From Methylobacterium sp. J-067 (GTDB taxonomy: Bacteria > Pseudomonadota > Alphaproteobacteria > Rhizobiales > Beijerinckiaceae), in the NCBI RefSeq assembly GCF_022829465.1, contig NZ_JAKSXZ010000135.1, forward strand, positions 62,001 through 126,000: DNA of 64,000 nt, given 5' to 3'. The position numbers and the translations under genes are program-made. The notes below the pieces were generated by a model. That model was not told where the DNA came from. It ran no database searches and saw nothing but the letters and a program-made list of their open reading frames with translations. Shown here one piece after another: positions 1-64,000 of this stretch. The first letter of the stretch is position 1. Every line of letters begins with the position of its first letter.

Positions 1-2672
1 ATGCCAGCCTCAAGGCGGTGCAGGAGACCGGCGACAGCCGGGTCATCGACCTCTACGAAGGCCTCGCCATCGCCGACATCCAGGCCGCCGCCGACGTGCT
101 GCGGCCGGTCTACGAGGCGAGCGACGGCGCCGACGGCTACGTGAGCCTCGAAGTCTCGCCCTACCTCGCCCTCGACACGCAGGCGACGCTGGACGAGGCC
201 CGCCGCCTCCACAAGGCGGTCGCCCGCGACAACCTGATGGTGAAGGTGCCCGCCACCCCGGAGGGCATCCCGGCGATCAAGCAGCTGACCGCCGAGGGCA
301 TCTCGATCAACGTCACCCTGCTGTTCTCGCAAGAGGCTTACGAAACGGTGGCCCGCGCCTTCGTCGAGGGACTCGACGAGCGCGCGAAGGCCGGGCACGA
401 CGTCTCGCGCATCGCGAGCGTGGCAAGCTTCTTCATCAGCCGCATCGACGCGCTGGTCGACAAGATGCTCGACGAGAAGATCGCGCAGGCGAACGACCCG
501 GACGAGAAGATCGCGCTGACCTCCCTCAAGGGGAAGGTCGCCATCGCGAACGCCAAGCTCGCCTACCAGCGCTACAAGCGCATCTTCGCCGAGCCGACGT
601 GGCAGGCGCTGGCCGAGAAGGGCGCCAAGGCGCAGCGCCTGCTCTGGGCCTCCACCGGCACCAAGAACAAGGCCTATTCCGACGTGCTCTACGTCGAGGA
701 GCTGATCGGCCCGAACACCGTCAACACCATGCCCCCCGCCACCATGGCCGCCTTCCGCGACCACGGCGAAGTCCGCCCGACCATCGAGGAGGACGTGCCC
801 GGCGCCGAGGCGGTGATGGCGAGCCTCGCCCGGGCCGGCATCGACATCGAGGCCGTGGCGCGGCAACTGGTCGAGGAGGGCGTGCAGCTCTTCATCGATG
901 CCGCCGACAACCTGCTCGGCGCGGTGGCCGGCAAGCGCGCGGCCCTGCTCGGCGCCCGCCTCGACCCGCTGGCGCTGGCGCTCGACGATGCCCTCGCCGC
1001 CGACGCGAAGAAGGCCGTCGAGGCCTGGCGGGCGAGCGGCGCGATCCGCCGCCTCTGGGCCCGCGACGCCACGGTCTGGACCGGCGCCGACGAGGCCAGT
1101 TGGCTCGGCTGGCTCCACATCGTGGAGGAGGAGCTGGAGAAGGCCTCCGACTACGCCGCCTTCGCCGAGTGGGTGAAGGCGCGGGGCTTCACCCATGCGG
1201 TGGTGCTCGGCATGGGCGGATCGAGCCTCGGGCCTGAGGTCCTGAGCCTCACCTACGGTCAGCGGCCGGGCTTCCCGGCGCTCCGCATCCTCGACTCCAC
1301 CCACCCGGACGAGGTGCGCGCCGTCGAGGCCGAGATCGACCTCGCCAGGACGCTGTTCATCGTCTCCTCCAAGTCGGGCTCGACCCTGGAGCCGAACGTT
1401 TTTCGCGATTACTTCTACGACCGCGTGAAGCAGAGTGTCGGTGACAAGGTCGGCGAGCATTTCGTCGCCGTCACCGATCCCGGCTCCGACATGGAGAAGG
1501 CGGCCAAGGCCCAGAACTTCGCCAAGATCTTCTATGGCGTGAAGCAGATCGGCGGGCGCTACTCGGTGCTCTCGGCCTTCGGCCTCGTGCCGGCCGCCGC
1601 CATGGGCCTCGACGTCAAGGACGTGCTCGACCGCGCCCGCATCATGGTCCGCTCCTGCGGTCCCGCCGTGCCGCCGCATGTGAACCCCGGCGTGCTGCTC
1701 GGCACCGCCATGGGCGCGGCGGCGCTCAAGGGCCGGGACAAGGTGACGGTGATCGCCTCCCCCGGCGTCGCGAGCTTCGGCGCCTGGGCCGAGCAGCTGA
1801 TCGCCGAGTCGACCGGCAAGGTCGGCAAGGGCCTGATCCCGGTGGACGGCGAGCCGGCGGGCGTGCCGGCGGTCTACGGGCACGACCGCTTCTTCCTGTA
1901 CCTTCGCCTCGATTCCCAGGCCGACCCGGCCCAGGACGCCGCCCTCTCGGCCCTGGAGAAGGACGGGCATCCGATCGCCCGGATCGGCCTCGACGGCGTC
2001 GAGCAATTGCCGCAGGAATTCTACCGGCTGGAGATCGCCACCGCGGTCGCCGGCGCGCTCTTGGAGATCAACCCGTTCGACCAGCCCGACGTCGAGGCGA
2101 GCAAGATCGAGACGAAGAAGCTCTTCGCCGAGGCCGAGCGCACCGGGGCGCTGCCCGACGAGACGCCGCTCTTCGAGGACGAGACGCTCGCCCTCTACGC
2201 CGATGCGAAGAACGCCGAGGCCCTGCCGCAGGCGGCCGATGGGCTCGACGCGGCGGTCAAGGGGCACCTGGCCCGGCTGAGGAGCGACGATTATGTCGCC
2301 CTCCTCGCCTACCTGCCGCGCAACGAAGCGCACCACGGCGTGTTGCAGGAGGCGCGGCTCGCGGTGCGGGACGCGCGCAAGGTGGCGACCTGCCTGGAAT
2401 TCGGGCCGCGCTTCCTGCACTCGACGGGGCAGGCCTACAAGGGCGGGCCGAACAGCGGCGTGTTCCTGCAGATCACGGCCGACGCCGCCGAGGACCTGCC
2501 GATCCCCGGCCGGTCGCTGGGCTTCGGCACGGTGGTTGCGGCGCAGGCGCGGGGCGACTTCGCCGTGCTCGCCGAGCGCGGGCGCCGGGCGCTGCGGGTC
2601 CACCTCAAGGCCGGGCAGATGGAAGCCGGGCTGAAACGTGTCGCGGCGGCGCTGAAGGCGACCGTCGCCTGA
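1..2672 (+). CDS. tal-pgi: Bifunctional transaldolase / glucose-6-phosphate isomerase (5' end off the window)
   Basis: The reading frame is already open at the left edge (Ala-Ser-Leu-Lys ahead of the first possible GTG at 18), so the true start lies upstream; 889 residues are visible. The first ~330 are class I transaldolase, with the Schiff-base lysine in NLMVKVPAT. The rest is phosphoglucose isomerase, with the SIS-type sugar-phosphate loop SKSGSTLEP and the glycine-rich [12 protein letters not shown]. Transaldolase swaps three-carbon units between sedoheptulose-7-P and fructose-6-P; the isomerase interconverts glucose-6-P and fructose-6-P, so one chain links the pentose-phosphate and hexose-phosphate pools. 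It is followed 32 bp later by gnd and then pgl, an evident pentose-phosphate operon. The fusion is uninterrupted and both halves look intact. Confidence 0.95.
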
Positions 2673-2704
2673 ACCCATAGTCACTCGCTGCGGAGGCCAC
2701 CACG

Positions 2705-3685
2705 ATGCAACTCGGCATGATAGGCCTCGGCCGGATGGGCGGCAACATCGTCCGCCGCCTTCTGCGCGGCGGGCATACGGCGGTGGTGTTCGATCAGAAC
2801 GCCGAGGCCGTGGCGTCCCTCGTGAAGGAAGGCGCCGTCGGCGCGACGAGCCTGGAGGACTTCGTCTCCAAGCTCGAGGTGCCGCGCACTGCCTGGGTGA
2901 TGCTGCCGGCGGGCAAGATCACCGAGGAGACGGTGCAGGCGCTGGGCAAGCTGATGCAATCGGACGATTGCATCATCGACGGCGGCAATTCCTTCTTCGG
3001 CGACGACGTGCGCCGGGGCGGGGAACTGAAGCCGAAGGGCATCCACTACGTCGATGTCGGCACGTCCGGCGGCGTCTGGGGCCTAGAGCGCGGCTATTGC
3101 ATGATGATCGGCGGCGACACGTCCGCCGTGGACCGGCTCGATCCGATCTTCGCGACCCTCGCCCCCGGGATCGGCGACGTGACCCGCACCCCCGGCCGCG
3201 ATGGGCGCGACGCCCGTGCCGAGCACGGCTACATCCATGCCGGGCCGACCGGCGCGGGCCATTACGTGAAGATGGTTCATAACGGCATCGAGTACGGGCT
3301 GATGCAGGCCTACGCGGAAGGGTTCGACATCCTCCGCCACGCCAATTCCGAGAACCTGCCGGAGGAGCGGCGCTTCGACCTCAACCTCGGCGACATCGCC
3401 GAGGTCTGGCGGCGGGGCAGCGTGGTCTCCTCCTGGCTCCTCGACCTCACCGCCCATGCGCTGGCCGGCGACGAGGACCTGACCGACTTCTCCGGCTGGG
3501 TCGAGGATTCCGGTGAGGGCCGCTGGACCATCAACGCCGCCGTCGAACAGGCCGTGCCGGCCACCGTCCTCTCGGCCGCCCTGTACCGGCGCTTCCGCTC
3601 GCGGGAGGACGCCTCCTACGCCGACAAGCTCCTCTCCGCGATGCGCAAGGGCTTCGGCGGCCACCAGGAACCCAAGAAGTCCTGA
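2705..3685 (+). CDS. gnd: 6-phosphogluconate dehydrogenase, decarboxylating, short form
   Basis: This 326-residue protein oxidatively decarboxylates 6-phosphogluconate to ribulose-5-phosphate. It opens with a Rossmann dinucleotide fold ([20 protein letters not shown]), followed by the substrate-binding [10 protein letters not shown] segment and the catalytic lysine region [14 protein letters not shown]. At 326 residues it belongs to the short Gnd type (YqeC/GntZ-like) rather than the ~470-residue E. coli type; short forms are often NAD-preferring, but cofactor choice cannot be read safely here. The ATG follows a GGAGG-type ribosome site in the 32 bp after tal-pgi, and pgl begins 22 bp after its stop, so the three are probably co-transcribed. 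Confidence 0.93.
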
Positions 3686-3707
3686 AGTTCGCAATCGTGA
3701 GGGGCGC

Positions 3708-4445
3708 ATGGTGAGCTTGCCGGAGGGCGCGCAGGTCCTGCCCGATGCCGAGGCGGTGGCCCGCGAGGCCGCCGAGCGGTTGATCGCAGCCTGCGGCGAG
3801 GCGCAGAGGGCGGACGGCGACGAGCGGATCGCGATCTGCCTCTCCGGCGGCTCGACGCCCAAGCGCCTCTACGCCCTCCTCGCCGGCCCCGACTACGCCG
3901 CGCGGGTGCCGTGGACGCAGATCCACTGGTTCTTCGGCGACGACCGGGCGGTGCCGTGGGACGATGCCCGCAGCAACGTGCGCATGGTACGCGAGGCCTT
4001 CGGCCACGGCAGCGAGATCCCGCCGACGCATCTGCACTTCATGCCGTCGGACGAGGGCATCGAGGCAGGCGCCAAGGCCTATGAGCGTACCCTCCTCGAT
4101 TTCTACGGCGCGGACACCCTCACGGCCGAACGGCCGCTCTTCGACCTCGTGCTGCTGGGCCTTGGGGAGGACGGACACACCGCCTCGCTCTTCCCCGGCA
4201 AGCCGGAGGTGGGGGAAGCGACCGCTTTGGCCGTGCCGGTGCCGGAGGCGGGGCTGGAACCCTTCGTGCCACGCATCAGCCTCACCGTGCCGGCGCTGAC
4301 CTCCGCCCGGCACGTGCTCTTCCTCGTGACCGGCGCGGGCAAGCGCACGCCGCTGGCCCGCCTCGCGGCAGGCGAGGACCTGCCGGCCGGGGCGATCCAG
4401 GGGCCGCAGGTGGCGTGGCTCCTCGACGAGGCGGCGGCGGGCTGA
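3708..4445 (+). CDS. pgl: 6-phosphogluconolactonase
   Basis: The product (245 residues) hydrolyses 6-phosphoglucono-delta-lactone to 6-phosphogluconate, the substrate of the gnd product just upstream. Family marks are LSGGSTPKRLYALL near the N-terminus, the FFGDDRAVPWDDARSN segment and the DLVLLGLGEDGHTASLFPG active-site motif. The frame stays open further upstream into gnd, but the ATG at 3708 (MVSLPEGAQV) sits a few bases after a GTGAGGGG ribosome site in the short gap after gnd, and family similarity begins there. It is the third gene of the tal-pgi-gnd-pgl cluster; zwf is not in the window. Confidence 0.93.
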   Translation: MVSLPEGAQVLPDAEAVAREAAERLIAACGEAQRADGDERIAICLSGGSTPKRLYALLAGPDYAARVPWTQIHWFFGDDRAVPWDDARSNVRMVREAFGHGSEIPPTHLHFMPSDEGIEAGAKAYERTLLDFYGADTLTAERPLFDLVLLGLGEDGHTASLFPGKPEVGEATALAVPVPEAGLEPFVPRISLTVPALTSARHVLFLVTGAGKRTPLARLAAGEDLPAGAIQGPQVAWLLDEAAAG

Positions 4446-4479
4446 GCCGCCGTTACGCCTTGGCAAGGTAAAAGGGGTA

Positions 4480-5610
4480 TTGTCGGATTCGGAGTCGCAG
4501 GGCCCGACCGGCCGTCCCTGGAGAGCCATGCAAGAGGGCACGCTCGTATTGTTCACCGACCGGGCGACGCAGCGCCTGGATCTCGTGCGGGCCCTGGACG
4601 AGGTCGTCCCCTGCCATGTCCGCGATGCCGCCTCCGTCCTACCGGCCGGCGATTGCGTGGGTTTCGTCGCCGATATCGACCTGCTGCAGCCCGCCCAGTT
4701 GAGGGGCCTGCGCGCCCTCATCGCCGAGGCGCCGCAACTGCCCCGCCTGTTCCTGATGCGCAGCATGGGCGAGCGCAGCCTCTCCACCGCCCGCAGCCTT
4801 GGCGCGAGCCTCTGCCTCCCCTTCGACACCGCCGCCGACACCGTCGCGGAGGCGATGCGCGTCCACCTGACGAACCCGTTCCCCGGCATGGTGCGCGTCC
4901 CCGCCCCGGAGCGCGGGCGGCCCCTCGTCATCGCCAGAGCCGCCGACGAGGCGGGCGCCGTGCTCGCCGGCCTCCTCGATTCCGCCCGGCAGACCGGCAG
5001 GGTCGATTCGCGGCTGGTCGATCACGGGCTCGACCCGATCCTCGGCGCCGTGGGCGAGGCCGGGCTCGGGGCGTGGCTCGACACGGTGCGCGCCTACGAC
5101 GACGCCACCTACCAGCACTGCCTGCTGGTCGCGGGCGTGGCGGCGACGTTCGCCATCGAACTCGGCTTCAGCCGGCGCGACCGCGAGCATCTGGTGCGCG
5201 CCGCCCTGGTCCACGATGTCGGCAAGGCGCGGATTCCGCTCGCCATCCTGAACAAGGCCGGCCCCCTCGACGCGGACGAACGCGCGACCATGAGCACCCA
5301 TGCCGCGCTCGGCCACGAGATCCTCGTGGAGGCGGGCGGGTTCGACGCGTCGATCCTGTCCGTGGTTCGGCACCATCACGAGATGCTGGACGGCAGCGGA
5401 TACCCCGACAAGCTCACCGGGGCGGCGATCCCGGACATCGTCCGATTGATCACCATCTGCGACATCTACGCGGCACTGGTCGAGCGGCGGCCCTACCGCG
5501 CGCCGATGCCGGCCCCGGAGGCCCTGCGCATCCTACGCGGCATGGAAGGCAAGCTCGACATGGCCCTGGTGCGCTCCTTCGAGCACGCCGTGTCGAAGGA
5601 TGTCAGATGA
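4480..5610 (+). CDS. HD-GYP domain protein, probable cyclic-di-GMP phosphodiesterase
   Basis: This 376-residue protein has a C-terminal HD-GYP domain. Visible marks are HDVGK, the HAALGHEIL histidine pair, the VRHHHE metal ligands and a DGSGYP motif, all consistent with a di-iron or tri-iron cyclic-di-GMP hydrolase. The first ~140 residues look like a poorly conserved receiver-type fold, with no clear phosphoacceptor aspartate. The start is uncertain: TTG at 4480 follows AAGGGG, while ATG at 4528 (MQEGTLVLFT) follows GGAGAG, and both spacings are short. It lies 34 bp after pgl and may be read with the pentose-phosphate operon. Its last 8 bp overlap the end of the convergent dcd gene. Confidence 0.8.
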   Translation: MSDSESQGPTGRPWRAMQEGTLVLFTDRATQRLDLVRALDEVVPCHVRDAASVLPAGDCVGFVADIDLLQPAQLRGLRALIAEAPQLPRLFLMRSMGERSLSTARSLGASLCLPFDTAADTVAEAMRVHLTNPFPGMVRVPAPERGRPLVIARAADEAGAVLAGLLDSARQTGRVDSRLVDHGLDPILGAVGEAGLGAWLDTVRAYDDATYQHCLLVAGVAATFAIELGFSRRDREHLVRAALVHDVGKARIPLAILNKAGPLDADERATMSTHAALGHEILVEAGGFDASILSVVRHHHEMLDGSGYPDKLTGAAIPDIVRLITICDIYAALVERRPYRAPMPAPEALRILRGMEGKLDMALVRSFEHAVSKDVR

Positions 5611-6700
5611 AGTGCTTGGAAAGCTTCAGGCCCTGGGCCTGATAGTTCGAGCCGGCCCCGGCGCCGTAGAGCGTGGCGGGAACCTCGCTCATGCGCTCGT
5701 AGACGAGACGCCCGACGATCTGGCCGTCCTCCAGGAGGAACGGCACGTCGCGGGAGCGCACCTCCAGCACCGCCCGCGCGCCGGTCCCGCCCGCCGCCGC
5801 ATGGCCGAAGCCGGGATCGAAGAAGCCGGCGTAATGCACCCGGAACTCGCCCACCAGCGGATCGAACGGCACCATCTCGGCGGCGTGGTCCGGCGGCACC
5901 TGCACCGATTCCTTCGAGGCGAGGATGTAGAACTGGCCGGGATCGAGGATCAGGCTGGCGCTGCCGTCCGACGGCAGCCGCTCCCAGAAGGCGTCGATGC
6001 CGTGCTGGCCCGGCGCGTCCACGTCCACGAGGCCGGTATGGCGCTTGGCCCGGTAGCCGATCAGCCCGTCGAAGCCCGACAGGTCCACCGACACCGCGAC
6101 GCCGCCCTGCAACGACGGCGTGGCCACGTTCACGAGCGGCGTCCGGGCATGGAGGGCGGCCAGCTCCGCCTCCCCGAGGCGCGGCTGGCCGGAGCGGAAG
6201 CGGATCTGCGACAGGCGCGAGCCCGTCCGCACCAGCACCGGGAAGGTGCGGGGGGAAATCTCCGCGTAGAGCGGCCCGGTATAGCCGGCCGCCACCTGAT
6301 CGAACGCCTCGGCCCGGTCGGTGATCACGCGGGTGAACACGTCGATGCGGCCGGTGGAGCTCTTCGGGTTCGCCGAGGCCGCGAGGCCCGGCGGCAGGGC
6401 CAGCGTCTCCTGCAGTTCCGCGATGTAGACGCAGCCCGTTTCCAGCACGGCGCCCGGCCGCAGGTCGATGGCGTGGAGCGACAGGCGCTCGACGCAGGCC
6501 TCGACCGTGCGCGAGCCCCCCGGCAGGAAGCTGGTCCGCACCCGGTAGGCGCGCTGCCCGAGCCGCAGGTCGAGGCTCGCGGGCTGGATCTGGTCCGACG
6601 CGTAGGGCGTGGCCGGCAGGATGCCGCCCGCGCGGGTGAGGGCGTCGATCGCCTGGGCCGGCAGAATGCCCTCGCCCGTCCTGTTCGCGCCCGCCCGCAT
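5603..6700 (-). CDS. dcd: dCTP deaminase, long (double-domain) family
   Basis: The 365-residue product belongs to the large 2'-deoxycytidine 5'-triphosphate deaminase family (Pfam DCD type), about twice the usual Dcd length. It makes dUTP from dCTP for thymidylate synthesis. Two Dcd/dUTPase-like halves can be traced. The first has NPKSSTGRIDVFTRVI followed by PLYAEISPRTFPVLV, as in the trimeric Dcd core. The second ends with a YQAQGLKLSKHF tail that resembles the closing segment of single-domain Dcd. It converges on the HD-GYP gene with an 8-bp overlap of coding ends. The upstream 216 bp to apaG must hold promoters for both divergent genes. Confidence 0.85.
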   Translation of the reverse strand: MRAGANRTGEGILPAQAIDALTRAGGILPATPYASDQIQPASLDLRLGQRAYRVRTSFLPGGSRTVEACVERLSLHAIDLRPGAVLETGCVYIAELQETLALPPGLAASANPKSSTGRIDVFTRVITDRAEAFDQVAAGYTGPLYAEISPRTFPVLVRTGSRLSQIRFRSGQPRLGEAELAALHARTPLVNVATPSLQGGVAVSVDLSGFDGLIGYRAKRHTGLVDVDAPGQHGIDAFWERLPSDGSASLILDPGQFYILASKESVQVPPDHAAEMVPFDPLVGEFRVHYAGFFDPGFGHAAAGGTGARAVLEVRSRDVPFLLEDGQIVGRLVYERMSEVPATLYGAGAGSNYQAQGLKLSKHFI

Positions 6701-6916
6701 CGCCCGCTCCGTTCGCGCGGCGGTGGACCGCGCCCTGTCTTGTCCGCCACAGGCACCTAAGGCCGGTTTAATACCACATGACTTGGCCCGAGCCGGCCGC
6801 GCGACGTAATCCGCCGCAATTGACGCCGATTCACCTGGGAATTACCACCGGGGCTCATGGCGCGGCCAAGGCCGGGCGGGTCGAATCGCTGAAGTCCTCG
6901 GGGGCGATCAAAGGCA

Positions 6917-7309
6917 ATGTACAGGGCCGAGACGCGCGGAATAAGCGTGACTGTACAGCCGCGCTTCGTGGAGGAAGAGTCTTCCCCCAACGAAAGTCGC
7001 TATTTCTTCGCCTACACGGTCGAGATCGTGAACAACGGCGAGGAGCAGGTACAGCTCCGCTCGCGCCACTGGCGCATCATCGACGGGCGCGGCTCCTGCC
7101 AGGAGGTGCGCGGCGTCGGCGTCGTGGGCAAGCAGCCGGTTCTGGAGCCCGGCGAGTCGTTCTGCTACACGAGTGGCTGTCCGCTCACGACACCCGACGG
7201 GCTGATGGCCGGCAGCTACACGATGGCGACGGTGGCCGGCGAGAGCTTCGAGGCCGAGATTCCGGCCTTCTCCCTCGATAGCCCGCACGTCCGCCGCAGC
7301 CTGCACTGA
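6917..7309 (+). CDS. apaG: ApaG-domain protein
   Basis: The whole 130-residue product is a single ApaG fibronectin-III-like domain. It includes [26 protein letters not shown], the conserved [14 protein letters not shown] stretch and a [10 protein letters not shown] segment. ApaG has been linked genetically to Co2+/Mg2+ resistance in enterobacteria, but its biochemical role is unsettled, so no reaction is claimed. ATG 6917 follows an AAAGG site. It stands alone between divergent dcd and the following argE-type gene, 54 bp downstream. Confidence 0.92.
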
Positions 7310-7363
7310 CGGCGGCCGCGTCACCGGCGGGGAGCGCGTGAGCCGGGCGGCCCCGGAGGGATC

Positions 7364-8533
7364 ATGGCTTTGAACGGCGAGCGGCTTTCCCCGCTCGAGA
7401 TGCTGGCCCGCCTCGTCGCGTTCGACACCGAGAGCGACAAGCCCAACCTCGCGCTGATCGATTCGGTCTGCGCCTATCTGGACGGATGGGGCGTGCCCGT
7501 CCGCCGCTTCCCCGACGCCACCGGCACCAAGGCCGCGATCCTCGCGACGCTCGGGCCGGCGCGCGACGGCGGGGTCGTCCTGTCGGGCCACACCGACGTC
7601 GTGCCCGTCGCCGGCCAGCCCTGGACGTCGGACCCCTTCACCCTGCGCGTCGCGGGCGGCCGGGCCTACGGGCGCGGCGCCGTCGACATGAAGGGCTTCT
7701 GCGCCACCGTCCTGGCCCTGGTGCCGGAGATGCTGAAGGCCGACCTCGCGCGGCCGATCCACCTCCTCCTCTCCTACGACGAGGAGACCACCTGCCTCGG
7801 CCCGATGGACGCCATCGCCCGCTTCGGCGAGGATCTGCCCCGCCCCGGCGCCTGCATCGTCGGCGAGCCGACCGGGCTCGACGTGGCGGACGCGCACAAG
7901 AGCATCGTCACCTGCCTCACCACGGTCCATGGCCGCGAGGCGCATTCCTCCCGGCCGGAGCTCGGGGCCAACGCGGTCTCGGCGGCCTGCGATCTCGTCG
8001 CCGCCCTCAACCGCATCGCCGACCGGATGATCGAGCGCGGCGACGCCTCCGGCCGGTTCGACCCGCCCGCCACGACGATCCATGTCGGCACGATCCAGGG
8101 CGGGACGGCGCGCAACATCCTGGCGCGGGAATGCCATTTCCACTGGGAGTATCGCGGCCTGCCCGATCTCGACCCGGCCGAGATCCCCACCCTGTTCCGC
8201 GCGGCGGTGGCCGAGGTGACGGCCCGGCGCCTCAACCGCTACGGCGAGTTCGGCCGGATCGACACCCTGGAGGAGGTGGACATTCCCGGCCTCGCCCCCG
8301 ATCCGGGCTCGGCGGCCGAACGCCTCGCCCTGCGCGTCGCCGGGCGCAATCGCACGGTGGCGATGCCCTACGCCACCGAGGCCGGGCGCTTCCAGGGGGC
8401 GGGCATCCCCACGGTGGTCTGCGGCCCCGGCGACATCGCCCAGGCGCATCAGCCCGACGAATATATTACCCTCGATGCGCTGAAGGCGGGCGAGGATTTC
8501 CTGCGCCGGCTGATCGCGGAGTGCGCGGCATGA
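7364..8533 (+). CDS. argE: M20 family deacetylase, ArgE type (copy 1)
   Basis: The 389-residue product matches acetylornithine deacetylase, which releases acetate from N2-acetylornithine in arginine synthesis. Metal-site motifs of the M20 family are present: LSGHTDVVPV, GRGAVDMKGF, YDEETTCLG and GEPTGL. A second ArgE-type gene lies at 41791-42963, so one copy may act on another acyl-amino acid. The stop overlaps the start of the SpeG-like acetyltransferase by 4 bp (ATGA), so the two are translationally coupled. This makes a deacetylase/acetyltransferase pair, which could mean that the true substrate is an acetylated polyamine. That last point is inference. Confidence 0.85.
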   Translation: MALNGERLSPLEMLARLVAFDTESDKPNLALIDSVCAYLDGWGVPVRRFPDATGTKAAILATLGPARDGGVVLSGHTDVVPVAGQPWTSDPFTLRVAGGRAYGRGAVDMKGFCATVLALVPEMLKADLARPIHLLLSYDEETTCLGPMDAIARFGEDLPRPGACIVGEPTGLDVADAHKSIVTCLTTVHGREAHSSRPELGANAVSAACDLVAALNRIADRMIERGDASGRFDPPATTIHVGTIQGGTARNILARECHFHWEYRGLPDLDPAEIPTLFRAAVAEVTARRLNRYGEFGRIDTLEEVDIPGLAPDPGSAAERLALRVAGRNRTVAMPYATEAGRFQGAGIPTVVCGPGDIAQAHQPDEYITLDALKAGEDFLRRLIAECAA

Positions 8534-9099
8534 ACCCGGTGCGGGCCAACGAGTATGTGAAGCTGCGGCCGCTGGAGCGCGAGGATCTGCGCTTCGTCCA
8601 CCAGCTGAACAACAACGACAGCATCATGCGCTACTGGTTCGAGGAGGCCTACGAGTCCTTCGCCGAACTGCAGCAACTCTACGAGCGCAACATCCACAAC
8701 CAGACCGAGCGCCGCTTCATCGTCGCCGCACCGGACGGCGAGCCGGCGGGGCTGATCGAGCTGGTGGAGATCAACCACCTTCACCGCCGCTGCGAGTTCC
8801 AGATCGCGATCCACCCGTCCTTCCAGGGGCGGGGCTATGCGTGGCGGGCGACGCGGATCGTGATGGATTACGCGTTCAGCGTGCTCAACATCCACAAGCT
8901 CTACCTGCACGTGGATCGCGAGAACCAGCGGGCGGTGCGGATCTACGAGCAATGCGGCTTCCGCCCCGAAGGCGTGCTGAAGGACGAGTTCTTCGTGAAC
9001 GGGCGCTACCGCGACGCGGTGCGCATGTGCCTGTTCCAGCCGGATTACCTCGCCGCGCGGGGCGTCGGCGATCCGAACGAGCCGGTGCTGAAAACCTAA
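8530..9099 (+). CDS. GNAT N-acetyltransferase, SpeG-like
   Basis: This 189-residue protein is one GNAT fold close to spermidine N1-acetyltransferase. It shows the acceptor-side segment RPLEREDLRFVHQLNNN, the long EAYESFAELQQLYERNIHNQ helix typical of SpeG, the acetyl-CoA loop HPSFQGRGYAWRA and the C-terminal YEQCGFRPEGVLKDEFF. Transfer of acetyl from acetyl-CoA to a polyamine is the likely role; the exact amine is not proved by sequence. ATG 8530 overlaps the argE stop. SpeG gives the best overall match, but a diamine or other amine acceptor remains possible. Confidence 0.8.
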   Translation: MNPVRANEYVKLRPLEREDLRFVHQLNNNDSIMRYWFEEAYESFAELQQLYERNIHNQTERRFIVAAPDGEPAGLIELVEINHLHRRCEFQIAIHPSFQGRGYAWRATRIVMDYAFSVLNIHKLYLHVDRENQRAVRIYEQCGFRPEGVLKDEFFVNGRYRDAVRMCLFQPDYLAARGVGDPNEPVLKT

Positions 9100-9162
9100 G
9101 GAGGGGCCGGGCTCTCCCTGAATTCCTTCGCTCCGCTCGCGAGGAGGACGAGGCGGGAGGCG

Positions 9163-10080
9163 TCAGGGCGTGGCCGGACGGGGGCCGAGGTGCTCGTGGC
9201 ACACGTCGTGGACGATCCGCTGGAGGATCCCGATGCGCCCGACGAGCCAGTCCAGTTCCTCGGTCGTGATCGTGTAATGCGGCGAGTAGCGGGCCTTCAC
9301 GTAGGCATCGTGCAAGAGATTGAAGTGGCGCCGGCTGACGCGATCATGGCGCGGCCATGCCTCCACCAGCCGGCGGTCGATGCCCTCGGCCATCGGGCGA
9401 AGCCGCCGCAGGGCGTGAAGTTTCGGGCTGTACAGCGTCAGAACGAGCAGGACACAGTGATACAGTCCCTCGGTGGCTTGATGCAGCTCGAAAGCGGCAA
9501 TGGCTAATTGTTCGTGCATCGAAGAATAGCGGGCGAGGTCGATGCGGAAGATCGAGCTTGCATACCATTTGTCGAAGTGAAGCCACGCCTCCTCGTTCCG
9601 AACCTCCGGCGTGAGCGGGCCGGGCTTGGCGAGGGGAAAGCCGTCCGCCTCGTAGAGAACGAGGGCATCCCGGTCGATGTCCACGAAGAACGGCCGCCCC
9701 CGGGCGAGCTGGTCGTTCACGTCCTGATAGCTGTGAACGATGAAGCTCACCACGGAGTGACGGGCCGACCGCACCAGTTCGATCTGGTCGAATCGGTCGC
9801 GGATCGTCTCCCACAGGTCGAAATCCTCCACGAGATCGTCGTGGTTCACGAGGACGAGCAGGTCGTAGTCGGAGAAGTAGCCCGAGATCCGGTCCTCGAC
9901 CCAATCACCCCGTGCGTGTGAACCGTAGAGCAGCACCTTGAGGATGCGCCCGCTCTTCTTCCTGTCGGAGAGCTTGCCCTTGCGGGCCTCCTCGAGCTCC
10001 TCGAACAGGATCTTCACCGCGCGCGTCAGGTCGCGGCGCTTGCGGGCAGGCAGGTGGGCGAGGCGGTCTTCGAGCGTCAT
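9163..10080 (-). CDS. Nucleotidyltransferase-HEPN fusion protein (toxin/antitoxin-like domains in one chain)
   Basis: The ~305-residue chain starts with a minimal nucleotidyltransferase domain: the GSHARGDW loop at about residues 53-60, then the catalytic-type pair SDYDLLVLV at about 71-74. It ends with a HEPN-type helical domain (about residues 170-300), including HEQLAIAAFELHQATEGLY and KARYSPHYTI, the latter near the usual HEPN R...H motif. In many bacteria these two domains are separate genes of an MNT/HEPN toxin-antitoxin pair, where the transferase AMPylates the HEPN RNase; here they are fused. The frame extends upstream to a GTG at 10101, but ATG 10080 (MTLEDRLAHL) is preferred. No partner gene is adjacent. 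Confidence 0.75.
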   Translation of the reverse strand: MTLEDRLAHLPARKRRDLTRAVKILFEELEEARKGKLSDRKKSGRILKVLLYGSHARGDWVEDRISGYFSDYDLLVLVNHDDLVEDFDLWETIRDRFDQIELVRSARHSVVSFIVHSYQDVNDQLARGRPFFVDIDRDALVLYEADGFPLAKPGPLTPEVRNEEAWLHFDKWYASSIFRIDLARYSSMHEQLAIAAFELHQATEGLYHCVLLVLTLYSPKLHALRRLRPMAEGIDRRLVEAWPRHDRVSRRHFNLLHDAYVKARYSPHYTITTEELDWLVGRIGILQRIVHDVCHEHLGPRPATP

Positions 10081-10125
10081 GGTCGCCCGCCGGTAGAGCA
10101 CGACGGGTCGCCGTTTCGAACCCCC

Positions 10126-11112
10126 CTACGAGCCCTGCGCGATCTCCGTCTCGACCTCGGCCGGGTCGAGGTCGTAGCGGCGGGAGCAGAATTCGCAGGT
10201 GATCACGATGCGCCCGTCATCGGCCACCATGTCCCGGCGCTCCTCCGGGCTGAAGGAGCGGATCATGCCCATCACCCGCTCGCGGGAGCAGCGGCAAGTC
10301 TCGTGCACCGGCTGGCGGTCGAAGACGCGCACGCCGCGCTCGTGGAACAGCCGGTAGAGCAGCCGCTCGCTCGACACGTTGGGATCGACGAGTTCGTGGT
10401 CCTCGATGGTGGCGGCCAGCGAGCGCGCCTCGACCCAGGCATCGTCCTCCGGCGCATCGGGGCCGAGATGGGCGTGGCCCTCGGGGATGTCGCCCGGCGG
10501 CAGGTCGGCGAGGCGCGCCCGGTCGATGGATTGGGGCAGGAACTGCACGATCAGGCCGCCGGCCCGCCAATGCCCGTCCCCCTCCCCGAGGGATTCGGCG
10601 ACCGCGAGGCGCACCACGGTGGGAATCTGCTCGGATTGCAGGAAATACTGGTGGGCCGCCTCCTCCAGGCTCTGGCCCTCCATCGGCACCACGCCCTGGT
10701 AGCGGCTGGCAGCACTGCCCTGGTCGATGGTCATGGCGAGGTAGCCGTTGCCGATCAGGTCGGCATCGCGCACGGGGGCGCTGCCCAGGGCCGCGACACG
10801 CTCGGCATCGAAGCGGGCGGTGGCGCGCAGCCGGTCGGGGGCCTCGAAGTCGACCACGATCATCTCGACCGGGCCGTCGGTCTTGGTCTGGAGCTGGAAG
10901 CGGCCCTCGAATTTCAGCGACGCGCCGAGCAGGACGGTGAGCGCCGCCGCCTCGCCGAGGAGGCGCGCGACGGAATCCGGGTAGCCGTGACGGCGCAGGA
11001 TCGTGTCGATGGAGGGCCCCAGGCGCACCACCCGTCCGCGCACGTCGAGGGCCTCGACGGCGAAGGGCAGCACCGCGTCATCGACGCCGGGGGTCTCGGT
11101 TCCTGCGGTCAT
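10126..11112 (-). CDS. hslO: Hsp33 redox-regulated chaperone
   Basis: Hsp33 (328 residues) holds unfolded proteins during oxidative stress. The N-terminal core runs from LPFAVEALDVRGRVVRLG through LTVLLGASLKFEGRFQLQT. The C-terminal redox switch carries the four zinc cysteines as CRC (HETCRCSRERV) and CEFC (ITCEFCSRRY). The frame is open 114 bp further upstream, but that part is low-complexity and overlaps argF; ATG 11112 (MTAGTETPGV) matches the family start. It is the last gene of an argD-argF-hslO cluster, 64 bp after argF, an arrangement known from alphaproteobacteria. Confidence 0.93.
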   Translation of the reverse strand: MTAGTETPGVDDAVLPFAVEALDVRGRVVRLGPSIDTILRRHGYPDSVARLLGEAAALTVLLGASLKFEGRFQLQTKTDGPVEMIVVDFEAPDRLRATARFDAERVAALGSAPVRDADLIGNGYLAMTIDQGSAASRYQGVVPMEGQSLEEAAHQYFLQSEQIPTVVRLAVAESLGEGDGHWRAGGLIVQFLPQSIDRARLADLPPGDIPEGHAHLGPDAPEDDAWVEARSLAATIEDHELVDPNVSSERLLYRLFHERGVRVFDRQPVHETCRCSRERVMGMIRSFSPEERRDMVADDGRIVITCEFCSRRYDLDPAEVETEIAQGS

Positions 11113-11176
11113 GGTCTCTCCGTGAAGTCCCCCATCATATGGTGACTCGCCATGGGGTTCCCAAAGGGCCGGCCCC

Positions 11177-12157
11177 TCAGGCGCCGGCCGCCTGAAGGCA
11201 CCACGCGAGGATGCCCTTCTGGGCATGCAGCCGGTTCTCGGCCTCGTCGAACACCACCGATTGCGGCCCGTCCATCACCTCGGCGGTGACTTCCTCCCCC
11301 CGGTGGGCCGGCAGGCAATGCATGAAGATCGCATCGCGCTTGGCCGCCGCCATCAGCGCGGCGTCGACCCGGTAGGGCGAGAGCAGGTTGTGCCGGTGGC
11401 TCTCGTCGTCGTCGCCCATCGACACCCAGCAATCGGTGACGACCGCGTCCGCCCCGTCCACCGCCGCGCGGGCGTCGGTGGTGACGTTGAGTCTCGCCCC
11501 CTCGCGCTTCGCCCAGGCGATCAGCGCGGCGGGCGGTGCCAGCTCCGGCGGGCAGGCGACGTTCATGGTGAAGTCGAGCCGGGCGGCGGCGTGGACCCAG
11601 CTCGCCAGCACGTTGTTCGCGTCCCCCGACCACGCGACGGTGCGGCCCGTGATCGGCCCGCGATGCTCCTCGAAGGTCAGCACGTCGGCCATGATCTGGC
11701 ACGGATGCGAGTGCTTGGTCAGCGCGTTGATCACCGGCACCGTGGCGTATTCGGCCAGTTCCAGCATCTGCCCGTGGTCGAGGATGCGGATCATGATCGC
11801 GTCCACGAAGCGCGAGAGCACCTGCGCCGTGTCGCCGATGGTCTCGCCCCGGCCGAGCTGCATCTCGGAGCCGGTGAGCATCAGCGTCTCGCCGCCGAGT
11901 TCGCGCATCGCCACGTCGAACGAGACGCGGGTGCGGGTCGAGGGCCGGTCGAACACCATCGCCAGGGTCTTGCCGACGAGCGGGCGCTCGGCCGCGCGCT
12001 CGCCCTTCCGGCGCCGGGCCTTCATGGCGGCGCTGGAATCCAGCATGCGGCGGATCTCCTTTCCGGAGAAATCCGAGAGGTCGAGGAAGTGGCGGGGCTG
12101 GGCAGCGGCGCCGGGACCGGCCGTGGCCGTTGCCCGGCCGTTGGTTTGGGTGGTCAT
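11177..12157 (-). CDS. argF: Ornithine carbamoyltransferase
   Basis: This 326-residue enzyme joins carbamoyl phosphate to ornithine to give citrulline in arginine synthesis. Hallmarks include the carbamoyl-phosphate loop [12 protein letters not shown] and the late [11 protein letters not shown] motif carrying the catalytic Cys and His. The first ~20 residues (Thr/Ala/Gly-rich) are a variable extension. argD lies 25 bp upstream on the same strand and hslO follows, so the three probably share one mRNA from the promoter upstream of argD. Confidence 0.96.
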
Positions 12158-12182
12158 GGGTCAGGGACTTTCCGGCGGCGCC

Positions 12183-13373
12183 TTACTCGGCCGCCCCGCG
12201 CAGCGCCGAGAAACCGTTCGCGGCGGCATCGAGCCGCCGGACCGCCTCTTCGACGTCCGACTCGGTGACGATCAGCGGCGGAATCAGCCGCACGACGTTG
12301 TCGCCGGCCGGGATCACGAGGAGGTTGGCCTCCCGTGCCGCCGCGGCGAATTCGGTGTTGGGCACGCCGAGCTTGAGGCCGACCATCAGCCCCTCGCCGC
12401 GCACTTCCTGGATCACGCGCGGGTGCTTGTCGCGCAGGGAAGCGAGCTTCTGCTTCAGGACGAGCCCGGTGTGGGCCACGCGGTCGAGGAAGCCGTCGGA
12501 CAGGATCACGTCGAGCACGGCGTTGCCCACCGCCATGGCGAGCGGGTTGCCGCCGAAGGTCGAGCCGTGGCTGCCGGCGACCATGCCGCGCGCGGCCTCC
12601 TTGGTGGTCAGGCAGGCGCCGAGCGGGAAGCCGCCGCCGATGCCCTTGGCCGCGCTCAGGATGTCCGGCGCGATGCCCGACCACTCATAGGCGAAGAGCT
12701 TGCCGGTGCGGCCCATGCCGGTCTGCACCTCGTCCATGATGAGGAGCAGGCCGTGCTCGTCGCAGAGGTCGCGCAGGCGGCGCAGGTCGGCGGGGGGGAT
12801 GACGCGCACGCCGCCCTCGCCCTGCACGGGCTCGATCATCAGGGCGGCGGTCTCGGGACCGATGGCGGCTTCGAGCGCCGCGAAATCGCCGGTCGGCACC
12901 TGATCGAAGCCCTCGACCTTCGGGCCGAAGCCGTCGATGTACTTCTGCTGGCCGCCCGCCGCGAGGGTCGCCAGCGTCCGCCCGTGGAACGCGCCCTCGA
13001 AGGTCACGATCCGGTAGCGCTCCGGGTGGCCGCCCGCCGCATGGTACTTCCGCGCGATCTTGATCGCGGCCTCGTTCGCCTCGGCGCCCGAATTGCAGAA
13101 GAACGCCACCTCCGCGAAGGTCGCCTCCACGAAGCGCCGGCCGAGCCGCTCGCCCTCCGGGATCTGGTAGAGGTTCGAGACGTGCCAGACCTTCGCCGCC
13201 TGCTCCTGCAGCGCAGCGACGAGGTGCGGGTGCGCGTGGCCCAGCGCGTTCACGGCGACGCCGGCCCCGAAATCGAGGTATCGCTGCCCGTCACGCGTGA
13301 AGAGCCAAGCGCCCTCACCGCGCTCGAACGCGAGGGGGGCGCGGGCGTAGTTCGGCAGAAGGGCGGATGTCAC
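12183..13373 (-). CDS. argD: Acetylornithine aminotransferase
   Basis: This 396-residue PLP enzyme converts N-acetylglutamate semialdehyde to N2-acetylornithine; many ArgD proteins also accept succinyldiaminopimelate. It shows [18 protein letters not shown] at the start, then [12 protein letters not shown] and the PLP-lysine segment [17 protein letters not shown] 13373 is chosen over the GTG at 13433 because it follows GGAGACCGG and fits the usual N-terminus. A TTGACA-N17-AGTAAT promoter lies about 80-105 bp upstream. It is followed by argF and hslO. Confidence 0.93.
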
Positions 13374-13450
13374 GGTCCGGTCTCCGTCGCGCGAGGTTTC
13401 GGCGGCACCAAATGAAAGTGCCGCCTCGATCACCGGGCGGCACGCGCGCG

Positions 13451-13479
13451 ATTACTATGAATCGGGTCGGCGCTGTCAA
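13451..13479 (-). promoter_or_regulatory. Predicted sigma-70-type promoter for argD-argF-hslO
   Basis: Read on the minus strand, there is a perfect TTGACA (13479-13474), a 17-bp spacer and AGTAAT (13456-13451), which matches TATAAT at four of six positions. It lies 78 bp from the GTG chosen for argD in an otherwise very GC-rich gap. No transcription data support it. Confidence 0.5.
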
Positions 13480-13613
13480 TCGCGCAAGGGCTGTGCCGCA
13501 CGCGCGGCAGGTGCGTCCGGGGCCGCGAAAGCCTGTCCGCAACGGGTGCCCTCCCCTTGCGCGGGCCGCCCCGCCCGTGTTCCAGAACCCCGGATTCCGG
13601 TGGAGATTCTCAC

Positions 13614-14090
13614 ATGAGCACGGTCAAGGAACGTCTGGCGGCCCTGGGGCTGAGCCTGCCCAAGGCGGCGGCCCCCGTGGCGAACTACGTGCCGTTCGTG
13701 CGCACGGGCAACCTCGTGATGATCTCCGGCCAGGTCTGCTTCGGCGCCGACGGCAAGATCGCCTCCACCCACACCGGCAAGGTCGGCGGCAACGTCTCGC
13801 CCGAGACCGGCAAGGAGGCCGCGCGGCTTTGCGCCCTCAACCTGCTGTCGCAGCTCGAGGCGGCGGTGGGCGATCTCGACCGCGCGGTGGTGCAGTGCGT
13901 GCGCCTCGGCGGCTTCATCAACAGCGCCCCCGGCTTCTCGGCGGTGGCCGGGGTGATGAACGGCGCCTCGGACCTGATGGTCGAGGTGCTGGGGGATCGC
14001 GGCCGGCACGCCCGCTCGACGGTGGGCGTCGCGGAACTGCCCCTCGACGCTGCCGTCGAGGTCGAGGGCCTGTTCGAGGTGAAGGGGTGA
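13614..14090 (+). CDS. RidA/YjgF-family enamine/imine deaminase
   Basis: The product (158 residues) is a single RidA-family domain. It has FVRTGNLVMISGQVCFG, the long LNLLSQLEAAVGDLDRAV helix, RLGGFINSAPGF and the closing RSTVGVAELPLDAAVEVE with the conserved arginine and acidic residues. RidA proteins hydrolyse reactive 2-aminoacrylate-type intermediates made by PLP dehydratases. This longer form (YjgF/chorismate-mutase-like subgroup) has a less certain substrate. ATG 13614 follows a TGGAG site. The stop overlaps the GTG of the next gene (GTGA), so the two are coupled. Confidence 0.85.
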   Translation: MSTVKERLAALGLSLPKAAAPVANYVPFVRTGNLVMISGQVCFGADGKIASTHTGKVGGNVSPETGKEAARLCALNLLSQLEAAVGDLDRAVVQCVRLGGFINSAPGFSAVAGVMNGASDLMVEVLGDRGRHARSTVGVAELPLDAAVEVEGLFEVKG

Positions 14091-14836
14091 CGGGGTTCGG
14101 CTGGCTCACCGCCCGGCCGATCGCCCATCGCGGCCTGCACGACCGCGCGGCGGGCCGACCGGAGAACACGCTCGCCGCCGCCCGCGCGGCGGTGGCCGGC
14201 GGGTTCGCCATCGAGTGCGACGTGCAGATCAGCGCGGACGGGGAAGCGATGGTCTTCCACGACCCGGCTTTGGGCCGCCTCACGGGGGCCAGCGAGCGTG
14301 TCGGCGAGACGAGCGCGCAGGACCTCGGCCGGCTGACCGTGGCGGGCTCGGCCGAACGCATCCCGACCCTGCCGGATTTCCTGGCGGCGGTCGCGGGCGC
14401 CGTGCCGGTGATCGTGGAGATCAAGTCGGCCTATGACGGCGACCTGCGCCTCGCCCGCCGCACGGCCGAGATCGCCGCCGCCTATGACGGCCCGGTGGCG
14501 CTGAAATCCTTCGATCCCGAGATCGTCGCGGCGCTCCGCGAGGGCCTGCCCGCCCGCATCCCGCGCGGGATCGTGTCGGAGACCCGGCAGGACGATCCCG
14601 TCTACGCGACGATGACGGAGAGCCGCCGCCGCAGCCTGCGCGACCTCCTGCATTTCGAGGCAACGCGGCCGGACTTCCTGTCCTGGCGGGTGGACGACCT
14701 GCCCTGCGCGCCGACCTCGCTCTGCCGCCTCCTCGCGGGGCTCCCGGTCATGGCCTGGACGGTGCGCAACCCGGACCAACGCGCCAACGCCGCCGCGCAC
14801 GCGGACCAGATGGTGTTCGAGGGGTTCGTGCCCTGA
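14087..14836 (+). CDS. Glycerophosphodiester phosphodiesterase family protein
   Basis: This 249-residue protein is a GDPD-type TIM barrel. Catalytic marks are AHRGLHDRAAGRPENT (first His at residue 14) and ECDVQISADGEAMVFHDPALGRLTG (Glu, Asp and second His). A later VIVEIKS strand and MAWTVRNPDQ complete the barrel. It would split glycerophosphodiesters into glycerol-3-phosphate and an alcohol. No signal peptide is seen, so it is likely cytoplasmic. GTG 14087 overlaps the ridA-like stop by 4 bp. Confidence 0.85.
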   Translation: MTGFGWLTARPIAHRGLHDRAAGRPENTLAAARAAVAGGFAIECDVQISADGEAMVFHDPALGRLTGASERVGETSAQDLGRLTVAGSAERIPTLPDFLAAVAGAVPVIVEIKSAYDGDLRLARRTAEIAAAYDGPVALKSFDPEIVAALREGLPARIPRGIVSETRQDDPVYATMTESRRRSLRDLLHFEATRPDFLSWRVDDLPCAPTSLCRLLAGLPVMAWTVRNPDQRANAAAHADQMVFEGFVP

Positions 14837-14909
14837 CAATCCAACCTGTATGGACCTCGGATGGACAGTGATTTTCACTGCGTGGCATAAGCAGCCGAGG
14901 AGGCCCGCC

Positions 14910-15200
14910 ATGCCCACGCCCCGCGGACAGATGACCGTGACGCTCACGGACGAGTTGGAGAAGTTCGTCCGGGACAAGGTCCGCGAGGGGGCTTTCGCCA
15001 CGCCGAGCGAGTACATCCGCGATCTGGTCCGCAGCCGCTATCTGGCCGAGCATGACCGGGCCGCGAGGCTGAAGGCGCTCGATGCCGCGCTGGCCGAGGG
15101 CTTGGCGGATGCCGAAGCCGGCCGACTCGTGCCTATCGGCGAGGCGTTCGCCCGGGTCCGAGCCGCCCTGGGAATCGCCGACGAGGATACGATTGCGTGA
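14910..15200 (+). CDS. parD: ParD-type antitoxin
   Basis: The first ~50 of its 96 residues form a ribbon-helix-helix DNA-binding domain (QMTVTLTDELEKFVRDKV then TPSEYIRDLVRSRY), as in ParD/CopG antitoxins. The rest is a helical, charged toxin-binding tail. ATG 14910 follows a strong CGAGGAGG site with 6-bp spacing; the ORF upstream of it has no such support. Its stop overlaps the ParE-like start (GTGA). It should bind and neutralise the downstream toxin and repress the shared promoter in the ~70 bp upstream. Confidence 0.85.
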   Translation: MPTPRGQMTVTLTDELEKFVRDKVREGAFATPSEYIRDLVRSRYLAEHDRAARLKALDAALAEGLADAEAGRLVPIGEAFARVRAALGIADEDTIA

Positions 15201-15502
15201 GAGTCGTCCTCTCCGAGAGGGCGATCGACGACCTCATCGCGATCGGCACCTTTATCGGGCGGGACAATCCCACCCGCGCCGCCAGTTTCGTGGCCGAGTT
15301 GGAGGCCCGTTGCGTGACCCTGGGCGACATGCCGAAGGGCTACCCGCTGCTCAGCGGTTATGAAGCCCGCGGCATCCGGCGTCGCCCATTCGGCGACTAC
15401 CTGATCTTCTACAGGGTGGACGAGACCGCCTCGCGCATCGACGTTCTGCGCGTGCTCAGCGGCGCGCGGAACATCGACGCGATCCTTTTCCCGTCCGGCT
15501 AA
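15197..15502 (+). CDS. parE: ParE/RelE-superfamily toxin
   Basis: The product (101 residues) has the compact RelE/ParE fold: SERAIDDLIAIGTFIGRDNP, then MPKGYPLL, RRRPFGDYLIFYRVD and the closing IDVLRVLSGARNID. The last motif is typical of ParE, whose known members poison DNA gyrase; RelE-type mRNA cleavage is less likely because the usual catalytic set is absent. It overlaps the antitoxin gene by 4 bp, as expected for a coupled type II pair. Confidence 0.85.
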   Translation: MRVVLSERAIDDLIAIGTFIGRDNPTRAASFVAELEARCVTLGDMPKGYPLLSGYEARGIRRRPFGDYLIFYRVDETASRIDVLRVLSGARNIDAILFPSG

Positions 15503-15561
15503 TCCCCGCCTGCTGCGATCCGCCGCTTGCCCCGTCCCCGGCGGCCGCTAGACTGGCGGGC

Positions 15562-16782
15562 ATGAAGCAAGCCTCCGCGCCGCCGCCGGACGCCACCGCC
15601 CTTACGGTGAGGGCGCTCCCCGGCCTCAAGGAGATCGGTGCGCAGGCCTGGGATGCCTGTGCCCTGTCCCCCGAAACCCTGGCGGCGGGGGACGAGACCT
15701 ACAATCCCTTCGTCACCCACGCCTTCCTCTCGGCGCTGGAGGAATCCGGCTGCGTCTCGCGCCGCACCGGCTGGCTGCCGGTGCATGTGGTGGTGGAGCG
15801 GGAGGGCAAGCTGCTCGCCGCCGCGCCCTGCTACCTGAAATCCCACAGCCAGGGCGAATACGTCTTCGACCATGGCTGGGCCGACGCCTTCGAGCGGGCC
15901 GGCGGCAGCTACTACCCGAAGCTGCAGGTCAGCGTGCCCTTCACCCCCGTGACCGGACCGCGCTTCCTCATCGCCCCCGGCACCGATCCCAACGAGGCGA
16001 CGGCGGGGCTCGTCGCGGGTCTGCGCGCCCTGCGGGGGGAGGTCGAGGCCTCCTCGATCCACGTCACCTTCATGCGCGAGGCCGAATGGGAGCGCGCCGG
16101 GGCCGCCGGCTTCCTGAAGCGCACCGACCAGCAATTCCACTGGGAGAACGACGGCTATTCCAGCTTCGACGGCTTTCTCGAAGCCCTCTCCTCGCGCAAG
16201 CGCAAGACGATCAAGCGGGAGCGCCGCGACGCGCTGGCGCCCGGCATCACCATCGAGCACCTCACCGGGCCCGACCTGACCGAGGCGGTCTGGGACGCGT
16301 TCTACGGCTTCTACATGGATACCGGCGCCCGCAAATGGGGCCGCCCCTACCTGAACCGCCGGTTCTTCTCCCTGCTCACCGAGCGGATGGCCGACCGCAT
16401 CCTGCTCATCATGGCCAAACGCGAGGGCCGCTACATCGCGGGCGCCATCAACATGATCGGCGACACCGCCCTCTACGGGCGCAACTGGGGCTGCGTCGAG
16501 GACCACCCGTTCCTGCATTTCGAGGTCTGCTACTATCAGGCCATCGAGTTCGCCATCGCGCGCGGCCTCAAACGGGTGGAGGCCGGGGCGCAGGGGGAGC
16601 ACAAGCTCGCCCGCGGCTACCGCCCGGTGCTGATGCACTCCGCCCACGACATCGCCGACCCGTCCCTGCGGAAGGCGGTGGCCGACTACTTGCAGCGCGA
16701 GCGCGCCCATGTGGCCGAGGCGGTCGATGTCCTCGACACCCTCACCCCCTTCCGGCGCGGCACTCCCGACGAGCAGGCATAA
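15562..16782 (+). CDS. FemAB-like GNAT family protein (DUF482/COG3146 type)
   Basis: This 406-residue protein matches the family annotated as peptidogalycan biosynthesis/recognition protein (FemAB-like, tandem GNAT). Features are the NPFVTHAFLSALEESG start, CYLKSHSQGEYVFDHGWADA, SSRKRKTIKRER and the GAQGEHKLARGYRP segment near the end. Members of this family have no settled reaction; an aminoacyl or acyl transfer is inferred from the fold. No signal or membrane helix is evident. Its TAA overlaps the start of the M20 hydrolase gene by one base. Confidence 0.75.
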   Translation: MKQASAPPPDATALTVRALPGLKEIGAQAWDACALSPETLAAGDETYNPFVTHAFLSALEESGCVSRRTGWLPVHVVVEREGKLLAAAPCYLKSHSQGEYVFDHGWADAFERAGGSYYPKLQVSVPFTPVTGPRFLIAPGTDPNEATAGLVAGLRALRGEVEASSIHVTFMREAEWERAGAAGFLKRTDQQFHWENDGYSSFDGFLEALSSRKRKTIKRERRDALAPGITIEHLTGPDLTEAVWDAFYGFYMDTGARKWGRPYLNRRFFSLLTERMADRILLIMAKREGRYIAGAINMIGDTALYGRNWGCVEDHPFLHFEVCYYQAIEFAIARGLKRVEAGAQGEHKLARGYRPVLMHSAHDIADPSLRKAVADYLQRERAHVAEAVDVLDTLTPFRRGTPDEQA

Positions 16783-17942
16783 TGAACCCGATCGAGCGCA
16801 TCCAAGGCTTCTCCGACGAACTCACCGCCCTGCGGCGCGACCTCCACGCCCATCCCGAGATCGGCTTCGAGGAGGTCCGCACCTCCGGCATCGTCGCCGA
16901 TCTCCTGGAAAAATTCGGCTGCGAGGTGCATCGCGGCATCGGCGGCACGGGGGTCGTCGGGCTCCTGAAGGGCCGCAGCGACAACGGCCGCCGGATCGGC
17001 CTGCGCGCCGACATGGACGCCCTGCCCATCGAGGAGAAGACCAACCTCCCCTACCGCTCGACCTATCCGGGCAAGATGCACGCCTGCGGCCATGACGGCC
17101 ACACGACGATGCTGGTCGGCGCCGCCCGCTACCTCGCCGAGACCCGCGACTTCGACGGCACGGCGGTGTTCATCTTCCAGCCCGCCGAGGAGGGCTTAGG
17201 CGGCGCCCGCGCCATGCTGAAGGACGGGCTGTTCGAGAAATTCCCTTGCGACGAGATCTACGGGCTGCACAACCAGCCGGGCGGGCAGCACGGGCAGATC
17301 AAGCTCTGCCCCGGCCCGATCATGGCGGCGGCGGACTTCTTCGACATCCGCATCCGGGGGCGCGGCATCCACGCGGCGCAGCCTCACCGGGGCAACGACC
17401 CGATCATCGTCGCCACCGGCCTCGCCCAGGCGCTGCAATCCATCGTCTCGCGCAATGCCGACCCGCTGAAATCGATCGTGCTCTCGATCACGCGGATCGC
17501 GGCGGGCTCGGCCTACAACGTCATACCCGAGACGGCGCACATGGCCGGCACCGTGCGGACCTTCGACGCGGAGGTGCGCAAGCTCGCCGGCACGCGCATC
17601 CGCGAGTTGGCGGCGGGCTTCGCCGCCGCCTACGGCGCGGAGATCGAGGTCGACCTGCAGGACGTGTTCTCGGTGCTGGAGAATGCCCCGGAGCAATCCG
17701 CCGCCGCGACGGACATCGCCACCGAACTGCTCGGCGCGGAGAACGTCGATCCGCACGCCACCCCGCGCATGGGCAGCGAGGATTTCGCCGACATGACGAT
17801 GCGGGTGCCCGGTGCCTATGTCTGGCTCGGGGCGGGGCCGGGGCCGGGGCTGCACAACGCCGCGTACAATTTCGAGGATTCGATCATCCCCATCGGCAGC
17901 GCCTTCCTGGCGCGGATGGTGGAGCGCCGCACGGCGGCGTAA
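16782..17942 (+). CDS. M20 family amidohydrolase (hippurate hydrolase/IAA-amino acid hydrolase-like)
   Basis: This 386-residue enzyme cleaves N-acyl amino acids. It starts with the typical ALRRDLHAHPEIGFEE and carries the Mn/Zn ligands in MHACGHDGHTTML, the FQPAEEGLGGARAM glutamates and PRMGSEDFADM. The dimerisation domain lies between roughly residues 185 and 300. The exact acyl group is unknown: hippurate, N-acetylcysteine and auxin conjugates are all used by close families. It starts within the stop of the FemAB-like gene, so the two are co-expressed. Confidence 0.88.
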   Translation: MNPIERIQGFSDELTALRRDLHAHPEIGFEEVRTSGIVADLLEKFGCEVHRGIGGTGVVGLLKGRSDNGRRIGLRADMDALPIEEKTNLPYRSTYPGKMHACGHDGHTTMLVGAARYLAETRDFDGTAVFIFQPAEEGLGGARAMLKDGLFEKFPCDEIYGLHNQPGGQHGQIKLCPGPIMAAADFFDIRIRGRGIHAAQPHRGNDPIIVATGLAQALQSIVSRNADPLKSIVLSITRIAAGSAYNVIPETAHMAGTVRTFDAEVRKLAGTRIRELAAGFAAAYGAEIEVDLQDVFSVLENAPEQSAAATDIATELLGAENVDPHATPRMGSEDFADMTMRVPGAYVWLGAGPGPGLHNAAYNFEDSIIPIGSAFLARMVERRTAA

Positions 17943-18000
17943 GCTGGACTTGGGCCGGTGGATCACCACCGGCCCGCAAGAACAAAGGGGGGGAGACGCG

Positions 18001-18108
18001 ATGTCGTCCGACATGCAGGAATCGCGGGCGAGCCTGATCTTGCTCGGCGTCTCCGTCGCGGCGGTGCTGATCTTCGGCGCCCTCACCCTCCTGACGCAGC
18101 TCGGCTGA
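18001..18108 (+). CDS. Small single-pass membrane peptide, 35 residues
   Basis: A very strong ribosome site (a run of seven G then AGACGCG) precedes ATG 18001. The 35-residue product has a short charged start (MSSDMQESRAS) followed by one hydrophobic helix of about 20 residues (LILLGVSVAAVLIFGALTLL). No family is recognised. It follows the M20 hydrolase by 58 bp on the same strand and ends 7 bp before the convergent tadG stop. The ribosome site and clean helix make it more credible than a random short ORF. Confidence 0.55.
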   Translation: MSSDMQESRASLILLGVSVAAVLIFGALTLLTQLG

Positions 18109-18115
18109 GCCCCGC

Positions 18116-19738
18116 CTACTGCACCAGCACGGCCTGTCCGCACAGGGTGCCGTCGACGCCGAAATCGGCATAGCCAAGGCGTAGGCCGGCCACCCTCAGC
18201 ACCGTGTTGAGGACGAGGTCCAGAGCCGGCGCCGCCGCGCTCAGGGTGAGGGTGAGCGCGGGCTGGAGCAGCGGCCCGGCGCCGATCCCGTTCACCGACA
18301 GGACAAGGCCTCCGAGCAGGCTCCCCGTCAGGGATTGCGCCACGTTGCCGGAGGAGACGCTGCGCAGGGTCTTCGCGGTGATGTCCGTATCGGTGAAGGT
18401 GAGCGATTGCGTGCCGGTGCCGGGCGTCATCTGCGCCCGGCCCGTGACCCGCACCAGCGGCAGGGCCAGCAGCGTCGCGGGCTGCGACAGGTCCGGCCCG
18501 GTGTCGGCGGTCGTGATCGCGCTGCGCGGCACGTCGGCGATGGCCAGCGTCGCGATGCCGGTCTGGCCGTCGATCACCACCTGCCGCCCCCCCGACGACG
18601 AGCAGGTCAGGCTGCGCAGCGTGCCCTGGGCCGGGGCGACCTGCACGAGGAGCGGCAGCGCGAGCTGCCCGAGCCCGAGGGGCGCCGTCAGACTCGTCTC
18701 GATCAGCAGGCGCGTCTGGGCCGTGCGCACGGTGGCGTTGGCGGTGCCGGGGCGGACCCAGCCGGAGCTGCGCCGCCGCTCGCCGATGGCCAGCGTCAGC
18801 TTGGTCGAGAGCAGACCGGGGATGGTCGCCCCGAGATCGATCGCCACCGGATTCTGGCCGTTCGCGAGGGCGGCGGTGGCGCTCACGAGCCCCATCACCG
18901 GCACCGCAGGCCCGGCGAGACCCTTGCCCGGCGCCAGGGCCGCCGCATCGGCCAGGGCATCGAGCCGGCTCACCGGCACGAGGTTGCCGGCATTGGGCAG
19001 GGCGTTGAGGAGGCCCGTCAGCGCCGAGACGGCGGGCCCGTTGCCCTGCGCGCCGACCCGGAGCGCCATCAGGATCTGCCCGACGCTAGCATTGGCCTGC
19101 AGGATCTGCGTGTAGCTCCCTGCCTGCAGGCCGAGGCTGACACCGAGCGCGTCGAGGACGCGCAGGCCGTCCACCCGCGCCCCGAGCAGGGCGTTGTAAT
19201 CCATGACGCTCAGGGAGAGCTTGGCGCCGAGCAGGGCGCCGAGGACGCCGTTGGCGATCCCGCCATCCAGGGATGCGAGCCCCGAACCGACGCTGAAGGC
19301 GGCGAACTGCGCCGTCGCGGCGGTGGCCGTGACGGCGATCGGCACCGAGCCCGGCATCCCGATGACGCGGGCGAAGGTCGCGGGCGCGGCGGCGGTGAGC
19401 CTCACCCGCACGGCGTTGCCGGTGCCGCCCGTGGCCTCGCTGTAGCGCGCCCCGTTCGGCGCGGACGAATCGTAGGTCCCGGTTCCGATGGTCGCCTGGG
19501 AGGCGGCATAGCCGTTATCCGCGAGGGACCGGCGCGCAAGGTCGCCGGCATGGCCGACATCGATGGCCGCCAGCATGGCGGCGACGTCCGCCGCGCCCTG
19601 CGCCTTGCGCTTGGTCTGGACCGCGACGCCGAGATCGATCCCGACGGCGCCGACCGCCATCAGCATCGTCGAGCACAGGGCGACGAGGATCGCGACGTTG
19701 CCGCCCCGCGCCCGGCCGAAATGCCGCGCGGCCCTCAC
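18116..19738 (-). CDS. tadG: TadG-like pilus/secretion-associated membrane protein
   Basis: The N-terminus of this 540-residue protein is TadG-like: a short basic start, GGNVAILVALCSTMLMAVGAVGIDLG as a membrane helix, and QTKRKAQGAADVAAMLAA, the conserved DUF2134-type segment. The remainder is Ala/Leu/Gly-rich and probably extracytoplasmic; no von Willebrand domain is evident. The same frame stays open far upstream, but that part overlaps tadE in another frame and is spurious. GTG 19738 overlaps the tadE stop by 4 bp. No tadA, tadB, tadC or prepilin genes are in the window. Confidence 0.75.
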   Translation of the reverse strand: MRAARHFGRARGGNVAILVALCSTMLMAVGAVGIDLGVAVQTKRKAQGAADVAAMLAAIDVGHAGDLARRSLADNGYAASQATIGTGTYDSSAPNGARYSEATGGTGNAVRVRLTAAAPATFARVIGMPGSVPIAVTATAATAQFAAFSVGSGLASLDGGIANGVLGALLGAKLSLSVMDYNALLGARVDGLRVLDALGVSLGLQAGSYTQILQANASVGQILMALRVGAQGNGPAVSALTGLLNALPNAGNLVPVSRLDALADAAALAPGKGLAGPAVPVMGLVSATAALANGQNPVAIDLGATIPGLLSTKLTLAIGERRRSSGWVRPGTANATVRTAQTRLLIETSLTAPLGLGQLALPLLVQVAPAQGTLRSLTCSSSGGRQVVIDGQTGIATLAIADVPRSAITTADTGPDLSQPATLLALPLVRVTGRAQMTPGTGTQSLTFTDTDITAKTLRSVSSGNVAQSLTGSLLGGLVLSVNGIGAGPLLQPALTLTLSAAAPALDLVLNTVLRVAGLRLGYADFGVDGTLCGQAVLVQ

Positions 19739-20202
19739 AGCCCGCCCCGACGCACGCTCACCGTGCTCGACAGGACGGTCGGCAGTTGCGGCAGGATGCG
19801 CCCGAACAGTCCGAAACCCAGGCTCGTGGCGTCGAGGGTCACGGTCACGACCGTGACGTCCGGATCGCCGGAATCGGTGCCGACCTGCACGATAACGCTG
19901 CCCGGCTTGAACATCGCGCCGTGGCTGAGGCTGCGCGTCACCGTATCCCGGACGAGGGAGGCGCGCTCGGCATCGGTGGTCCCGGCGATGGAGGCCCGGG
20001 CGGCCTCGGCCGCTACCAATCGCAGGTTGTGTGACGCGCCAAGGAAGATCCCGAACACGGTGATGCCGAAGAACAGGGTGACGAGCATTGGCGCCACCAG
20101 CGCGGACTCCACGGCGGCGCCGCCACGGGCGCAGGACGCCCATCGACGGCAGCGGGTTCGGGCGGATACAGTGCGCCGGGAGGGGGAATGGACAGGGAGC
20201 AT
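19735..20202 (-). CDS. tadE: TadE-like pilus assembly protein
   Basis: This 155-residue protein has the TadE signature: GGAAVESALVAPMLVTLFFGITVFGIF, a prepilin-like Glu-containing N-terminal helix after a short basic leader. The ~90-residue tail is beta-rich and presumably outside the membrane. TadE-type pseudopilins work with the Tad/Flp secretion system. The upstream 110 bp contain an A+T-rich patch with an inverted repeat. The ATG at 20202 lacks a clear ribosome site, so the start is uncertain. It overlaps tadG by 4 bp. Confidence 0.75.
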   Translation of the reverse strand: MLPVHSPSRRTVSARTRCRRWASCARGGAAVESALVAPMLVTLFFGITVFGIFLGASHNLRLVAAEAARASIAGTTDAERASLVRDTVTRSLSHGAMFKPGSVIVQVGTDSGDPDVTVVTVTLDATSLGFGLFGRILPQLPTVLSSTVSVRRGGL

Positions 20203-20268
20203 GGGTCGGATCCGGCCGGGGCTCGGTGGCGAGATACAACCCAGGGTAGAAATCTAAAACCTAATTTA

Positions 20269-20286
20269 TAGTTGTATTTGCAACTA
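20269..20286. promoter_or_regulatory. Inverted repeat in A+T-rich patch upstream of tadE
   Basis: TAGTTG (20269-20274) and CAACTA (20281-20286) form a perfect 6-bp inverted repeat around a 6-bp centre. It lies in an unusually A+T-rich stretch (about 20250-20290) between the end of modC and the start of tadE. It could be an operator for tadEG or a weak hairpin after modC. Neither role is shown. Confidence 0.35.
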
Positions 20287-20316
20287 CAAGGTTGCGATAT
20301 CGTGCAGCCTGCGGCG

Positions 20317-21426
20317 TCAGATCGCGATGGTCGGACGGCCCGTCCCGAAGCCGGCGGGGTCGAAGGCCGCGCTCTTGACGATCGCCACGACCTCCCGGCC
20401 GGGGGCGAGGGCGAGGTCGCGCACGGCGGCCTCGGTCAGGCGGGCGAGCAGGATCGTGCCGTGGCAATCGATCTCCACCAGCACCCCCGTCCCGGCGGGG
20501 ACGAGGCCGGCGACCCGGCCCGGCAGGGCGTTGCGCGCGGAGAGCCCCTGCGGGAGCGCGGTGGCGACGAGCACGTCGCGGGCGGGGATGCGCACGCGCA
20601 GCGGCGTGCCGGGGGGCTTGGCGAGGTCGGGCACCAATAGCGGCCCCGCCTGCCCCGTCAGGCGGGTGAGGCCGGTGGCGGCGTCGGTGCCCTCCACCAC
20701 CATGTCAAGGAGGGCGCCGGGCTCCCCGTGGAGGGGGATCAGATCGGCCCGGCGCAGGAGGGTTTCGGCGGGGCCGGTCGCGGCGACGCGCCCACCGTCG
20801 AGCACGACGAGGGTGTCGGCGAGCCGCGCCACCTCCGCGACGGAGTGGCTGACATAGACGATGGGCACGCCCGCCTCGTCGCGCAGGCGCTCGATGTAGG
20901 GAAGGATCTCGGCCTTGCGGGCTTCGTCGAGGGCGGCCAGGGGCTCGTCCATCAGGAGGAGCCGGGGCTTGGCGAGCAGCGCCCGGCCGAGGGCGACGCG
21001 CTGACGCTCGCCCCCCGACAGGCCCGCCGGCTGCCGGGCGAGGAGCGGTTCGATGCCGAGCATCCCGGTGATGGCGGCGTACTCCGCCGGATCGTCGGGC
21101 AGGCGGGCGAAGACGCGGCCGTAGGCGAGGTTCTGCGCGACGCTGAGATGCGGGAAGAGCCGCGCATCCTGGAACACCACGCCGACCCGGCGGCGGTGCG
21201 GCGGCAGGAAGCGCCTGGCCGCCGTGTCCACGAGGACATGGCCGCCGGCCACGATCCGCCCCCGGTCGGGCCGGGCGAGGCCGGCGATCAGGTCGATCAG
21301 CGTGGTCTTGCCGGAGCCCGAGCGTCCGAACAGGGCGGTGAGGCCCGGCCCGGCGGCGAAGGACGCCTCCAGCGTGAACGCCCCCCGCCGGAGGGCGACA
21401 TCGACGGCGAGGGCCGGCTCCGTCAT
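20317..21426 (-). CDS. modC: Molybdate ABC transporter, ATP-binding protein
   Basis: The 369-residue ATPase drives molybdate uptake by ModAB. It has Walker A GRSGSGKTT, the signature LSGGERQRVALGRALL, Walker B LLLMDEPLAALD, and a C-terminal MOP domain (about residues 290-360) that binds oxyanion and identifies ModC rather than a sulfate transporter. Its ATG overlaps the modB stop by 4 bp. It is the last gene of modABC. Confidence 0.95.
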   Translation of the reverse strand: MTEPALAVDVALRRGAFTLEASFAAGPGLTALFGRSGSGKTTLIDLIAGLARPDRGRIVAGGHVLVDTAARRFLPPHRRRVGVVFQDARLFPHLSVAQNLAYGRVFARLPDDPAEYAAITGMLGIEPLLARQPAGLSGGERQRVALGRALLAKPRLLLMDEPLAALDEARKAEILPYIERLRDEAGVPIVYVSHSVAEVARLADTLVVLDGGRVAATGPAETLLRRADLIPLHGEPGALLDMVVEGTDAATGLTRLTGQAGPLLVPDLAKPPGTPLRVRIPARDVLVATALPQGLSARNALPGRVAGLVPAGTGVLVEIDCHGTILLARLTEAAVRDLALAPGREVVAIVKSAAFDPAGFGTGRPTIAI

Positions 21427-22118
21427 CCCGCCCCCAGCCGGCGCCCGGCGCGGGCGGCCAGCGCCTCCGAGACGAGGAGGGCCGTGATCGACAGGGCGAC
21501 GGAGACGAGGGTGAGGCGCAAAGCCGGCCCCTCCCCGCCCGGCACCTGGGTGAGGGTGTAGATCGCCGAGGGCAGGGTCTGCGTCTGCCCGGGGATGTTC
21601 GAGACGAAGGTGATGGTCGCGCCGAACTCGCCCATCGCCTTGGCGAAGGCGAGCACCGCCCCGGCGAGGCAGCCGGGCAGGCTCAAGGGCAGGGTGACGG
21701 TGAGGAACACCATCAGGGGCGAGGCCCCGAGCGTCCCGGCCGCGTCCTCAAGGCGGGCATCGACCGCTTCGAGGGACAGGCGCATCGCCCGCACCATCAG
21801 GGGGAAGCCCATCACCGCGCAGGCCAGCGCTGCCCCGGTCCAGCGGAAGGCGAAGACGATGCCGAACTCCGCGAGCGGCGCGCCGAACACGCCCTTCCGT
21901 CCGAAGGCGAGGAGCAGCAGGTAGCCGGTGACGACCGGCGGCAGGATCAGCGGCAGGTGGACGAGCCCGTCGAGGAGCGCCCGCCCCGGAAAGCGCCGTC
22001 GCGCCAGCAGCCACGCCACCCCGAGCCCAAGGGGCAGGGAGGCGAGTGTGGCCAAGGTCGCCACCTGAAGGCTGAGCAGGACGGCCTGCCACTCCTCGGG
22101 GCCTAGGCCGAAGGTCAA
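21423..22118 (-). CDS. modB: Molybdate ABC transporter, permease
   Basis: The product (231 residues) has about five membrane helices. The N-terminal LLSLQVATLATLASLPLGLGVAWLLARR and the cytoplasmic EAA loop (LEDAAGTLGASPLMVFLTVTLP) that couples to ModC are clear. VHLPLILPPVVTGYLLL is the usual ModB signature. Overlaps of 4 bp with both modA and modC show a tight operon. Confidence 0.95.
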   Translation of the reverse strand: MTFGLGPEEWQAVLLSLQVATLATLASLPLGLGVAWLLARRRFPGRALLDGLVHLPLILPPVVTGYLLLLAFGRKGVFGAPLAEFGIVFAFRWTGAALACAVMGFPLMVRAMRLSLEAVDARLEDAAGTLGASPLMVFLTVTLPLSLPGCLAGAVLAFAKAMGEFGATITFVSNIPGQTQTLPSAIYTLTQVPGGEGPALRLTLVSVALSITALLVSEALAARAGRRLGAG

Positions 22119-22927
22119 TGCCCGCTGCCGGGCGCGCCGATCACCGTGAAGCCCTGCCGCTCGAAGGCCGCCCGCGCCGGGGCGCTCTTCAGGAAGGCCA
22201 GCAGGGCCTCCGCATCCGGGTTCCGCGAGTCCTCTGTCAGGGCCGCCGGGTAGACGATGGGCGGGTGGCTGTCGGAGGGGAAGGTCGCCACCACCCGCAC
22301 GCCGCGGTCGGCGGCGGCATCGGTGGCGTAGACGATGCCGAGCGGCGCCTCGCCCCGGGCGACGAGGAGCAGAGCCGCCCGCACGTTCTCGGCCTGGGCC
22401 ACCTGCCCCTTCACCGCGTCCCAGCCGCCGAGCTTGTCCAGGGCCGCCTTGCCGTACTTGCCCGCCGGCACCGCCTCGGTGTTGGCCATGGCGAGCTTGC
22501 CGCCGGCCAGCGCCTTGGACAGCGTCGTGCCGAGGTCCGGCGCCAGGGCGATCTGGGGGTCCGACCCCGCATTGGCCCCCGCCGGGGCGATCAGCACCAG
22601 GCTATTGCGCAGGAAGTTGAACCGGCTGCCGGGCCGGATCGCGCCGGCCTTCTCGGCATAGTCCATCCAGGCCTCGTCGGCCGAGATGAACAGGTCGGCC
22701 GGCGCCCCGGCCTCGATCTGCTTGGCCAGCGCGTTCGAGCCGGCATACGAGATCCGCGCCGTCTTGCCCGTGTCCTTCGTCCAGAGGGCGGAGGCGTCGT
22801 CGAGGGCGTTCTTGAGGCTGGCGGCGGCGAAGACCACCACCGGCTCCGCCGCCAGCGCGGGCGGACCCGACACCAACGGCAGCGCCGCCAGCACCGCCGC
22901 GAGCCAGATGCGTCGTGTGATCGCCAT
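22115..22927 (-). CDS. modA: Molybdate-binding periplasmic protein
   Basis: The 270-residue precursor has a signal peptide with a short basic start and hydrophobic core, probably cut after PPALA. The mature part shows VVFAAASLKNALDDAS, SYAGSNALAKQIEAGAPADLFISAD and the conserved NSLVLIAP, standard for ModA. It captures molybdate (or tungstate) in the periplasm for ModBC. A symmetric element with a CGTTATAT core lies 14-41 bp upstream and may bind a ModE-type repressor. Confidence 0.94.
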   Translation of the reverse strand: MAITRRIWLAAVLAALPLVSGPPALAAEPVVVFAAASLKNALDDASALWTKDTGKTARISYAGSNALAKQIEAGAPADLFISADEAWMDYAEKAGAIRPGSRFNFLRNSLVLIAPAGANAGSDPQIALAPDLGTTLSKALAGGKLAMANTEAVPAGKYGKAALDKLGGWDAVKGQVAQAENVRAALLLVARGEAPLGIVYATDAAADRGVRVVATFPSDSHPPIVYPAALTEDSRNPDAEALLAFLKSAPARAAFERQGFTVIGAPGSGH

Positions 22928-22940
22928 GAAGACACCCCTC

Positions 22941-22977
22941 GCCGGCCGGACCGTTATATCCGGCCGGCTATCGCGAT
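22941..22977 (-). promoter_or_regulatory. Candidate molybdate-responsive operator/promoter of modABC
   Basis: Directly upstream of modA is a perfect 9-bp inverted repeat, GCCGGCCGG (22941-22949) and CCGGCCGGC (22960-22968), flanking ACCGTTATAT. CGTTATAT resembles a ModE-type half-site, and TATCGCGAT (22969-22977) follows after nine bases. On the minus strand the centre gives a TATAAC -10-like hexamer. Position and symmetry suggest an operator over the promoter; ModE itself is not in the window. Confidence 0.4.
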
Positions 22978-23020
22978 GATCTTATGACCGGAGCGAAATC
23001 CGGCAAGGGGTGATGTGCGG

Positions 23021-23233
23021 TCAGGCCTCGTCGGAGGTCTGCCCGGCGGCGAGGGACGGGGTGCCCTCGGCGCGGTGGAGGCGGCTGAGGGCCACGAGCA
23101 GGCGGCCCGGCAGGGGCGAATCCGGCAGCGGCGCGCCGTAACGGGCGTCGCGTCGGGCTTTGGCCGACTGCGCCAGAACGATCGGCCCGAACGGGCCGGA
23201 TTGGCCAGGGAGGGGACGACTCGAACGCTTCAC
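23021..23233 (-). CDS. Hypothetical 70-residue protein
   Basis: The modA-prmA gap is 512 bp. Within it this minus-strand frame shows strong G/C preference at third positions over its last ~45 codons, and GTG 23233 follows an AAGGGAAG site at good spacing. The product is Pro/Arg/Leu-rich (for example SRPLPGQSGPFGPIVLAQSA) and has no recognised domain, signal or membrane helix. The frame extends further upstream to 23386, but with poorer codon use. Nothing else is seen in the rest of the gap. Confidence 0.4.
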   Translation of the reverse strand: MKRSSRPLPGQSGPFGPIVLAQSAKARRDARYGAPLPDSPLPGRLLVALSRLHRAEGTPSLAAGQTSDEA

Positions 23234-23439
23234 TCTTACGCTTCCCTTGAACGACTTCGTGACGAAGCCGGCAAAAACGTCGTCGCCCTGCGCGGGTTCC
23301 AGGCTCATGTGGTCAACGGCCGGCCACGATGCCGCATTCCTGTGCATGGTTGAGAAAGAATCGCGGGAGCGTGTCCGAACCGGCACGATTTCGCGCCAGC
23401 CCCTGTGCCGCGACGGGCGGGCGCGCTAACAGGGCGATC

Positions 23440-24378
23440 ATGCTCGAAGGCCTGCCGCCCCACCGCCCGACTCACGTCCTCCGCCTCGACACCGACGAGA
23501 AGTCGGCGCGGGCGATGACCGACTTGCTGGGCGAGATGTTCGACCCCACCGAGACGGCGGTCGCCGCCTTCGAGGACGAGGACGGGAAGACGTGGCGCCT
23601 CGAAGCCTATTTCGCCGATGAGCCCGACGAGGCGTTCGTCCGCGGCCTGATCCGGCCGGTGATCGGCGCGCAGGCCGACGAGGCCGAGTTCCGCACCATC
23701 GCGGAGCAGGATTGGGTGCGCTCCTCGCTCGAAGGGCTGAAGCCGGTGCGCGCCGGCCGCTTCCTGATCCACGGCTCCCACGACCGGGAGGCGCGGCGGG
23801 TGAACGACCTCGCCATCGAGATCGAGGCGGCGCTGGCCTTCGGCACCGGCCATCACGGCACGACGTTGGGCTGCCTGCGGGCACTGGTCGCCGAGCGCAA
23901 GCGCCGCCGGCCGCGCCATGTCCTCGATGTCGGCACCGGCACGGGCATCCTGGCCTTCGCCGCCGCCAAGGAGTTGCGCCGCCCGGTCGTGGCGGGGGAC
24001 CTCGACGGCGAGGCCGTGACCACCGCGCGGGAGAATGCCCGCCTCAACGGTCTCGGCCCCTGGCTGAAGCTCTACCATGCCGGCGGCACCCGCCACCGCA
24101 TGGCGGCGCGGGACCGGCATTTCGATCTCGTCTTCGCCAACATCCTCGCGCGGCCCCTGCGGCTCCTCGCCCCGAGCCTCGCCCGCGTCGTGGCGCCGGG
24201 GGGCACGCTGGTCCTGTCGGGCCTGATCGAGCGCGACGTGCCGGGCGTCCTCTCGGCCTATCGCCACCAGGGCTTCGCCCTGTCCAAGCGCGGCGTGATC
24301 GAGGGGTGGGTCCACCTCGTCCTGCGCCGGGGCGGCGCCGCGCCGCGCCATCGGACCAACTCTGTCCGGACGCCGTGA
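23440..24378 (+). CDS. prmA: Ribosomal protein L11 methyltransferase
   Basis: PrmA (312 residues) methylates lysines and the N-terminus of ribosomal protein L11 using S-adenosylmethionine. The N-terminal third is the L11-recognition region (EQDWVRSSLEGLKPVRAGRF). The catalytic domain has FGTGHHGTTLGCL, the SAM loop VLDVGTGTGILAFAA and the FANILARPL motif. The open frame extends about 110 bp upstream, but ATG 23440 (MLEGLPPHRP) follows an AGGG site and matches the family. Confidence 0.9.
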   Translation: MLEGLPPHRPTHVLRLDTDEKSARAMTDLLGEMFDPTETAVAAFEDEDGKTWRLEAYFADEPDEAFVRGLIRPVIGAQADEAEFRTIAEQDWVRSSLEGLKPVRAGRFLIHGSHDREARRVNDLAIEIEAALAFGTGHHGTTLGCLRALVAERKRRRPRHVLDVGTGTGILAFAAAKELRRPVVAGDLDGEAVTTARENARLNGLGPWLKLYHAGGTRHRMAARDRHFDLVFANILARPLRLLAPSLARVVAPGGTLVLSGLIERDVPGVLSAYRHQGFALSKRGVIEGWVHLVLRRGGAAPRHRTNSVRTP

Positions 24379-24418
24379 CCCGTTGCGGGCCGAGCCTCGC
24401 GGGCGATAGGCTCCGCGC

Positions 24419-26245
24419 ATGACCGAGCCCCGCCGCCGCTTCCAGACCTTCGACGATCCCGGCCACCGTAAGGGGCCGGAACGGATCGCGGCCCTGCGCG
24501 CGGCGCTCCGCGAGGCGGGCGTCGACGGGTTCGTGGTGCCCCGCGCCGACGAGCACCAGTCGGAATACGTCCCCGCCGACGCGGAGCGGCTGGCTTGGCT
24601 CACCGGCTTCACCGGCTCGGCCGGCACCGCCGTGATTCTCACCGACGCCGCCGCCCTGGTCGTGGACGGCCGCTACACCCTGCAGGCGCCCGCGCAGGTC
24701 GATACCGGCGTGGTGAGCGTGGTGCCCCTGGCCGAGACCAGCGCGGAGGCCTGGATCGGCGAGCATCTCGGCCGCGACCGGGTGCTCGGCTACGATCCCT
24801 GGCTGCACACGCCGGACGGGATCGCGCGGCTCGAACGGGCGGTGGCCAAGGCCGGCGGCTCGCTCCGGGCGCTGCCGGAGAACCCGGTCGATTCCTGCTG
24901 GGCCGGGCGACCGAAGCCCCCCTCCGGCCAGGTCGTGGCGCAGCCCGAATCCCTCGCGGGCGAGGGGGCCGAGGACAAGCTCGCCCGGGTGCGCGCGGCG
25001 CTGGTCGCCGATTCCTGCGATGCCCTGGTGATCTCGGACCCGCACAACCTCGCCTGGGCGTTCAACCTGCGCGGCAGCGATGTCGGCCACACGCCTCTGG
25101 CGCTCGGCTACGCGATCCTGCCCCGCGAGGGCCGGGCGCGGCTCTACCTCGTCTCCGGCGACATCGACCCGGCGTTGCGCGCGGCGCTCGACCCCATCGC
25201 GGAAATCGGCGCGCGCCTCGACCTCGACGAGGGCATCGCCGCCCTGTCCGGGGCCCGCGTGCGCCTCGACGGGGCGACGGGCGCCGTCGCCCTCAAGGAG
25301 CGCGTGGAATCGGCCGGCGGCACGGTCGATGTCGGGAAGGACCCGATCACCGCGATGAAGGCGGTGAAGAACGCGGCCGAGATCGCCGGCACCCGCGAGG
25401 CCCACCGCCGCGACGGCGCGAGCGTGGTGCGCTTCCTGGCGTGGCTCGACGGCGCGGCGGCGCGGGGCGACCTCACCGAGATCACCGCCGTCGAGGCGCT
25501 GGAAAATTTCCGCGCCGAGGGCGGCGACCTGCGCGACGTCTCCTTTCCGACCATCTCCGGCTCCGGCGCGAACGGCGCCATCGTCCATTACCGGGTGACG
25601 CGGGAGACCAACCGGGCGGTCCGTCCGGGCGAATTGTTCCTCGTGGATTCCGGCGCGCAATACCCCGACGGCACCACCGACATCACCCGCACGCTCGCCA
25701 TCGGTGAGCCCACGGCGGAGATGCGCGACCGCTACACGCGGGTGCTGCAGGGCCACGTCGCGATCTCCCGCGCCGTGTTCCCCAAGGGCACGAACGGCGC
25801 GCAGATCGACGGCTTCGCCCGCCTGCCCCTGTGGCGGGCCGGGCTCGATTTCGACCACGGCACTGGCCACGGGGTCGGCGCCTTCCTTTCGGTGCATGAG
25901 GGGCCGCAGCGCATCGCCAAGACTGGCACCGTGGCCCTCGAGCCCGGCATGATCCTCTCGAACGAGCCGGGCTATTACGCCGCCGGGCGCTACGGCATCC
26001 GCATCGAGAACCTCGTCCTCGTGGAGCCCCGCGAGGTGCCGGGCAGCGAGCGGCCGGTGCTCGGCTTCGAGACCCTGACCCTCGCCCCCTACGACCGGCG
26101 CCTCATCGACGCGTCCCTGCTGGAACCGGGCGAGCGCGCCTGGATCGACGCCTACCATGCCCGCGTGCGCGAGGCGCTGTCGCCGCTCCTCGACGCGCCG
26201 ACGCGGGGCTGGCTGGAGGCCGCGACGGAACCCCTCGGGGCGTAA
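24419..26245 (+). CDS. Xaa-Pro aminopeptidase P (M24B), long form
   Basis: This 608-residue metallopeptidase removes N-terminal residues ahead of proline. It has two creatinase-type N-terminal domains (about residues 1-310), then a pita-bread M24 domain. The dimetal ligands are in DSGAQYPDGTTDITRT, GTGHGVGAFLSVHEGP, SNEPGYYAAG and RIENLVLV. The length matches the eukaryote-like aminopeptidase P form common in alphaproteobacteria. No signal peptide is seen. It is 40 bp after prmA. Confidence 0.92.
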   Translation: MTEPRRRFQTFDDPGHRKGPERIAALRAALREAGVDGFVVPRADEHQSEYVPADAERLAWLTGFTGSAGTAVILTDAAALVVDGRYTLQAPAQVDTGVVSVVPLAETSAEAWIGEHLGRDRVLGYDPWLHTPDGIARLERAVAKAGGSLRALPENPVDSCWAGRPKPPSGQVVAQPESLAGEGAEDKLARVRAALVADSCDALVISDPHNLAWAFNLRGSDVGHTPLALGYAILPREGRARLYLVSGDIDPALRAALDPIAEIGARLDLDEGIAALSGARVRLDGATGAVALKERVESAGGTVDVGKDPITAMKAVKNAAEIAGTREAHRRDGASVVRFLAWLDGAAARGDLTEITAVEALENFRAEGGDLRDVSFPTISGSGANGAIVHYRVTRETNRAVRPGELFLVDSGAQYPDGTTDITRTLAIGEPTAEMRDRYTRVLQGHVAISRAVFPKGTNGAQIDGFARLPLWRAGLDFDHGTGHGVGAFLSVHEGPQRIAKTGTVALEPGMILSNEPGYYAAGRYGIRIENLVLVEPREVPGSERPVLGFETLTLAPYDRRLIDASLLEPGERAWIDAYHARVREALSPLLDAPTRGWLEAATEPLGA

Positions 26246-26318
26246 GGCCCGCCCCTGCCCCAATTAAGCCGGTGCGGAGGCCGAGAAACCTCCCGCCGTC
26301 CGGCGCGAAGAGTCCCGC

Positions 26319-28451
26319 ATGATCGCCCGCCTGCTCCTGATCCTCGCCTGCCTCGCCTGCGGCCCCGCCCTGGCGCAGGGGTTCCGCGCCCCGGCGGACC
26401 TCGTGCGGGCGAGCCTCGTGGCCGAGCCTTCGGCGGTGGCGGGGGGCACGCCCTTCACCCTCGCCGTGCACATGAAGCTTAAGCGCGGCTGGCACGTCTA
26501 CTGGCGCAACCCCGGCGATTCCGGCCTGCCGCCGGAGGTGACGTGGACGCTGCCCGCCGGCTTCGGCACGGGGGCGATCCGCTGGCCGGCGCCGCACCGC
26601 ATCCCCATCGCGACGCTGATGAACTACGGCTACGAGGACGAGGTGACGCTCCTCGTCCCCGTCACGCCGCCGCCGAGCCTCGACCCGGCCGAGCCGGTGC
26701 GGATCGCGGGCAAGCTCACCTACCTCGTCTGCGAGACCGAATGCGTGCCGGGCGCGGCCGACCTCGCCCTGACCCTCCCCGTGGGCAAGCCGACGCCGGA
26801 CCCCGCCAACGCCGCCCTGTTCACCCGCGCGCGCGCGGCGCTCCCCGTCGCCCCGGTCTGGCCGATGCGCCTGTCCCGCGAGGGCGACCGCATCCGCCTG
26901 GACTTCGCCACGAGCGGCCTGCGGGCGGATTCGATCAAGTCGGCCGCCTATTTCCCCTATGGCGAGACCGCCCTCGACAACGCCGCCGAGCAAACTCTCA
27001 GCGTCGACGACCAGGGCCTGCACCTCAGCCTCACACGGGGCGACGACAAGACCTTCCCCCTCTCCCTGCCCGGCGTGCTGACGGTGGAGGAGGACACCGG
27101 CAACGGCGTTGTCCGCCTCGCCTTCGCCTATGGCGACGAGCCGGCGCAGGTGCCCTCCGCCGCCGTCGCCCCCCCGGCGGCAGCCGGCGCCCTGCCCGTC
27201 CCGGCGGCGGACCAGCCGACCCTCCTCGCGGCCATCGGCCTCGCCCTGCTCGGGGGGCTGATCCTCAACCTGATGCCCTGCGTCTTCCCCGTCCTCTCGA
27301 TCAAGGTGCTCGGCCTCGTGCGCCAATCGGGTGAGAACCGCACCCGCGTGCGCCTGCACGGCCTCGCCTACACGGCCGGCGTGCTGGCGAGCTTCCTCGC
27401 CCTCGCCGGGCTGCTGATCGGCCTGAAGGGCGGCGGGGCGAGCCTCGGCTGGGGCTTCCAGTTGCAATCGCCGCCGGTCGTGGCGGGGCTCGCCTATCTC
27501 CTCGTCGCGGTGGGCCTGAGCCTGTCGGGGGTGTTCAGCCTCGGCGGACGCTTCACCGGCCTCGGCGACGGGCTCGCGCGGCGGGCGGGGCTGCCGGGCT
27601 CGTTCTTCACCGGCGTGCTCGCGACCCTTGTCGCCACCCCCTGCACCGCGCCGTTCATGGGCGCGGCGGTGGGCTTTGCCCTGACGCAGGGCCCCGCCGT
27701 GGCGCTCGCCGTCTTCGCGGCCCTGGGCCTCGGCCTCTCCCTGCCCTTCCTGGCCCTCACCCTGTGGCCCGGCGCCGTGCGGGTGCTGCCGCGCCCGGGC
27801 GCGTGGATGGAGACGCTGAAGCAGGCCCTCGCCTTCCCGGTCTACGCCACGGCGGCGTGGCTGATCTGGGTGCTGGCACAGCAGGTCGATGCGCGGGGGC
27901 TGTTCGCGGCTCTGATCGGCGTGGTGCTGGTGGGCTTCGCCGCCTGGGCCTGGGAGCGCAGCCGGGGCGCGACGGCCCTCGGGGAGCGGATCTTCCAGGG
28001 CCTCGCGGGTCTCGCGATCATCGCCGTGGTGACGCTCGGCTTCGGGCTCTCCCAGCAGCGGGCGGTGCCGGCGGCGCAGGCCGCCGCCGAGGGCACCGAG
28101 CCCTACAGCCAAGCCCGCCTCGACACCCTGCGGGATGCGCGCCGGCCGGTCTTCGTGAACCTGACGGCGGCGTGGTGCATCACCTGCGCCGTCAACGAGA
28201 CCACCTCGCTGTCGCGGCCGTCCGTGCAGGCGGCGATGCGGGCGAAGGGCGTGACCTACCTGAAGGGCGACTGGACCAACCAGAACCCCGAGATCACCCG
28301 CCTGCTGGAGCGACACGGCCGCAGCGGCGTGCCGCTCTACCTGCTCTACACGGGCGGTGGCGACCCCACGATCCTGCCGCAGATCCTCACCGAGGGCACG
28401 GTGCTGGAGGCGCTGGCCGCGATCCCCGACCGCACGGCCGAGGCGCGCTGA
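26319..28451 (+). CDS. DsbD/ScsB-like membrane thiol-disulfide reductase
   Basis: The 710-residue protein should carry electrons from cytoplasmic thioredoxin to periplasmic thiols. It has an N-terminal signal peptide (cut near GPALA), a periplasmic N-terminal domain (about 20-290) and a multi-helix DsbD core. The core holds the membrane cysteines in LNLMPCVFPVLSIKVLG and VATPCTAPFMGAA. A C-terminal thioredoxin-like domain has Trp-Cys-Ile-Thr-Cys (Cys620/Cys623). The N-terminal domain looks more like the ScsB family than E. coli DsbD. It converges on phoB with a 4-bp gap. Confidence 0.88.
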   Translation: MIARLLLILACLACGPALAQGFRAPADLVRASLVAEPSAVAGGTPFTLAVHMKLKRGWHVYWRNPGDSGLPPEVTWTLPAGFGTGAIRWPAPHRIPIATLMNYGYEDEVTLLVPVTPPPSLDPAEPVRIAGKLTYLVCETECVPGAADLALTLPVGKPTPDPANAALFTRARAALPVAPVWPMRLSREGDRIRLDFATSGLRADSIKSAAYFPYGETALDNAAEQTLSVDDQGLHLSLTRGDDKTFPLSLPGVLTVEEDTGNGVVRLAFAYGDEPAQVPSAAVAPPAAAGALPVPAADQPTLLAAIGLALLGGLILNLMPCVFPVLSIKVLGLVRQSGENRTRVRLHGLAYTAGVLASFLALAGLLIGLKGGGASLGWGFQLQSPPVVAGLAYLLVAVGLSLSGVFSLGGRFTGLGDGLARRAGLPGSFFTGVLATLVATPCTAPFMGAAVGFALTQGPAVALAVFAALGLGLSLPFLALTLWPGAVRVLPRPGAWMETLKQALAFPVYATAAWLIWVLAQQVDARGLFAALIGVVLVGFAAWAWERSRGATALGERIFQGLAGLAIIAVVTLGFGLSQQRAVPAAQAAAEGTEPYSQARLDTLRDARRPVFVNLTAAWCITCAVNETTSLSRPSVQAAMRAKGVTYLKGDWTNQNPEITRLLERHGRSGVPLYLLYTGGGDPTILPQILTEGTVLEALAAIPDRTAEAR

Positions 28452-28455
28452 CGCC

Positions 28456-29151
28456 TCACGGCTCGAGCGAGAAGGTCTCGTCGAAGGCGTAGCCCGAGCC
28501 GCGCACGGTGCGGATCGGATCGGCCTGGCGCGGGCCGTTCAGCGCCTTGCGCAGCCGGCCGACATGCACGTCCACGGTGCGCTCGTCGATGTAGACATCG
28601 TGCCCCCAGACCCCGTCGAGCAATTGCTCGCGGGAGAAGACCCGGCCGGGGCTGAGCATCAGGAATTCCAGCAGGCGGAACTCGGTCGGCCCGAGATGAA
28701 GCTCCTGGCCGCCGCGCCGGACGCGGTGGCCGGTGCGGTCCAGCTCGATGTCCCCCGCCGCCAGCCGGTCGGCCACATGGGCGGGCTTGGCCCGGCGCAG
28801 CAGCGCCCGGACGCGGGCGAGGAGTTCCGGCACGGAGAACGGCTTGACGATGTAATCGTCCGCCCCCGTGCCGAGGCCGCGCACGCGGTCGCCCTCCTCG
28901 CCCCGGGCGGTGAGCATGATCACCGGCATACGCTCGGTCTCGCGCCGGGCGCGGATGCGGCGGCACAGTTCGATGCCGGACAGGCCGGGCAGCATCCAGT
29001 CGAGGAGGACGAGGTCCGGGGTGCGCTCGGCGAGGAGCAGTTCCGCGTCGTCCCCGCGCGCGGCGGCATCGACGCTGAAACCCTCCGCTTCGAGGTTGTA
29101 CCGCAGGAGGGTGGTGAGCGCCTCTTCGTCCTCGACGATCAGGACACGCAT
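28456..29151 (-). CDS. phoB: Phosphate regulon response regulator
   Basis: The 231-residue regulator has a receiver domain (acidic pair at 7-8, phosphoacceptor Asp51 in LVLLDWMLPG, switch Lys in YIVKPFS) and a C-terminal winged-helix DNA-binding domain (LGPTEFRLLEFLM ... RTVDVHVGRLRKAL). PhoB binds Pho boxes and activates phosphate-starvation genes, including the pst operon it ends here. The frame is open another 84 bp, but ATG 29151 is the family start. No phoR kinase is in the window. Confidence 0.93.
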   Translation of the reverse strand: MRVLIVEDEEALTTLLRYNLEAEGFSVDAAARGDDAELLLAERTPDLVLLDWMLPGLSGIELCRRIRARRETERMPVIMLTARGEEGDRVRGLGTGADDYIVKPFSVPELLARVRALLRRAKPAHVADRLAAGDIELDRTGHRVRRGGQELHLGPTEFRLLEFLMLSPGRVFSREQLLDGVWGHDVYIDERTVDVHVGRLRKALNGPRQADPIRTVRGSGYAFDETFSLEP

Positions 29152-29262
29152 GCTCGGGAGTCCATTCCACGCCCGTTCCCCCCGGCCGGGTTCGACCGAG
29201 GGTGGCGGGCAACGCTGATACGCCGAAGCCGTCACCGCCGGGGAGGCGATGACGGCGATGGT

Positions 29263-29976
29263 TCACGCGCCGGGGGTGACGGTCGCGTAGTTGGAGGCGT
29301 CGTTCTTCGGCCGGTCGCCCATGAAGATCTCGCCGGTGGCGAGGTAATGGATCGTCTCGGCGATGTTGGTGGTGTGGTCGCCGATCCGCTCGACGTTCTT
29401 GGCGCAAAACAGCAGGTGTGTGCAGAACGAGATGTTGCGCGGGTCTTCCATCATGTAGGTCAGGAGTTCGCGGAACAGGGAATTGTAGAGGGCGTCGATT
29501 TCGCCGTCGCGCTCCCACACGTCATGCGCCGCCTTGGTGTCACGGCTGGCATAGGCGTCGAGCACGTCCTTGAGTTGCCCCTCGGCGAGGTCGCTCATGT
29601 GGCGCACGCCCAGCACGATCTTCTGCGCGGGCGCTTGGTCGGCGATGGCCGTGACGCGCTTGGCGACGTTCTTGGCGAGGTCGCCGATCCGCTCGAGGTC
29701 GCCCGAGACGCGGATCGCCGAGATGGTCTCGCGCAGGTCCACCGCCAGCGGCTGGCGCCGGGCGATGAGCAGGACGGCCTTCTCCTCGATCTCCCGCTGG
29801 AGCGTATCGAGGCGCTTGTCGGCGATGATGACGGTCTGGGCCAGGGCCTCGTCCTGCCGGGCGAGGGCGAGGGTCGCCTCGCCGGTCATCTTCTCCGCGA
29901 CGCCGCCCATCTCGGAGATCGAGCGGCGCAGGTCTTCCAAGTCCGTGTCGTAGGACGTGACGATGTGGCCGGGCAT
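29263..29976 (-). CDS. phoU: Phosphate-specific transport accessory protein PhoU
   Basis: The product (237 residues) consists of two PhoU three-helix repeats, with metal-binding acidic signatures in SGDLERIGDLAKNVAKRV and KNVERIGDHTTNIAETI. PhoU links the Pst transporter to the phosphate sensor and dampens signalling when phosphate is plentiful. It lies 31 bp after pstB and is followed by phoB, the usual order in alphaproteobacteria. Confidence 0.95.
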   Translation of the reverse strand: MPGHIVTSYDTDLEDLRRSISEMGGVAEKMTGEATLALARQDEALAQTVIIADKRLDTLQREIEEKAVLLIARRQPLAVDLRETISAIRVSGDLERIGDLAKNVAKRVTAIADQAPAQKIVLGVRHMSDLAEGQLKDVLDAYASRDTKAAHDVWERDGEIDALYNSLFRELLTYMMEDPRNISFCTHLLFCAKNVERIGDHTTNIAETIHYLATGEIFMGDRPKNDASNYATVTPGA

Positions 29977-30007
29977 GGCGAGACCTCTACGGTTCGGAGT
30001 CGGTGGC

Positions 30008-30829
30008 TCAGCCGAAGCGGCCGGTGATGTAGTCCTGCGTCTTACGCTCGTTCGGGTTCATGAAGATCTTGTCGGTCTGGCCGAACTCGACCAGCTCGCC
30101 GAGATACATGAACGCCGTGTACTGCGAGATGCGGGCGGCCTGCTGCATGTTGTGCGTGACGATCACGATGGTGAACTCATCGCGCAGCTGCTCCATCAGC
30201 TCCTCGATGCGGCCCGTGGAGATCGGGTCGAGGGCCGAGGTCGGCTCGTCGAACAGGATCACCTCCGGCTTCTGGGCCACGGTGCGGGCGATGCACAGGC
30301 GCTGCTGCTGGCCGCCGGAGAGGCCGGTGCCGGCCTGCTTGAGCTTGTCCTTCACCTCGTCCCACAGGGCGGACTTGCGCAGCGATTCCTCGACGCGGAC
30401 GTCGAGGTCGGCCTTGGGCAACTTCTCGTAGAGGCGCAGACCGAAGGCGACGTTGTCGTAGATCGACATCGGGAACGGCGTCGGCTTCTGGAACACCATG
30501 CCGATGCGCGAGCGCAACTCGTTCAGGTCCACGTTCGAATCGAGGACGTTGCGCCCGTCGAGGAGGATCTCACCCTCGGCGCGCTGCTCCGGGTAGAGGC
30601 TGTAGATGCGGTTGAAGCAGCGCAGCAGGGTCGATTTCCCGCAGCCCGAGGGGCCGATCAGCGCCGTGACCTTCCGGTCGTAGAAGTTCAGGTTGACGTT
30701 CTTCAGGCCGTGGAACGACCCGTAATAGAAGTTGAGGTTCTTGACGGCGATGCGGATGGCCCGGTCGGTGGCGGCGTTGCCACGGCTGAGGTCCCCGGTC
30801 GGCAGCGCGGAGGCGGCGTTCATCGTCAT
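30008..30829 (-). CDS. pstB: Phosphate ABC transporter, ATP-binding protein
   Basis: This 273-residue ATPase energises phosphate import. It has Walker [17 protein letters not shown], the PstB-type [20 protein letters not shown], the signature [16 protein letters not shown] and Walker [15 protein letters not shown]. It lies 30 bp after pstA. The first ~20 residues are a variable tail. Confidence 0.96.
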
Positions 30830-30859
30830 GTCCTCGTGATGGGTTCGGACGTCACGCCC

Positions 30860-31753
30860 TCAGCGGGCGTTCTGCGGCTTGATCACCAAGCGGGCGATGA
30901 TCGACAGGGCCAGGATGGTCGTGGTGATCAGCAGGGCGCCGGCCCAGGCGAGCCCCTGCCAGTTCGGATAGGGCGAGAGGGCGAACTGGTAGATCATCAC
31001 CGGAAGGTTCGCGACGCCGCCCATCAGGTTGGGGGAGAACCAGGAATTGTTGTTGAGCGCGGTGAAGAGCAGCGGCGCGGTCTCGCCCGCGATGCGGGCC
31101 AGCGCCAGGATGATGCCCGTCACGATGCCGGAGGAGGCGGCCCGCCACGTCACCGAGGTGATGACCTTGGAGGGCGGGGCGCCCAGCGCCGCGCCGGCCT
31201 CGCGCAGGGTGCCGGGCACGAGGCGCAGCATGTCCTCCGTGGTGCGCACGATCACCGGCACGGCGATGATCGCCAGGGCGACGCCGCCGGCCCAGCCGGA
31301 ATAGGTCCCCATCGGCCGCACCATCAGGGTGTAGACGAACAGGCCGATCAGGATGGATGGCGCCGAGAGCAGCACGTCGTTGAGGAAGCGGATGATGTCC
31401 GCGAGCTTCGAGCCCCGCCCGTATTCGGCGAGGTAGGTGCCCGCCATCACGCCGACCGGGGTGGCCACGACGATGCCGATCGTCGTCAGCACGAGGCTGC
31501 CGAGGATGGCGTTGGCGATGCCGCCGCCTTCCGAGCCGGGGCCGGGGGTCGGCTGGGTGAACAGGGTCGGGCTGAGGCCCCGGATGCCCTCGACGATGAG
31601 CATCAGGAGGATCGAGCCGAGCACCACCGCGCCGACCACCGTCGCGACGAGGCAGGAGATGCGCAGGGCCCGGTCCGCCACCCGGCGGCCGGGGCGGACG
31701 CGGCTGGCGCGGAGGGGGGACGGGGTCGTCACCAGGGGATTCGTGGCATCCAT
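30860..31753 (-). CDS. pstA: Phosphate ABC transporter, permease PstA
   Basis: The product has 297 residues and about six membrane helices. An N-terminal basic stretch precedes [22 protein letters not shown]. The EAA loop for PstB contact is [21 protein letters not shown]. PstA pairs with PstC to form the inner-membrane channel. It starts 13 bp after the pstC stop. Confidence 0.95.
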
Positions 31754-31766
31754 CGGGATCGGCTCC

Positions 31767-32741
31767 TCAGGCGGCCCGGACGCGGCGGGTCAGCAGCCGC
31801 GCGACGATCAGCACGATGAAGGTGATGACGAAGAGGATGCAGCCGAGCGCCATCAGGGCGTTCAGTTGCAGGCCGTCCGCCTCGTTGAACTCGTTGGCGA
31901 TCCGCGACGCGATGGTCGAGGACGGGTCGAAGATCGAGGCCGAGAGCCGGTTGGCGTTGCCGACCACGAAGGTCACCGCCATCGTCTCGCCCAGCGCCCG
32001 GCCGAGGCCCAGCATGATCGCGCCGATGATCGACACGGCGGCCTGCGGCACGAGGACGTGGCGCACCACCTCCCAGGTGGTGCAGCCGATGCCGTAGGCG
32101 CTCTCGCGCAGGACCGTGGGGATCTGGTCCAGCATGTCCCGGGCGATCGAGGCGATGAACGGCACGATCATGATCGCCAGGATGATGCCGGCGGTGAAGA
32201 TGCCGACGCCCGAGGGCACCCGCGCATAGAGCAGCGTACCGACCACCGGGAGCCCCTCGACGAGGTTCGAGAGGGGGATCTGCACGAAGCGCGCGAAGAT
32301 CGGGGCGAAGATGAACAGGCCCCACATGCCGTAGATGATGCTCGGCACGGCGGCGAGCAATTCGATCGTCATGGCGACGGGCTTGCGCGCCCAGCCGGGG
32401 CAGAGCTGCGTCAGGAAGATCGCGATGCCCAGCGAGACCGGCACGCCGATCAGCAGCGCGATCACCGCCGAGGCGAGGGTGCCGATCACCGCGACCAGGG
32501 CGCCGTATTGCTCGGTGCCGATGTTCCAGGCGCTGGAGGTGAGGAAGCCGAAGCCGAATTCGCGGAAGACGGGCCAGCCGCCGTAGAGGATCGAGCCGAG
32601 GATGCCGGCGAGCACCAGCAGCACGAGCAGGGCGGCGGCGTAGGAGCAGGTACGGAACACCGCATCGAGTCCACGGCTCGGACCCCGGCGCGGGGTGGAG
32701 CGCGTCTCGGCGATGGCGATGGACTGCGACAAGGCGGGCAT
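31767..32741 (-). CDS. pstC: Phosphate ABC transporter, permease PstC
   Basis: The product has 324 residues and about six membrane helices, with the EAA loop [20 protein letters not shown] and the conserved [17 protein letters not shown] that identifies PstC. It forms the translocation path with PstA. A strong hairpin lies in the 101-bp gap between pstS and this gene. Confidence 0.95.
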
Positions 32742-32794
32742 CCGCGATTCTCTGGAATGGACGGACTTCTATCGTGGCGGCACCCGCGATGCGA

Positions 32795-32819
32795 GGGAGG
32801 GGGCCCGAAGCCCCCTCCC
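32795..32819 (-). terminator. Hairpin in the pstS-pstC gap (attenuator or mRNA stabiliser)
   Basis: GGGAGGGGGC and GCCCCCTCCC form a perfect 10-bp stem with a 5-base loop (TTCGG on the minus strand). It begins 24 bp after the pstS stop and ends 54 bp before pstC. No U-tract follows, so full termination is unlikely. Partial termination or 3'-end protection would give more PstS than membrane components, as is common for binding proteins. Confidence 0.6.
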
Positions 32820-32842
32820 CGCGCGGGATCACATGTCCAGGA

Positions 32843-33883
32843 TCACATGCCGAAGACGGGCTTGCCGTCCTTGCCCTTGATGGTCTTCCACTCGTCGTGG
32901 ATTAGGGCGACGACGTTGTCCGGCAGCGGGACGTAGTCGAGGTCCGAGGCGAGCTTGTCGCCGTTCTTGTACGACCAGTCGAAGAACTTCAGCACGTCGG
33001 CGGCCTTCGCCGGATCGGCCGGCTCCTTGTAGACGAGGATGAAGGTCGCGGCGGTGATCGGCCACGCATCCGCACCCGCCTGGTTGGTGAGCGAGATGCC
33101 GAAACCCGGAGCGGCCTTCCAGTCGGCGCTGGCGGCAGCCGCCTGGAACGCCTTGTCGGTCGGCTCGGGGAACTTGCCGTCCTTGTTCTGGATGAGCGTG
33201 TAGGCCAGCTTGTTCTGCTTGGCGTAGGCCGACTCGACGTAGCCGATCGAGTTCGGGACCTGCTTCACGGTGGCGGTCACGCCCTCGTTGCCCTTGCCGC
33301 CCTGGCCCACGGGCCAGGAGATCGTGGTGGCGGCGCCGTATTCCTTCTTCCACGCCTCGGAGGCCTGGGAGAGGTAGGTCGTGAAGATGTTCGTCGTGCC
33401 CGAGGCGTCGGACCGGTAGACCGGCGTGACGTTCGCGTCGGGGAGCTTCACGCCCTCGTTCAGCTTGGCGATGCGCGGGTCCGACCACTTGGCGATCTTG
33501 CCGGCGTAGATGTCGGCGATGAGTTCGCCGGTCAGCTTCAGCTTGCCGGCCTCGATGCCGGGGATGTTCACCACGGTGACGACGCCGCCCATCACGGTCG
33601 GGAACTGGATGAGGCCGTCCTTGGCGAGCTGCTCACCCTTCAGGGGGGCGTCGGTGGCGCCGAAATCGACGGTCTTGGCCTGGATCTGCTTGATGCCGCC
33701 GCCGGAGCCGATCGACTGGTAGTTCAGGCCCGTGCCGGTGTCCTTGCGGTAGGCTTCCGCCCACTTGGAATAGACCGGGAAGGGGAAGGTGGCCCCCGCT
33801 CCCGTGATGTCGGCGGCGAGAGCCGCGGAGGCGAGCTGGGCCGTCGCTAGGCCGAGGGCGAGCGCGTAAGCGAAGGGTCTCAA
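32843..33883 (-). CDS. pstS: Phosphate-binding periplasmic protein
   Basis: The 346-residue precursor has a signal peptide, MRPFAYALALGLATAQLASA, probably cut before ADITGAG. The mature protein has GAGATFPFPVYSKWAEAYRK, IGSGGGIKQIQAKTVDFGATDAPL and SDASGTTNIFTTYLS, the phosphate-binding loops. The start is TTG 33883, chosen because GGAGACACCC precedes it and the signal peptide begins there; the frame is open further upstream but makes no sense as protein. A Pho box lies 107-124 bp upstream. It is the first gene of pstSCAB-phoU-phoB. Confidence 0.93.
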   Translation of the reverse strand: MRPFAYALALGLATAQLASAALAADITGAGATFPFPVYSKWAEAYRKDTGTGLNYQSIGSGGGIKQIQAKTVDFGATDAPLKGEQLAKDGLIQFPTVMGGVVTVVNIPGIEAGKLKLTGELIADIYAGKIAKWSDPRIAKLNEGVKLPDANVTPVYRSDASGTTNIFTTYLSQASEAWKKEYGAATTISWPVGQGGKGNEGVTATVKQVPNSIGYVESAYAKQNKLAYTLIQNKDGKFPEPTDKAFQAAAASADWKAAPGFGISLTNQAGADAWPITAATFILVYKEPADPAKAADVLKFFDWSYKNGDKLASDLDYVPLPDNVVALIHDEWKTIKGKDGKPVFGM

Positions 33884-33989
33884 GGGTGTCTCCGTCTCGG
33901 TCGGCTGCGCCGCCAACCCTGGGGCGATACGGCGCAGATCCAAGGGGCACGGAAGGGTCCGGCCGGCGCTCGGGGCGGTACGACGGTCG

Positions 33990-34007
33990 TATGACAGGGC
34001 TATGACA
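33990..34007 (-). promoter_or_regulatory. Pho box (PhoB site) upstream of pstS
   Basis: On the minus strand two TGTCATA direct repeats (34007-34001 and 33996-33990) are spaced by exactly 11 bp, each preceded by T or C. This is close to the textbook PhoB half-sites CTGTCAT. It sits upstream of pstS, so the operon, including phoB, should be induced by phosphate starvation. It lies in the 314-bp gap between pstS and the next gene; nothing else was identified there. Confidence 0.8.
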
Positions 34008-34197
34008 ACCCCGGCCCGCGCAGCCTTTCGCGCTGCGGTAAGAACCTGATTTTTCGATTCGATCCGCCTCCGACACAATCCAGCAATGGAGCCCCGCAGG
34101 CCTCCTTTCGAGGCGATGGCACGGGATGGCGGCCGACTGCGTTGGTGTCGCATCGACCCGTTGCCCGGAGGCACCGGGCGATGGGGCCGAAGGAATC

Positions 34198-34449
34198 GTG
34201 GACGTGGTGACAGGGCCTGCGAGGGAGGGCGACGATCCGGACGCGGCCTGGCGTGAGCTTCACGAGGAGCGCGAGGCGCTGGAGCGGGCGCTGTCCCTTT
34301 GCCAGACGCGGCAACGGGTGGCGCGGGACGAAGCCGAGGCCGGCGCGGCCGCGCGCGAGGAGGCGGAGCTGCTCCTCAGCCTGGACCGGGTGCTCACACG
34401 GATCAGGGCGGCGGAATACGGACGCCAGCCCGGCGCCCGGCGGTGGTGA
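34198..34449 (+). CDS. Hypothetical coiled-coil protein, 83 residues
   Basis: GTG 34198 follows an AAGGA site. The ~83-residue product is very rich in Glu, Arg and Ala, and most of it (RELHEEREALERALSLCQ through EEAELLLSLDRVLTRIR) should be a helical coiled coil. An ATG at 34126 would add 24 residues but lacks a ribosome site. No family is recognised. It converges on the NepR-like gene with a 7-bp gap. Confidence 0.4.
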   Translation: MDVVTGPAREGDDPDAAWRELHEEREALERALSLCQTRQRVARDEAEAGAAAREEAELLLSLDRVLTRIRAAEYGRQPGARRW

Positions 34450-34456
34450 GCGCGCG

Positions 34457-34654
34457 TCAGAGGGCCTGACGGCGGTCGCGCTCCTTGTGGCGCAGGCGCA
34501 GGAGCAGGTCGATCTGCGAATCGGGGATCGGCTGCGTGTCGATACTGTCTTCGTAGACGCGGCGCAGGCTCTGGCCGAGATGGCCGGTATCGACGCCATT
34601 CTCCGGCTTCACAGACGCGATGCGTGTTCCTGCCACGGCAGCAGTCCGGCTCAT
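34457..34654 (-). CDS. NepR-like anti-sigma factor (orphan)
   Basis: The product has 65 residues. Its second half, LGQSLRRVYEDSIDTQPIPD followed by DLLLRL, matches the NepR pattern (IG..LR..YDD....PVPD.F..LL..L) that forms the two helices binding an EcfG-type sigma factor. The size is right for NepR. ATG 34654 is preceded by GGAGAGG at good spacing, while the longer ATG at 34720 has no support. NepR normally sits next to phyR and ecfG; neither is here. It may buffer a general-stress sigma factor in trans. Confidence 0.65.
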   Translation of the reverse strand: MSRTAAVAGTRIASVKPENGVDTGHLGQSLRRVYEDSIDTQPIPDSQIDLLLRLRHKERDRRQAL

Positions 34655-34794
34655 GGTCCTCTCCGATACCGAAAACCGGCTCGACCGACGATGACGGGAC
34701 GAGCGACGGTGACCCTCCACTAACTTGGTTAACTGCGGGTTACCGTCAACCTATCGTTAAGCTTGCGGGGGAATCTGCGACAATACTGTCCAAT

Positions 34795-36462
34795 TCAGAC
34801 ACCCAGTAACAATCGGGCGGCGGCGGCGCGGGCCTCGTCCGTCACCGTGGCGCCGGCGAGCATCCGGGCGATTTCCTCGCGGCGGTCCTCCACCGGCAGG
34901 GTCGAGACGCGGGTCGCCACCCGCCCCGCGCCCTTCACCGGCGCCTTGGCGATCAGGAGGTGCGTGGCTGCCCGCGCGGCGACCTGCGGCGCGTGGGTGA
35001 CGGCGATGACCTGCACCGTGTCGGCGAGGCGCGAGAGGCGCAGGCCGATGGCGTCGGCCACCGCGCCGCCGACCCCCGTGTCGATCTCGTCGAAGATCAG
35101 GGTCGGGGCCGAGCCCTTGTCGGCGAGCACTACCTTCAGGGCCAGCATGAAGCGGGACAGCTCGCCCCCCGAGGCGACGCGCATCATCGGGCCGGGCTTC
35201 GTGCCGGGGTTGGTCTGCGCCCAGAACTCCACCCGGTCGATGCCGGCGGCGTCGCGGGAGGCGGGGTCGGTCGCGATCTCGGTGATGAACCGGGCGCGTT
35301 CCAGCTTCAGGGGCGGCAGCTCGGCCTGCACCGCCGCGTCGAGCTTGCGGGCTGCCTTCTTGCGGCCGGCGCTCAGGGCCTCGGCGGCGGCGGCATAGGC
35401 GGCCTCCGCCTTTCCCTGCGCGGCTTCCAGGGTGGCGAGTTCGGCCTCGCCCGCGTCGATGGCGGCGACGTCGGCGGCGAAGCGCCCGGCGAGGTCGGCA
35501 AGGTCGTCGGCGGCAACGTTGTACTTCCGCGCCGCGGCGCGCAGGGCGAACAGCCGTTCCTCGACGCGTTCCAGTTCGCGCGGATCGAATTCCGCCTCCG
35601 CCACCGCGTTCTCGATGGCGGCCCGCGCCTCGTCGAGGGCGACGAGGGCCGCGTCGAGGGCGTTGACGCAGGGCTCGACCAGGGCCGGCAGCAGCGCCGC
35701 CCGGCGTTCCAGCTTGCGCAGGGCGGCCGAGAGGTGCGGCACGCCCGAATGCGGCCCGCCCGCCGCGTCCAGGGCCTCGTTGAGTTCGCGGGCGATCTTT
35801 TCCGATTGCTGCATCACCGTGCGACGCTCGGCGAGGCTCGCCTCCTCCCCCGGCAACGGGTTCAGTTCGCCGAGTTCCTCGACGGCGTGCCGGAGGAAGT
35901 CGGCCTCGCGCCGGGCGGTCTCGACTCGCTCCTTGTGCTCGCTGAAGGCGGTGCGGGCGGCGCGCAGGGCGCGGGCGGCGGTGCCGACCTTGGCCGCCTG
36001 CGGCTGGAGCCCGCCGAAGGCGTCGAGGATCGCCCGGTGCGAGGCGGGATCGGCCAGCGCCCGGTCGTCGTGCTGGCCGTGGATCTCCACCAGGGCTGCG
36101 CCGATGGCCCGCAGCACCTGCACGCCCACCGCCTGATCGTTGACGAAGGCGCGGGTGCGCCCGTCCGCCATCTGCGTGCGGCGCAGGATCAGGTCGCCCT
36201 CGGTGTCGAGTTCGGCCTCGGCGGCAATGCGCCTCGCCGGGTGGTCGAGGGGCACGTCGAACACCGCCGTCACGCCGCCCTGCGATTCGCCGGAGCGCAC
36301 GAGGCGGCCGTCGCCGCGGCCACCAAGGGCCAGGGCGAAGGCGTCGAGCAGGATCGACTTCCCCGCGCCCGTCTCACCCGTGAGGACGCTGAGCCCTTCG
36401 CGGAAATTGAGTTCGAGCTTGTCGATCAGAACGATGTCGCGGATCGCGAGCTGCGCGAGCAT
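34795..36462 (-). CDS. recN: DNA repair protein RecN
   Basis: This 555-residue SMC-like ATPase helps recombinational repair of double-strand breaks. It opens with MLAQLAIRDIVLIDKLEL and Walker A LTGETGAGKSILLDAF, has a central coiled coil, and closes with the ABC-type SGGELSRFMLALK and Walker B LIFDEIDTGVGG. ATG 36462 is chosen because family similarity starts exactly there; upstream in-frame Met codons at 36477 and 36507 are less likely. A LexA-like box lies about 72-86 bp upstream. Confidence 0.94.
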   Translation of the reverse strand: MLAQLAIRDIVLIDKLELNFREGLSVLTGETGAGKSILLDAFALALGGRGDGRLVRSGESQGGVTAVFDVPLDHPARRIAAEAELDTEGDLILRRTQMADGRTRAFVNDQAVGVQVLRAIGAALVEIHGQHDDRALADPASHRAILDAFGGLQPQAAKVGTAARALRAARTAFSEHKERVETARREADFLRHAVEELGELNPLPGEEASLAERRTVMQQSEKIARELNEALDAAGGPHSGVPHLSAALRKLERRAALLPALVEPCVNALDAALVALDEARAAIENAVAEAEFDPRELERVEERLFALRAAARKYNVAADDLADLAGRFAADVAAIDAGEAELATLEAAQGKAEAAYAAAAEALSAGRKKAARKLDAAVQAELPPLKLERARFITEIATDPASRDAAGIDRVEFWAQTNPGTKPGPMMRVASGGELSRFMLALKVVLADKGSAPTLIFDEIDTGVGGAVADAIGLRLSRLADTVQVIAVTHAPQVAARAATHLLIAKAPVKGAGRVATRVSTLPVEDRREEIARMLAGATVTDEARAAAARLLLGV

Positions 36463-36533
36463 GCTGCGGCGGGGCATCCCAGGGGGCGGAAGGGACCGGG
36501 AGCACACCGCCGCGACCGGCGGCGCGCTCTCGG

Positions 36534-36548
36534 GAACGGAGTGCGTAC
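36534..36548 (-). promoter_or_regulatory. Candidate LexA (SOS) box upstream of recN
   Basis: GAAC-N7-GTAC (GTAC-N7-GTTC on the minus strand) differs by one base from the alphaproteobacterial LexA site GTTC-N7-GTTC. It overlaps a weak TTATGT -10-like hexamer upstream of recN, a gene that is SOS-induced in several bacteria. The single mismatch leaves real doubt. Confidence 0.4.
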
Positions 36549-36599
36549 ATAAGCCGGCCGCCCCGGCGATTCACCCTAAAAGTTCGCGGCGTGCCGCCC

Positions 36600-37721
36600 C
36601 TACAGGAGCGCCCCCCGCGCCGTGACCGGCCACAGGGCCTCGACGCGGCCGTTGCGGACGCCCACCAGCCAGTCGTGGACGTTGACGGTGGGGTCGCAAT
36701 GGCCGGGGATCAGGCGCAGCCGGTCGTTGAGCCGGAGCACGTTGCCGGGATCGGCGATCACCCCGTGCTCGTCGGAGGCCTTCAGGTATTCGACGTCGCT
36801 GCGGCCGAACACGATCGGCATGCCGCTGTCGACGCTCTGCGCCTTGAGGCCGGCATCGCAGATCGCGACGTCCCGCTTCGCCTTGCTCATCACCGAGGTG
36901 AGGATGAACAGGCTGTTCTCGAACTCCGAGATCGGCTTGTCGCCGGCATCGCGGACGCGCTGATAGTCGGCGTCCATGAAGACGTAGGAGCCGCATTGCA
37001 GCTCGTTGTAGACGCCGCTCGCCCCCTCCATCTCGAAGCTGCCGGTGCCCGCCCCCGCGACGATGGCGCAGGACAGGCCCTCGGCCTTCAGCAGATCGAT
37101 GGTGCGCTTCGTGTCGTCGATGGCCTTCTGGATCAGGTCCCGGCGCTCGTTGTGGTCGCGGACATGCTGGGCCTTGCCCTGGTAGGCCTGGAGCCCGGCG
37201 AAGGAGAGGCCCGGCCGGTCGGCGATGCGGCGGGCGATGGCGACCGCCGGCTCGCCCGGCGCGACGCCGCAGCGGCCCGCGCCGACATCGATCTCCACGA
37301 GGCATTCGAGGGTGACGCCGTACTTCACCGCCGCCGCCGAGAGGTCGTCGACGTTGCCGAGGTCGTCCACGCAGACCAGCACCCGGGCGCGGGTGGCGAG
37401 CGCCGCCAGCCGCTCGATCTTCTTGGGCGCGACGACCTGGTTCGAGACCAGCACGTCGCGGATGCCCGCGCTCACCAGGGCCTCGGCCTCGCTGACCTTC
37501 TGACAGCACACGCCGCAGGCCCCGCCCCGCTCCATCTGGATCATCGCGATGTCGGAGGACTTGTGCGTCTTGGCGTGCGCCCGGTGGCGCAGGCCCTTCT
37601 CCTTCATGTAGCGGCCGAGCTTTTCCACGTTGCGCTCGAAGGCGTCGAGATCGACCACGAGGCAGGGGGTGTCGACCTCATCGACCGGCATGCCGATGGC
37701 GGCGGGGAGCGTGTTGGCCAT
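36600..37721 (-). CDS. 3-hydroxy-D-aspartate aldolase-like (BhcC/DhaA) fold-type III PLP enzyme
   Basis: This 373-residue protein of the D-threonine aldolase/DSD1 family has an alanine-racemase-type barrel, with the PLP lysine in HAKTHKSSDIA. Stretches such as GVCCQKVSEAEA, VEIDVGAGRCGV, ILTSVMSKAK, DAGLKAQSVDSG and LIPGHCDPTVNVHDW (metal-binding His/Cys) resemble, from memory, the Paracoccus 3-hydroxy-D-aspartate aldolase and BhcC of the beta-hydroxyaspartate cycle. That enzyme reversibly joins glycine and glyoxylate. ATG 37721 follows a near-perfect AAAGGAGG. It lies 25 bp after the fold-type II PLP gene and downstream of a glycine-riboswitch gene. D-threonine aldolase activity is the main alternative. 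Confidence 0.75.
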   Translation of the reverse strand: MANTLPAAIGMPVDEVDTPCLVVDLDAFERNVEKLGRYMKEKGLRHRAHAKTHKSSDIAMIQMERGGACGVCCQKVSEAEALVSAGIRDVLVSNQVVAPKKIERLAALATRARVLVCVDDLGNVDDLSAAAVKYGVTLECLVEIDVGAGRCGVAPGEPAVAIARRIADRPGLSFAGLQAYQGKAQHVRDHNERRDLIQKAIDDTKRTIDLLKAEGLSCAIVAGAGTGSFEMEGASGVYNELQCGSYVFMDADYQRVRDAGDKPISEFENSLFILTSVMSKAKRDVAICDAGLKAQSVDSGMPIVFGRSDVEYLKASDEHGVIADPGNVLRLNDRLRLIPGHCDPTVNVHDWLVGVRNGRVEALWPVTARGALL

Positions 37722-37746
37722 GGGGTTCCTCCTTTGTTGTTGTGTC

Positions 37747-38883
37747 TCAGGCTCGGGCGTCGAGCAGGTCGGCGATGCGCGGCGTGGCCTTGATGCCGGT
37801 GCCGGTGAGGACGACGACGCTCGTTTCGTCGGCGCGGATGGCGCCGCGTTTCGTCAGGTCGCTCAGCGCCGCCGCCGCCATGGCGCAGGTCGGCTCGACG
37901 TAGAGGCCTGAGCGGGCCAGTTCATGCAGCGCCGCCTCGATGGCCGCCTCGGACACCGCGACGGTGCCGCCGCCGGAGCGCCGCAGGGCCGCTAGCACCT
38001 CCCGCCCGCGCACCGGCCGGGCGATGGAGGCGCCCTCGGCGAGCGTCGGGTGCGGATCGATGGGCAGGGCGTCCTCCGCTCCCGCCGCGAAGCCGGCATG
38101 GAGCGGCGCGCAATGGGCCGGCTGCACCGCGTAGAGGCGCGGCAGGCGGTCGATCTCGCCCCGGCGCAGCAATTCGCGGAAGCCGATATCGCAGCCGAGG
38201 ATGTTGCTGCCCGCCCCGCAGGGGATGATGACACAATCCGGCGTGCGGAAGCCCAGATCCTCCCACAGCTCATAGGCCAGGGTCTTGGTGCCCTGAAGGA
38301 AATGCGCCTGCCAATTGTGGCTGGCGTAGAAGATCGACTCGGCCTGGGCGACGGCCGCGTCGGCGGTGTCCTGCCGGGTGCCGGGGATCAGTTCGATGGC
38401 GGCGCCGGCCGCGCGCATCTGCACGGTCTTGGCCGGCGAGGTCGAGGCCGGCACCAGGATCTTGGCGCGCATCCCGGCGGCGGCCGCATAGGTCGCCACC
38501 GCCGCGCCGCCGTTGCCGGAGGAATCCTCCAGCACCGCGTCGATCCCCTGCTGCCGCAGGATCGAGAGCATCACCGAGGCGCCCCGGTCCTTGAAGCTGC
38601 CGGAGGGGGCGAACCATTCGAGCTTGAAATGCGCGTGCCCGCCCCGCCACGGCCGGCGGACGAGGGGGGTGCAGCCCTCGCCCAGGCTGATCGGATCGGC
38701 CACCGCGACCGGCAGGGCGCCGGCATAGCGCCAGAGCGAGCGCGCGGCGGTGTCGATCCCGTCCCGCCCGATGCCGGGCAGGTCGGTGATCATCAGCGGT
38801 CGCCCCACTTCCGAGCGCCAGCGCGGCGTGTCGATGGGGTAGGTCGTCCCGTCGATGGGATCGACATAGGCGGGCATCGTCAT
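37747..38883 (-). CDS. Fold-type II PLP enzyme (threonine synthase/dehydratase-like)
   Basis: The 378-residue protein of the tryptophan-synthase-beta superfamily has the PLP lysine in SGSFKDRGASVML and the phosphate-binding glycine loop in PCGAGSNILG; EDSSGNGGAAVATYAA is the substrate loop. It resembles threonine synthase more than classic threonine deaminase. A true thrC lies at 53718, so this is probably a lyase or dehydratase acting on a hydroxy- or amino-acid. ATG 38883 follows GGAGAGAGG. It is flanked by the DadA-like oxidoreductase and the hydroxyaspartate-aldolase-like gene, so a hydroxyaspartate dehydratase role is an attractive but unproved guess. Confidence 0.65.
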   Translation of the reverse strand: MTMPAYVDPIDGTTYPIDTPRWRSEVGRPLMITDLPGIGRDGIDTAARSLWRYAGALPVAVADPISLGEGCTPLVRRPWRGGHAHFKLEWFAPSGSFKDRGASVMLSILRQQGIDAVLEDSSGNGGAAVATYAAAAGMRAKILVPASTSPAKTVQMRAAGAAIELIPGTRQDTADAAVAQAESIFYASHNWQAHFLQGTKTLAYELWEDLGFRTPDCVIIPCGAGSNILGCDIGFRELLRRGEIDRLPRLYAVQPAHCAPLHAGFAAGAEDALPIDPHPTLAEGASIARPVRGREVLAALRRSGGGTVAVSEAAIEAALHELARSGLYVEPTCAMAAAALSDLTKRGAIRADETSVVVLTGTGIKATPRIADLLDARA

Positions 38884-38903
38884 GGTCGAGCCTCTCTCCG
38901 ATG

Positions 38904-38939
38904 ATCGTAGCGCGGCGTGAACTTTATTCAAAATTCAAA
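38904..38939 (-). promoter_or_regulatory. Tandem ATTCAAA repeat upstream of the PLP-enzyme pair
   Basis: ATTCAAA occurs twice head-to-tail (38926-38932, 38933-38939) in an A+T-rich island between dadA and the next gene. A TTGAAT...N16...TACGAT promoter-like pair can be read on the minus strand, but it would leave a very short leader. It may be an operator or a second promoter for the two PLP genes. AGCGCGG/CCGCGCT flanks it as an inverted repeat. Confidence 0.3.
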
Positions 38940-38956
38940 CCGCGCTGCGGGGTGCC

Positions 38957-40216
38957 TCACGCCGCGAGGCGCAGGCCCGCCGTGCCGGGCGCGTGCTCGG
39001 CCGCGATGGCCTCGGCCACGAGTTCGGCGGTGGCGCCGGAGAGGGTCCAGCCAAGATGGCCGTGGCCGGTGTTGTAGAACACCCCCGCCCGGCGCCCGCG
39101 CCCGACCTTCGGCAGCATGTTCGGCAGCATCGGCCGCAGGCCGCTCCAGGCGATCACCCGGTCGGTGGCGACGCCAGGGAACTGCTCGCGGGTCCAGTCC
39201 ACCAGGGGCTGGATGCGGTCGTGGCGGATGTCACGGTTGAAGCCGTTGAACTCGGCGGTGCCGGCCACGCGGAAGCGGTCCTCGCCGAGCCGGCTGGTGA
39301 CGATCTTTGTGGCCTCGTCGAGGATGCTCACCTGCGGCGCCGCCGCCTGGGCCTCCGGCGTGTAGAGGTTCACGGTGATCGAGTAGCCCTTCACGGGGTA
39401 GATGTTCACCCGGTCGCCCAGCATCGCCGCGAAATGGCGGCTCGCCGTGCCGGCGCAGATCACCACCGCGTCGAAACTCTCCTCGCGGGCCTCGCCTCGT
39501 CCGGCCTCCCGCCAGCCGACGACGTGGCCCCCCTCCCCGCCCGGCGCGACCGAGGCGACGGCGGCGTCGTGGACGAAGCGCACGCCCCTGCGGGCGCAGG
39601 CGGCGGCGAGACCCCGCGTGAACTTGTGGATGTCGCCCGTGGCGTCGGAGGGGGTGAAGAACCCGCCGTAATAGGTGCCCGCCAGCGTCGGCTCGATGGC
39701 CCGGATCTCGTCGGGCGTGACGGCGTGGCGCTCCAGCCCGCCCTCGCGGAGCAGGGAGTTCACCCCCTCCGCCTTCCGGAAGGCCGCTTCGTCCCGGTAG
39801 AAATGCAGGATGCCGCGGGTCTTCAGGTCGAAGTCGATCCCCTCGGCGCGGGCCATGGCGAACAGGGCCTCCCGCGCCTTGATCGCGAGCCGCACCGTCT
39901 CGACGGTGTTCGCCCGATAATGGGCGATCTCGCGGACGAACTCGGCCATCCACGACAGCTTGTGCCAGGACGGGGCCGGATTCATCAGCAGCGGCGCGTC
40001 GCGGCGGGTCATCCAGCGCAGGCCCTGGATCACCGTCGAGACCTTGTTCCACACCTCGGCATTGCAGGCCGAGAGCTGTCCGCCATTGGCGAAGGAGGTC
40101 TCCATCGCGGCGTAGCGGTTGCGGTCGAGGACGGTGACGCGATACCCCCGCGTGGCGAGGGCATAGGCTGTCGTCACGCCGGTGATGCCGGCGCCGATCA
40201 CGGCGACATGGGTCAT
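38957..40216 (-). CDS. DadA-like FAD-dependent D-amino acid/glycine dehydrogenase
   Basis: The product (419 residues) has an N-terminal FAD-binding Rossmann motif (VAVIGAGITGVTTAYALATRG) and the DadA family marks NGGQLSACNAEVW, GIDFDLKTRGILHFYRD, VKGYSITVN and GHGHLGWTLSGA. Such enzymes oxidise D-amino acids or glycine to the keto acid and ammonia, passing electrons to the respiratory chain. A tandem glycine riboswitch in its leader points to glycine as inducer and perhaps substrate, giving glyoxylate. ATG 40216 follows GGAG. Two PLP-enzyme genes follow on the same strand, 73 bp downstream. Confidence 0.8.
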   Translation of the reverse strand: MTHVAVIGAGITGVTTAYALATRGYRVTVLDRNRYAAMETSFANGGQLSACNAEVWNKVSTVIQGLRWMTRRDAPLLMNPAPSWHKLSWMAEFVREIAHYRANTVETVRLAIKAREALFAMARAEGIDFDLKTRGILHFYRDEAAFRKAEGVNSLLREGGLERHAVTPDEIRAIEPTLAGTYYGGFFTPSDATGDIHKFTRGLAAACARRGVRFVHDAAVASVAPGGEGGHVVGWREAGRGEAREESFDAVVICAGTASRHFAAMLGDRVNIYPVKGYSITVNLYTPEAQAAAPQVSILDEATKIVTSRLGEDRFRVAGTAEFNGFNRDIRHDRIQPLVDWTREQFPGVATDRVIAWSGLRPMLPNMLPKVGRGRRAGVFYNTGHGHLGWTLSGATAELVAEAIAAEHAPGTAGLRLAA

Positions 40217-40280
40217 GGGTTTGGGACTCCGGGCCATCTGGACGCATGGGACCGGATTCGAGTGAAGCCGGCCGGTCGCG

Positions 40281-40497
40281 CCCCATCTGTCCCGGTGCCT
40301 GAGAGTTTGATCCGGCGCCGCCTTGGCAGGGCGGTGAGCACGGACGTCCCCTTCGGCGGGTGCCAGCGGACGAATCCGCCGCACCGCTCTCCAGATTGCC
40401 CCGACGACACGGTTCTGGTGCCTGAGAGTTTCCGGGGCGGTTGCTCCGTCGGCGCCGGGCGGCCTCTGTCGGGCCGTCCCGGTCTCTCCCGCATCGT
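40281..40497 (-). ncRNA. Tandem glycine riboswitch
   Basis: The leader of the DadA-like gene carries two glycine aptamers. Read on the minus strand, aptamer 1 (about 40497-40411) has GGGAGAGACCGGGAC, GACGGAGCAACC and AACTCTCAGGCACCAGAACC. Aptamer 2 (about 40395-40281) has CTGGAGAGCGG, CCGAAGGGG and AACTCTCAGGCACCGGGACA. The repeated GGAGAG, (C)GAAGGGG/GGAGCAACC and CTCTCAGGCACC blocks are the conserved core of the class. The last aptamer ends about 65 nt before the ATG, leaving room for an expression platform. The rest of the 419-bp gap to the divergent DoxX gene shows nothing else. Confidence 0.93.
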
Positions 40498-40635
40498 CGT
40501 CATGGGCGCTGCGACATTAGCGCAGGCGACCCCATCCGCCCAAGCCCGTTTTCGGGGCAGCGCGCCCGTCTTCCTTGCAATCGGCGGCGCCTGTCACACC
40601 TGCCCCCACGACGCCGTCATGGAGCCCACGACCGG

Positions 40636-41103
40636 ATGCCAGCCCTGAGCCTCGCCATCGCCTTCGGCACCCGCCTGCTCCTCGTCCTGCTGTTCCTGCC
40701 CTTCAGCGCCCTCGACAAGATCGTGAACTTCAGGGGCGCGGTCGGTCAGGCGAAGCAGGCGGTACACGCCACCGCCCCGGCCGTGGTGCTGATCCTCCTC
40801 GGGCTCACCGTCGAGATCGGCATGTCGGCCTGCATCCTGACGGGGGCGTTCGACCGCGCCGCCGCCTTCGTGATGGCCGGCTATTGCGGCGTCACGGCCC
40901 TCCTGTGGAAGCAGTTCTGGGCGCCGGGCGACTTCTGGTCAGGCGGCAAGGGCCGGGAGCTGTTCTGGGACTTCCTAAAGAACTTCGCGCTGGCCGGGGG
41001 CTTCCTGCTCATCACCTTCGGAACGGGGGCGAGCACGGTGGAGAACTTCTTCGCCAACCCGCTCGCCTCCTCGCACCCGTACGAGATCGCCTCGCCGCGC
41101 TGA
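40636..41103 (+). CDS. DoxX-like membrane protein
   Basis: The 155-residue product has four predicted membrane helices (LLLVLLFLPFSALDKI, VVLILLGLTVEIGMSACIL, AAAFVMAGYCGVTALLW, FALAGGFLLITFG), the layout of the DoxX/DoxD family. Substrate and partner are unknown. ATG 40636 follows GGAGCCC; the longer frame upstream is rejected because it would run back through the riboswitch region. It is divergent from the riboswitch-controlled gene. Confidence 0.75.
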   Translation: MPALSLAIAFGTRLLLVLLFLPFSALDKIVNFRGAVGQAKQAVHATAPAVVLILLGLTVEIGMSACILTGAFDRAAAFVMAGYCGVTALLWKQFWAPGDFWSGGKGRELFWDFLKNFALAGGFLLITFGTGASTVENFFANPLASSHPYEIASPR

Positions 41104-41106
41104 GCC

Positions 41107-41715
41107 TCAGCCCTGCGGCGGCACCGTCGCCGTCATGGACGGGCGGCCCTCGAACACGGCGTACCACGCCGCCGTCGCGGGGCGCCCGTCGCGCCACGCG
41201 AGGTCGGGGAAGCGGTAATCGAGGTAGCCGAGGGCGCAGGCGATGGCGACCGTGCCGATGTCGAGCACCGGCATGTCGGCGACGAAAGTCTCGATCCGGT
41301 CGAGCCCCGCCACGATCTTGGCGATCTGGCCGGCATCCCAATCCTGCCAGCGCAGAGGCTCGGGGCGCATCACGCGCTCGTAGCGGGTGATGAGCGCCGC
41401 ATCGAGCATCCCGTCCGCCAGGGCCTGACGGGTCAGGGCGTCCCAGCGCTCGGCACCCTCGGGGAAGAGGTGCGCGCCCTCGGAGCGCATGTCGAGGTAT
41501 TCGCAGATCACCCGGCTGTCGAATAGGCAGGTGCCGTCCGCGAGGATCAGCGCCGGCACCTTGCCCAGCGGGTTGTGGGGGGCGACGTCGGGCGCGCCGG
41601 CCACGGGCGACGTGCCAGCGGTCACGACCTCGATTGCGCCGGCCTGGCCGGTTTCGTGGGCCAGCACCAGCACCTTGCGGGCATAGGGTGAGGCGGGGGA
41701 GTAGAGGAGCTTCAT
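41107..41715 (-). CDS. Glutathione S-transferase family protein
   Basis: The product (202 residues) has an N-terminal thioredoxin-like GST domain (MKLLYSPASPYARKVLVLAHETG, then NPLGKVPALILADG and the glutathione-binding DSRVICEYLD). The C-terminal helical domain includes DIGTVAIACALGYLDYRFPD. Ser7 or Ser10 near the start is the likely glutathione-activating residue, as in beta/other bacterial classes. The target is unknown. ATG 41715 is preferred over an upstream codon at 41748. Confidence 0.88.
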   Translation of the reverse strand: MKLLYSPASPYARKVLVLAHETGQAGAIEVVTAGTSPVAGAPDVAPHNPLGKVPALILADGTCLFDSRVICEYLDMRSEGAHLFPEGAERWDALTRQALADGMLDAALITRYERVMRPEPLRWQDWDAGQIAKIVAGLDRIETFVADMPVLDIGTVAIACALGYLDYRFPDLAWRDGRPATAAWYAVFEGRPSMTATVPPQG

Positions 41716-41790
41716 CGGCCTGTCCCGGCTGTCACGGTCGAGGGGCACAACGCACCGTTCCGGCCGGGAAATCCAGCCCCGGTGCGGCGC

Positions 41791-42963
41791 CTATCCGCGG
41801 CATTCACCGATCAGGCGGCGGAGGAAGCCGGCGCAGGCGTCGAGCTCGCCCCGGGTGACGTACTCGTCCGCCCGGTGGGCGCGGGCGATGGAGCCGGGGC
41901 CGATCACCACGCTCGGCACCCCGGCGGCGTCGAACAGCCCGGCCTCCGTCCCGTACGAGACCTTGGCGTGGGCGTTCCGCCCGGCGAGACGCTTGGCCAG
42001 CGTCGCGATCTCCGCCTCCGGCGCGGTGTCGAGGCCGGGATAGGCGATGAGCGGCTCGACCGTGATCCCGCAGGCGGGGTCGGCGGCGCGCATGAGGGGA
42101 ACGAGCTGCTCCTCGGCATAGGCGACGGCCGCCGCCGTGAGGGCGCCGGCATCGTCGGCGCCGATGGCCCGCACCTCGAAATCGACGCTGCACGTATCGG
42201 GCACGATGTTGAGCGCCGAGCCGCCGCGCACCACGCTCGACAGGGCGGTGGTGTGGGGCACGTCGTAGAGCCCGTCGCGGGCGCCCTCGCGGGCCAGCCC
42301 CTCGGCCATCAGCCGGACATGCTCGATGAACCGCGCGGCGTATTCCACCGCGTTCACCCCCTGCGGCGCCAGGGCCGAATGGCAGGCGCGGCCGGTGAAC
42401 GTCACCCGCGCCGCCGACTTGCCCTTGTGGCCGAGGACGACCTCCATCCCCGTGGGCTCGCCCACGAAGCAGCCGAGCGGCTTCGGGAACAGGTCGCCCA
42501 TCCGGGCGATGAGCGGCCGCACGCCGAGGCAGCCGACCTCCTCGTCGTAGGAGACCGCGATGTGCAGCGGCAGGGCCAGGGGCTCGGCCGCCATCTCCGG
42601 CAGCAGGGCGAGGCACACGGCCAGGAACCCCTTCATGTCCGAGGTGCCGCGCCCGTAGAGCCGGCCGCCCTCCTCCCGCAGCCGGAACGGGTCCGAGCTC
42701 CAGGGCTGGCCGTCGGCGGGCACCACGTCGCTGTGGCCCGAGAGCACGTAGCCCGGCCGGTCCAGGGGACCGAGGCCGATCCACAGCCCCGCCTTGGTAC
42801 CGGTCTCGTCGGACACCCGCGTCACCGCCGCCCCGTGGCGCCGGGCGAACTCCTCGATCCAGTCGATCAGCGGAAGGTTCGAGCGGTCGCTCACCGTGTC
42901 GAAGGCGACGAGCGTCGCCAGGATCTCCGCCGCGTCCACCGTCTCAATCCCGTTCCCGGTCAT
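41791..42963 (-). CDS. M20 family deacetylase, ArgE type (copy 2)
   Basis: This 390-residue enzyme is close to acetylornithine deacetylase, with YVLSGHSDVVPADGQPW, GRGTSDMKGFLAVCLALLPE, SYDEEVGCLGVRP and GEPTGMEVVLGHKGK. It has the same architecture as the 7364-8533 gene but differs throughout, so it is an old paralogue. One copy probably serves arginine synthesis and the other a related N-acyl amino acid; sequence alone does not say which. It stands alone between GST and the divergent L,D-transpeptidase. Confidence 0.83.
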   Translation of the reverse strand: MTGNGIETVDAAEILATLVAFDTVSDRSNLPLIDWIEEFARRHGAAVTRVSDETGTKAGLWIGLGPLDRPGYVLSGHSDVVPADGQPWSSDPFRLREEGGRLYGRGTSDMKGFLAVCLALLPEMAAEPLALPLHIAVSYDEEVGCLGVRPLIARMGDLFPKPLGCFVGEPTGMEVVLGHKGKSAARVTFTGRACHSALAPQGVNAVEYAARFIEHVRLMAEGLAREGARDGLYDVPHTTALSSVVRGGSALNIVPDTCSVDFEVRAIGADDAGALTAAAVAYAEEQLVPLMRAADPACGITVEPLIAYPGLDTAPEAEIATLAKRLAGRNAHAKVSYGTEAGLFDAAGVPSVVIGPGSIARAHRADEYVTRGELDACAGFLRRLIGECRG

Positions 42964-43098
42964 ACCCTTGGTCCCTTACGTGCCCCTCGACAACGCACGG
43001 AAGTCTTACTACGCGCACCGGGAACCGGAGAGCCCCAAAGGCGTAGCTCGGCTGAACGCCTCGCGGTCTTCCGCCAACGTGGCGTCAGGGATTCATCG

Positions 43099-43734
43099 AT
43101 GCGCGTCCGATCCGCCGCCCTCCTCACCAGCCTCCTCCTCGCGCTCGGCGCCGCCCCAGCCCGCGCCGACGTGGTCATCACCGTCGACAAGGATGCCCAG
43201 CGCATGTCCGTCGTCGTCGACGGCACGCCGCGCTATTCCTGGCCGGTCTCGACCGGCGCGGCGGGCTACGACACGCCCTCGGGGAGCTTCCGCCCGTTCC
43301 GCATGGAGCGCACGCACTTCTCCAAGGAGTTCGATGACGCGCCGATGCCCTACGCGACGTTCTTCACGAACCAGGGCCACGCCATCCACGGCACGAACCA
43401 CGTCCGCAGCCTCGGCCGCGCGGTCTCGCATGGCTGCGTGCGCCTGTCGGTGCGCAACGCCGCGACCCTGTTCACCCTCGTGAAGGCGCAGGGCATGAAC
43501 CATACCCAGGTACGGATCGAGGGCGAGGGCGCCGCCATGGCCGAGGGTGGCTCCCGCACCCGCACCGTCGCGCGCGGCCGGGGCACCGGATACGGCGTCG
43601 AATCGTTCGACGACGACCAGACCGGCGCCCGCACCGTCTACTACGCCGTGCCCGCCCGGCGCCCCGTCGCCATCGATCCGCGCGGGATCGACGGCGGCGG
43701 CTACGGCCCCGCTGGCTTCTACGACGGCTACTGA
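43099..43734 (+). CDS. L,D-transpeptidase (YkuD family)
   Basis: The 211-residue precursor has a signal peptide (MRVRSAALLTSLLLALGAAPARA) followed directly by a YkuD catalytic domain. The motif HGTNHVRSLGRAVSHGCVRL carries His111 and the catalytic Cys113. It forms 3-3 peptidoglycan crosslinks or anchors proteins to the wall in the periplasm. The last ~50 residues are Gly/Arg/Tyr-rich and disordered. The frame is open far upstream, but ATG 43099 is where the signal peptide starts. Confidence 0.9.
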   Translation: MRVRSAALLTSLLLALGAAPARADVVITVDKDAQRMSVVVDGTPRYSWPVSTGAAGYDTPSGSFRPFRMERTHFSKEFDDAPMPYATFFTNQGHAIHGTNHVRSLGRAVSHGCVRLSVRNAATLFTLVKAQGMNHTQVRIEGEGAAMAEGGSRTRTVARGRGTGYGVESFDDDQTGARTVYYAVPARRPVAIDPRGIDGGGYGPAGFYDGY

Positions 43735-43863
43735 GAACGCAACTCCTGCGGGAATGCGCAGGCGTTAACTCTTCTTCTAAGTGAAGCGTTTACGGGCGGT
43801 CGCGATGGTGTTCCCCGCACCCGCGCCGCCCGTGGCGCGAGGTTGGAAGAGGGGGACGATTCG

Positions 43864-44097
43864 ATGATGCGGCTCGCTGCATTCTCCACCGCGTGCCTCA
43901 TGCTGGCGACGCCGGTCCTGGCGAGCACCGCCGAGGGCGTGGTCTCGACCCGGGGTCCGCGCCTCGACGCATGGCTGCGCGGCATCGAGCCCGGCACGAC
44001 CGGCTCGGTCCAGCCCGCCCAGGCCGCGCCGGCCAAGCCCTCCTGCCCGCCCGAGCGCCGGGTCGGCACGGGCGCGGGCTTCTGCCTCATCAACTGA
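43864..44097 (+). CDS. Small exported protein, 77 residues
   Basis: ATG 43864 follows AGAGGGGG. The product has an N-terminal signal peptide (MMRLAAFSTACLMLATPVLA), then a ~57-residue Pro/Gly/Arg-rich mature part with two cysteines (PSCPPERR, GFCLIN) that may form a disulfide. No family is recognised. It is followed 7 bp later by the convergent end of ggt. A second ATG at 43867 would serve as well. Confidence 0.55.
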   Translation: MMRLAAFSTACLMLATPVLASTAEGVVSTRGPRLDAWLRGIEPGTTGSVQPAQAAPAKPSCPPERRVGTGAGFCLIN

Positions 44098-44104
44098 ATC
44101 CGGC

Positions 44105-45877
44105 TCACTCGCCGATCGCCGCCCCCGCCGGGCGGCGGTTGTCGTTGGCGCCGTAGAGCAGGCCCGGACGCATGGATTGCGTGCGCGAGGCGTCGTTGCC
44201 GGAGGATGGCGCGCTCGGCTCCGCCGGCACCGCGCCGCTCGTGGCGATGAGTTCCTGCGCCCCCCACGGCACCTGCACCTGCACGCTGTGGCCCATGCCC
44301 TTGAGGATCGCGAGGGTGTCGGCTGAGAGGGCGAAGGGCTCCGCGTAGACCGTGTTCGGCAGCCATTGGTGATGGATGCGCGGGGCGTCGACCGCCTCCT
44401 GCGGCTGCATCCGGAAATCGAGCATGTTCATGATCGCCTGCGCGTTGATCGTGATGATCCGCGAGCCGCCGGGCGAGCCCACCACCATCACCGGCTTGCC
44501 CTCCCGCAGGACGATGGTCGGCGCCATGGAGGAGAGCGGGCGCTTGCCCGGCGCGATGGCGTTGGCGTTGCCCTGGACGAGGCCGAACAGGTTCGGCACC
44601 CCGACCTTGGTGGTGAAGTCGTCCATCTCGTTGTTGAGGAAGAAGCCCGTGCCCGGCGCCATCGCCCCGGAGCCGAAATAGCCGTTGATCGTGTAGGTCA
44701 GCGAGGCCGCGTTGCCCGCCCGGTCGAGGACGGAGATATGCGTCGTCTCGGGCCGCTCGCGGGGCGGCTGCAGCGCCGGATCGGGGCGGATGTCGGACGA
44801 GGGCGTCGCCCGGTCGAGGCGGATCCCCTCCCGGAGGGTGCGGGCGTAGTCGGGCGAGATCAGCCGCGCCACGGGGTTGTCCACGAAGGCGGGGTCACCG
44901 AGCGTCGCGTTGCGGTCGGCATAGGCCCGCCGCATCGCCTCGACCATCAGGTGCACGGTCCGCGCCGAATTGAAGCCGGAGGCGGCGATGTCGTAGCCGT
45001 CGAGGATCGTCAGCGTCTCGCAGAGCGTCGTCCCCCCCGAGGAGGGCGGCGGCGCCGAGAGGATCGTCGCCCCCCGGTAGGTGCACGAGAGCGGCCTGTC
45101 GTCGGTGATCGTGTAGTCCGCGAAATCCTGCGCGGTGAGGATCCCGCCCCCCGCCGACGAGGCCGCCTCGACGGCGCGGGGAATCTCGCCCCGGTAGAAG
45201 GCCGCCTGCCCGCCCTCGGCGATGGCCTGGAGGGTCTTGCCGAGGTCGGCCTGGACGAGCCGGTCCCCCGGCCGGAACGGCGTCCCGTCCGGCCGCAGGA
45301 AGATCTTGGCCACCGTCGGGTCGCGTTCGAACTTCTTCGTGCCGGTTTCGAGGATGTCGGTGTCGCCGCGTGTCAGCACGAACCCGTCCTTCGCCAGGGC
45401 GATGGCGGGGGCCATGATCCGCGCGAGGGGGAGCGTGCCGTAGCGGGCAAGCGCGGTGGTGAGGCCGAGCACCGTGCCCGGCACGCCGGCCGCCTTCCAG
45501 CCGCGCAGGGTCGAGAACGGCACGAGGTTGCCGTCCGCGCCGAGATACATGTCGCGGCTCGCGGCGCCGGGGGCCTTTTCGCGGAAGTTGACGAAGCGGC
45601 TGCGCCCTTCCGCCGTGTGCAGCACCAGGAAGCCGCCGCCGCCGAGATTGCCGCAGCAGGGGTTCACCACCGCCTCGGCGAAGGCCACCGCCACCGCCGC
45701 ATCGACGGCGTTGCCCCCCGCCGCCAGGATGTCCGCCCCGACCTGCGAGGCCAGCGCCTGGGACGAGACGACCATGCCGTTCCGGCCTTCGACCGCCGGG
45801 GCCGAGGCCCCCCGCGCGAGGCCCGGCAGGGCCAGGGCACAGGCGACGACGAGGGCGCTCCGCCAGCGTGTTTGCAT
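44105..45877 (-). CDS. ggt: Gamma-glutamyltranspeptidase
   Basis: The 590-residue proenzyme has a signal peptide (cut near GLARGA). It cleaves itself before the nucleophile Thr379 in ETTHISVLD, giving large and small subunits. It shows NAVDAAVAVAFAEAVVNPCCGNLGGGGF and, in the small subunit, SSMAPTIVLREGKPVMVVGSPGGSRI. In the periplasm it cleaves glutathione or transfers its gamma-glutamyl group. The open frame runs upstream through acdS, but ATG 45877 is the family start. acdS lies 59 bp upstream on the same strand. Confidence 0.93.
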   Translation of the reverse strand: MQTRWRSALVVACALALPGLARGASAPAVEGRNGMVVSSQALASQVGADILAAGGNAVDAAVAVAFAEAVVNPCCGNLGGGGFLVLHTAEGRSRFVNFREKAPGAASRDMYLGADGNLVPFSTLRGWKAAGVPGTVLGLTTALARYGTLPLARIMAPAIALAKDGFVLTRGDTDILETGTKKFERDPTVAKIFLRPDGTPFRPGDRLVQADLGKTLQAIAEGGQAAFYRGEIPRAVEAASSAGGGILTAQDFADYTITDDRPLSCTYRGATILSAPPPSSGGTTLCETLTILDGYDIAASGFNSARTVHLMVEAMRRAYADRNATLGDPAFVDNPVARLISPDYARTLREGIRLDRATPSSDIRPDPALQPPRERPETTHISVLDRAGNAASLTYTINGYFGSGAMAPGTGFFLNNEMDDFTTKVGVPNLFGLVQGNANAIAPGKRPLSSMAPTIVLREGKPVMVVGSPGGSRIITINAQAIMNMLDFRMQPQEAVDAPRIHHQWLPNTVYAEPFALSADTLAILKGMGHSVQVQVPWGAQELIATSGAVPAEPSAPSSGNDASRTQSMRPGLLYGANDNRRPAGAAIGE

Positions 45878-45936
45878 TCCCGGCCCTTCCGATCCCGTCC
45901 GACGACAGGGGGGATCTAGGCCGGGATGCGCCGGAA

Positions 45937-46947
45937 TCAGCCGTTGCGGAAGGTGTAGCTGTAGCCGTTCAGCGCCGGGGCGCCGCCGAGATGGGCGTAG
46001 AGCACCTTGGAGCCCTTGGGGAAGAAGCCCTTCTGGATGAGGTCGATCATGCCCTGCATCGACTTCCCCTCGTAGACCGGGTCGGTGATCATGCCTTCGA
46101 GGCGGGCCGAGAGGCGGATCGCCTCCACGGTCTCCTTCGAGGGCACGCCGTAGACCGGGTAGGCGTAGTCTTCCTTGATGACCACGTCCTCGTCCTCGAC
46201 GCGGGCGGCGCCAATGAGTTCGGCGGTGTTGCGGGCGATGTCGAGCACCTGGGCGCGGGTCTGCGCCGGGGTGCAGGAGGCGTCGATGCCGATGACGTTG
46301 CGGGCACGCCCATCCGCGCCGAAGCCGACCACCATGCCGGCATGGGTCGAGCCCGTCACCGTGCAGACCACGATGTAGTCGAAGCGCACGCCCATCTCCT
46401 TCTCCTGGGCGCGGACCTCCTCGGCGAAGCCGACATAGCCGAGGCCGCCGTACTTGTGCACCGAGGCGCCGGCCGGGATCGCGTAGGGCTTGCCGCCCTC
46501 GGCCTCGACCTCGGCGAGCGCCCGCTTCCACGAATCGCGGATGCCGATGTCGAACCCGTCATCGACGAGTTGGGCCTGCGCGCCCATCAGGCGCGAGAGC
46601 AGGATGTTGCCGACGCGGTCGTACACGGCGTCCTCGTGCGGCACCCAGGCTTCCTGGATCAGCCGGCACTTGAGGCCGAGCTTGGCCGCCACCGCCGCCA
46701 CCATCCGCGTGTGGTTCGACTGCACGCCGCCGATGGAGACCAGGGTGTCCGCGCCGGACTTCAGGGCGTCCGGCACGATGTATTCGAGCTTGCGCAGCTT
46801 GTTGCCGCCATAGGCGAGGCCGGAATTGCAATCCTCGCGCTTGGCGTAGATCTCGACCTCGTTCCCGAGATGGGCCGAGAGCCGCTTCAGCGGCTCGATC
46901 GGCGTCGGGCCGAAGGTGAGGGGATAGCGCTCGAACTTTTCCAGCAT
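45937..46947 (-). CDS. acdS: 1-aminocyclopropane-1-carboxylate deaminase
   Basis: This 336-residue PLP enzyme cleaves the plant ethylene precursor ACC to ammonia and 2-oxobutyrate. The PLP lysine is Lys50 ([14 protein letters not shown]). Tyr292-Glu293 (VYEGKS) and Leu320 match the residues that separate true ACC deaminase from D-cysteine desulfhydrase. ATG 46947 gives the usual length. It is divergent from an Lrp/AsnC gene, the known acdR-acdS layout. It suggests a plant-associated life style. Confidence 0.92.
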
Positions 46948-47012
46948 CGGGTCTGTCTCCGGGTCTTGGACGCGTGGCCAAGGTAGCAAACGCCGAACGG
47001 AAGGTGCTCTCG

Positions 47013-47018
47013 ATTTTA
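47013..47018 (-). promoter_or_regulatory. Candidate -10 element for acdS in the acdS-lrp divergent region
   Basis: On the minus strand TAAAAT lies 66-71 bp upstream of the acdS ATG, without a recognisable -35 hexamer at 16-18 bp. This would fit a promoter that needs an activator such as the divergent Lrp-type regulator. A perfect 8-bp palindrome GAACGTTC lies nearby at 47066-47073. Confidence 0.35.
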
Positions 47019-47090
47019 CCCCCGCCAATGTGCTTTCTGTTTTCCCGAATTGCCTTGACCCTTCCGAACGTTCCGCATCAGCCTCCCAAA

Positions 47091-47570
47091 ATGAAAGAAT
47101 CCACCGATCCGCCTGCGCTCGACCGCACCGATCTCAGGATCCTGCGCCTGCTCCAATCCGACGGGCGGATGGGCAATGCCGAGATCGCCAAGCGGGTGAA
47201 CACCAGCGCCGCCACCTGCCACCGCCGGCTCCAGGCGCTGTTCGCCGGCGGCGTGGTGCGGGTGGTGCGGGCGCTCATCGACCCTGCGCGGGTGGGGCGC
47301 GGCACCCTCGTCATCGTCGGCGTGGTGCTCGACCGCTCGACCCCGGAGGCCTTCTCCGCCTTCGAGGCCGCCGTGCGCGGGATTCCCACCGTCCTCGATT
47401 GCCACCTCGTGGCCGGGGACTTCGATTACTTCCTCAAGATCCGGGTCTCGGACATGGCGGATTTCAACCGCCTGCACAGCACGACCCTGCTCGGCCTGCC
47501 GGGCGTCCGACAGCTGCGGACCTTCTTCGTGATGAAGGAGGTCATCGACAACGCGCCCCTCGATCTCTAG
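47091..47570 (+). CDS. Lrp/AsnC-family regulator, probable acdS activator
   Basis: The product (159 residues) has an N-terminal winged helix ([27 protein letters not shown] with the recognition helix [10 protein letters not shown]) and a C-terminal RAM ligand-binding domain ending in [12 protein letters not shown]. Divergence from acdS, 143 bp apart, matches AcdR-type regulators that switch on acdS in response to ACC. The upstream frame continuation is ignored because ATG 47091 fits the family start. Confidence 0.85.
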
Positions 47571-47638
47571 ACACGCCCCATGGCGTGGGACTTTTGCCCA
47601 CGAAATGGATCGAGACGGGTGGCCCTCGCGGCGGCCTC

Positions 47639-48634
47639 ATGAAAACCGCATTGGAATCGTCACCAGCCCAGCCTGGAACATCGCTTGTCCGGATGAAGCC
47701 GCCCATGCCGCCCCCGCACCCGGAGACGGCGACCGCCGCCCCCGCGCCGGGGCTCGCGCGGATCGCCGCCGGGATCACCCTCTTCCACCCGACACCGGCC
47801 CAGGTCGCGGCCCTGCCCTCGCGCCTGCCCGACGGCCTCGGGGCGCGGCTCGCCTATGCCAACTCCCCCCTCGACGGGCAGACGCGGGACATGCTGGCGC
47901 GGGCGGGCTTCACCCTCCTCGGCGACGGCACGAATCGCGGCATTGCGGAGGCCCTGAACCGCCTCGCGGCGGCGGCCCAGGCGGCGGGGGGGGAATGCCT
48001 CTACCTTCTCGATCAGGACGCAGCCGCCGCCCCCTCCCTGCCGGGGGCGCTGCTCGCCGGGCGGGATCGCCTGCGGGCACGGGGCCTCGCCCCGGCGGTC
48101 ATCGGCCCCGCCGCCTCGGCCGCGCCGGGCCACAAGGCGCCCGCCTACCCGGCGAGGGCCGGCGAGGCCGCCGTGGCGGGCCTGAGCCCCGTGCAGTTCG
48201 TCGCGACCTCCGGCACGCTCCTCGACCTGGCGGCCTTCGCGCGCACCGGCCCGTTCCGGGCGGATTTCTTCATCGACGGGGTCGAGCTCGAATGGTGCTT
48301 CCGCGCCTGGAGCCTCGGCCACGGCACCTATTGCGACCCTAGCGTCTGCCTGCCCCACCGGGTCGGCGGCGGGACGATCCGGCGGCTGGGTCTCACGATG
48401 CCGCGCCAGCCCCTGTTCCGCATGGCGACCTATCTGAGGAACAGCGTCTACGCGTGGCGCCTGCCGCACCTGCCGCTCTCGTGGAAGCTCGCCCAGGGGC
48501 TCTACCTGCCCCTCCAGGCCCTCCTCTACTGGGCCGATTCCGGCTGGCGCCCCGCCGTGCTCGGCCGCCTCGCGGGCGCGGCGCGGGACGGGCTGATGGG
48601 CCGCCTTGGCCCCCCTCGGGATCTGCCGCGATGA
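47639..48634 (+). CDS. Glycosyltransferase family 2, rhamnosyltransferase-like
   Basis: The ~331-residue protein contains a GT2-type core starting at [16 protein letters not shown]. It has the donor-site aspartates in YLLDQD, an [14 protein letters not shown] segment and [19 protein letters not shown], most like the RfbF-type rhamnosyltransferases. ATG 47639 is one choice; ATG 47693 would remove the first 18 residues, and neither has a good ribosome site. It begins a tightly packed run of glycan genes; the next gene overlaps its stop by 4 bp. Confidence 0.75.
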
Positions 48635-49557
48635 GCGATCTCGACGTGGTGATCGTCAACTGGAACGGCGGCGCCCTGCTGCGCGATTGCCTCGCCGGGC
48701 TCGCCGCCTCGGAGGGGGCGGACCGCCTCGCCGTGACCGTGGTGGACAACGCCTCCACCGACGCCTCCCTCGATCACCTGCCTGCCCTGCCCTTCCCGTT
48801 CCGGGTGATCCGCAACGCGGACAATCTCGGCTTCGGCCGCGCCTGCAACCAGGGCGCGGCGGCGGGCACGGCCCCGGCGATCCTGTTCCTGAACCCCGAC
48901 GCGCGGGTCGAGCCCGACGCCCTGCCCCGCGCCCGCGCCGCGCTCCTCGGGGAGCCGGGATGGGGCATCGTCGGCGCGCGGCTCGTCGAACCGGACGGGC
49001 AGAATGCCCGCTCCTGCGCCCGCGCGCCCCGGCCGCTCGCGATGCTCGGCCGAGCCTTCGCCCTGGACCGGATCGGCCTCGTGCCCCCGCATTTCCTGCG
49101 CGACTGGGACCACGGGCAGGACCGCGCCGTCGATCAGGTGATGGGCGCCTTCCTGATGATCCGGCGCGACCTGTTCGCCGCGCTCGGCGGCTTCGACGAG
49201 CGCTTCTTCGTCTATTACGAGGATGTCGACCTGTGCCTGAGGGCGCGGCAGGCGGGCTACGCCGTGCGCCACCTCGCCGGCCCCGCCGCCCGCCATCTCG
49301 GCCAGGGCACCACCCGGCAGGCCAAGGCGCGCCGCCTGTTCTACATCCTGCGCAGCGAGATCCTCTATGCCGCCAAGCACCACGGACGGCTCGCCGCCCT
49401 CGGCCTGACCGCCGCCGCCTTCTGCGGGCAGATCCCCCTGCGCCTCGCGCAGGCGCTGGCTCGCCGCTCCATCACCGAGGCCGGCGAGGTGCTTCGCGCC
49501 GCCCGCCTCCTCGCCGCCGCCCTGCCCGAGATCGCCCCGGCGATCCTCCGGGCCTGA
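48631..49557 (+). CDS. Glycosyltransferase family 2, rhamnosyltransferase-like
   Basis: The 308-residue protein is a GT2 fold, with [30 protein letters not shown] and the metal-binding [40 protein letters not shown] is the usual acceptor-side signature of this family. The sugar is not predictable. It overlaps the previous gene by 4 bp and precedes a third transferase by 20 bp. Confidence 0.85.
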
Positions 49558-49577
49558 CCCGTTCGAAGACCCTGCCG

Positions 49578-50345
49578 ATGCTCCACGGACACCGAATCGC
49601 CGTCGTCCTGCCTGCCTACAACGCGGCGGCGACCCTGGAACGCACCCACCGCGAGATCCCCTTCGACATCGTCGATGACGTGATCCTCATCGACGACGCC
49701 AGCCGGGACGCGACGGTGGCGGTGGCCGAGCGGCTGGGCATCCACACGGTGCGCCACGCCAAGAACCTCGGCTACGGCGGCAACCAGAAGACCTGCTACC
49801 GCACCGCCCTGGATCGCGGCGCCGACGTGGTGGTGATGCTCCACCCGGATTATCAATACGCCCCGCGCCTCGTGACCGCGATGGCCTCCATGATCGTCTC
49901 CGGCGAGTACGATGCGGTGCTGGCCTCGCGCATCCTCGGCAACGGCGCGCTCAAGGGCGGGATGCCGCTCTACAAGTACGTCGCCAACCGGGGGCTCACC
50001 CTCGTGCAGAACTGGCTGATGGGCCACAAGCTCTCCGAATACCATTCGGGCTACCGGGCCTGGAGCCGCAGGGTGCTCGAAGCCCTGCCCCTCGACCGCT
50101 GCTCGGACGATTTCGTCTTCGACAACGAGATGCTGGCGCTCGCCATGCACCAGGACTTCCGCATCGGCGAGATCTCCTGCCCGACGCGGTATTTCGACGA
50201 CGCCTCGTCCATCAACTTCCGGCGCTCCTGCATCTATGGCCTCGGCGTCCTACGCACGAGCCTCGCCTACCGCCTGCACCACGCCGGCCTGAAGGCGGAC
50301 CCGCTCTTCGCGGACGCTCCCGCCCCCGTGGAGGCGCGTCCGTGA
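49578..50345 (+). CDS. Glycosyltransferase family 2, polyprenyl-phosphate sugar transferase-like
   Basis: The product (255 residues) has the GT-A fold of dolichyl/undecaprenyl-phosphate sugar transferases: [45 protein letters not shown] and MLHPDYQY (donor aspartate). [18 protein letters not shown] follows. No C-terminal membrane helices are seen, so it may act peripherally. It overlaps the TVP38 gene by 4 bp. Confidence 0.82.
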
Positions 50346-51055
50346 GGCGCCCCCCGCTCCGCCGCCTCGCCGGCCTCGCGCTGCTCACGGGGCTCGCTGC
50401 CGCGCCGCTGGCGGTGGGCGTCCTCGCCCCCGATGCCGCCGAGCGGCTGACCGCCTCGCTGCGGGGCCTCGGCCCGGCGGGGCCGGCGATCATCGTGGCG
50501 GTGCAGGCGCTGGTCGCCGCCTCGGGGATCGTGCCGGCCTCCGGCGTCGGCATCGCGGCGGGGGCGCTCCTCGGACCGGTCGAGGGTTTCTGCGTCGCCG
50601 CCCTCGGCACCCTGGCGGGGGCGCTCATCACCTTCGGCCTCGCGCGGACGATGCTCGGCGCCCGCACGCTGGCCCGGTTCGGCGGACGGCGGCTCGCGGC
50701 CCTCGACGGCGCCCTCAAGGCCGAGGGCTGGCGCCTCGTTTGCCTGATCCGGCTCTCGCCGATCATGCCCTTCGCGCCGACGAGCCTCGCCCTCGGGGCG
50801 AGCGCGGTCCCTCTACGCGACTACGCCCTCGGCACGCTCGCCGCCCTGCCGGCCCTGTTCGCCTACGTCGCCCTCGGGGCGCTGGGGCGCGGGGGCGGCC
50901 ATCTCCTCTCCGGCGCCGGACCGGCGGAATGGCTGCGCCTCGGAATGCTCTGTGCGGGCGCGCTCGCGACCGTGCTGCTGATGCTGCGCCTGCGCCGGAT
51001 CCTGGGCGACGCGCTCCCGCCGGAGAGCCTGCCGGACGGGGACATCCCCGCGTGA
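50342..51055 (+). CDS. TVP38/TMEM64-family membrane protein
   Basis: The 237-residue protein has about five or six membrane helices and the VTT/SNARE-associated signature: [31 protein letters not shown] and [18 protein letters not shown]. DedA/TVP38 relatives are thought to flip lipids, including undecaprenyl phosphate, which would fit the sugar-transferase neighbours. GTG 50342 overlaps the previous stop. Confidence 0.85.
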
Positions 51056-52473
51056 TGCGCCTGCCCTCCGGCCCAAGATTCTGGTGCCTCGCTTATCTGG
51101 TCCTGTGCGCCCCGGTCTGCATCGCCCTCGCGCTGATCGTCCCGCCCGGCGAGGTCGCCGACGAGGGCGCCCACCTCGCCCGCGCCGCCGCGCTGATCCA
51201 GGGCGACATGGTCGGCCATCGCGAGAGCGTGCGCTATTCCGACGGCTCGACCCATCTTGCGGCGGGGGTGCGCCTCGACCCGGTCTGGGACCGGATCGGC
51301 CGCTCCCGGCCCAAGGATTTCGGCGGCGCCATCTCGGCGGTCGAGAGCGAGCCCGACGCGCGCGGCCGGATCTTCGTGCCGCTCTACACGGTCGGCACCT
51401 ATCCGCCCTTCCTCTACCTGCCCGGCGCGGCGGGGCTCGGCATCGCGCGCGTCCTCGACCTCGCGGCGGAGGTCGGCTTCTATCTCGGTCGGCTCGGCAA
51501 CGCGACGGCGACCCTGGCGATCGCGCTCGCCGCCCTCGCGCTCGCCCATCGCGGGCGGGTCGCGCTGTTCGCCGTCCTCGCCCTGCCGATGACCCTGTCG
51601 CTGGCGGCCTCGTTCAACCAGGACGCCCCGATCATCGCCCTCGCGGCGCTCGCCGCCGCGTTGCTCACGCCCCGGCCGCTCACCGGAGCGGGCGCCCGCT
51701 GGCGGCTGTCCGGCGCGATCCTCAGCCTCGCCCTCGTGGTGCTGGCCAAGCCCCCCTATGCCGGGCTCGCCGCCATGCTGCTGGTGCCCCTGCCCCCCCG
51801 GGGCGAGTGGATGCGCCACGCCGCCCGGCGCCTCGCGGCGGCGTTCTTCGCCGTGCTGCCCGCCATCCTCTGGACGGCGGCGGCGACGACCTATGTCGCG
51901 ACGCCCGTGCCCCGCGCCGCCTACGAGGCCGGGCCGCTCTGGTCCGGCCCCCGCCCGGCGACCTTCACCGCCACCGATCCGAAGGCGCAGGCGCAGGTCC
52001 TGCTCGAAAAACCCGCCCGGATCGCCACCCTGCCGGGCCATTTCCTCGGCACGGTCAAGCACCTGACCATCCTCTACAAGGGCGCCATCGGCATCTTCGG
52101 CTGGCTCGACAGGCCGTTGCCGGGCGTCCTCTACGGGCTCTGGGCCGTGGCCCTGCTCGTGCCGCTCCTCCTGCTGCGGCAGGGCACCCTGCCCCCCTGG
52201 CCGGAGCGTTTGATCCTGCCGGCGGCGGCCGTCGCCTGCCTGTGGCTCGTGGTGATCTCGCAATACCTCACCTGGACGAATGTCGGCGAAAACCGGATCG
52301 ACGGCCCGCAGGGGCGCTACCTCCTGCCCCTCGTGCCGATGCTCGTCCTCGCCTTCGCCCGCACCCGACGGGAGGAGGCCGGGCGCTGGCCGGCGATGCT
52401 TCCCGTGGCGGCGGCGGCCGTCGATGTCGTCGCCCTGCCGCTGGCGGCCCTGGCGATGACGATCCCCGCCTGA
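51055..52473 (+). CDS. DUF2142-family polytopic membrane protein (glycosyltransferase-like)
   Basis: The 472-residue protein has roughly ten membrane helices. The start (PPGEVADEGAHLARAAALIQG) carries a conserved Asp-Glu pair in the first outside loop, as in GT-C type transferases, and DUF2142 markers continue through NQDAPIIALAALAAALL and the late DGPQGRYLLPLVPMLV. A role in glycan transfer is inferred only. ATG 51055 shares a base with the stop of the TVP38 gene. Confidence 0.75.
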   Translation: MRLPSGPRFWCLAYLVLCAPVCIALALIVPPGEVADEGAHLARAAALIQGDMVGHRESVRYSDGSTHLAAGVRLDPVWDRIGRSRPKDFGGAISAVESEPDARGRIFVPLYTVGTYPPFLYLPGAAGLGIARVLDLAAEVGFYLGRLGNATATLAIALAALALAHRGRVALFAVLALPMTLSLAASFNQDAPIIALAALAAALLTPRPLTGAGARWRLSGAILSLALVVLAKPPYAGLAAMLLVPLPPRGEWMRHAARRLAAAFFAVLPAILWTAAATTYVATPVPRAAYEAGPLWSGPRPATFTATDPKAQAQVLLEKPARIATLPGHFLGTVKHLTILYKGAIGIFGWLDRPLPGVLYGLWAVALLVPLLLLRQGTLPPWPERLILPAAAVACLWLVVISQYLTWTNVGENRIDGPQGRYLLPLVPMLVLAFARTRREEAGRWPAMLPVAAAAVDVVALPLAALAMTIPA

Positions 52474-52532
52474 CGCTTGCCGGGATCGCGCAGCCGCCTA
52501 CAATTCATGGTTACTCCCCGGAGGGACCAGCC

Positions 52533-52949
52533 ATGCGCGCCCTGTCCTGTCTCTTCCTTCTTCTGGGATGCCTCGGGTCCGGGGCGTGGGCCGGCGAGGC
52601 GGAACAGGCGGCGGCCCGGGCGGTCATCAGCCGGCAGGCCGAGGCCTTCGGCCGGGACGACGCCCCGACCGCCTACGCCCAGGCGGCCCCGGCGATCCGC
52701 GACATCTTCCCGAACGCGGACCTGTTCCTCGGGATGGTGCGCAACCAGTACCAGCCGGTCTACCGCCACCGCAGCTTCGTCTTCGGCACCGCCCGCGACG
52801 TCGGCGAGACCTCGGTGAGCCAAACGGTGGCGATCCAGGACGAGAACGGCACCGACTGGACGGCGGAGTACACCCTGGACCGCCAGCCCGACGGCGAATG
52901 GCGCATCACCGGCTGCCGCCTCGTCAAGGCGCCGGGGATCAGCGCGTGA
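52533..52949 (+). CDS. Exported DUF4864-like protein
   Basis: The 138-residue precursor has a signal peptide (MRALSCLFLLLGCLGSGAWA) and a ~115-residue NTF2-like mature domain. The start VISRQAEAFGRDDAPTAYA, the MVRNQYQPVYRHRSFVF centre and the closing EWRITGCRLVKAPGI fit the DUF4864 family. Function is unknown. ATG 52533 follows GGAGGGACC. Its coding end overlaps the convergent DUF2442 gene by 11 bp. Confidence 0.7.
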   Translation: MRALSCLFLLLGCLGSGAWAGEAEQAAARAVISRQAEAFGRDDAPTAYAQAAPAIRDIFPNADLFLGMVRNQYQPVYRHRSFVFGTARDVGETSVSQTVAIQDENGTDWTAEYTLDRQPDGEWRITGCRLVKAPGISA

Positions 52950-53412
52950 GGGACCGGTCCAGCTCTCGGCACGCGAGTGCGATGTAGCGCGGGATCTCCC
53001 GCTCCTTGGCGTAATAGGCCACGAGCCGCCGGGCGATCCCGAGATGGGCGGCGGCGGCGTCGAGGGTGAGGTTGTTGCGCCTCAGGAAGGTCGAGAAGTC
53101 CGCGTTGGTCATGGCCGCCTCGGCCAGTTCCTCGATCGTCTCCGCGCCGATATCGAGGTCGTCGTGCCCCGGCCACACCACCGAAGCCCCCCACTCGCCC
53201 AAGCAGAGATCGGCGAACGGCACCGCGCCGTCGCGCAGGGGCTTGAAGACCTTAAAGGTGAAGATCACCGGCGCGAGGTCCACGATCTCCGCGCGGCCGG
53301 CGCGGGTCCCCTCCGCCCAGCGTACCGTGACGGCGAACCGTCCCGGCCCCGGCTCGACGCCCGCCAGCTTCGGCAGCGCGCGGCCGACGGTGACGATGTC
53401 AGTCTCGCTCAT
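52939..53412 (-). CDS. DUF2442-HTH protein
   Basis: The 157-residue product has an N-terminal DUF2442 domain (FAVTVRWAEGTRAGRAEIVDLAPVI ... FKPLRDGAVPFADLCLGEWGASVVWP) and a C-terminal helix-turn-helix (NNLTLDAAAAHLGIARRLVAYYAKE). DUF2442 proteins are often antitoxin-like or linked to DUF4160 partners. No toxin partner is adjacent here, so it may be an orphan regulator. Confidence 0.75.
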   Translation of the reverse strand: MSETDIVTVGRALPKLAGVEPGPGRFAVTVRWAEGTRAGRAEIVDLAPVIFTFKVFKPLRDGAVPFADLCLGEWGASVVWPGHDDLDIGAETIEELAEAAMTNADFSTFLRRNNLTLDAAAAHLGIARRLVAYYAKEREIPRYIALACRELDRSLTR

Positions 53413-53460
53413 TGAGACGCCTCGAAAGACACGACCGTATCATACTGCACGCGACAGACT

Positions 53461-53633
53461 CCCTCCCCCCTTTGCGGGGGAGGGTGGCCCCCGATAGGGG
53501 GTCGGGAAAGGGGAGCGACGGTGCCGAACCGGGCACCACTTCTCACCATGCGCTCGCTTCGTTCTGAAGCGGGGTTCCCCTCTCCCGACCCCCACTCACG
53601 TGGGGGCCACCCTCCCCCGCAGAGGGGGGAGGG
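53461..53633. repeat. Long inverted-repeat element (RPE/MITE-like) between the DUF2442 gene and thrC
   Basis: A ~54-bp arm (53461-53514) is repeated in reverse complement with few differences at 53575-53633. Each arm contains two smaller hairpins built on CCCTCCCCC/GGGGGAGGG and CCCCC/GGGGG. The 60-bp centre includes another hairpin (GGTGCC/GGGCACC). There is no room for a transposase. It fills most of the 305-bp gap between these genes and resembles the GC-rich palindromic elements common in alphaproteobacterial genomes. Confidence 0.75.
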
Positions 53634-53717
53634 CGAGCGCCCTTCAGGTGCAACGGCATCGACTTCGACACGCAAGCCCGCATCGTGTAGAGGGACCGCC
53701 TTCCCACGGAGGCCCCT

Positions 53718-55130
53718 GTGCTCCACGTCTCGACCCGCGGCGAGGCCGCGCCGCTCTCGTTCTCGGATGCGCTGCTCGCCGGATTGGCCCGCGATGGCGG
53801 CCTCTACGTGCCCCAGACCTGGCCGCGAATCAGCCGCGACGAGATCGCCGCGCTGGCCGGCAAGCCCTATGCCGAGGCCGCCAAGCGCGTGCTGCGCCCG
53901 CTCGTGGACGGCGAGATCGCCGATGCCGACCTCGACCGGATGATCGACGACGCCTACGCCACCTTCCGGCACCCGGCGATCTGCCCGATCACCCAGATCG
54001 ACGACAACCTGTTCCTGCTGGAGCTCTTCCACGGCCCGACGCTCGCGTTCAAGGACGTGGCGATGCAGCTGCTCGGCCGGCTGATGGACCACGTGCTGCG
54101 CCAGCGCCGCAGCCGGGCGACCATCGTCGGCGCCACCTCCGGCGACACCGGCTCGGCCGCCGTTGAGGCGTTCCGCGGGCTCGATCAGGTCGACGTGTTC
54201 ATCCTCTACCCGCACGGGCGGGTCTCGGAGGTGCAGCGGCGGCAGATGACCTCCGTGGACGCCCCGAACGTCCACGCGCTCGCCATCGACGGCACGTTCG
54301 ACGATTGCCAGAACATCGTCAAAGCCTTGTTCCAGCACGGCGATTTCGCCGACGAGGTCCGCCTCTCCGGCGTGAACTCCATCAACTGGGCCCGCGTCGC
54401 GGCGCAGGTGGTCTATTACTTCACCAGCGCCGTGGCGCTCGGCGCCCCGCACCGCGAGGTCTCCTTCGCGGTGCCGACCGGCAATTTCGGCGACATCCTC
54501 GCCGGCTGGGTCGCCAAGAAGATGGGCCTGCCGATCAAGCGCCTGATGATCGGCACCAACGCCAACGACATCCTCGTGCGCACCCTGGAGCACGGCGCCT
54601 ACGAGTTGCGCGGCGTCGAGCCCACCACCTCGCCCTCCATGGACATCCAGATCTCCTCGAATTTCGAGCGGCTGCTGTTCGAGGCCCTCGGCCGGGACGC
54701 ATCGAGCCTGTCGCGGCTCATGGCCGGGCTGAAGCAATCGGGCGGGTTCCACCTCGACGACGCGGTGCTCGCCACGATCCGCAACGAGTTCGACGCCCAC
54801 GCGGTGCCGGAGAGCGCCGTGATGGAGGAGATCGCCTTCAGCCACGCGGCGACCGGCGTGACCCTCGATCCGCACAGCGCCATCGGCGTGAACGCGGGCC
54901 GCCGCCTGCTGGAGAAGGACCCGGCGACGCCAGTCGTGGCACTGGCCACCGCCCATCCGGCGAAGTTCCCCGATGCGGTCTCCAAGGCGACGGGCGGCCG
55001 GCGCCCTGCCCTGCCCCCGCACCTCGCCGACCTGATGGACCGGCCCGAGCGCCTGACCCGCGTCGCCAACGACCAGGGAGCCATCGAGCGCCTCATCCGC
55101 GAGCGCGCCCGCATCACGAAGGGCGGCTGA
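53718..55130 (+). CDS. thrC: Threonine synthase
   Basis: The 470-residue fold-type II PLP enzyme converts O-phosphohomoserine to threonine. The N-terminus (MLHVSTRGEAAPLSFSDALL then ARDGGLYVPQTWPRI) and the PLP lysine in FHGPTLAFKDVAMQLL are those of the long, E. coli/yeast-type ThrC. VGATSGDTGSAAVEAF binds the phosphate, and PTGNFGDILAG follows. GTG 53718 follows CGGAGG at good spacing. The M16 peptidase gene follows 7 bp after its stop. Confidence 0.95.
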   Translation: MLHVSTRGEAAPLSFSDALLAGLARDGGLYVPQTWPRISRDEIAALAGKPYAEAAKRVLRPLVDGEIADADLDRMIDDAYATFRHPAICPITQIDDNLFLLELFHGPTLAFKDVAMQLLGRLMDHVLRQRRSRATIVGATSGDTGSAAVEAFRGLDQVDVFILYPHGRVSEVQRRQMTSVDAPNVHALAIDGTFDDCQNIVKALFQHGDFADEVRLSGVNSINWARVAAQVVYYFTSAVALGAPHREVSFAVPTGNFGDILAGWVAKKMGLPIKRLMIGTNANDILVRTLEHGAYELRGVEPTTSPSMDIQISSNFERLLFEALGRDASSLSRLMAGLKQSGGFHLDDAVLATIRNEFDAHAVPESAVMEEIAFSHAATGVTLDPHSAIGVNAGRRLLEKDPATPVVALATAHPAKFPDAVSKATGGRRPALPPHLADLMDRPERLTRVANDQGAIERLIRERARITKGG

Positions 55131-55137
55131 GCCACCG

Positions 55138-56436
55138 ATGAACCAGCATTTCTCGACGCACGCCGCCTCCCCGACCCTCCGCGTCACCCGCCTGCCCAAC
55201 GGGGTGAGCGTCGTGACCGAGCCGATGCCGGGGGTGGCGACCGCGAGCCTCGGCGTCTGGGTCGGGGCGGGCTCCCGCCACGAGCGCCCCGCCGAGAGCG
55301 GCCTGTCGCATCTCATCGAGCACATGGCGTTCAAGGGCACCGCCCGGCGCACCGCGCGGGGCATCGCCGAGGAGATCGAGAACGTCGGCGGCGAGATCAA
55401 CGCCGCCACCTCCACCGAGACGACGAGCTACACCGCCCGCGTGCTGGGCGAGGATACCGGCCTCGCCCTCGACGTGATCGGCGACATCCTGACGAGCGCC
55501 ACCTTCGACGAGGGCGAACTCGCCCGCGAGAAGGGCGTGATCCTGCAGGAATACGCGGCCATCGAGGACACGCCGGACGACGTCGTCTACGACGCCTTCA
55601 CCGAGGCCGCCTTCCCCGGCCAGCCGGTGGGTCGCCCGATCATCGGGCGGCCGGAGACGATCCAGAGCTTCGACGAGGCGGGCATCCGCGCCTACCTCGC
55701 CCGCGAATACACCCCGGACCGCCTCGTGGTGGCGGGGGCGGGCTGCGTCGAGCACGAGGCCATCGTGGCGGCGGCCGAGCAGCATTTCGGGGGCATGAAG
55801 GCCGTCGAGGCGCCGCCGATGGAGCCCGGCCGCTATGGCGGCGGCGAGCGGCGGATGAAGCGCAAGCTCGAACAGGCCAACCTCGTGATCGGCCTGCCCG
55901 GCCTCTCCTTCCGCGACGAGGGCTATTACGCCCTGCACATGTTCGCGCAGGTGCTCGGCGGCGGCCTGACCTCGCGCCTGTGGCACGAGGTGCGCGAGAC
56001 GCGCGGCCTCGCCTACGAGATCCAGGCCTTCCACTGGCCCTTCTCCGATTGCGGCCTGTTCGGCATCGGCGCGGGCACGGCGGGCTCGGACGTGGCCGAA
56101 CTCGTGGACGTGACCTTGGAGGCCACCACCCGCGCCGCCCGCGACCTCGACGAGACCGAGATCGCCCGCGCCAAGGCGCAATTGAAGGTCTCGCTGCTCT
56201 CGGCGCTCGAGACGCCGGGCGGGCGGATCGAGCGCAACGCCCGCCAGATCCTCGCCTGGGGCCGGGTGATCCCCGCCGCCGAGGTGATCGCCAAGGTCGA
56301 TGCGGTGACGGTCGAGGACGTGCGCCGGGTGGCCGCGACGATGCTCGCCGGGTCGCCGACGCTCGCCGCCATCGGCCCCATCGCGGGATTGCCGTCGCTG
56401 GAGCGGATCGCGGCGGGGCTGTCGGGCGGGCGCTGA
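55138..56436 (+). CDS. M16 family zinc peptidase (mitochondrial-processing-peptidase-like)
   Basis: The 432-residue protein is a pitrilysin-family peptidase with the inverted zinc motif HLIEH (His58, Glu61, His62) and the supporting glutamate downstream in EKGVILQEYAAIEDTP. The two-domain layout matches alphaproteobacterial homologues of the mitochondrial processing peptidase beta subunit. The glycine-rich loop FGIGAGTAGSDV is in the second half. Substrates are unknown. A thrC-M16 pairing is common in this group of bacteria. Confidence 0.9.
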   Translation: MNQHFSTHAASPTLRVTRLPNGVSVVTEPMPGVATASLGVWVGAGSRHERPAESGLSHLIEHMAFKGTARRTARGIAEEIENVGGEINAATSTETTSYTARVLGEDTGLALDVIGDILTSATFDEGELAREKGVILQEYAAIEDTPDDVVYDAFTEAAFPGQPVGRPIIGRPETIQSFDEAGIRAYLAREYTPDRLVVAGAGCVEHEAIVAAAEQHFGGMKAVEAPPMEPGRYGGGERRMKRKLEQANLVIGLPGLSFRDEGYYALHMFAQVLGGGLTSRLWHEVRETRGLAYEIQAFHWPFSDCGLFGIGAGTAGSDVAELVDVTLEATTRAARDLDETEIARAKAQLKVSLLSALETPGGRIERNARQILAWGRVIPAAEVIAKVDAVTVEDVRRVAATMLAGSPTLAAIGPIAGLPSLERIAAGLSGGR

Positions 56437-56555
56437 ACCGCCTTCAACTTGATTTGGCCGCAAAGGGGCGCGATCCGCGAACGGTGGACCGGCGCGCCCT
56501 CGGCCTTGCCGGGCCTTCACGCCGTCTTTACCAATCGAGGCCGCCAGGGCGGCCG

Positions 56556-59453
56556 ATGCAGACACCCCCGGCCGGACACGTCAGCCCCTTGCGCATCCTC
56601 GCCCTCCTTCTGATCCTGGTCGGCGGCCTCGTCTCGGTCGGCCCCGCCCGCGCCGTGGAGGCGGTCAGGGTCGGCCTCGACCAGCCGGTGATCGACCTGA
56701 CCGGCGCCATCGAGCGCTACCGGTCGGACGGCGACCTCGTTCAGATCTCCACCGCCGCCGGCAAGGACGGCATCAAGCGGCGCATCGTCGTGAAGGCCCG
56801 CGACGCGGGCGCCCGGCCCGACTGGATCGCCTTCGCGCTGACGAACGACACCGACGAGCAGATCGACCGCATCCTCATCGCCCCGCATTTCCGGCTGGTC
56901 GGCTCCGGGGTGATCTGGCCCGATCTCGGCGGTTCGCGCATCGCCGCCATCACCGCGAGCCAGGGCATCCGCCCCGAGCGCGACGAGAACCCGGACGCGG
57001 ACCAGTTCACCATCACCCTCGATCCCGGCACGACGGTCACCTACGTCGCCGAGTTGCGCAACGCGAACGTGCCGCAACTCCACCTGTGGGACCAAGACGC
57101 CTACCGCCGGAAGACGGCGGGCCTGACGCTCTACAAGGGCATCATCATCGGCATCAGCGGGCTGCTGGCCCTGTTCCTCACCATCGTCTTCGTGGTGAAG
57201 GGCGCGATCATCTTCCCCGCCGCCGCCGCGCTGGCATGGTCGGTGCTCGCCTATGCCTGCATCGATTTCGGCTTCCTGCAGCGGGTCTTCCCCGTCACCG
57301 AACTGGCCGAGCGGGTCTATCGCGCTTCCGCCGAGGCGGTGCTCGGCGCGACGCTGCTGGTGTTCCTGTTCGCCTACCTGAACCTCGCCCGCTGGCACGT
57401 CCGCTACAGCCACGTCGCCTTCTTCTGGCTCGCCTTCCTCGCGGGCCTCGTCGGGCTCGCGGTGTTCGATCCGCCCGTGGCGGCGGGGGTGGCGCGCATC
57501 TCCATCGCGGCGGTGGCCGGCATCGGCCTGCTGCTGATCCTCTACCTCTCCGTCCACAACGGCTACGACCGGGCGATCCTGCTGGTGCCGACCTGGCTCC
57601 TGCTGATGATCTGGGTGACGGCGGCGGGCTTCGCGGTGACGGGCCAGATCGGCAGCGACCTCGTGCAGCCGGCGCTCATCGGCGGCCTCGTGCTGATCGT
57701 GATGCTGATCGGCTTCACGGTGCTGCAGCACGCCTTCGCGGGCAGCGGCCTCTCCCACGCCCTCGTCTCCGACACCGAGCGCCGGGCGCTGGCGCTGACC
57801 GGCGCGGGCGACGTGGTGTTCGACTGGGACGTGCCCGCCGACAAGATCTTCGTCGGCCCCGAGATCGAGGCGCAGCTCGGCCTGTCGCGCGGGGCGCTGG
57901 AAGGCCCGGCCGCGAACTGGCTCGGCGCCCTGCACCCGTTCGACGTGGAGCGCTACTCGGCGGCCCTCGACACGGTGATCGAGGAGCGGCGCGGCCGCAT
58001 CGTCCACGATTTCCGCCTGCGCTCGTCCGCCGGCAGCTATTTCTGGTACCGGCTGAAGGCCCGTCCGGTGATCGGCGCCGACGGCGAGGTGATCCGCGTG
58101 GTCGGCACCATCGCGGACGTGACCGAGGTGAAGACCGCCGAGGAGCGCCTGCTGCACGATGCCGTGCATGACAGCCTCACCGGCCTGCCGAACCGCGAAT
58201 TGTTCGGGGACCGCCTCGACGCGGCCCTGGCCTTCGCCGGCCAGGACGCGCGGCTCAAGCCCACGATCCTCGTCCTCGACATCGACCGCTTCACCGGCAT
58301 CAACGACGCCATCGGCCTCTCGGCGGGCGATTCGATCCTGCTCACCCTGTCGCGGCGGCTCGGGCGGCTGCTGCGCCCGCAGGACACCCTCGCCCGCCTC
58401 TCCGGCGACGAGTTCGCGGTGATCCTGCTCTCCGAGCGCGACCCCGACCGGATCCTCGCCTTCGCGAGCATGATCCAGCGGGCCATCGCCACGCCGATCA
58501 CCTATGCCGACCGGGAGATCTTCCTCACCGTCTCCATCGGGCTCGCCCTCTACGAGGGTGGCCAGAAGCGCGACGAGGTGCTGAAGAACGCCGAGGTCGC
58601 GATGATCCAGGCCAAGCGGCAGGGCGGCGACCGGATTGAGGTGTTCCGCGCCCACATGCGCGCCGAGCGCTCCGACCGGGTGATGCTCGAAGGCGATCTG
58701 CGCAAGGCCATCGAACGCAACGAGATGCGGGTGCTGTTCAACCCCGTCGTGCGCCTCGACGACCGCACGGTGGCAGGCTTCGAGACGGTGCTGCGCTGGG
58801 ACCACCCGAAGCTCGGGCGCATCCCGGCGGCGACGTTCCTGCCGCTCGCCGAGGAATGCGGCCTCATCGTCAACCTCGGCATCTTCGCCCTGGAGCGCAC
58901 CGCGCTGGAACTCGCGGCGTGGCAGCGCTCGCTCGAAGTCGAGCCGCCGATCTTCGCCGCCTGCAACCTGTCCTCGCGGCAGTTGCTGCGCCACGACCTC
59001 CTGCACGATGTGAAGACGGTGCTCGCCCGCTCCGGCGTGCTCCCCGGCTCCCTGAAGCTCGAATTCAGCGAGAGCCTCGTGATGGAGAACCCGGAATACG
59101 CGGCGCAGATGCTCTCGCGCATCCACGACCTCGGGGCGGGCCTGTGCCTCTCTGATTTCGGCACCGGCTACTCGGCGCTCTCCTACCTGCAGCGCTTCCC
59201 GTTCGACACGATCAAGGTGGACCGCGACTTCGTCCGCCAGATCGCCTCGGGCCAGACCGGCATCCTGCGCTCCATCGTGAAGATGGCGAGCGAACTGAAC
59301 CTCTCCATCGTCGCCGAGGGCTGCGAATCGGAGGCCGACGCCGTGGCGCTGGTGGAGCTTGGCTGCGAATACGCCCTCGGCCCGGCCTTCGGCGAGCCGA
59401 TGACCATGCTCCAGGCCCGCCAGATCGTCGGCGCGGCGCCGGAGGCCGCGTAG
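56556..59453 (+). CDS. Membrane-bound PAS-GGDEF-EAL protein
   Basis: The 965-residue protein starts with a signal peptide (cut near GPARA), a ~150-residue periplasmic domain (7TMR-DISM-like), then seven membrane helices (about residues 195-400). A PAS domain follows, then a GGDEF domain with the motif SGDEF near residue 615 and an EAL domain from about 705. The EAL motif itself reads Glu-Thr-Val (GFETVLRW, near residue 741), but NLSSRQ, LSDFGTGYSALSYLQ and DTIKVDRDF are kept. It may make, break or merely sense cyclic-di-GMP. The open frame reaches back into the M16 gene, but ATG 56556 is the credible start. Confidence 0.85.
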   Translation: MQTPPAGHVSPLRILALLLILVGGLVSVGPARAVEAVRVGLDQPVIDLTGAIERYRSDGDLVQISTAAGKDGIKRRIVVKARDAGARPDWIAFALTNDTDEQIDRILIAPHFRLVGSGVIWPDLGGSRIAAITASQGIRPERDENPDADQFTITLDPGTTVTYVAELRNANVPQLHLWDQDAYRRKTAGLTLYKGIIIGISGLLALFLTIVFVVKGAIIFPAAAALAWSVLAYACIDFGFLQRVFPVTELAERVYRASAEAVLGATLLVFLFAYLNLARWHVRYSHVAFFWLAFLAGLVGLAVFDPPVAAGVARISIAAVAGIGLLLILYLSVHNGYDRAILLVPTWLLLMIWVTAAGFAVTGQIGSDLVQPALIGGLVLIVMLIGFTVLQHAFAGSGLSHALVSDTERRALALTGAGDVVFDWDVPADKIFVGPEIEAQLGLSRGALEGPAANWLGALHPFDVERYSAALDTVIEERRGRIVHDFRLRSSAGSYFWYRLKARPVIGADGEVIRVVGTIADVTEVKTAEERLLHDAVHDSLTGLPNRELFGDRLDAALAFAGQDARLKPTILVLDIDRFTGINDAIGLSAGDSILLTLSRRLGRLLRPQDTLARLSGDEFAVILLSERDPDRILAFASMIQRAIATPITYADREIFLTVSIGLALYEGGQKRDEVLKNAEVAMIQAKRQGGDRIEVFRAHMRAERSDRVMLEGDLRKAIERNEMRVLFNPVVRLDDRTVAGFETVLRWDHPKLGRIPAATFLPLAEECGLIVNLGIFALERTALELAAWQRSLEVEPPIFAACNLSSRQLLRHDLLHDVKTVLARSGVLPGSLKLEFSESLVMENPEYAAQMLSRIHDLGAGLCLSDFGTGYSALSYLQRFPFDTIKVDRDFVRQIASGQTGILRSIVKMASELNLSIVAEGCESEADAVALVELGCEYALGPAFGEPMTMLQARQIVGAAPEAA

Positions 59454-59523
59454 GTCCGGTTAAGCCCGCCTTAACCACGTTCACCCAGAGTCATCCACAG
59501 GTCGCGTGTGGGGGGATGAGCGG

Positions 59524-59868
59524 ATGGCCGAGGCGGCGAGGCGTTTCCAACCGGCGGGCAGCCCGGATCTCGTGCGCCGCATGATCGCCCGGCCGGTGCG
59601 GCTCGCGCATCAGGCGCGCACCCGCCTGCCCGAGCGCGAGGCCACGCCCGTCCAGGCGCCGGCCATGGCCCGCGCCGAGGCCGCCATCGCCCGGCTCGAA
59701 GCCGAGCTCGGGGTGATGAAGGCGGTGGTGCGGGTGCAGCGGCAGGAGATCGAATCCCTGCGGGCGCAGCGCCGGCTGCTCACCGAATCCTCGCCCGACG
59801 ACGACGTGCGGGCGACCCGCGAGCGCTGGGCCGACCTCGTCGATTCCCTGCTGATCCGCGCCCGCTGA
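59524..59868 (+). CDS. Hypothetical coiled-coil protein, 114 residues
   Basis: ATG 59524 follows a GGGGGA site. The 114-residue product has a basic N-terminal third and a long helix from about residue 45 to 90 (MARAEAAIARLEAELGVM then VVRVQRQEIESLRAQRRLL) that should form a coiled coil. No family, signal or membrane segment is seen. It lies 70 bp after the GGDEF/EAL gene and 120 bp before the next. Confidence 0.5.
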   Translation: MAEAARRFQPAGSPDLVRRMIARPVRLAHQARTRLPEREATPVQAPAMARAEAAIARLEAELGVMKAVVRVQRQEIESLRAQRRLLTESSPDDDVRATRERWADLVDSLLIRAR

Positions 59869-59988
59869 AGGCATCCGGCCGGCGCTCGCCCGTCCGTTCC
59901 CGTCCAGGATGAACCAGTGTCGCACGATGTCCGCGGGAACACCGATCCCTTCCTTCCGCATCGTGCCGTGAGACGCGAGGGTTCCGCC

Positions 59989-60921
59989 ATGCGCGCGCGC
60001 TGCTCGCTCGTCGTCAACGGCCGTGCCGTCCGCTGCTCGCCCGGCGACACGCCCCTCGAAGCCGCCCTGGCCGAGGGGATGATCGCGCCGGTCCCCGGCC
60101 TGCACGGCACGCATCTCCTCGGCCAGGGCGCCGCCCCGGCCGCCCGCCGCAGCCAGGGCCGCCGCGCCCGCGAGGCCCCCGCGCCGCTCTCCGAGGTGCC
60201 GGAGAGCCGCCCCGGCGAGGCCGTCCCGGCCCCCGCCCCGCAGGAGCGCGCCCGCCAGACCCTGAAGGGGACCGTGACGCAAGTGCGCCGCCTCGGCCCC
60301 GGCATCCTCGAAGTCGTCGCCACCCTGACCCGCCGGCCGCTCCACGAGCCCGGCCAGCATTACGCGGTGAGCCTCCCCGGCCTGCCGACCCAGACTCTGT
60401 GCCCGACGTTGCGCGTCGATGGCTCGACCGAGATCAACGAGGCGGTGTTCCACCTGAACCGCGAGGCGGAGGGCGACGCCCTCGACGCCCTCGCCATCGG
60501 CCGCGAGGTGAAGCTCAAGGGCCCGATGGGGCGCAGCCATTACCGGCCGGGCGGCGGGCGGCTGGTGCTGGCCGCCTCGGAGGCCGGGTTCGGGCCGATC
60601 TGGGCCATCGCCCGGGCCGCGCGCTACATCGAGCCGGATCGCGACATGGCGCTCGCCATCGGCGCCCGCGATGCCCTCGACCTCTACATGCGCGAGAGCC
60701 TCGACTGGCTGCGCGCCACCGGGGTCGGGCGGATCGTGCTCTGCGCCGAGCGGGGCCGCCAGCGCCCGCCGGACGTGCGCCCCGGCCCCGTGGGCGCCCA
60801 TCTCCCGCCCTTGCGGGCAACCGACGTGATCCACGTGGCCGGCGACATCGGCACGGTCGGCGCCGTGCAGGCGCTGGCCGGCGCGGTCGGCGCGCGCTGC
60901 TACCCGATCGTGGTGGAATAA
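59989..60921 (+). CDS. Ferredoxin/ferredoxin-reductase-like protein with eroded motifs
   Basis: The 310-residue protein begins like a plant-type [2Fe-2S] ferredoxin (SLVVNGRAVRCSPGDTPLEA), but the cluster-binding cysteine loop is missing and is replaced by a Pro/Arg-rich linker. From about residue 85 it follows the FNR fold: LHEPGQHYAVSLPG, then VFHLNREAEGDALDALAIG and VKLKGPMG, and a nucleotide part LVLAASEAGFGPIWAIARAA. The usual FAD motif Arg-x-Tyr-Ser reads LCPT. Catalytic function is therefore doubtful. ATG 59989 follows a GAGGG site. It converges on the alpha-2-macroglobulin gene. Confidence 0.6.
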   Translation: MRARCSLVVNGRAVRCSPGDTPLEAALAEGMIAPVPGLHGTHLLGQGAAPAARRSQGRRAREAPAPLSEVPESRPGEAVPAPAPQERARQTLKGTVTQVRRLGPGILEVVATLTRRPLHEPGQHYAVSLPGLPTQTLCPTLRVDGSTEINEAVFHLNREAEGDALDALAIGREVKLKGPMGRSHYRPGGGRLVLAASEAGFGPIWAIARAARYIEPDRDMALAIGARDALDLYMRESLDWLRATGVGRIVLCAERGRQRPPDVRPGPVGAHLPPLRATDVIHVAGDIGTVGAVQALAGAVGARCYPIVVE

Positions 60922-60925
60922 GGCC

Positions 60926-63900
60926 TCACTTTCCCTCTCCCACCGTCAGGCTTCCCGTGCCCGTCCGCCCGTAGCGGGCGGGGCGGTACATGTCCTCGAC
61001 GCTGGCGCCGGGATGGACGTAGGTCCCCGGCGAGACCGCCCGCACCGCGTAGGCCACGGTGAAGACGGCCGGCTGGTTCGGCTCGCGGGTATAGGCCGCC
61101 ACGAAGCGGTCGTCCCGGAACTCCGTATGGACCGGCTGCACGTCGGACTTCGCGAAGGCGAGGCCCTTGAGCGCGTCCGCGTCGAGGAGCTTCGGGTTGT
61201 CGATCTCCAAGCCGGCGGGGAGACGGTCCACGAGGAGCAGCCGCGCCGCCTCGGCTTTGGCCTCCGTCACCGTGAGCACCACCACGAGACGGTCGTTCTG
61301 CCGGATGCCGGTGGCGGGATCGACCACGCTGCCGTCGAGCCGGTGCAGGCTGCGCTCCACCGTGTAGCCGCGGGACTCGGCGGGCTCGGGATTCATCGGA
61401 TTGCCGGACACGCCGAGCGACACCTGGACCGGCGCCGCCCCGGTGTTCACGAGCACGCGCCCCGCCCCCGCCAGATCCGCCTCGCGGAACGAGCGGGCGA
61501 GCGCCCCCTGCTGGGCCGCCCCGTCGAGGGTGAAGGAGAGGCCCTTCGCCTCGTCCGCCAGCCCCTGCGCGGCGAGCACCATCCAGGCGTTCTCCTGCGT
61601 GCTGGTCGGGCGTCCGTCGGCGCGCTCCTGGCCCAGAGCCGCGCTCGCGGGGGCGAGGGCGCCGTGGGTGAGGCCGGTCTCGGCGGCGAGCGCGATCAGC
61701 CCGGCCCCGTCGCGCAGGCGCGAGCCGTAATCGGCCCGGTAGGTGCCCCTGTCCCGCTCCGCCGCGAGCGAGGAAACCGCCGCCTCCATCACCCGCGCCG
61801 CACGGCCCCGGTCGCCCAGCAGCGCCAGGGCAGCGGCGAGCTGCGCCCGGCCGAGCGCCGTGCGGAAATCGCCGAGGCGGGAATCGGCGAGGTAGCGCAG
61901 ATCGCCCATCACCGGGCGGCCGTTGCGGGCGAGCACATAGGCCGCGTAGGCGAGGTCGGCGCCGCCGTCGCGGACCTCGCTCGCGTTGGCGACCGCGTTG
62001 CGCAGCCGGTCCAGGGCGAGTGCGAACGGCCCCTGCGGCACGGCGAACTTGCGCTCGCGGGCGCGGGTGAGGAAGTCGGCGACGTAGGCATCGAGCCACA
62101 GGTCGTTCGAGCCCTCCGCCGACCACAGGCCGAAATCGCCGCTCGAATCCTGGCGCGAGAGCACCCGGTCGATGGCCTCGCGCACCCGCCCGTCCACGTC
62201 CGGATCGAGGGCGAGCTGGTCGAGGCTTGCGAGCCGGTTCACGTAGAGCAGCGGCATCGCCCGGCTCACCACCTGCTCCGAGCAGCCATAGGGATAGCGT
62301 TCGAGGGCCTGGAGGAGGGCCGGCACGTCGACGCCGGGCAGCATCGAGGCCGCGAGCGACACGCGGCCGGTGCCGGGGATCACGTCGGCCAGGAGGTCGG
62401 CCGTGACCGAAAGGCTCTCCCCCGGCGCGAGGGTGCGAACCGACCGCCGCAGCAGCGCCCCGGTGCCGGGGGCGATGCCGAGGCTGAGGCTGCGCGACAG
62501 GGGCGCGGCCAGTCCCGGCCCGGACAGCGCGACATCGAGCCGGGCGACGCCCGGCCCCGCCGCCGTGAGCGGCACGGCGAAGCGGGCCTGCCCGTTGGTG
62601 GCGAGGCGTAAGCTGGTGCGCAGGGCCTGCGCCCCCACGAGGACCGGCCCCGAGGGCACGATGTCGGCGACGTACTCGCCCGCCGGCCCCTCGACGTTGT
62701 CGAGGGCGACGAACAGGCGCGAGCGGTCGCCGATGTCGAGGAAGCGCGGCAGGGTGGCGCTCACCACCACGGGGTCGCGGATCGTGACGTCGGCCTGCGC
62801 CTGCCCGACGCGGGTGCCGCTCCAGGCGGTGACCATCACCCGGCCGGTGCCGTTGAAGGCGGGGACGGGGAAGGTGACGCTGGCCGTGCCGTCCGCCCCC
62901 ACCTTCACCACGCCGGAGAACAGGGCCAGCGGCGCCTCGGTCGGCGGCGCGTCGGCGAGTTCCGCCCCGCCCGCGTCGCCGCCGGAGCGGATCGCCCCGG
63001 CGCTGCCCTGCATCCCGTCGATCAGGTAGCCGTAGACGTCGCGGAATTCCGGCCCCAGCGCCCGCTGGCCGAGGAAGTAGCGGGTCGGGTCCGGGGCGGC
63101 GTAGCGGGTCAGGTTGAGGATGCCGACATCGACCATCGCCACCGTGATCCGCGCCTCCTCGCCGGGGGCGAGACCCGCGAGCTTGACGGGCAGGGTTAGA
63201 TCCTGCCGGGGCCGCACCTTCTCCGGCGCGTCGACGGAGACGGTGAGGGCGCGCCTGTCGCGATCGACCGAGAACCACGCGAGGCCGAGCGCCCGCCCCG
63301 GCTGGCGCCGGGCCGCCTGGTCGAGGGGCCGGTAGGCCGTCGCGACGAGGTAGGCGCCCGCGCCCCATTCCGCCTTCACGGGCAGGCGGATCGTGGTGCC
63401 GCCCTCCGGTACGCTCACCTCGCGGATCTCGTGAACCCGGTCGCTCACCACCATCACGCTCGCCTGGCCCGCGAATTTCGGGCCGAGCTTGGCGCTCATC
63501 GTTTCGCCCGCCGCGTAGGCCGCCTTGTCGAGGGTGAGGTCGAGGAGGTCGGGGGCCTGCGCCGTCTCCGAGCCCGCCCAGCCGACCTCGAAGCCGAGGC
63601 TCGCGGCCGCCTCGGCGAGGCCGGGCGCCGTCACATCGAGGCGGTAGGCGCCGAGGCCGACCGGCGCCGCAATGCGGCCCATCGCGTCGGCGGCGAGGTC
63701 CAGCGTGCCGCTGGCGATCCGCTTCGTGGTCTTGGCCGCCTCGAAGGACCAGCGCCCGTCCGCGCGGTACCATTGGTAGGTTTTTTCGATTTTGTTCAGC
63801 GTCCAGGATACGCCGGCCTTCGGGACGCGATGCCCGTCCGGCGCCGCCATCACCACGTCGAAGGCTGCGAGGTCACCCTCCTTGAGATCGGAAAAACCCT

Positions 63901-64000
63901 TGCGCAGGGCCAGCACCGGGCCCGACGGCAGGATCGGCAGCGTGACGCTGCGGGAGAGTGCCCGCCCGCCGGGCTCGCCCACCGCGAGGGTGATCTTCGC
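60926..64000 (-). CDS. Bacterial alpha-2-macroglobulin (5' end off the window)
   Basis: About 1,024 C-terminal residues are visible; the frame runs open through the right edge (KITLAV upstream of a GTG at 63982), so the signal or lipobox start is missing. The thioester motif Cys-Ser-Glu-Gln occurs in RYPYGCSEQVVSRAMP, so this is the protease-trapping type that links covalently to its target. The bait region and macroglobulin repeats precede it; the thioester helical domain and the receptor-binding-like C-terminus follow. These periplasmic proteins guard against attacking proteases and often neighbour pbpC, which is absent on this side. Confidence 0.93.
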   Translation of the reverse strand, partial: AKITLAVGEPGGRALSRSVTLPILPSGPVLALRKGFSDLKEGDLAAFDVVMAAPDGHRVPKAGVSWTLNKIEKTYQWYRADGRWSFEAAKTTKRIASGTLDLAADAMGRIAAPVGLGAYRLDVTAPGLAEAAASLGFEVGWAGSETAQAPDLLDLTLDKAAYAAGETMSAKLGPKFAGQASVMVVSDRVHEIREVSVPEGGTTIRLPVKAEWGAGAYLVATAYRPLDQAARRQPGRALGLAWFSVDRDRRALTVSVDAPEKVRPRQDLTLPVKLAGLAPGEEARITVAMVDVGILNLTRYAAPDPTRYFLGQRALGPEFRDVYGYLIDGMQGSAGAIRSGGDAGGAELADAPPTEAPLALFSGVVKVGADGTASVTFPVPAFNGTGRVMVTAWSGTRVGQAQADVTIRDPVVVSATLPRFLDIGDRSRLFVALDNVEGPAGEYVADIVPSGPVLVGAQALRTSLRLATNGQARFAVPLTAAGPGVARLDVALSGPGLAAPLSRSLSLGIAPGTGALLRRSVRTLAPGESLSVTADLLADVIPGTGRVSLAASMLPGVDVPALLQALERYPYGCSEQVVSRAMPLLYVNRLASLDQLALDPDVDGRVREAIDRVLSRQDSSGDFGLWSAEGSNDLWLDAYVADFLTRARERKFAVPQGPFALALDRLRNAVANASEVRDGGADLAYAAYVLARNGRPVMGDLRYLADSRLGDFRTALGRAQLAAALALLGDRGRAARVMEAAVSSLAAERDRGTYRADYGSRLRDGAGLIALAAETGLTHGALAPASAALGQERADGRPTSTQENAWMVLAAQGLADEAKGLSFTLDGAAQQGALARSFREADLAGAGRVLVNTGAAPVQVSLGVSGNPMNPEPAESRGYTVERSLHRLDGSVVDPATGIRQNDRLVVVLTVTEAKAEAARLLLVDRLPAGLEIDNPKLLDADALKGLAFAKSDVQPVHTEFRDDRFVAAYTREPNQPAVFTVAYAVRAVSPGTYVHPGASVEDMYRPARYGRTGTGSLTVGEGK

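Follow-up and report, generated by a model that had tools for sequence, protein, structure and literature searches.

The window, a stretch of 64,000 nucleotides of Methylobacterium sp. J-067, carries on its minus strand a compact locus in which, from 5' to 3', a tandem glycine riboswitch is followed by the genes encoding a DadA-type dehydrogenase (P0001), a fold-type II PLP enzyme (P0002) and a BhcC-like aldolase (P0003) (Table 1). This arrangement on a single strand had been proposed in an earlier note on this DNA, and it was confirmed using Rfam, NCBIfam and Pfam. The two aptamers are adjacent, both exceed the RF00504 gathering score of 32 bits, and they are the only matches to this family in the whole genome. 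The dadA and PLP genes are separated by 73 nt, and the PLP and aldolase genes by 25 nt. The order of the genes is not due to chance, since the same order recurs in relatives; by reading, no shared regulator gene stood out beside the set in the loci of these relatives.

Table 1. Features of the riboswitch-led locus, in window coordinates
Feature	Position	Strand	Basis
Glycine riboswitch, aptamer 1	40400..40501	(-)	Rfam RF00504, 54.0 bits
Glycine riboswitch, aptamer 2	40283..40398	(-)	RF00504, 39.8 bits in window, 45 bits genome-wide
Expression platform, 3' part of aptamer 2 versus SD-like GGAG (~40230-40227)	40214..40299	(-)	folds
P0001, DadA-type FAD D-amino acid dehydrogenase	38957..40216	(-)	NCBIfam NF009074, 720 bits, cut-off 494
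Hairpin in the dadA-PLP gap, without a T-run behind it	38909..38946	(-)	fold z = -3.0
P0002, fold-type II PLP enzyme, proposed hydroxyaspartate dehydratase	37747..38883	(-)	Pfam PALP PF00291, 241 bits
P0003, BhcC-like paralogue, proposed 3-hydroxyaspartate aldolase	36600..37721	(-)	Ala_racemase_N + D-ser_dehydrat; NF045642, 603 bits

For P0003, the best NCBIfam model is that of BhcC (NF045642), with a score under the cut-off of 690 bits, and the top solved relative, at 480 bits, is 6qkb, a structure deposited under the name D-3-hydroxyaspartate aldolase. The protein is 62% identical to the canonical BhcC of the same genome (777 bits on NF045642), of which it is a paralogue, and it matches 20 of the 53 BhcC-diagnostic positions. 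Two aldolases embedded among bhc genes, those of G307 and G360, likewise fall below the cut-off, and their scores of 648 and 574 bits bracket that of P0003; two aldolases without bhc neighbours reach 489 and 465 bits. G307, which belongs to another family, has behind bhcA-bhcB an aldolase gene whose product shares 73-74% identity with P0003. The aldolases of the dadA-PLP-aldolase trio had no resolved position in a tree of 73 rows. In a midpoint-rooted tree of 49 rows, from which 16 long or far rows had been removed and in which the trio had been thinned from 21 to 11 rows, a 100/99 branch sets a group of 38 of the 49 rows, with the trio, G307 and canonical BhcC in it, apart from the rest, and the G307 aldolase groups with canonical BhcC and not with the trio (100/99). 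Judging from its family and context, P0003 would condense glyoxylate and glycine to 3-hydroxyaspartate. Aldolases of the BhcC/D-3-hydroxyaspartate type work in both directions.

The PLP enzyme had been taken as BhcB-like, and this assignment was rejected: P0002 scores 67 bits on NF045641 against a cut-off of 550, which the canonical BhcB of the same genome passes with 597 bits, and threonine-synthase folds rank first. Its predicted structure (pLDDT 93.3) has threonine synthases as top solved folds; nonetheless, P0002 lies under the cut-off for every one of the best 25 of 34 NCBIfam models, and its best threonine synthase score among the models listed is 231 against 301 bits. Of 68 loci of this PLP family outside Methylobacterium, 32 have a D-threo-3-hydroxyaspartate-dehydratase-like gene at most 4 kb away and the other 36 show no such neighbour; the top solved match of these dehydratase-like proteins was 3wqc in the two tested. 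Based on this context we propose that P0002 is a hydroxyaspartate dehydratase that yields iminosuccinate. It is very unlikely that the pair acts instead as a D-threonine aldolase and a PLP enzyme for D-threonine or another beta-hydroxy amino acid, with glycine as a product and not a substrate. The threonine-synthase fold and the next solved relatives of P0003, which are D-threonine aldolases (7dib, 377 bits), would fit such activities, but BhcC stands about 100 bits higher, an aldolase closely similar to P0003 follows bhcA-bhcB in G307, and P0002 remains below the threonine synthase cut-offs of the models listed.

The set had also been described as lacking the usual BhcA and BhcD. Neither is encoded at the window locus, where bhcA was not found beside bhcB, bhcC and bhcD, and BhcA had no match in the related loci either; however, the genome-wide search for both genes that the note had suggested revealed a complete canonical bhcABCD cluster on a separate contig (C134), and the idea of a genome without bhcA or bhcD was rejected. 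The absence of BhcD from the set holds for the window but not for its relatives, given that an imine-reductase gene follows the set in 14 of the 15 related genomes opened. M. fujisawaense DSM 5686 (L129) and M. longum DSM 23933 (L133) are strains with the complete set. The closest solved relative of these reductases is BhcD; two of them reach 224 and 222 bits on the BhcD model NF045643, below its cut-off of 500, and the sole counterpart of this fourth gene in the window's genome is the canonical BhcD (39%).

P0001 is a member of the D-amino acid dehydrogenases defined by NF009074 and falls under the cut-offs of the classical DadA model PRK00711 (341 against 383 bits) and of the ThiO model (134 against 250.8 bits). 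At this locus it would oxidise glycine to glyoxylate. For the E. coli DadA, PMC9436414 gives an apparent KM for glycine of >500 mM, i.e. a very poor substrate.

The control exerted by the riboswitch was approached through the leader of dadA. The alternative pairing at the Shine-Dalgarno sequence is found in 99.0% of 289 cells over 17 distinct leaders, as compared with 24-51% when the partners were slid, the structure having been derived from one of the 17 leaders, which biases the comparison toward it. These leaders are the window's and 16 distinct ones from 23 loci entered, the rest being identical or without the start motif used by the script; L286, L288 and L290, which belong to the loci with a dadA at 73-75%, were folded and, being without the script's aptamer motif, excluded from the count. 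Covariation in the platform is weak, with 2 pairs changed on both sides and 22 of 500 shuffles as high; its score together with the cells paired was equalled in 40 of 500 shuffles. Because the alternative pairing is conserved, we infer that glycine releases the translation of dadA, which is most likely gated by the riboswitch. Since the riboswitch appears translational, the PLP and aldolase genes may escape control by glycine.

This translational appearance is one of several observations that would agree with an explanation we regard as unlikely, namely that the riboswitch and dadA are a unit of their own, a detoxifier of glycine or D-amino acids, and that the PLP, aldolase and reductase genes form a neighbouring, separately controlled transcription unit. 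In relatives, the dadA-PLP gap spans 133-1169 nt and contains an AT-rich element in 15 of 17 cases (by pattern); in L133 a consensus scan of this gap gave one terminator-like site against 0.2 expected, and no sigma-70-like promoter. The same scan of positions 38800-40600 of the window gave neither a sigma-70-like promoter nor a minus-strand terminator-like site. The hairpin in the window's gap beats its shuffles, as opposed to the gap folds of L133 and L137 (z = -1.2 and -0.1). In addition, five genomes hold a dadA at 73-75% in six riboswitch-led loci, five of which have no adjoining hydroxyaspartate gene, and the riboswitch also leads a different DadA type in G012, G015, G020 and G024 (in the protein scan, G012 only). 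Nonetheless, the genes remain neighbours in the whole clade and also in G014, which is divergent, G451 joins the riboswitch and dadA to bhcBCD on one strand (riboswitch-dadA-MFS-M20-bhcB-bhcC-bhcD), and separate promoters would in any case be compatible with a shared pathway.

A dadA orthologue (at least 78%) is present in 10 of the 61 genomes searched. All ten have the tandem riboswitch directly before dadA and the aldolase after it, nine have the PLP gene and nine the BhcD-like gene; in G014 the PLP gene is missing and the remaining genes are still next to each other. GcvP (PF02347) is missing in all ten and had no match in the window's genome, so that the test for glycine cleavage was negative there. 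Among 111 genomes of the genus, 30 have dadA without GcvP, 5 both, 4 neither and 72 GcvP only; that is, GcvP is missing in 30 of 35 genomes with dadA and in 4 of 76 without it (Fisher 1e-17, kinship ignored). A single clade accounts for 28 of the 30 dadA-bearing genomes without GcvP, and a kinship-aware sign test, using a RecN tree, was not significant (median p 0.5 or 0.25), with means of 2.4 or 2.9 concordant, 0 discordant and 2.6 or 3.1 uninformative independent pairs. Both dadA and GcvP occur in G511; G509, a member of the clade, carries GcvP but lacks dadA, and GcvP is present in four of the five genomes with a dadA at 73-75%. Of 30 riboswitch loci that were read, 22 have gcvT, identified by its sequence, as the following gene.

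The route from glycine through glyoxylate to 3-hydroxyaspartate that the earlier note had put forward gains from the absence of GcvP and from the layouts in G451 and G307, but loses from the poor activity of E. coli DadA on glycine. The reversibility of such aldolases would also permit the locus to degrade external 3-hydroxyaspartate (free, in a peptide or in a siderophore), with the switch sensing the glycine released and DadA clearing D-amino acids or glycine, and elsewhere the PLP family has catabolic-looking neighbours (M20, MlrC and D-threo-3-hydroxyaspartate-dehydratase-like genes). We judge this quite unlikely, given that neither the move of the switch from gcv to this locus nor the BhcD-like reductase is explained by it; moreover, no gap within the set, other than the dadA-PLP gap of L024 (the widest, at 1169 nt), could accommodate another full-length gene, and by reading no transporter was recognised in the set.

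We lean, by a modest degree, toward a glycine-induced operon for glycine assimilation via hydroxyaspartate chemistry, an operon that acquired its riboswitch from a glycine cleavage system since lost. At elevated glycine, both aptamers would bind their ligand, the 3' strand of aptamer 2 would leave the hairpin that hides the dadA ribosome binding site, and DadA would be made. This enzyme would oxidise some of the glycine to glyoxylate and hand the electrons on to the respiratory chain; the aldolase would join glyoxylate to a second glycine, and the PLP enzyme would remove water from the resulting 3-hydroxyaspartate to give iminosuccinate. In relatives the BhcD-like reductase would convert iminosuccinate to aspartate, and in the window's genome the canonical BhcD encoded elsewhere could substitute, or iminosuccinate could hydrolyse to oxaloacetate. 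The net result would be one C4 unit from two glycines with no CO2 lost, in replacement of glycine cleavage. A broader, more tentative version, which we hold at slightly under even, is that a Methylobacterium lineage replaced glycine cleavage by a linear, carbon-conserving pathway from glycine to aspartate, composed of a DadA-type glycine dehydrogenase, a BhcC paralogue, a new dehydratase family of threonine-synthase fold and a new iminosuccinate reductase, onto which the gcv riboswitch moved, the assembly with canonical bhcBCD being a separate one in the genus.

If true, this would be a native assimilation of glycine without the glycine cleavage system, with no carbon loss and under direct RNA control, in which a riboswitch moved from one pathway to its functional replacement; it would bring glycine, besides glycolate and glyoxylate, within reach of the beta-hydroxyaspartate cycle, give that cycle a further dehydratase family, and provide parts for glycine-based carbon assimilation. 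In the open-access literature, to which the search was directed, neither a glycine riboswitch linked to hydroxyaspartate nor hydroxyaspartate in connection with growth on glycine was found; hydroxyaspartate and a D-amino acid dehydrogenase occur together in PMC9436414.

Compared with the beta-hydroxyaspartate cycle of Paracoccus denitrificans (BhcABCD and BhcR), the system has in common the near-BhcC aldolase, the dehydratase role, the BhcD-like reductase of the relatives and the order dehydratase-aldolase-reductase; in contrast, the window locus is without BhcA, is led by a DadA-type enzyme and has a proposed dehydratase from another family, and a glycine riboswitch takes the place of BhcR, which is described as glyoxylate-responsive in PMC11323563. 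The D-threo-3-hydroxyaspartate-dehydratase-like clusters of Acetobacteraceae, Bradyrhizobium and Desulfoluna share the fold-type II PLP family, but the 68 loci of this family hold no aldolase more than 45% identical to P0003, one weak DadA match (L153, 30%) and, by the script's pattern, no glycine aptamer. With the riboswitch-led glycine cleavage system (gcvT, gcvH, gcvP) the locus shares the tandem riboswitch, the signal and the need to remove or use glycine, whereas GcvP is missing in the window's genome and the proposed route would free no CO2 or C1 unit. In SAR11, as stated in PMC5069720, a glycine riboswitch lies on the malate synthase gene glcB; in both cases a glycine signal would be coupled to the assimilation of glyoxylate, through malate synthase there and through hydroxyaspartate-type enzymes here.

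We lean slightly towards reading the locus in the window as a glycine-fed hydroxyaspartate operon, whose riboswitch would have been taken over from a glycine cleavage system that was lost. Its features and those of its surroundings are listed in the table. The intergenic gaps are 73 nt between dadA and the fold-II PLP gene and 25 nt between the latter and the aldolase gene, and a whole-genome search found no further RF00504 match besides the two aptamers.

Features of the locus and of its neighbourhood in the window
Feature	Position	Strand	Remarks
Whole locus	40501-36600	-	two aptamers, then DadA-type gene, fold-II PLP gene, BhcC-like aldolase gene
Glycine aptamer 1	40501-40400	-	RF00504 (Rfam), 54.0 bits
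Glycine aptamer 2	40398-40283	-	RF00504 (Rfam), 39.8 bits
DadA-type gene	40216-38957	-	
Fold-II PLP gene	38883-37747	-	
BhcC-like aldolase gene	37721-36600	-	
recN	34798-36459	-	immediately after the aldolase gene
pst-type phosphate-uptake genes	30008-34174	-	beside recN; named by reading
ACC-deaminase/D-cysteine-desulfhydrase-like gene	45937-46950	-	named by reading
Lrp-type regulator gene	46974-47570	+	divergent from the preceding gene; named by reading

The earlier note had proposed a variant of the beta-hydroxyaspartate cycle without bhcA and bhcD beside it; sought across the genome (5.36 Mb, 146 contigs), both genes turned up in a complete bhcABCD cluster on contig C134. The products of this cluster pass their NCBIfam cut-offs (BhcA 728 bits, cut-off 650; BhcB 597, 550; BhcC 777, 690; BhcD 584, 500), its BhcC is 62% identical to the window aldolase, and no Rfam match was found within the surrounding 18 kb. 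Given this complete cluster, what the window carries is a second, paralogous system and not a broken canonical one. A canonical-type BhcC with bhc neighbours also occurs in three of the ten genomes that carry the set in a 61-genome search (G000, G002, G026).

In that search, dadA orthologues at least 78% identical were present in ten genomes, all of the same genus, and gene content, order and linkage could be observed directly. The tandem riboswitch lies directly upstream of dadA in all ten, as judged from coordinates, and the aldolase gene downstream of it, also in all ten. The PLP gene is present in nine; the exception, G014, has the riboswitch, dadA, the aldolase gene and a fourth gene. In G007 the PLP gene is split between two frames (L025, 7418-8529), through decay or sequence error. 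Behind the aldolase gene, 9/10 have this fourth gene, which belongs to the ornithine-cyclodeaminase/mu-crystallin family; the exception is the window's own genome, where the only counterpart is the canonical BhcD (39%). Six further dadA loci (G486, G493, G499, G506, G510, G511) all carry the riboswitch, scored by script pattern and in G499 and G511 also by Rfam, together with dadA, the PLP gene and the aldolase gene. Five of them have the fourth gene; the one without it is G499, the partner of the window's genome in a RecN tree. With the own genome left out, the fourth gene is thus present in 14 of 15 related genomes. Since recN adjoins the window aldolase gene and had no match in the set loci of ten relatives (0/10), the missing fourth gene accompanies a rearrangement. 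In G499 the set likewise has the ACC-deaminase/D-cysteine-desulfhydrase-like and Lrp-type pair close by (L293). Among named organisms, the closest relatives of the window PLP gene belong to Methylobacterium; 11 of 12 such loci, some overlapping in species with the numbered genomes, combine the full four-gene set with the riboswitch pattern. The remaining one (L134, Methylobacterium sp. NEAU 140) has only the PLP gene, and within 12.6 kb neither the other three genes nor the riboswitch pattern. The closest solved relative of the fourth protein is BhcD (6rqa, 158.6 bits), with an archaeal alanine dehydrogenase second (150.5 bits); against the BhcD model the fourth protein reaches 224 bits, under the cut-off of 500.

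The best solved match of the window aldolase is a D-3-hydroxyaspartate aldolase (6qkb, 480 bits), the next a D-threonine aldolase (377 bits). Its 603 bits fall below the BhcC cut-off of 690, which aldolases within bhc clusters likewise miss (G307, 648; G360, 574); for two aldolases that have no bhc genes nearby, the scores are 489 and 465 bits. G307, from a different family, has a gene read as an IclR-type regulator, then bhcA and bhcB, and after these an aldolase 73-74% identical to that of the window; no bhcD was found within 16 kb. The trio aldolases form one clade (99/83) in a 73-row tree that does not settle its position; in a 49-row tree with long rows dropped, the trio, G307 and canonical BhcC (38/49 rows) share one side of a 100/99 branch, and the G307 aldolase groups with canonical BhcC (100/99), not with the trio. 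At 53 BhcC-diagnostic positions the window aldolase matches 20, G307 29 and G360 14.

That the fold-II PLP enzyme might be a BhcB is not borne out, as it scores 67 bits vs a cut-off of 550. It lies below the cut-off of each NCBIfam model among the 25 matches listed, the best of which is threonine synthase PRK06450 (231 bits, cut-off 301), and its AlphaFold model (mean pLDDT 93.3, 34 sequences) resembles threonine synthases best. Among its best 80 relatives in a genome scan, 68 lie outside Methylobacterium; none of these 68 loci has an aldolase more than 45% identical to that of the window beside the PLP-family gene, 32 have a fold-III PLP gene within 4 kb on the same strand (23/50 when 4 kb is available on both sides), and 36 have none within 4 kb. 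The best solved match of two fold-III neighbours tested is D-threo-3-hydroxyaspartate dehydratase (3wqc, 389 and 258 bits), which points to a possible hydroxyaspartate-type substrate. We infer the substrates and the reaction direction of the set. M20 and MlrC-type genes accompany the family in many Acetobacteraceae and Rhodospirillales loci, and a recurrent cluster there (e.g. L158, 5771-10863) encodes an M20 hydrolase, the P0002-type (fold-II) enzyme, an MlrC-type protein and a D-THA-dehydratase-like enzyme; Desulfoluna loci (L183, L196) also have RidA-type and YheO-type genes.

The glycine cleavage system, scored by GcvP (PF02347) alone, was observed to be absent from all ten set-bearing genomes of the 61-genome search and present in 25 of the 27 other genus members (Fisher 2e-7). 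Among 111 genus genomes, 14 GcvP-free ones being derived by subtraction, 30 have dadA without GcvP, 72 GcvP only, five both (G444, G445, G451, G511, G515) and four neither (G025, G033, G492 and G494, the last just 70% complete). G025 and G033 have no glycine riboswitch, yet carry canonical bhcABCD (L124, L125, L126), G033 twice. A quick RecN tree covering 110 of these 111 genomes groups 28 of the 30 dadA-without-GcvP genomes in one 30-genome clade (SH-aLRT 99), together with G511 (dadA and GcvP) and G509 (GcvP, no dadA); G014 and G463 fall outside it. Independent pairs chosen by dadA gave on average 2.4 concordant, 0 discordant and 2.6 uninformative (sign test, median p 0.5), and by GcvP 2.9, 0 and 3.1 (median p 0.25); the count is striking, yet based on few events. 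G511 carries gcvT and gcvP under their own glycine aptamer besides the full operon (L295), perhaps a regain.

Among 30 glycine riboswitch loci read, the following gene is gcvT by sequence in 22, the window-type dadA in two (G002, and G014 by compared coordinates), a different DadA type in four and not assignable in two (G018, G022). The four (L034, L036, L037 and L039, in G012, G015, G024 and G020) keep GcvP; the G012 protein, the only one scanned, is a classical DadA (PRK00711, 457 bits). A single genome, G451, has close to a contig end and on one strand a tandem glycine riboswitch (Rfam, 62.7 and 42.8 bits), dadA (NF009074, 705 bits; identity to the window copy 73%), an MFS-type gene spanning two frames, an M20-type gene (both named by reading), and bhcB, bhcC and bhcD, 83%, 82% and 79% identical to the canonical copies of the window's genome, with no bhcA match at the locus. 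Thus a window-like riboswitch-dadA head leads there into accepted hydroxyaspartate genes; none stand beside riboswitch-dadA at the other five 73-75% loci (G444, G445, G451a, G463, G515).

The leader would act as a translational ON switch for dadA: the 3' strand of aptamer 2 can pair with the Shine-Dalgarno region before the dadA start, in a structure taken from one of 17 distinct leaders, and the pairing is kept in 99.0% of cells vs 24-51% with partners slid. Covariation is weak (two pairs changed on both sides, equalled in 22/500 shuffles; score, 40/500). Shared control of the set is something we infer, and the second and third genes need not follow dadA, since the dadA-PLP gap is 133-1169 nt in 17 relatives' loci, with an AT-rich element by pattern in 15, and holds a strong hairpin in the window (z -3.0).

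According to PMC9436414, E. coli DadA has an apparent KM for glycine above 500 mM and a kcat/KM of 0.275 per M per s; the window protein scores best on another DadA model. PMC11323563 describes control of the canonical beta-hydroxyaspartate cycle by BhcR via glyoxylate, and in SAR11, according to PMC5069720, a glycine riboswitch is coupled to malate synthase.
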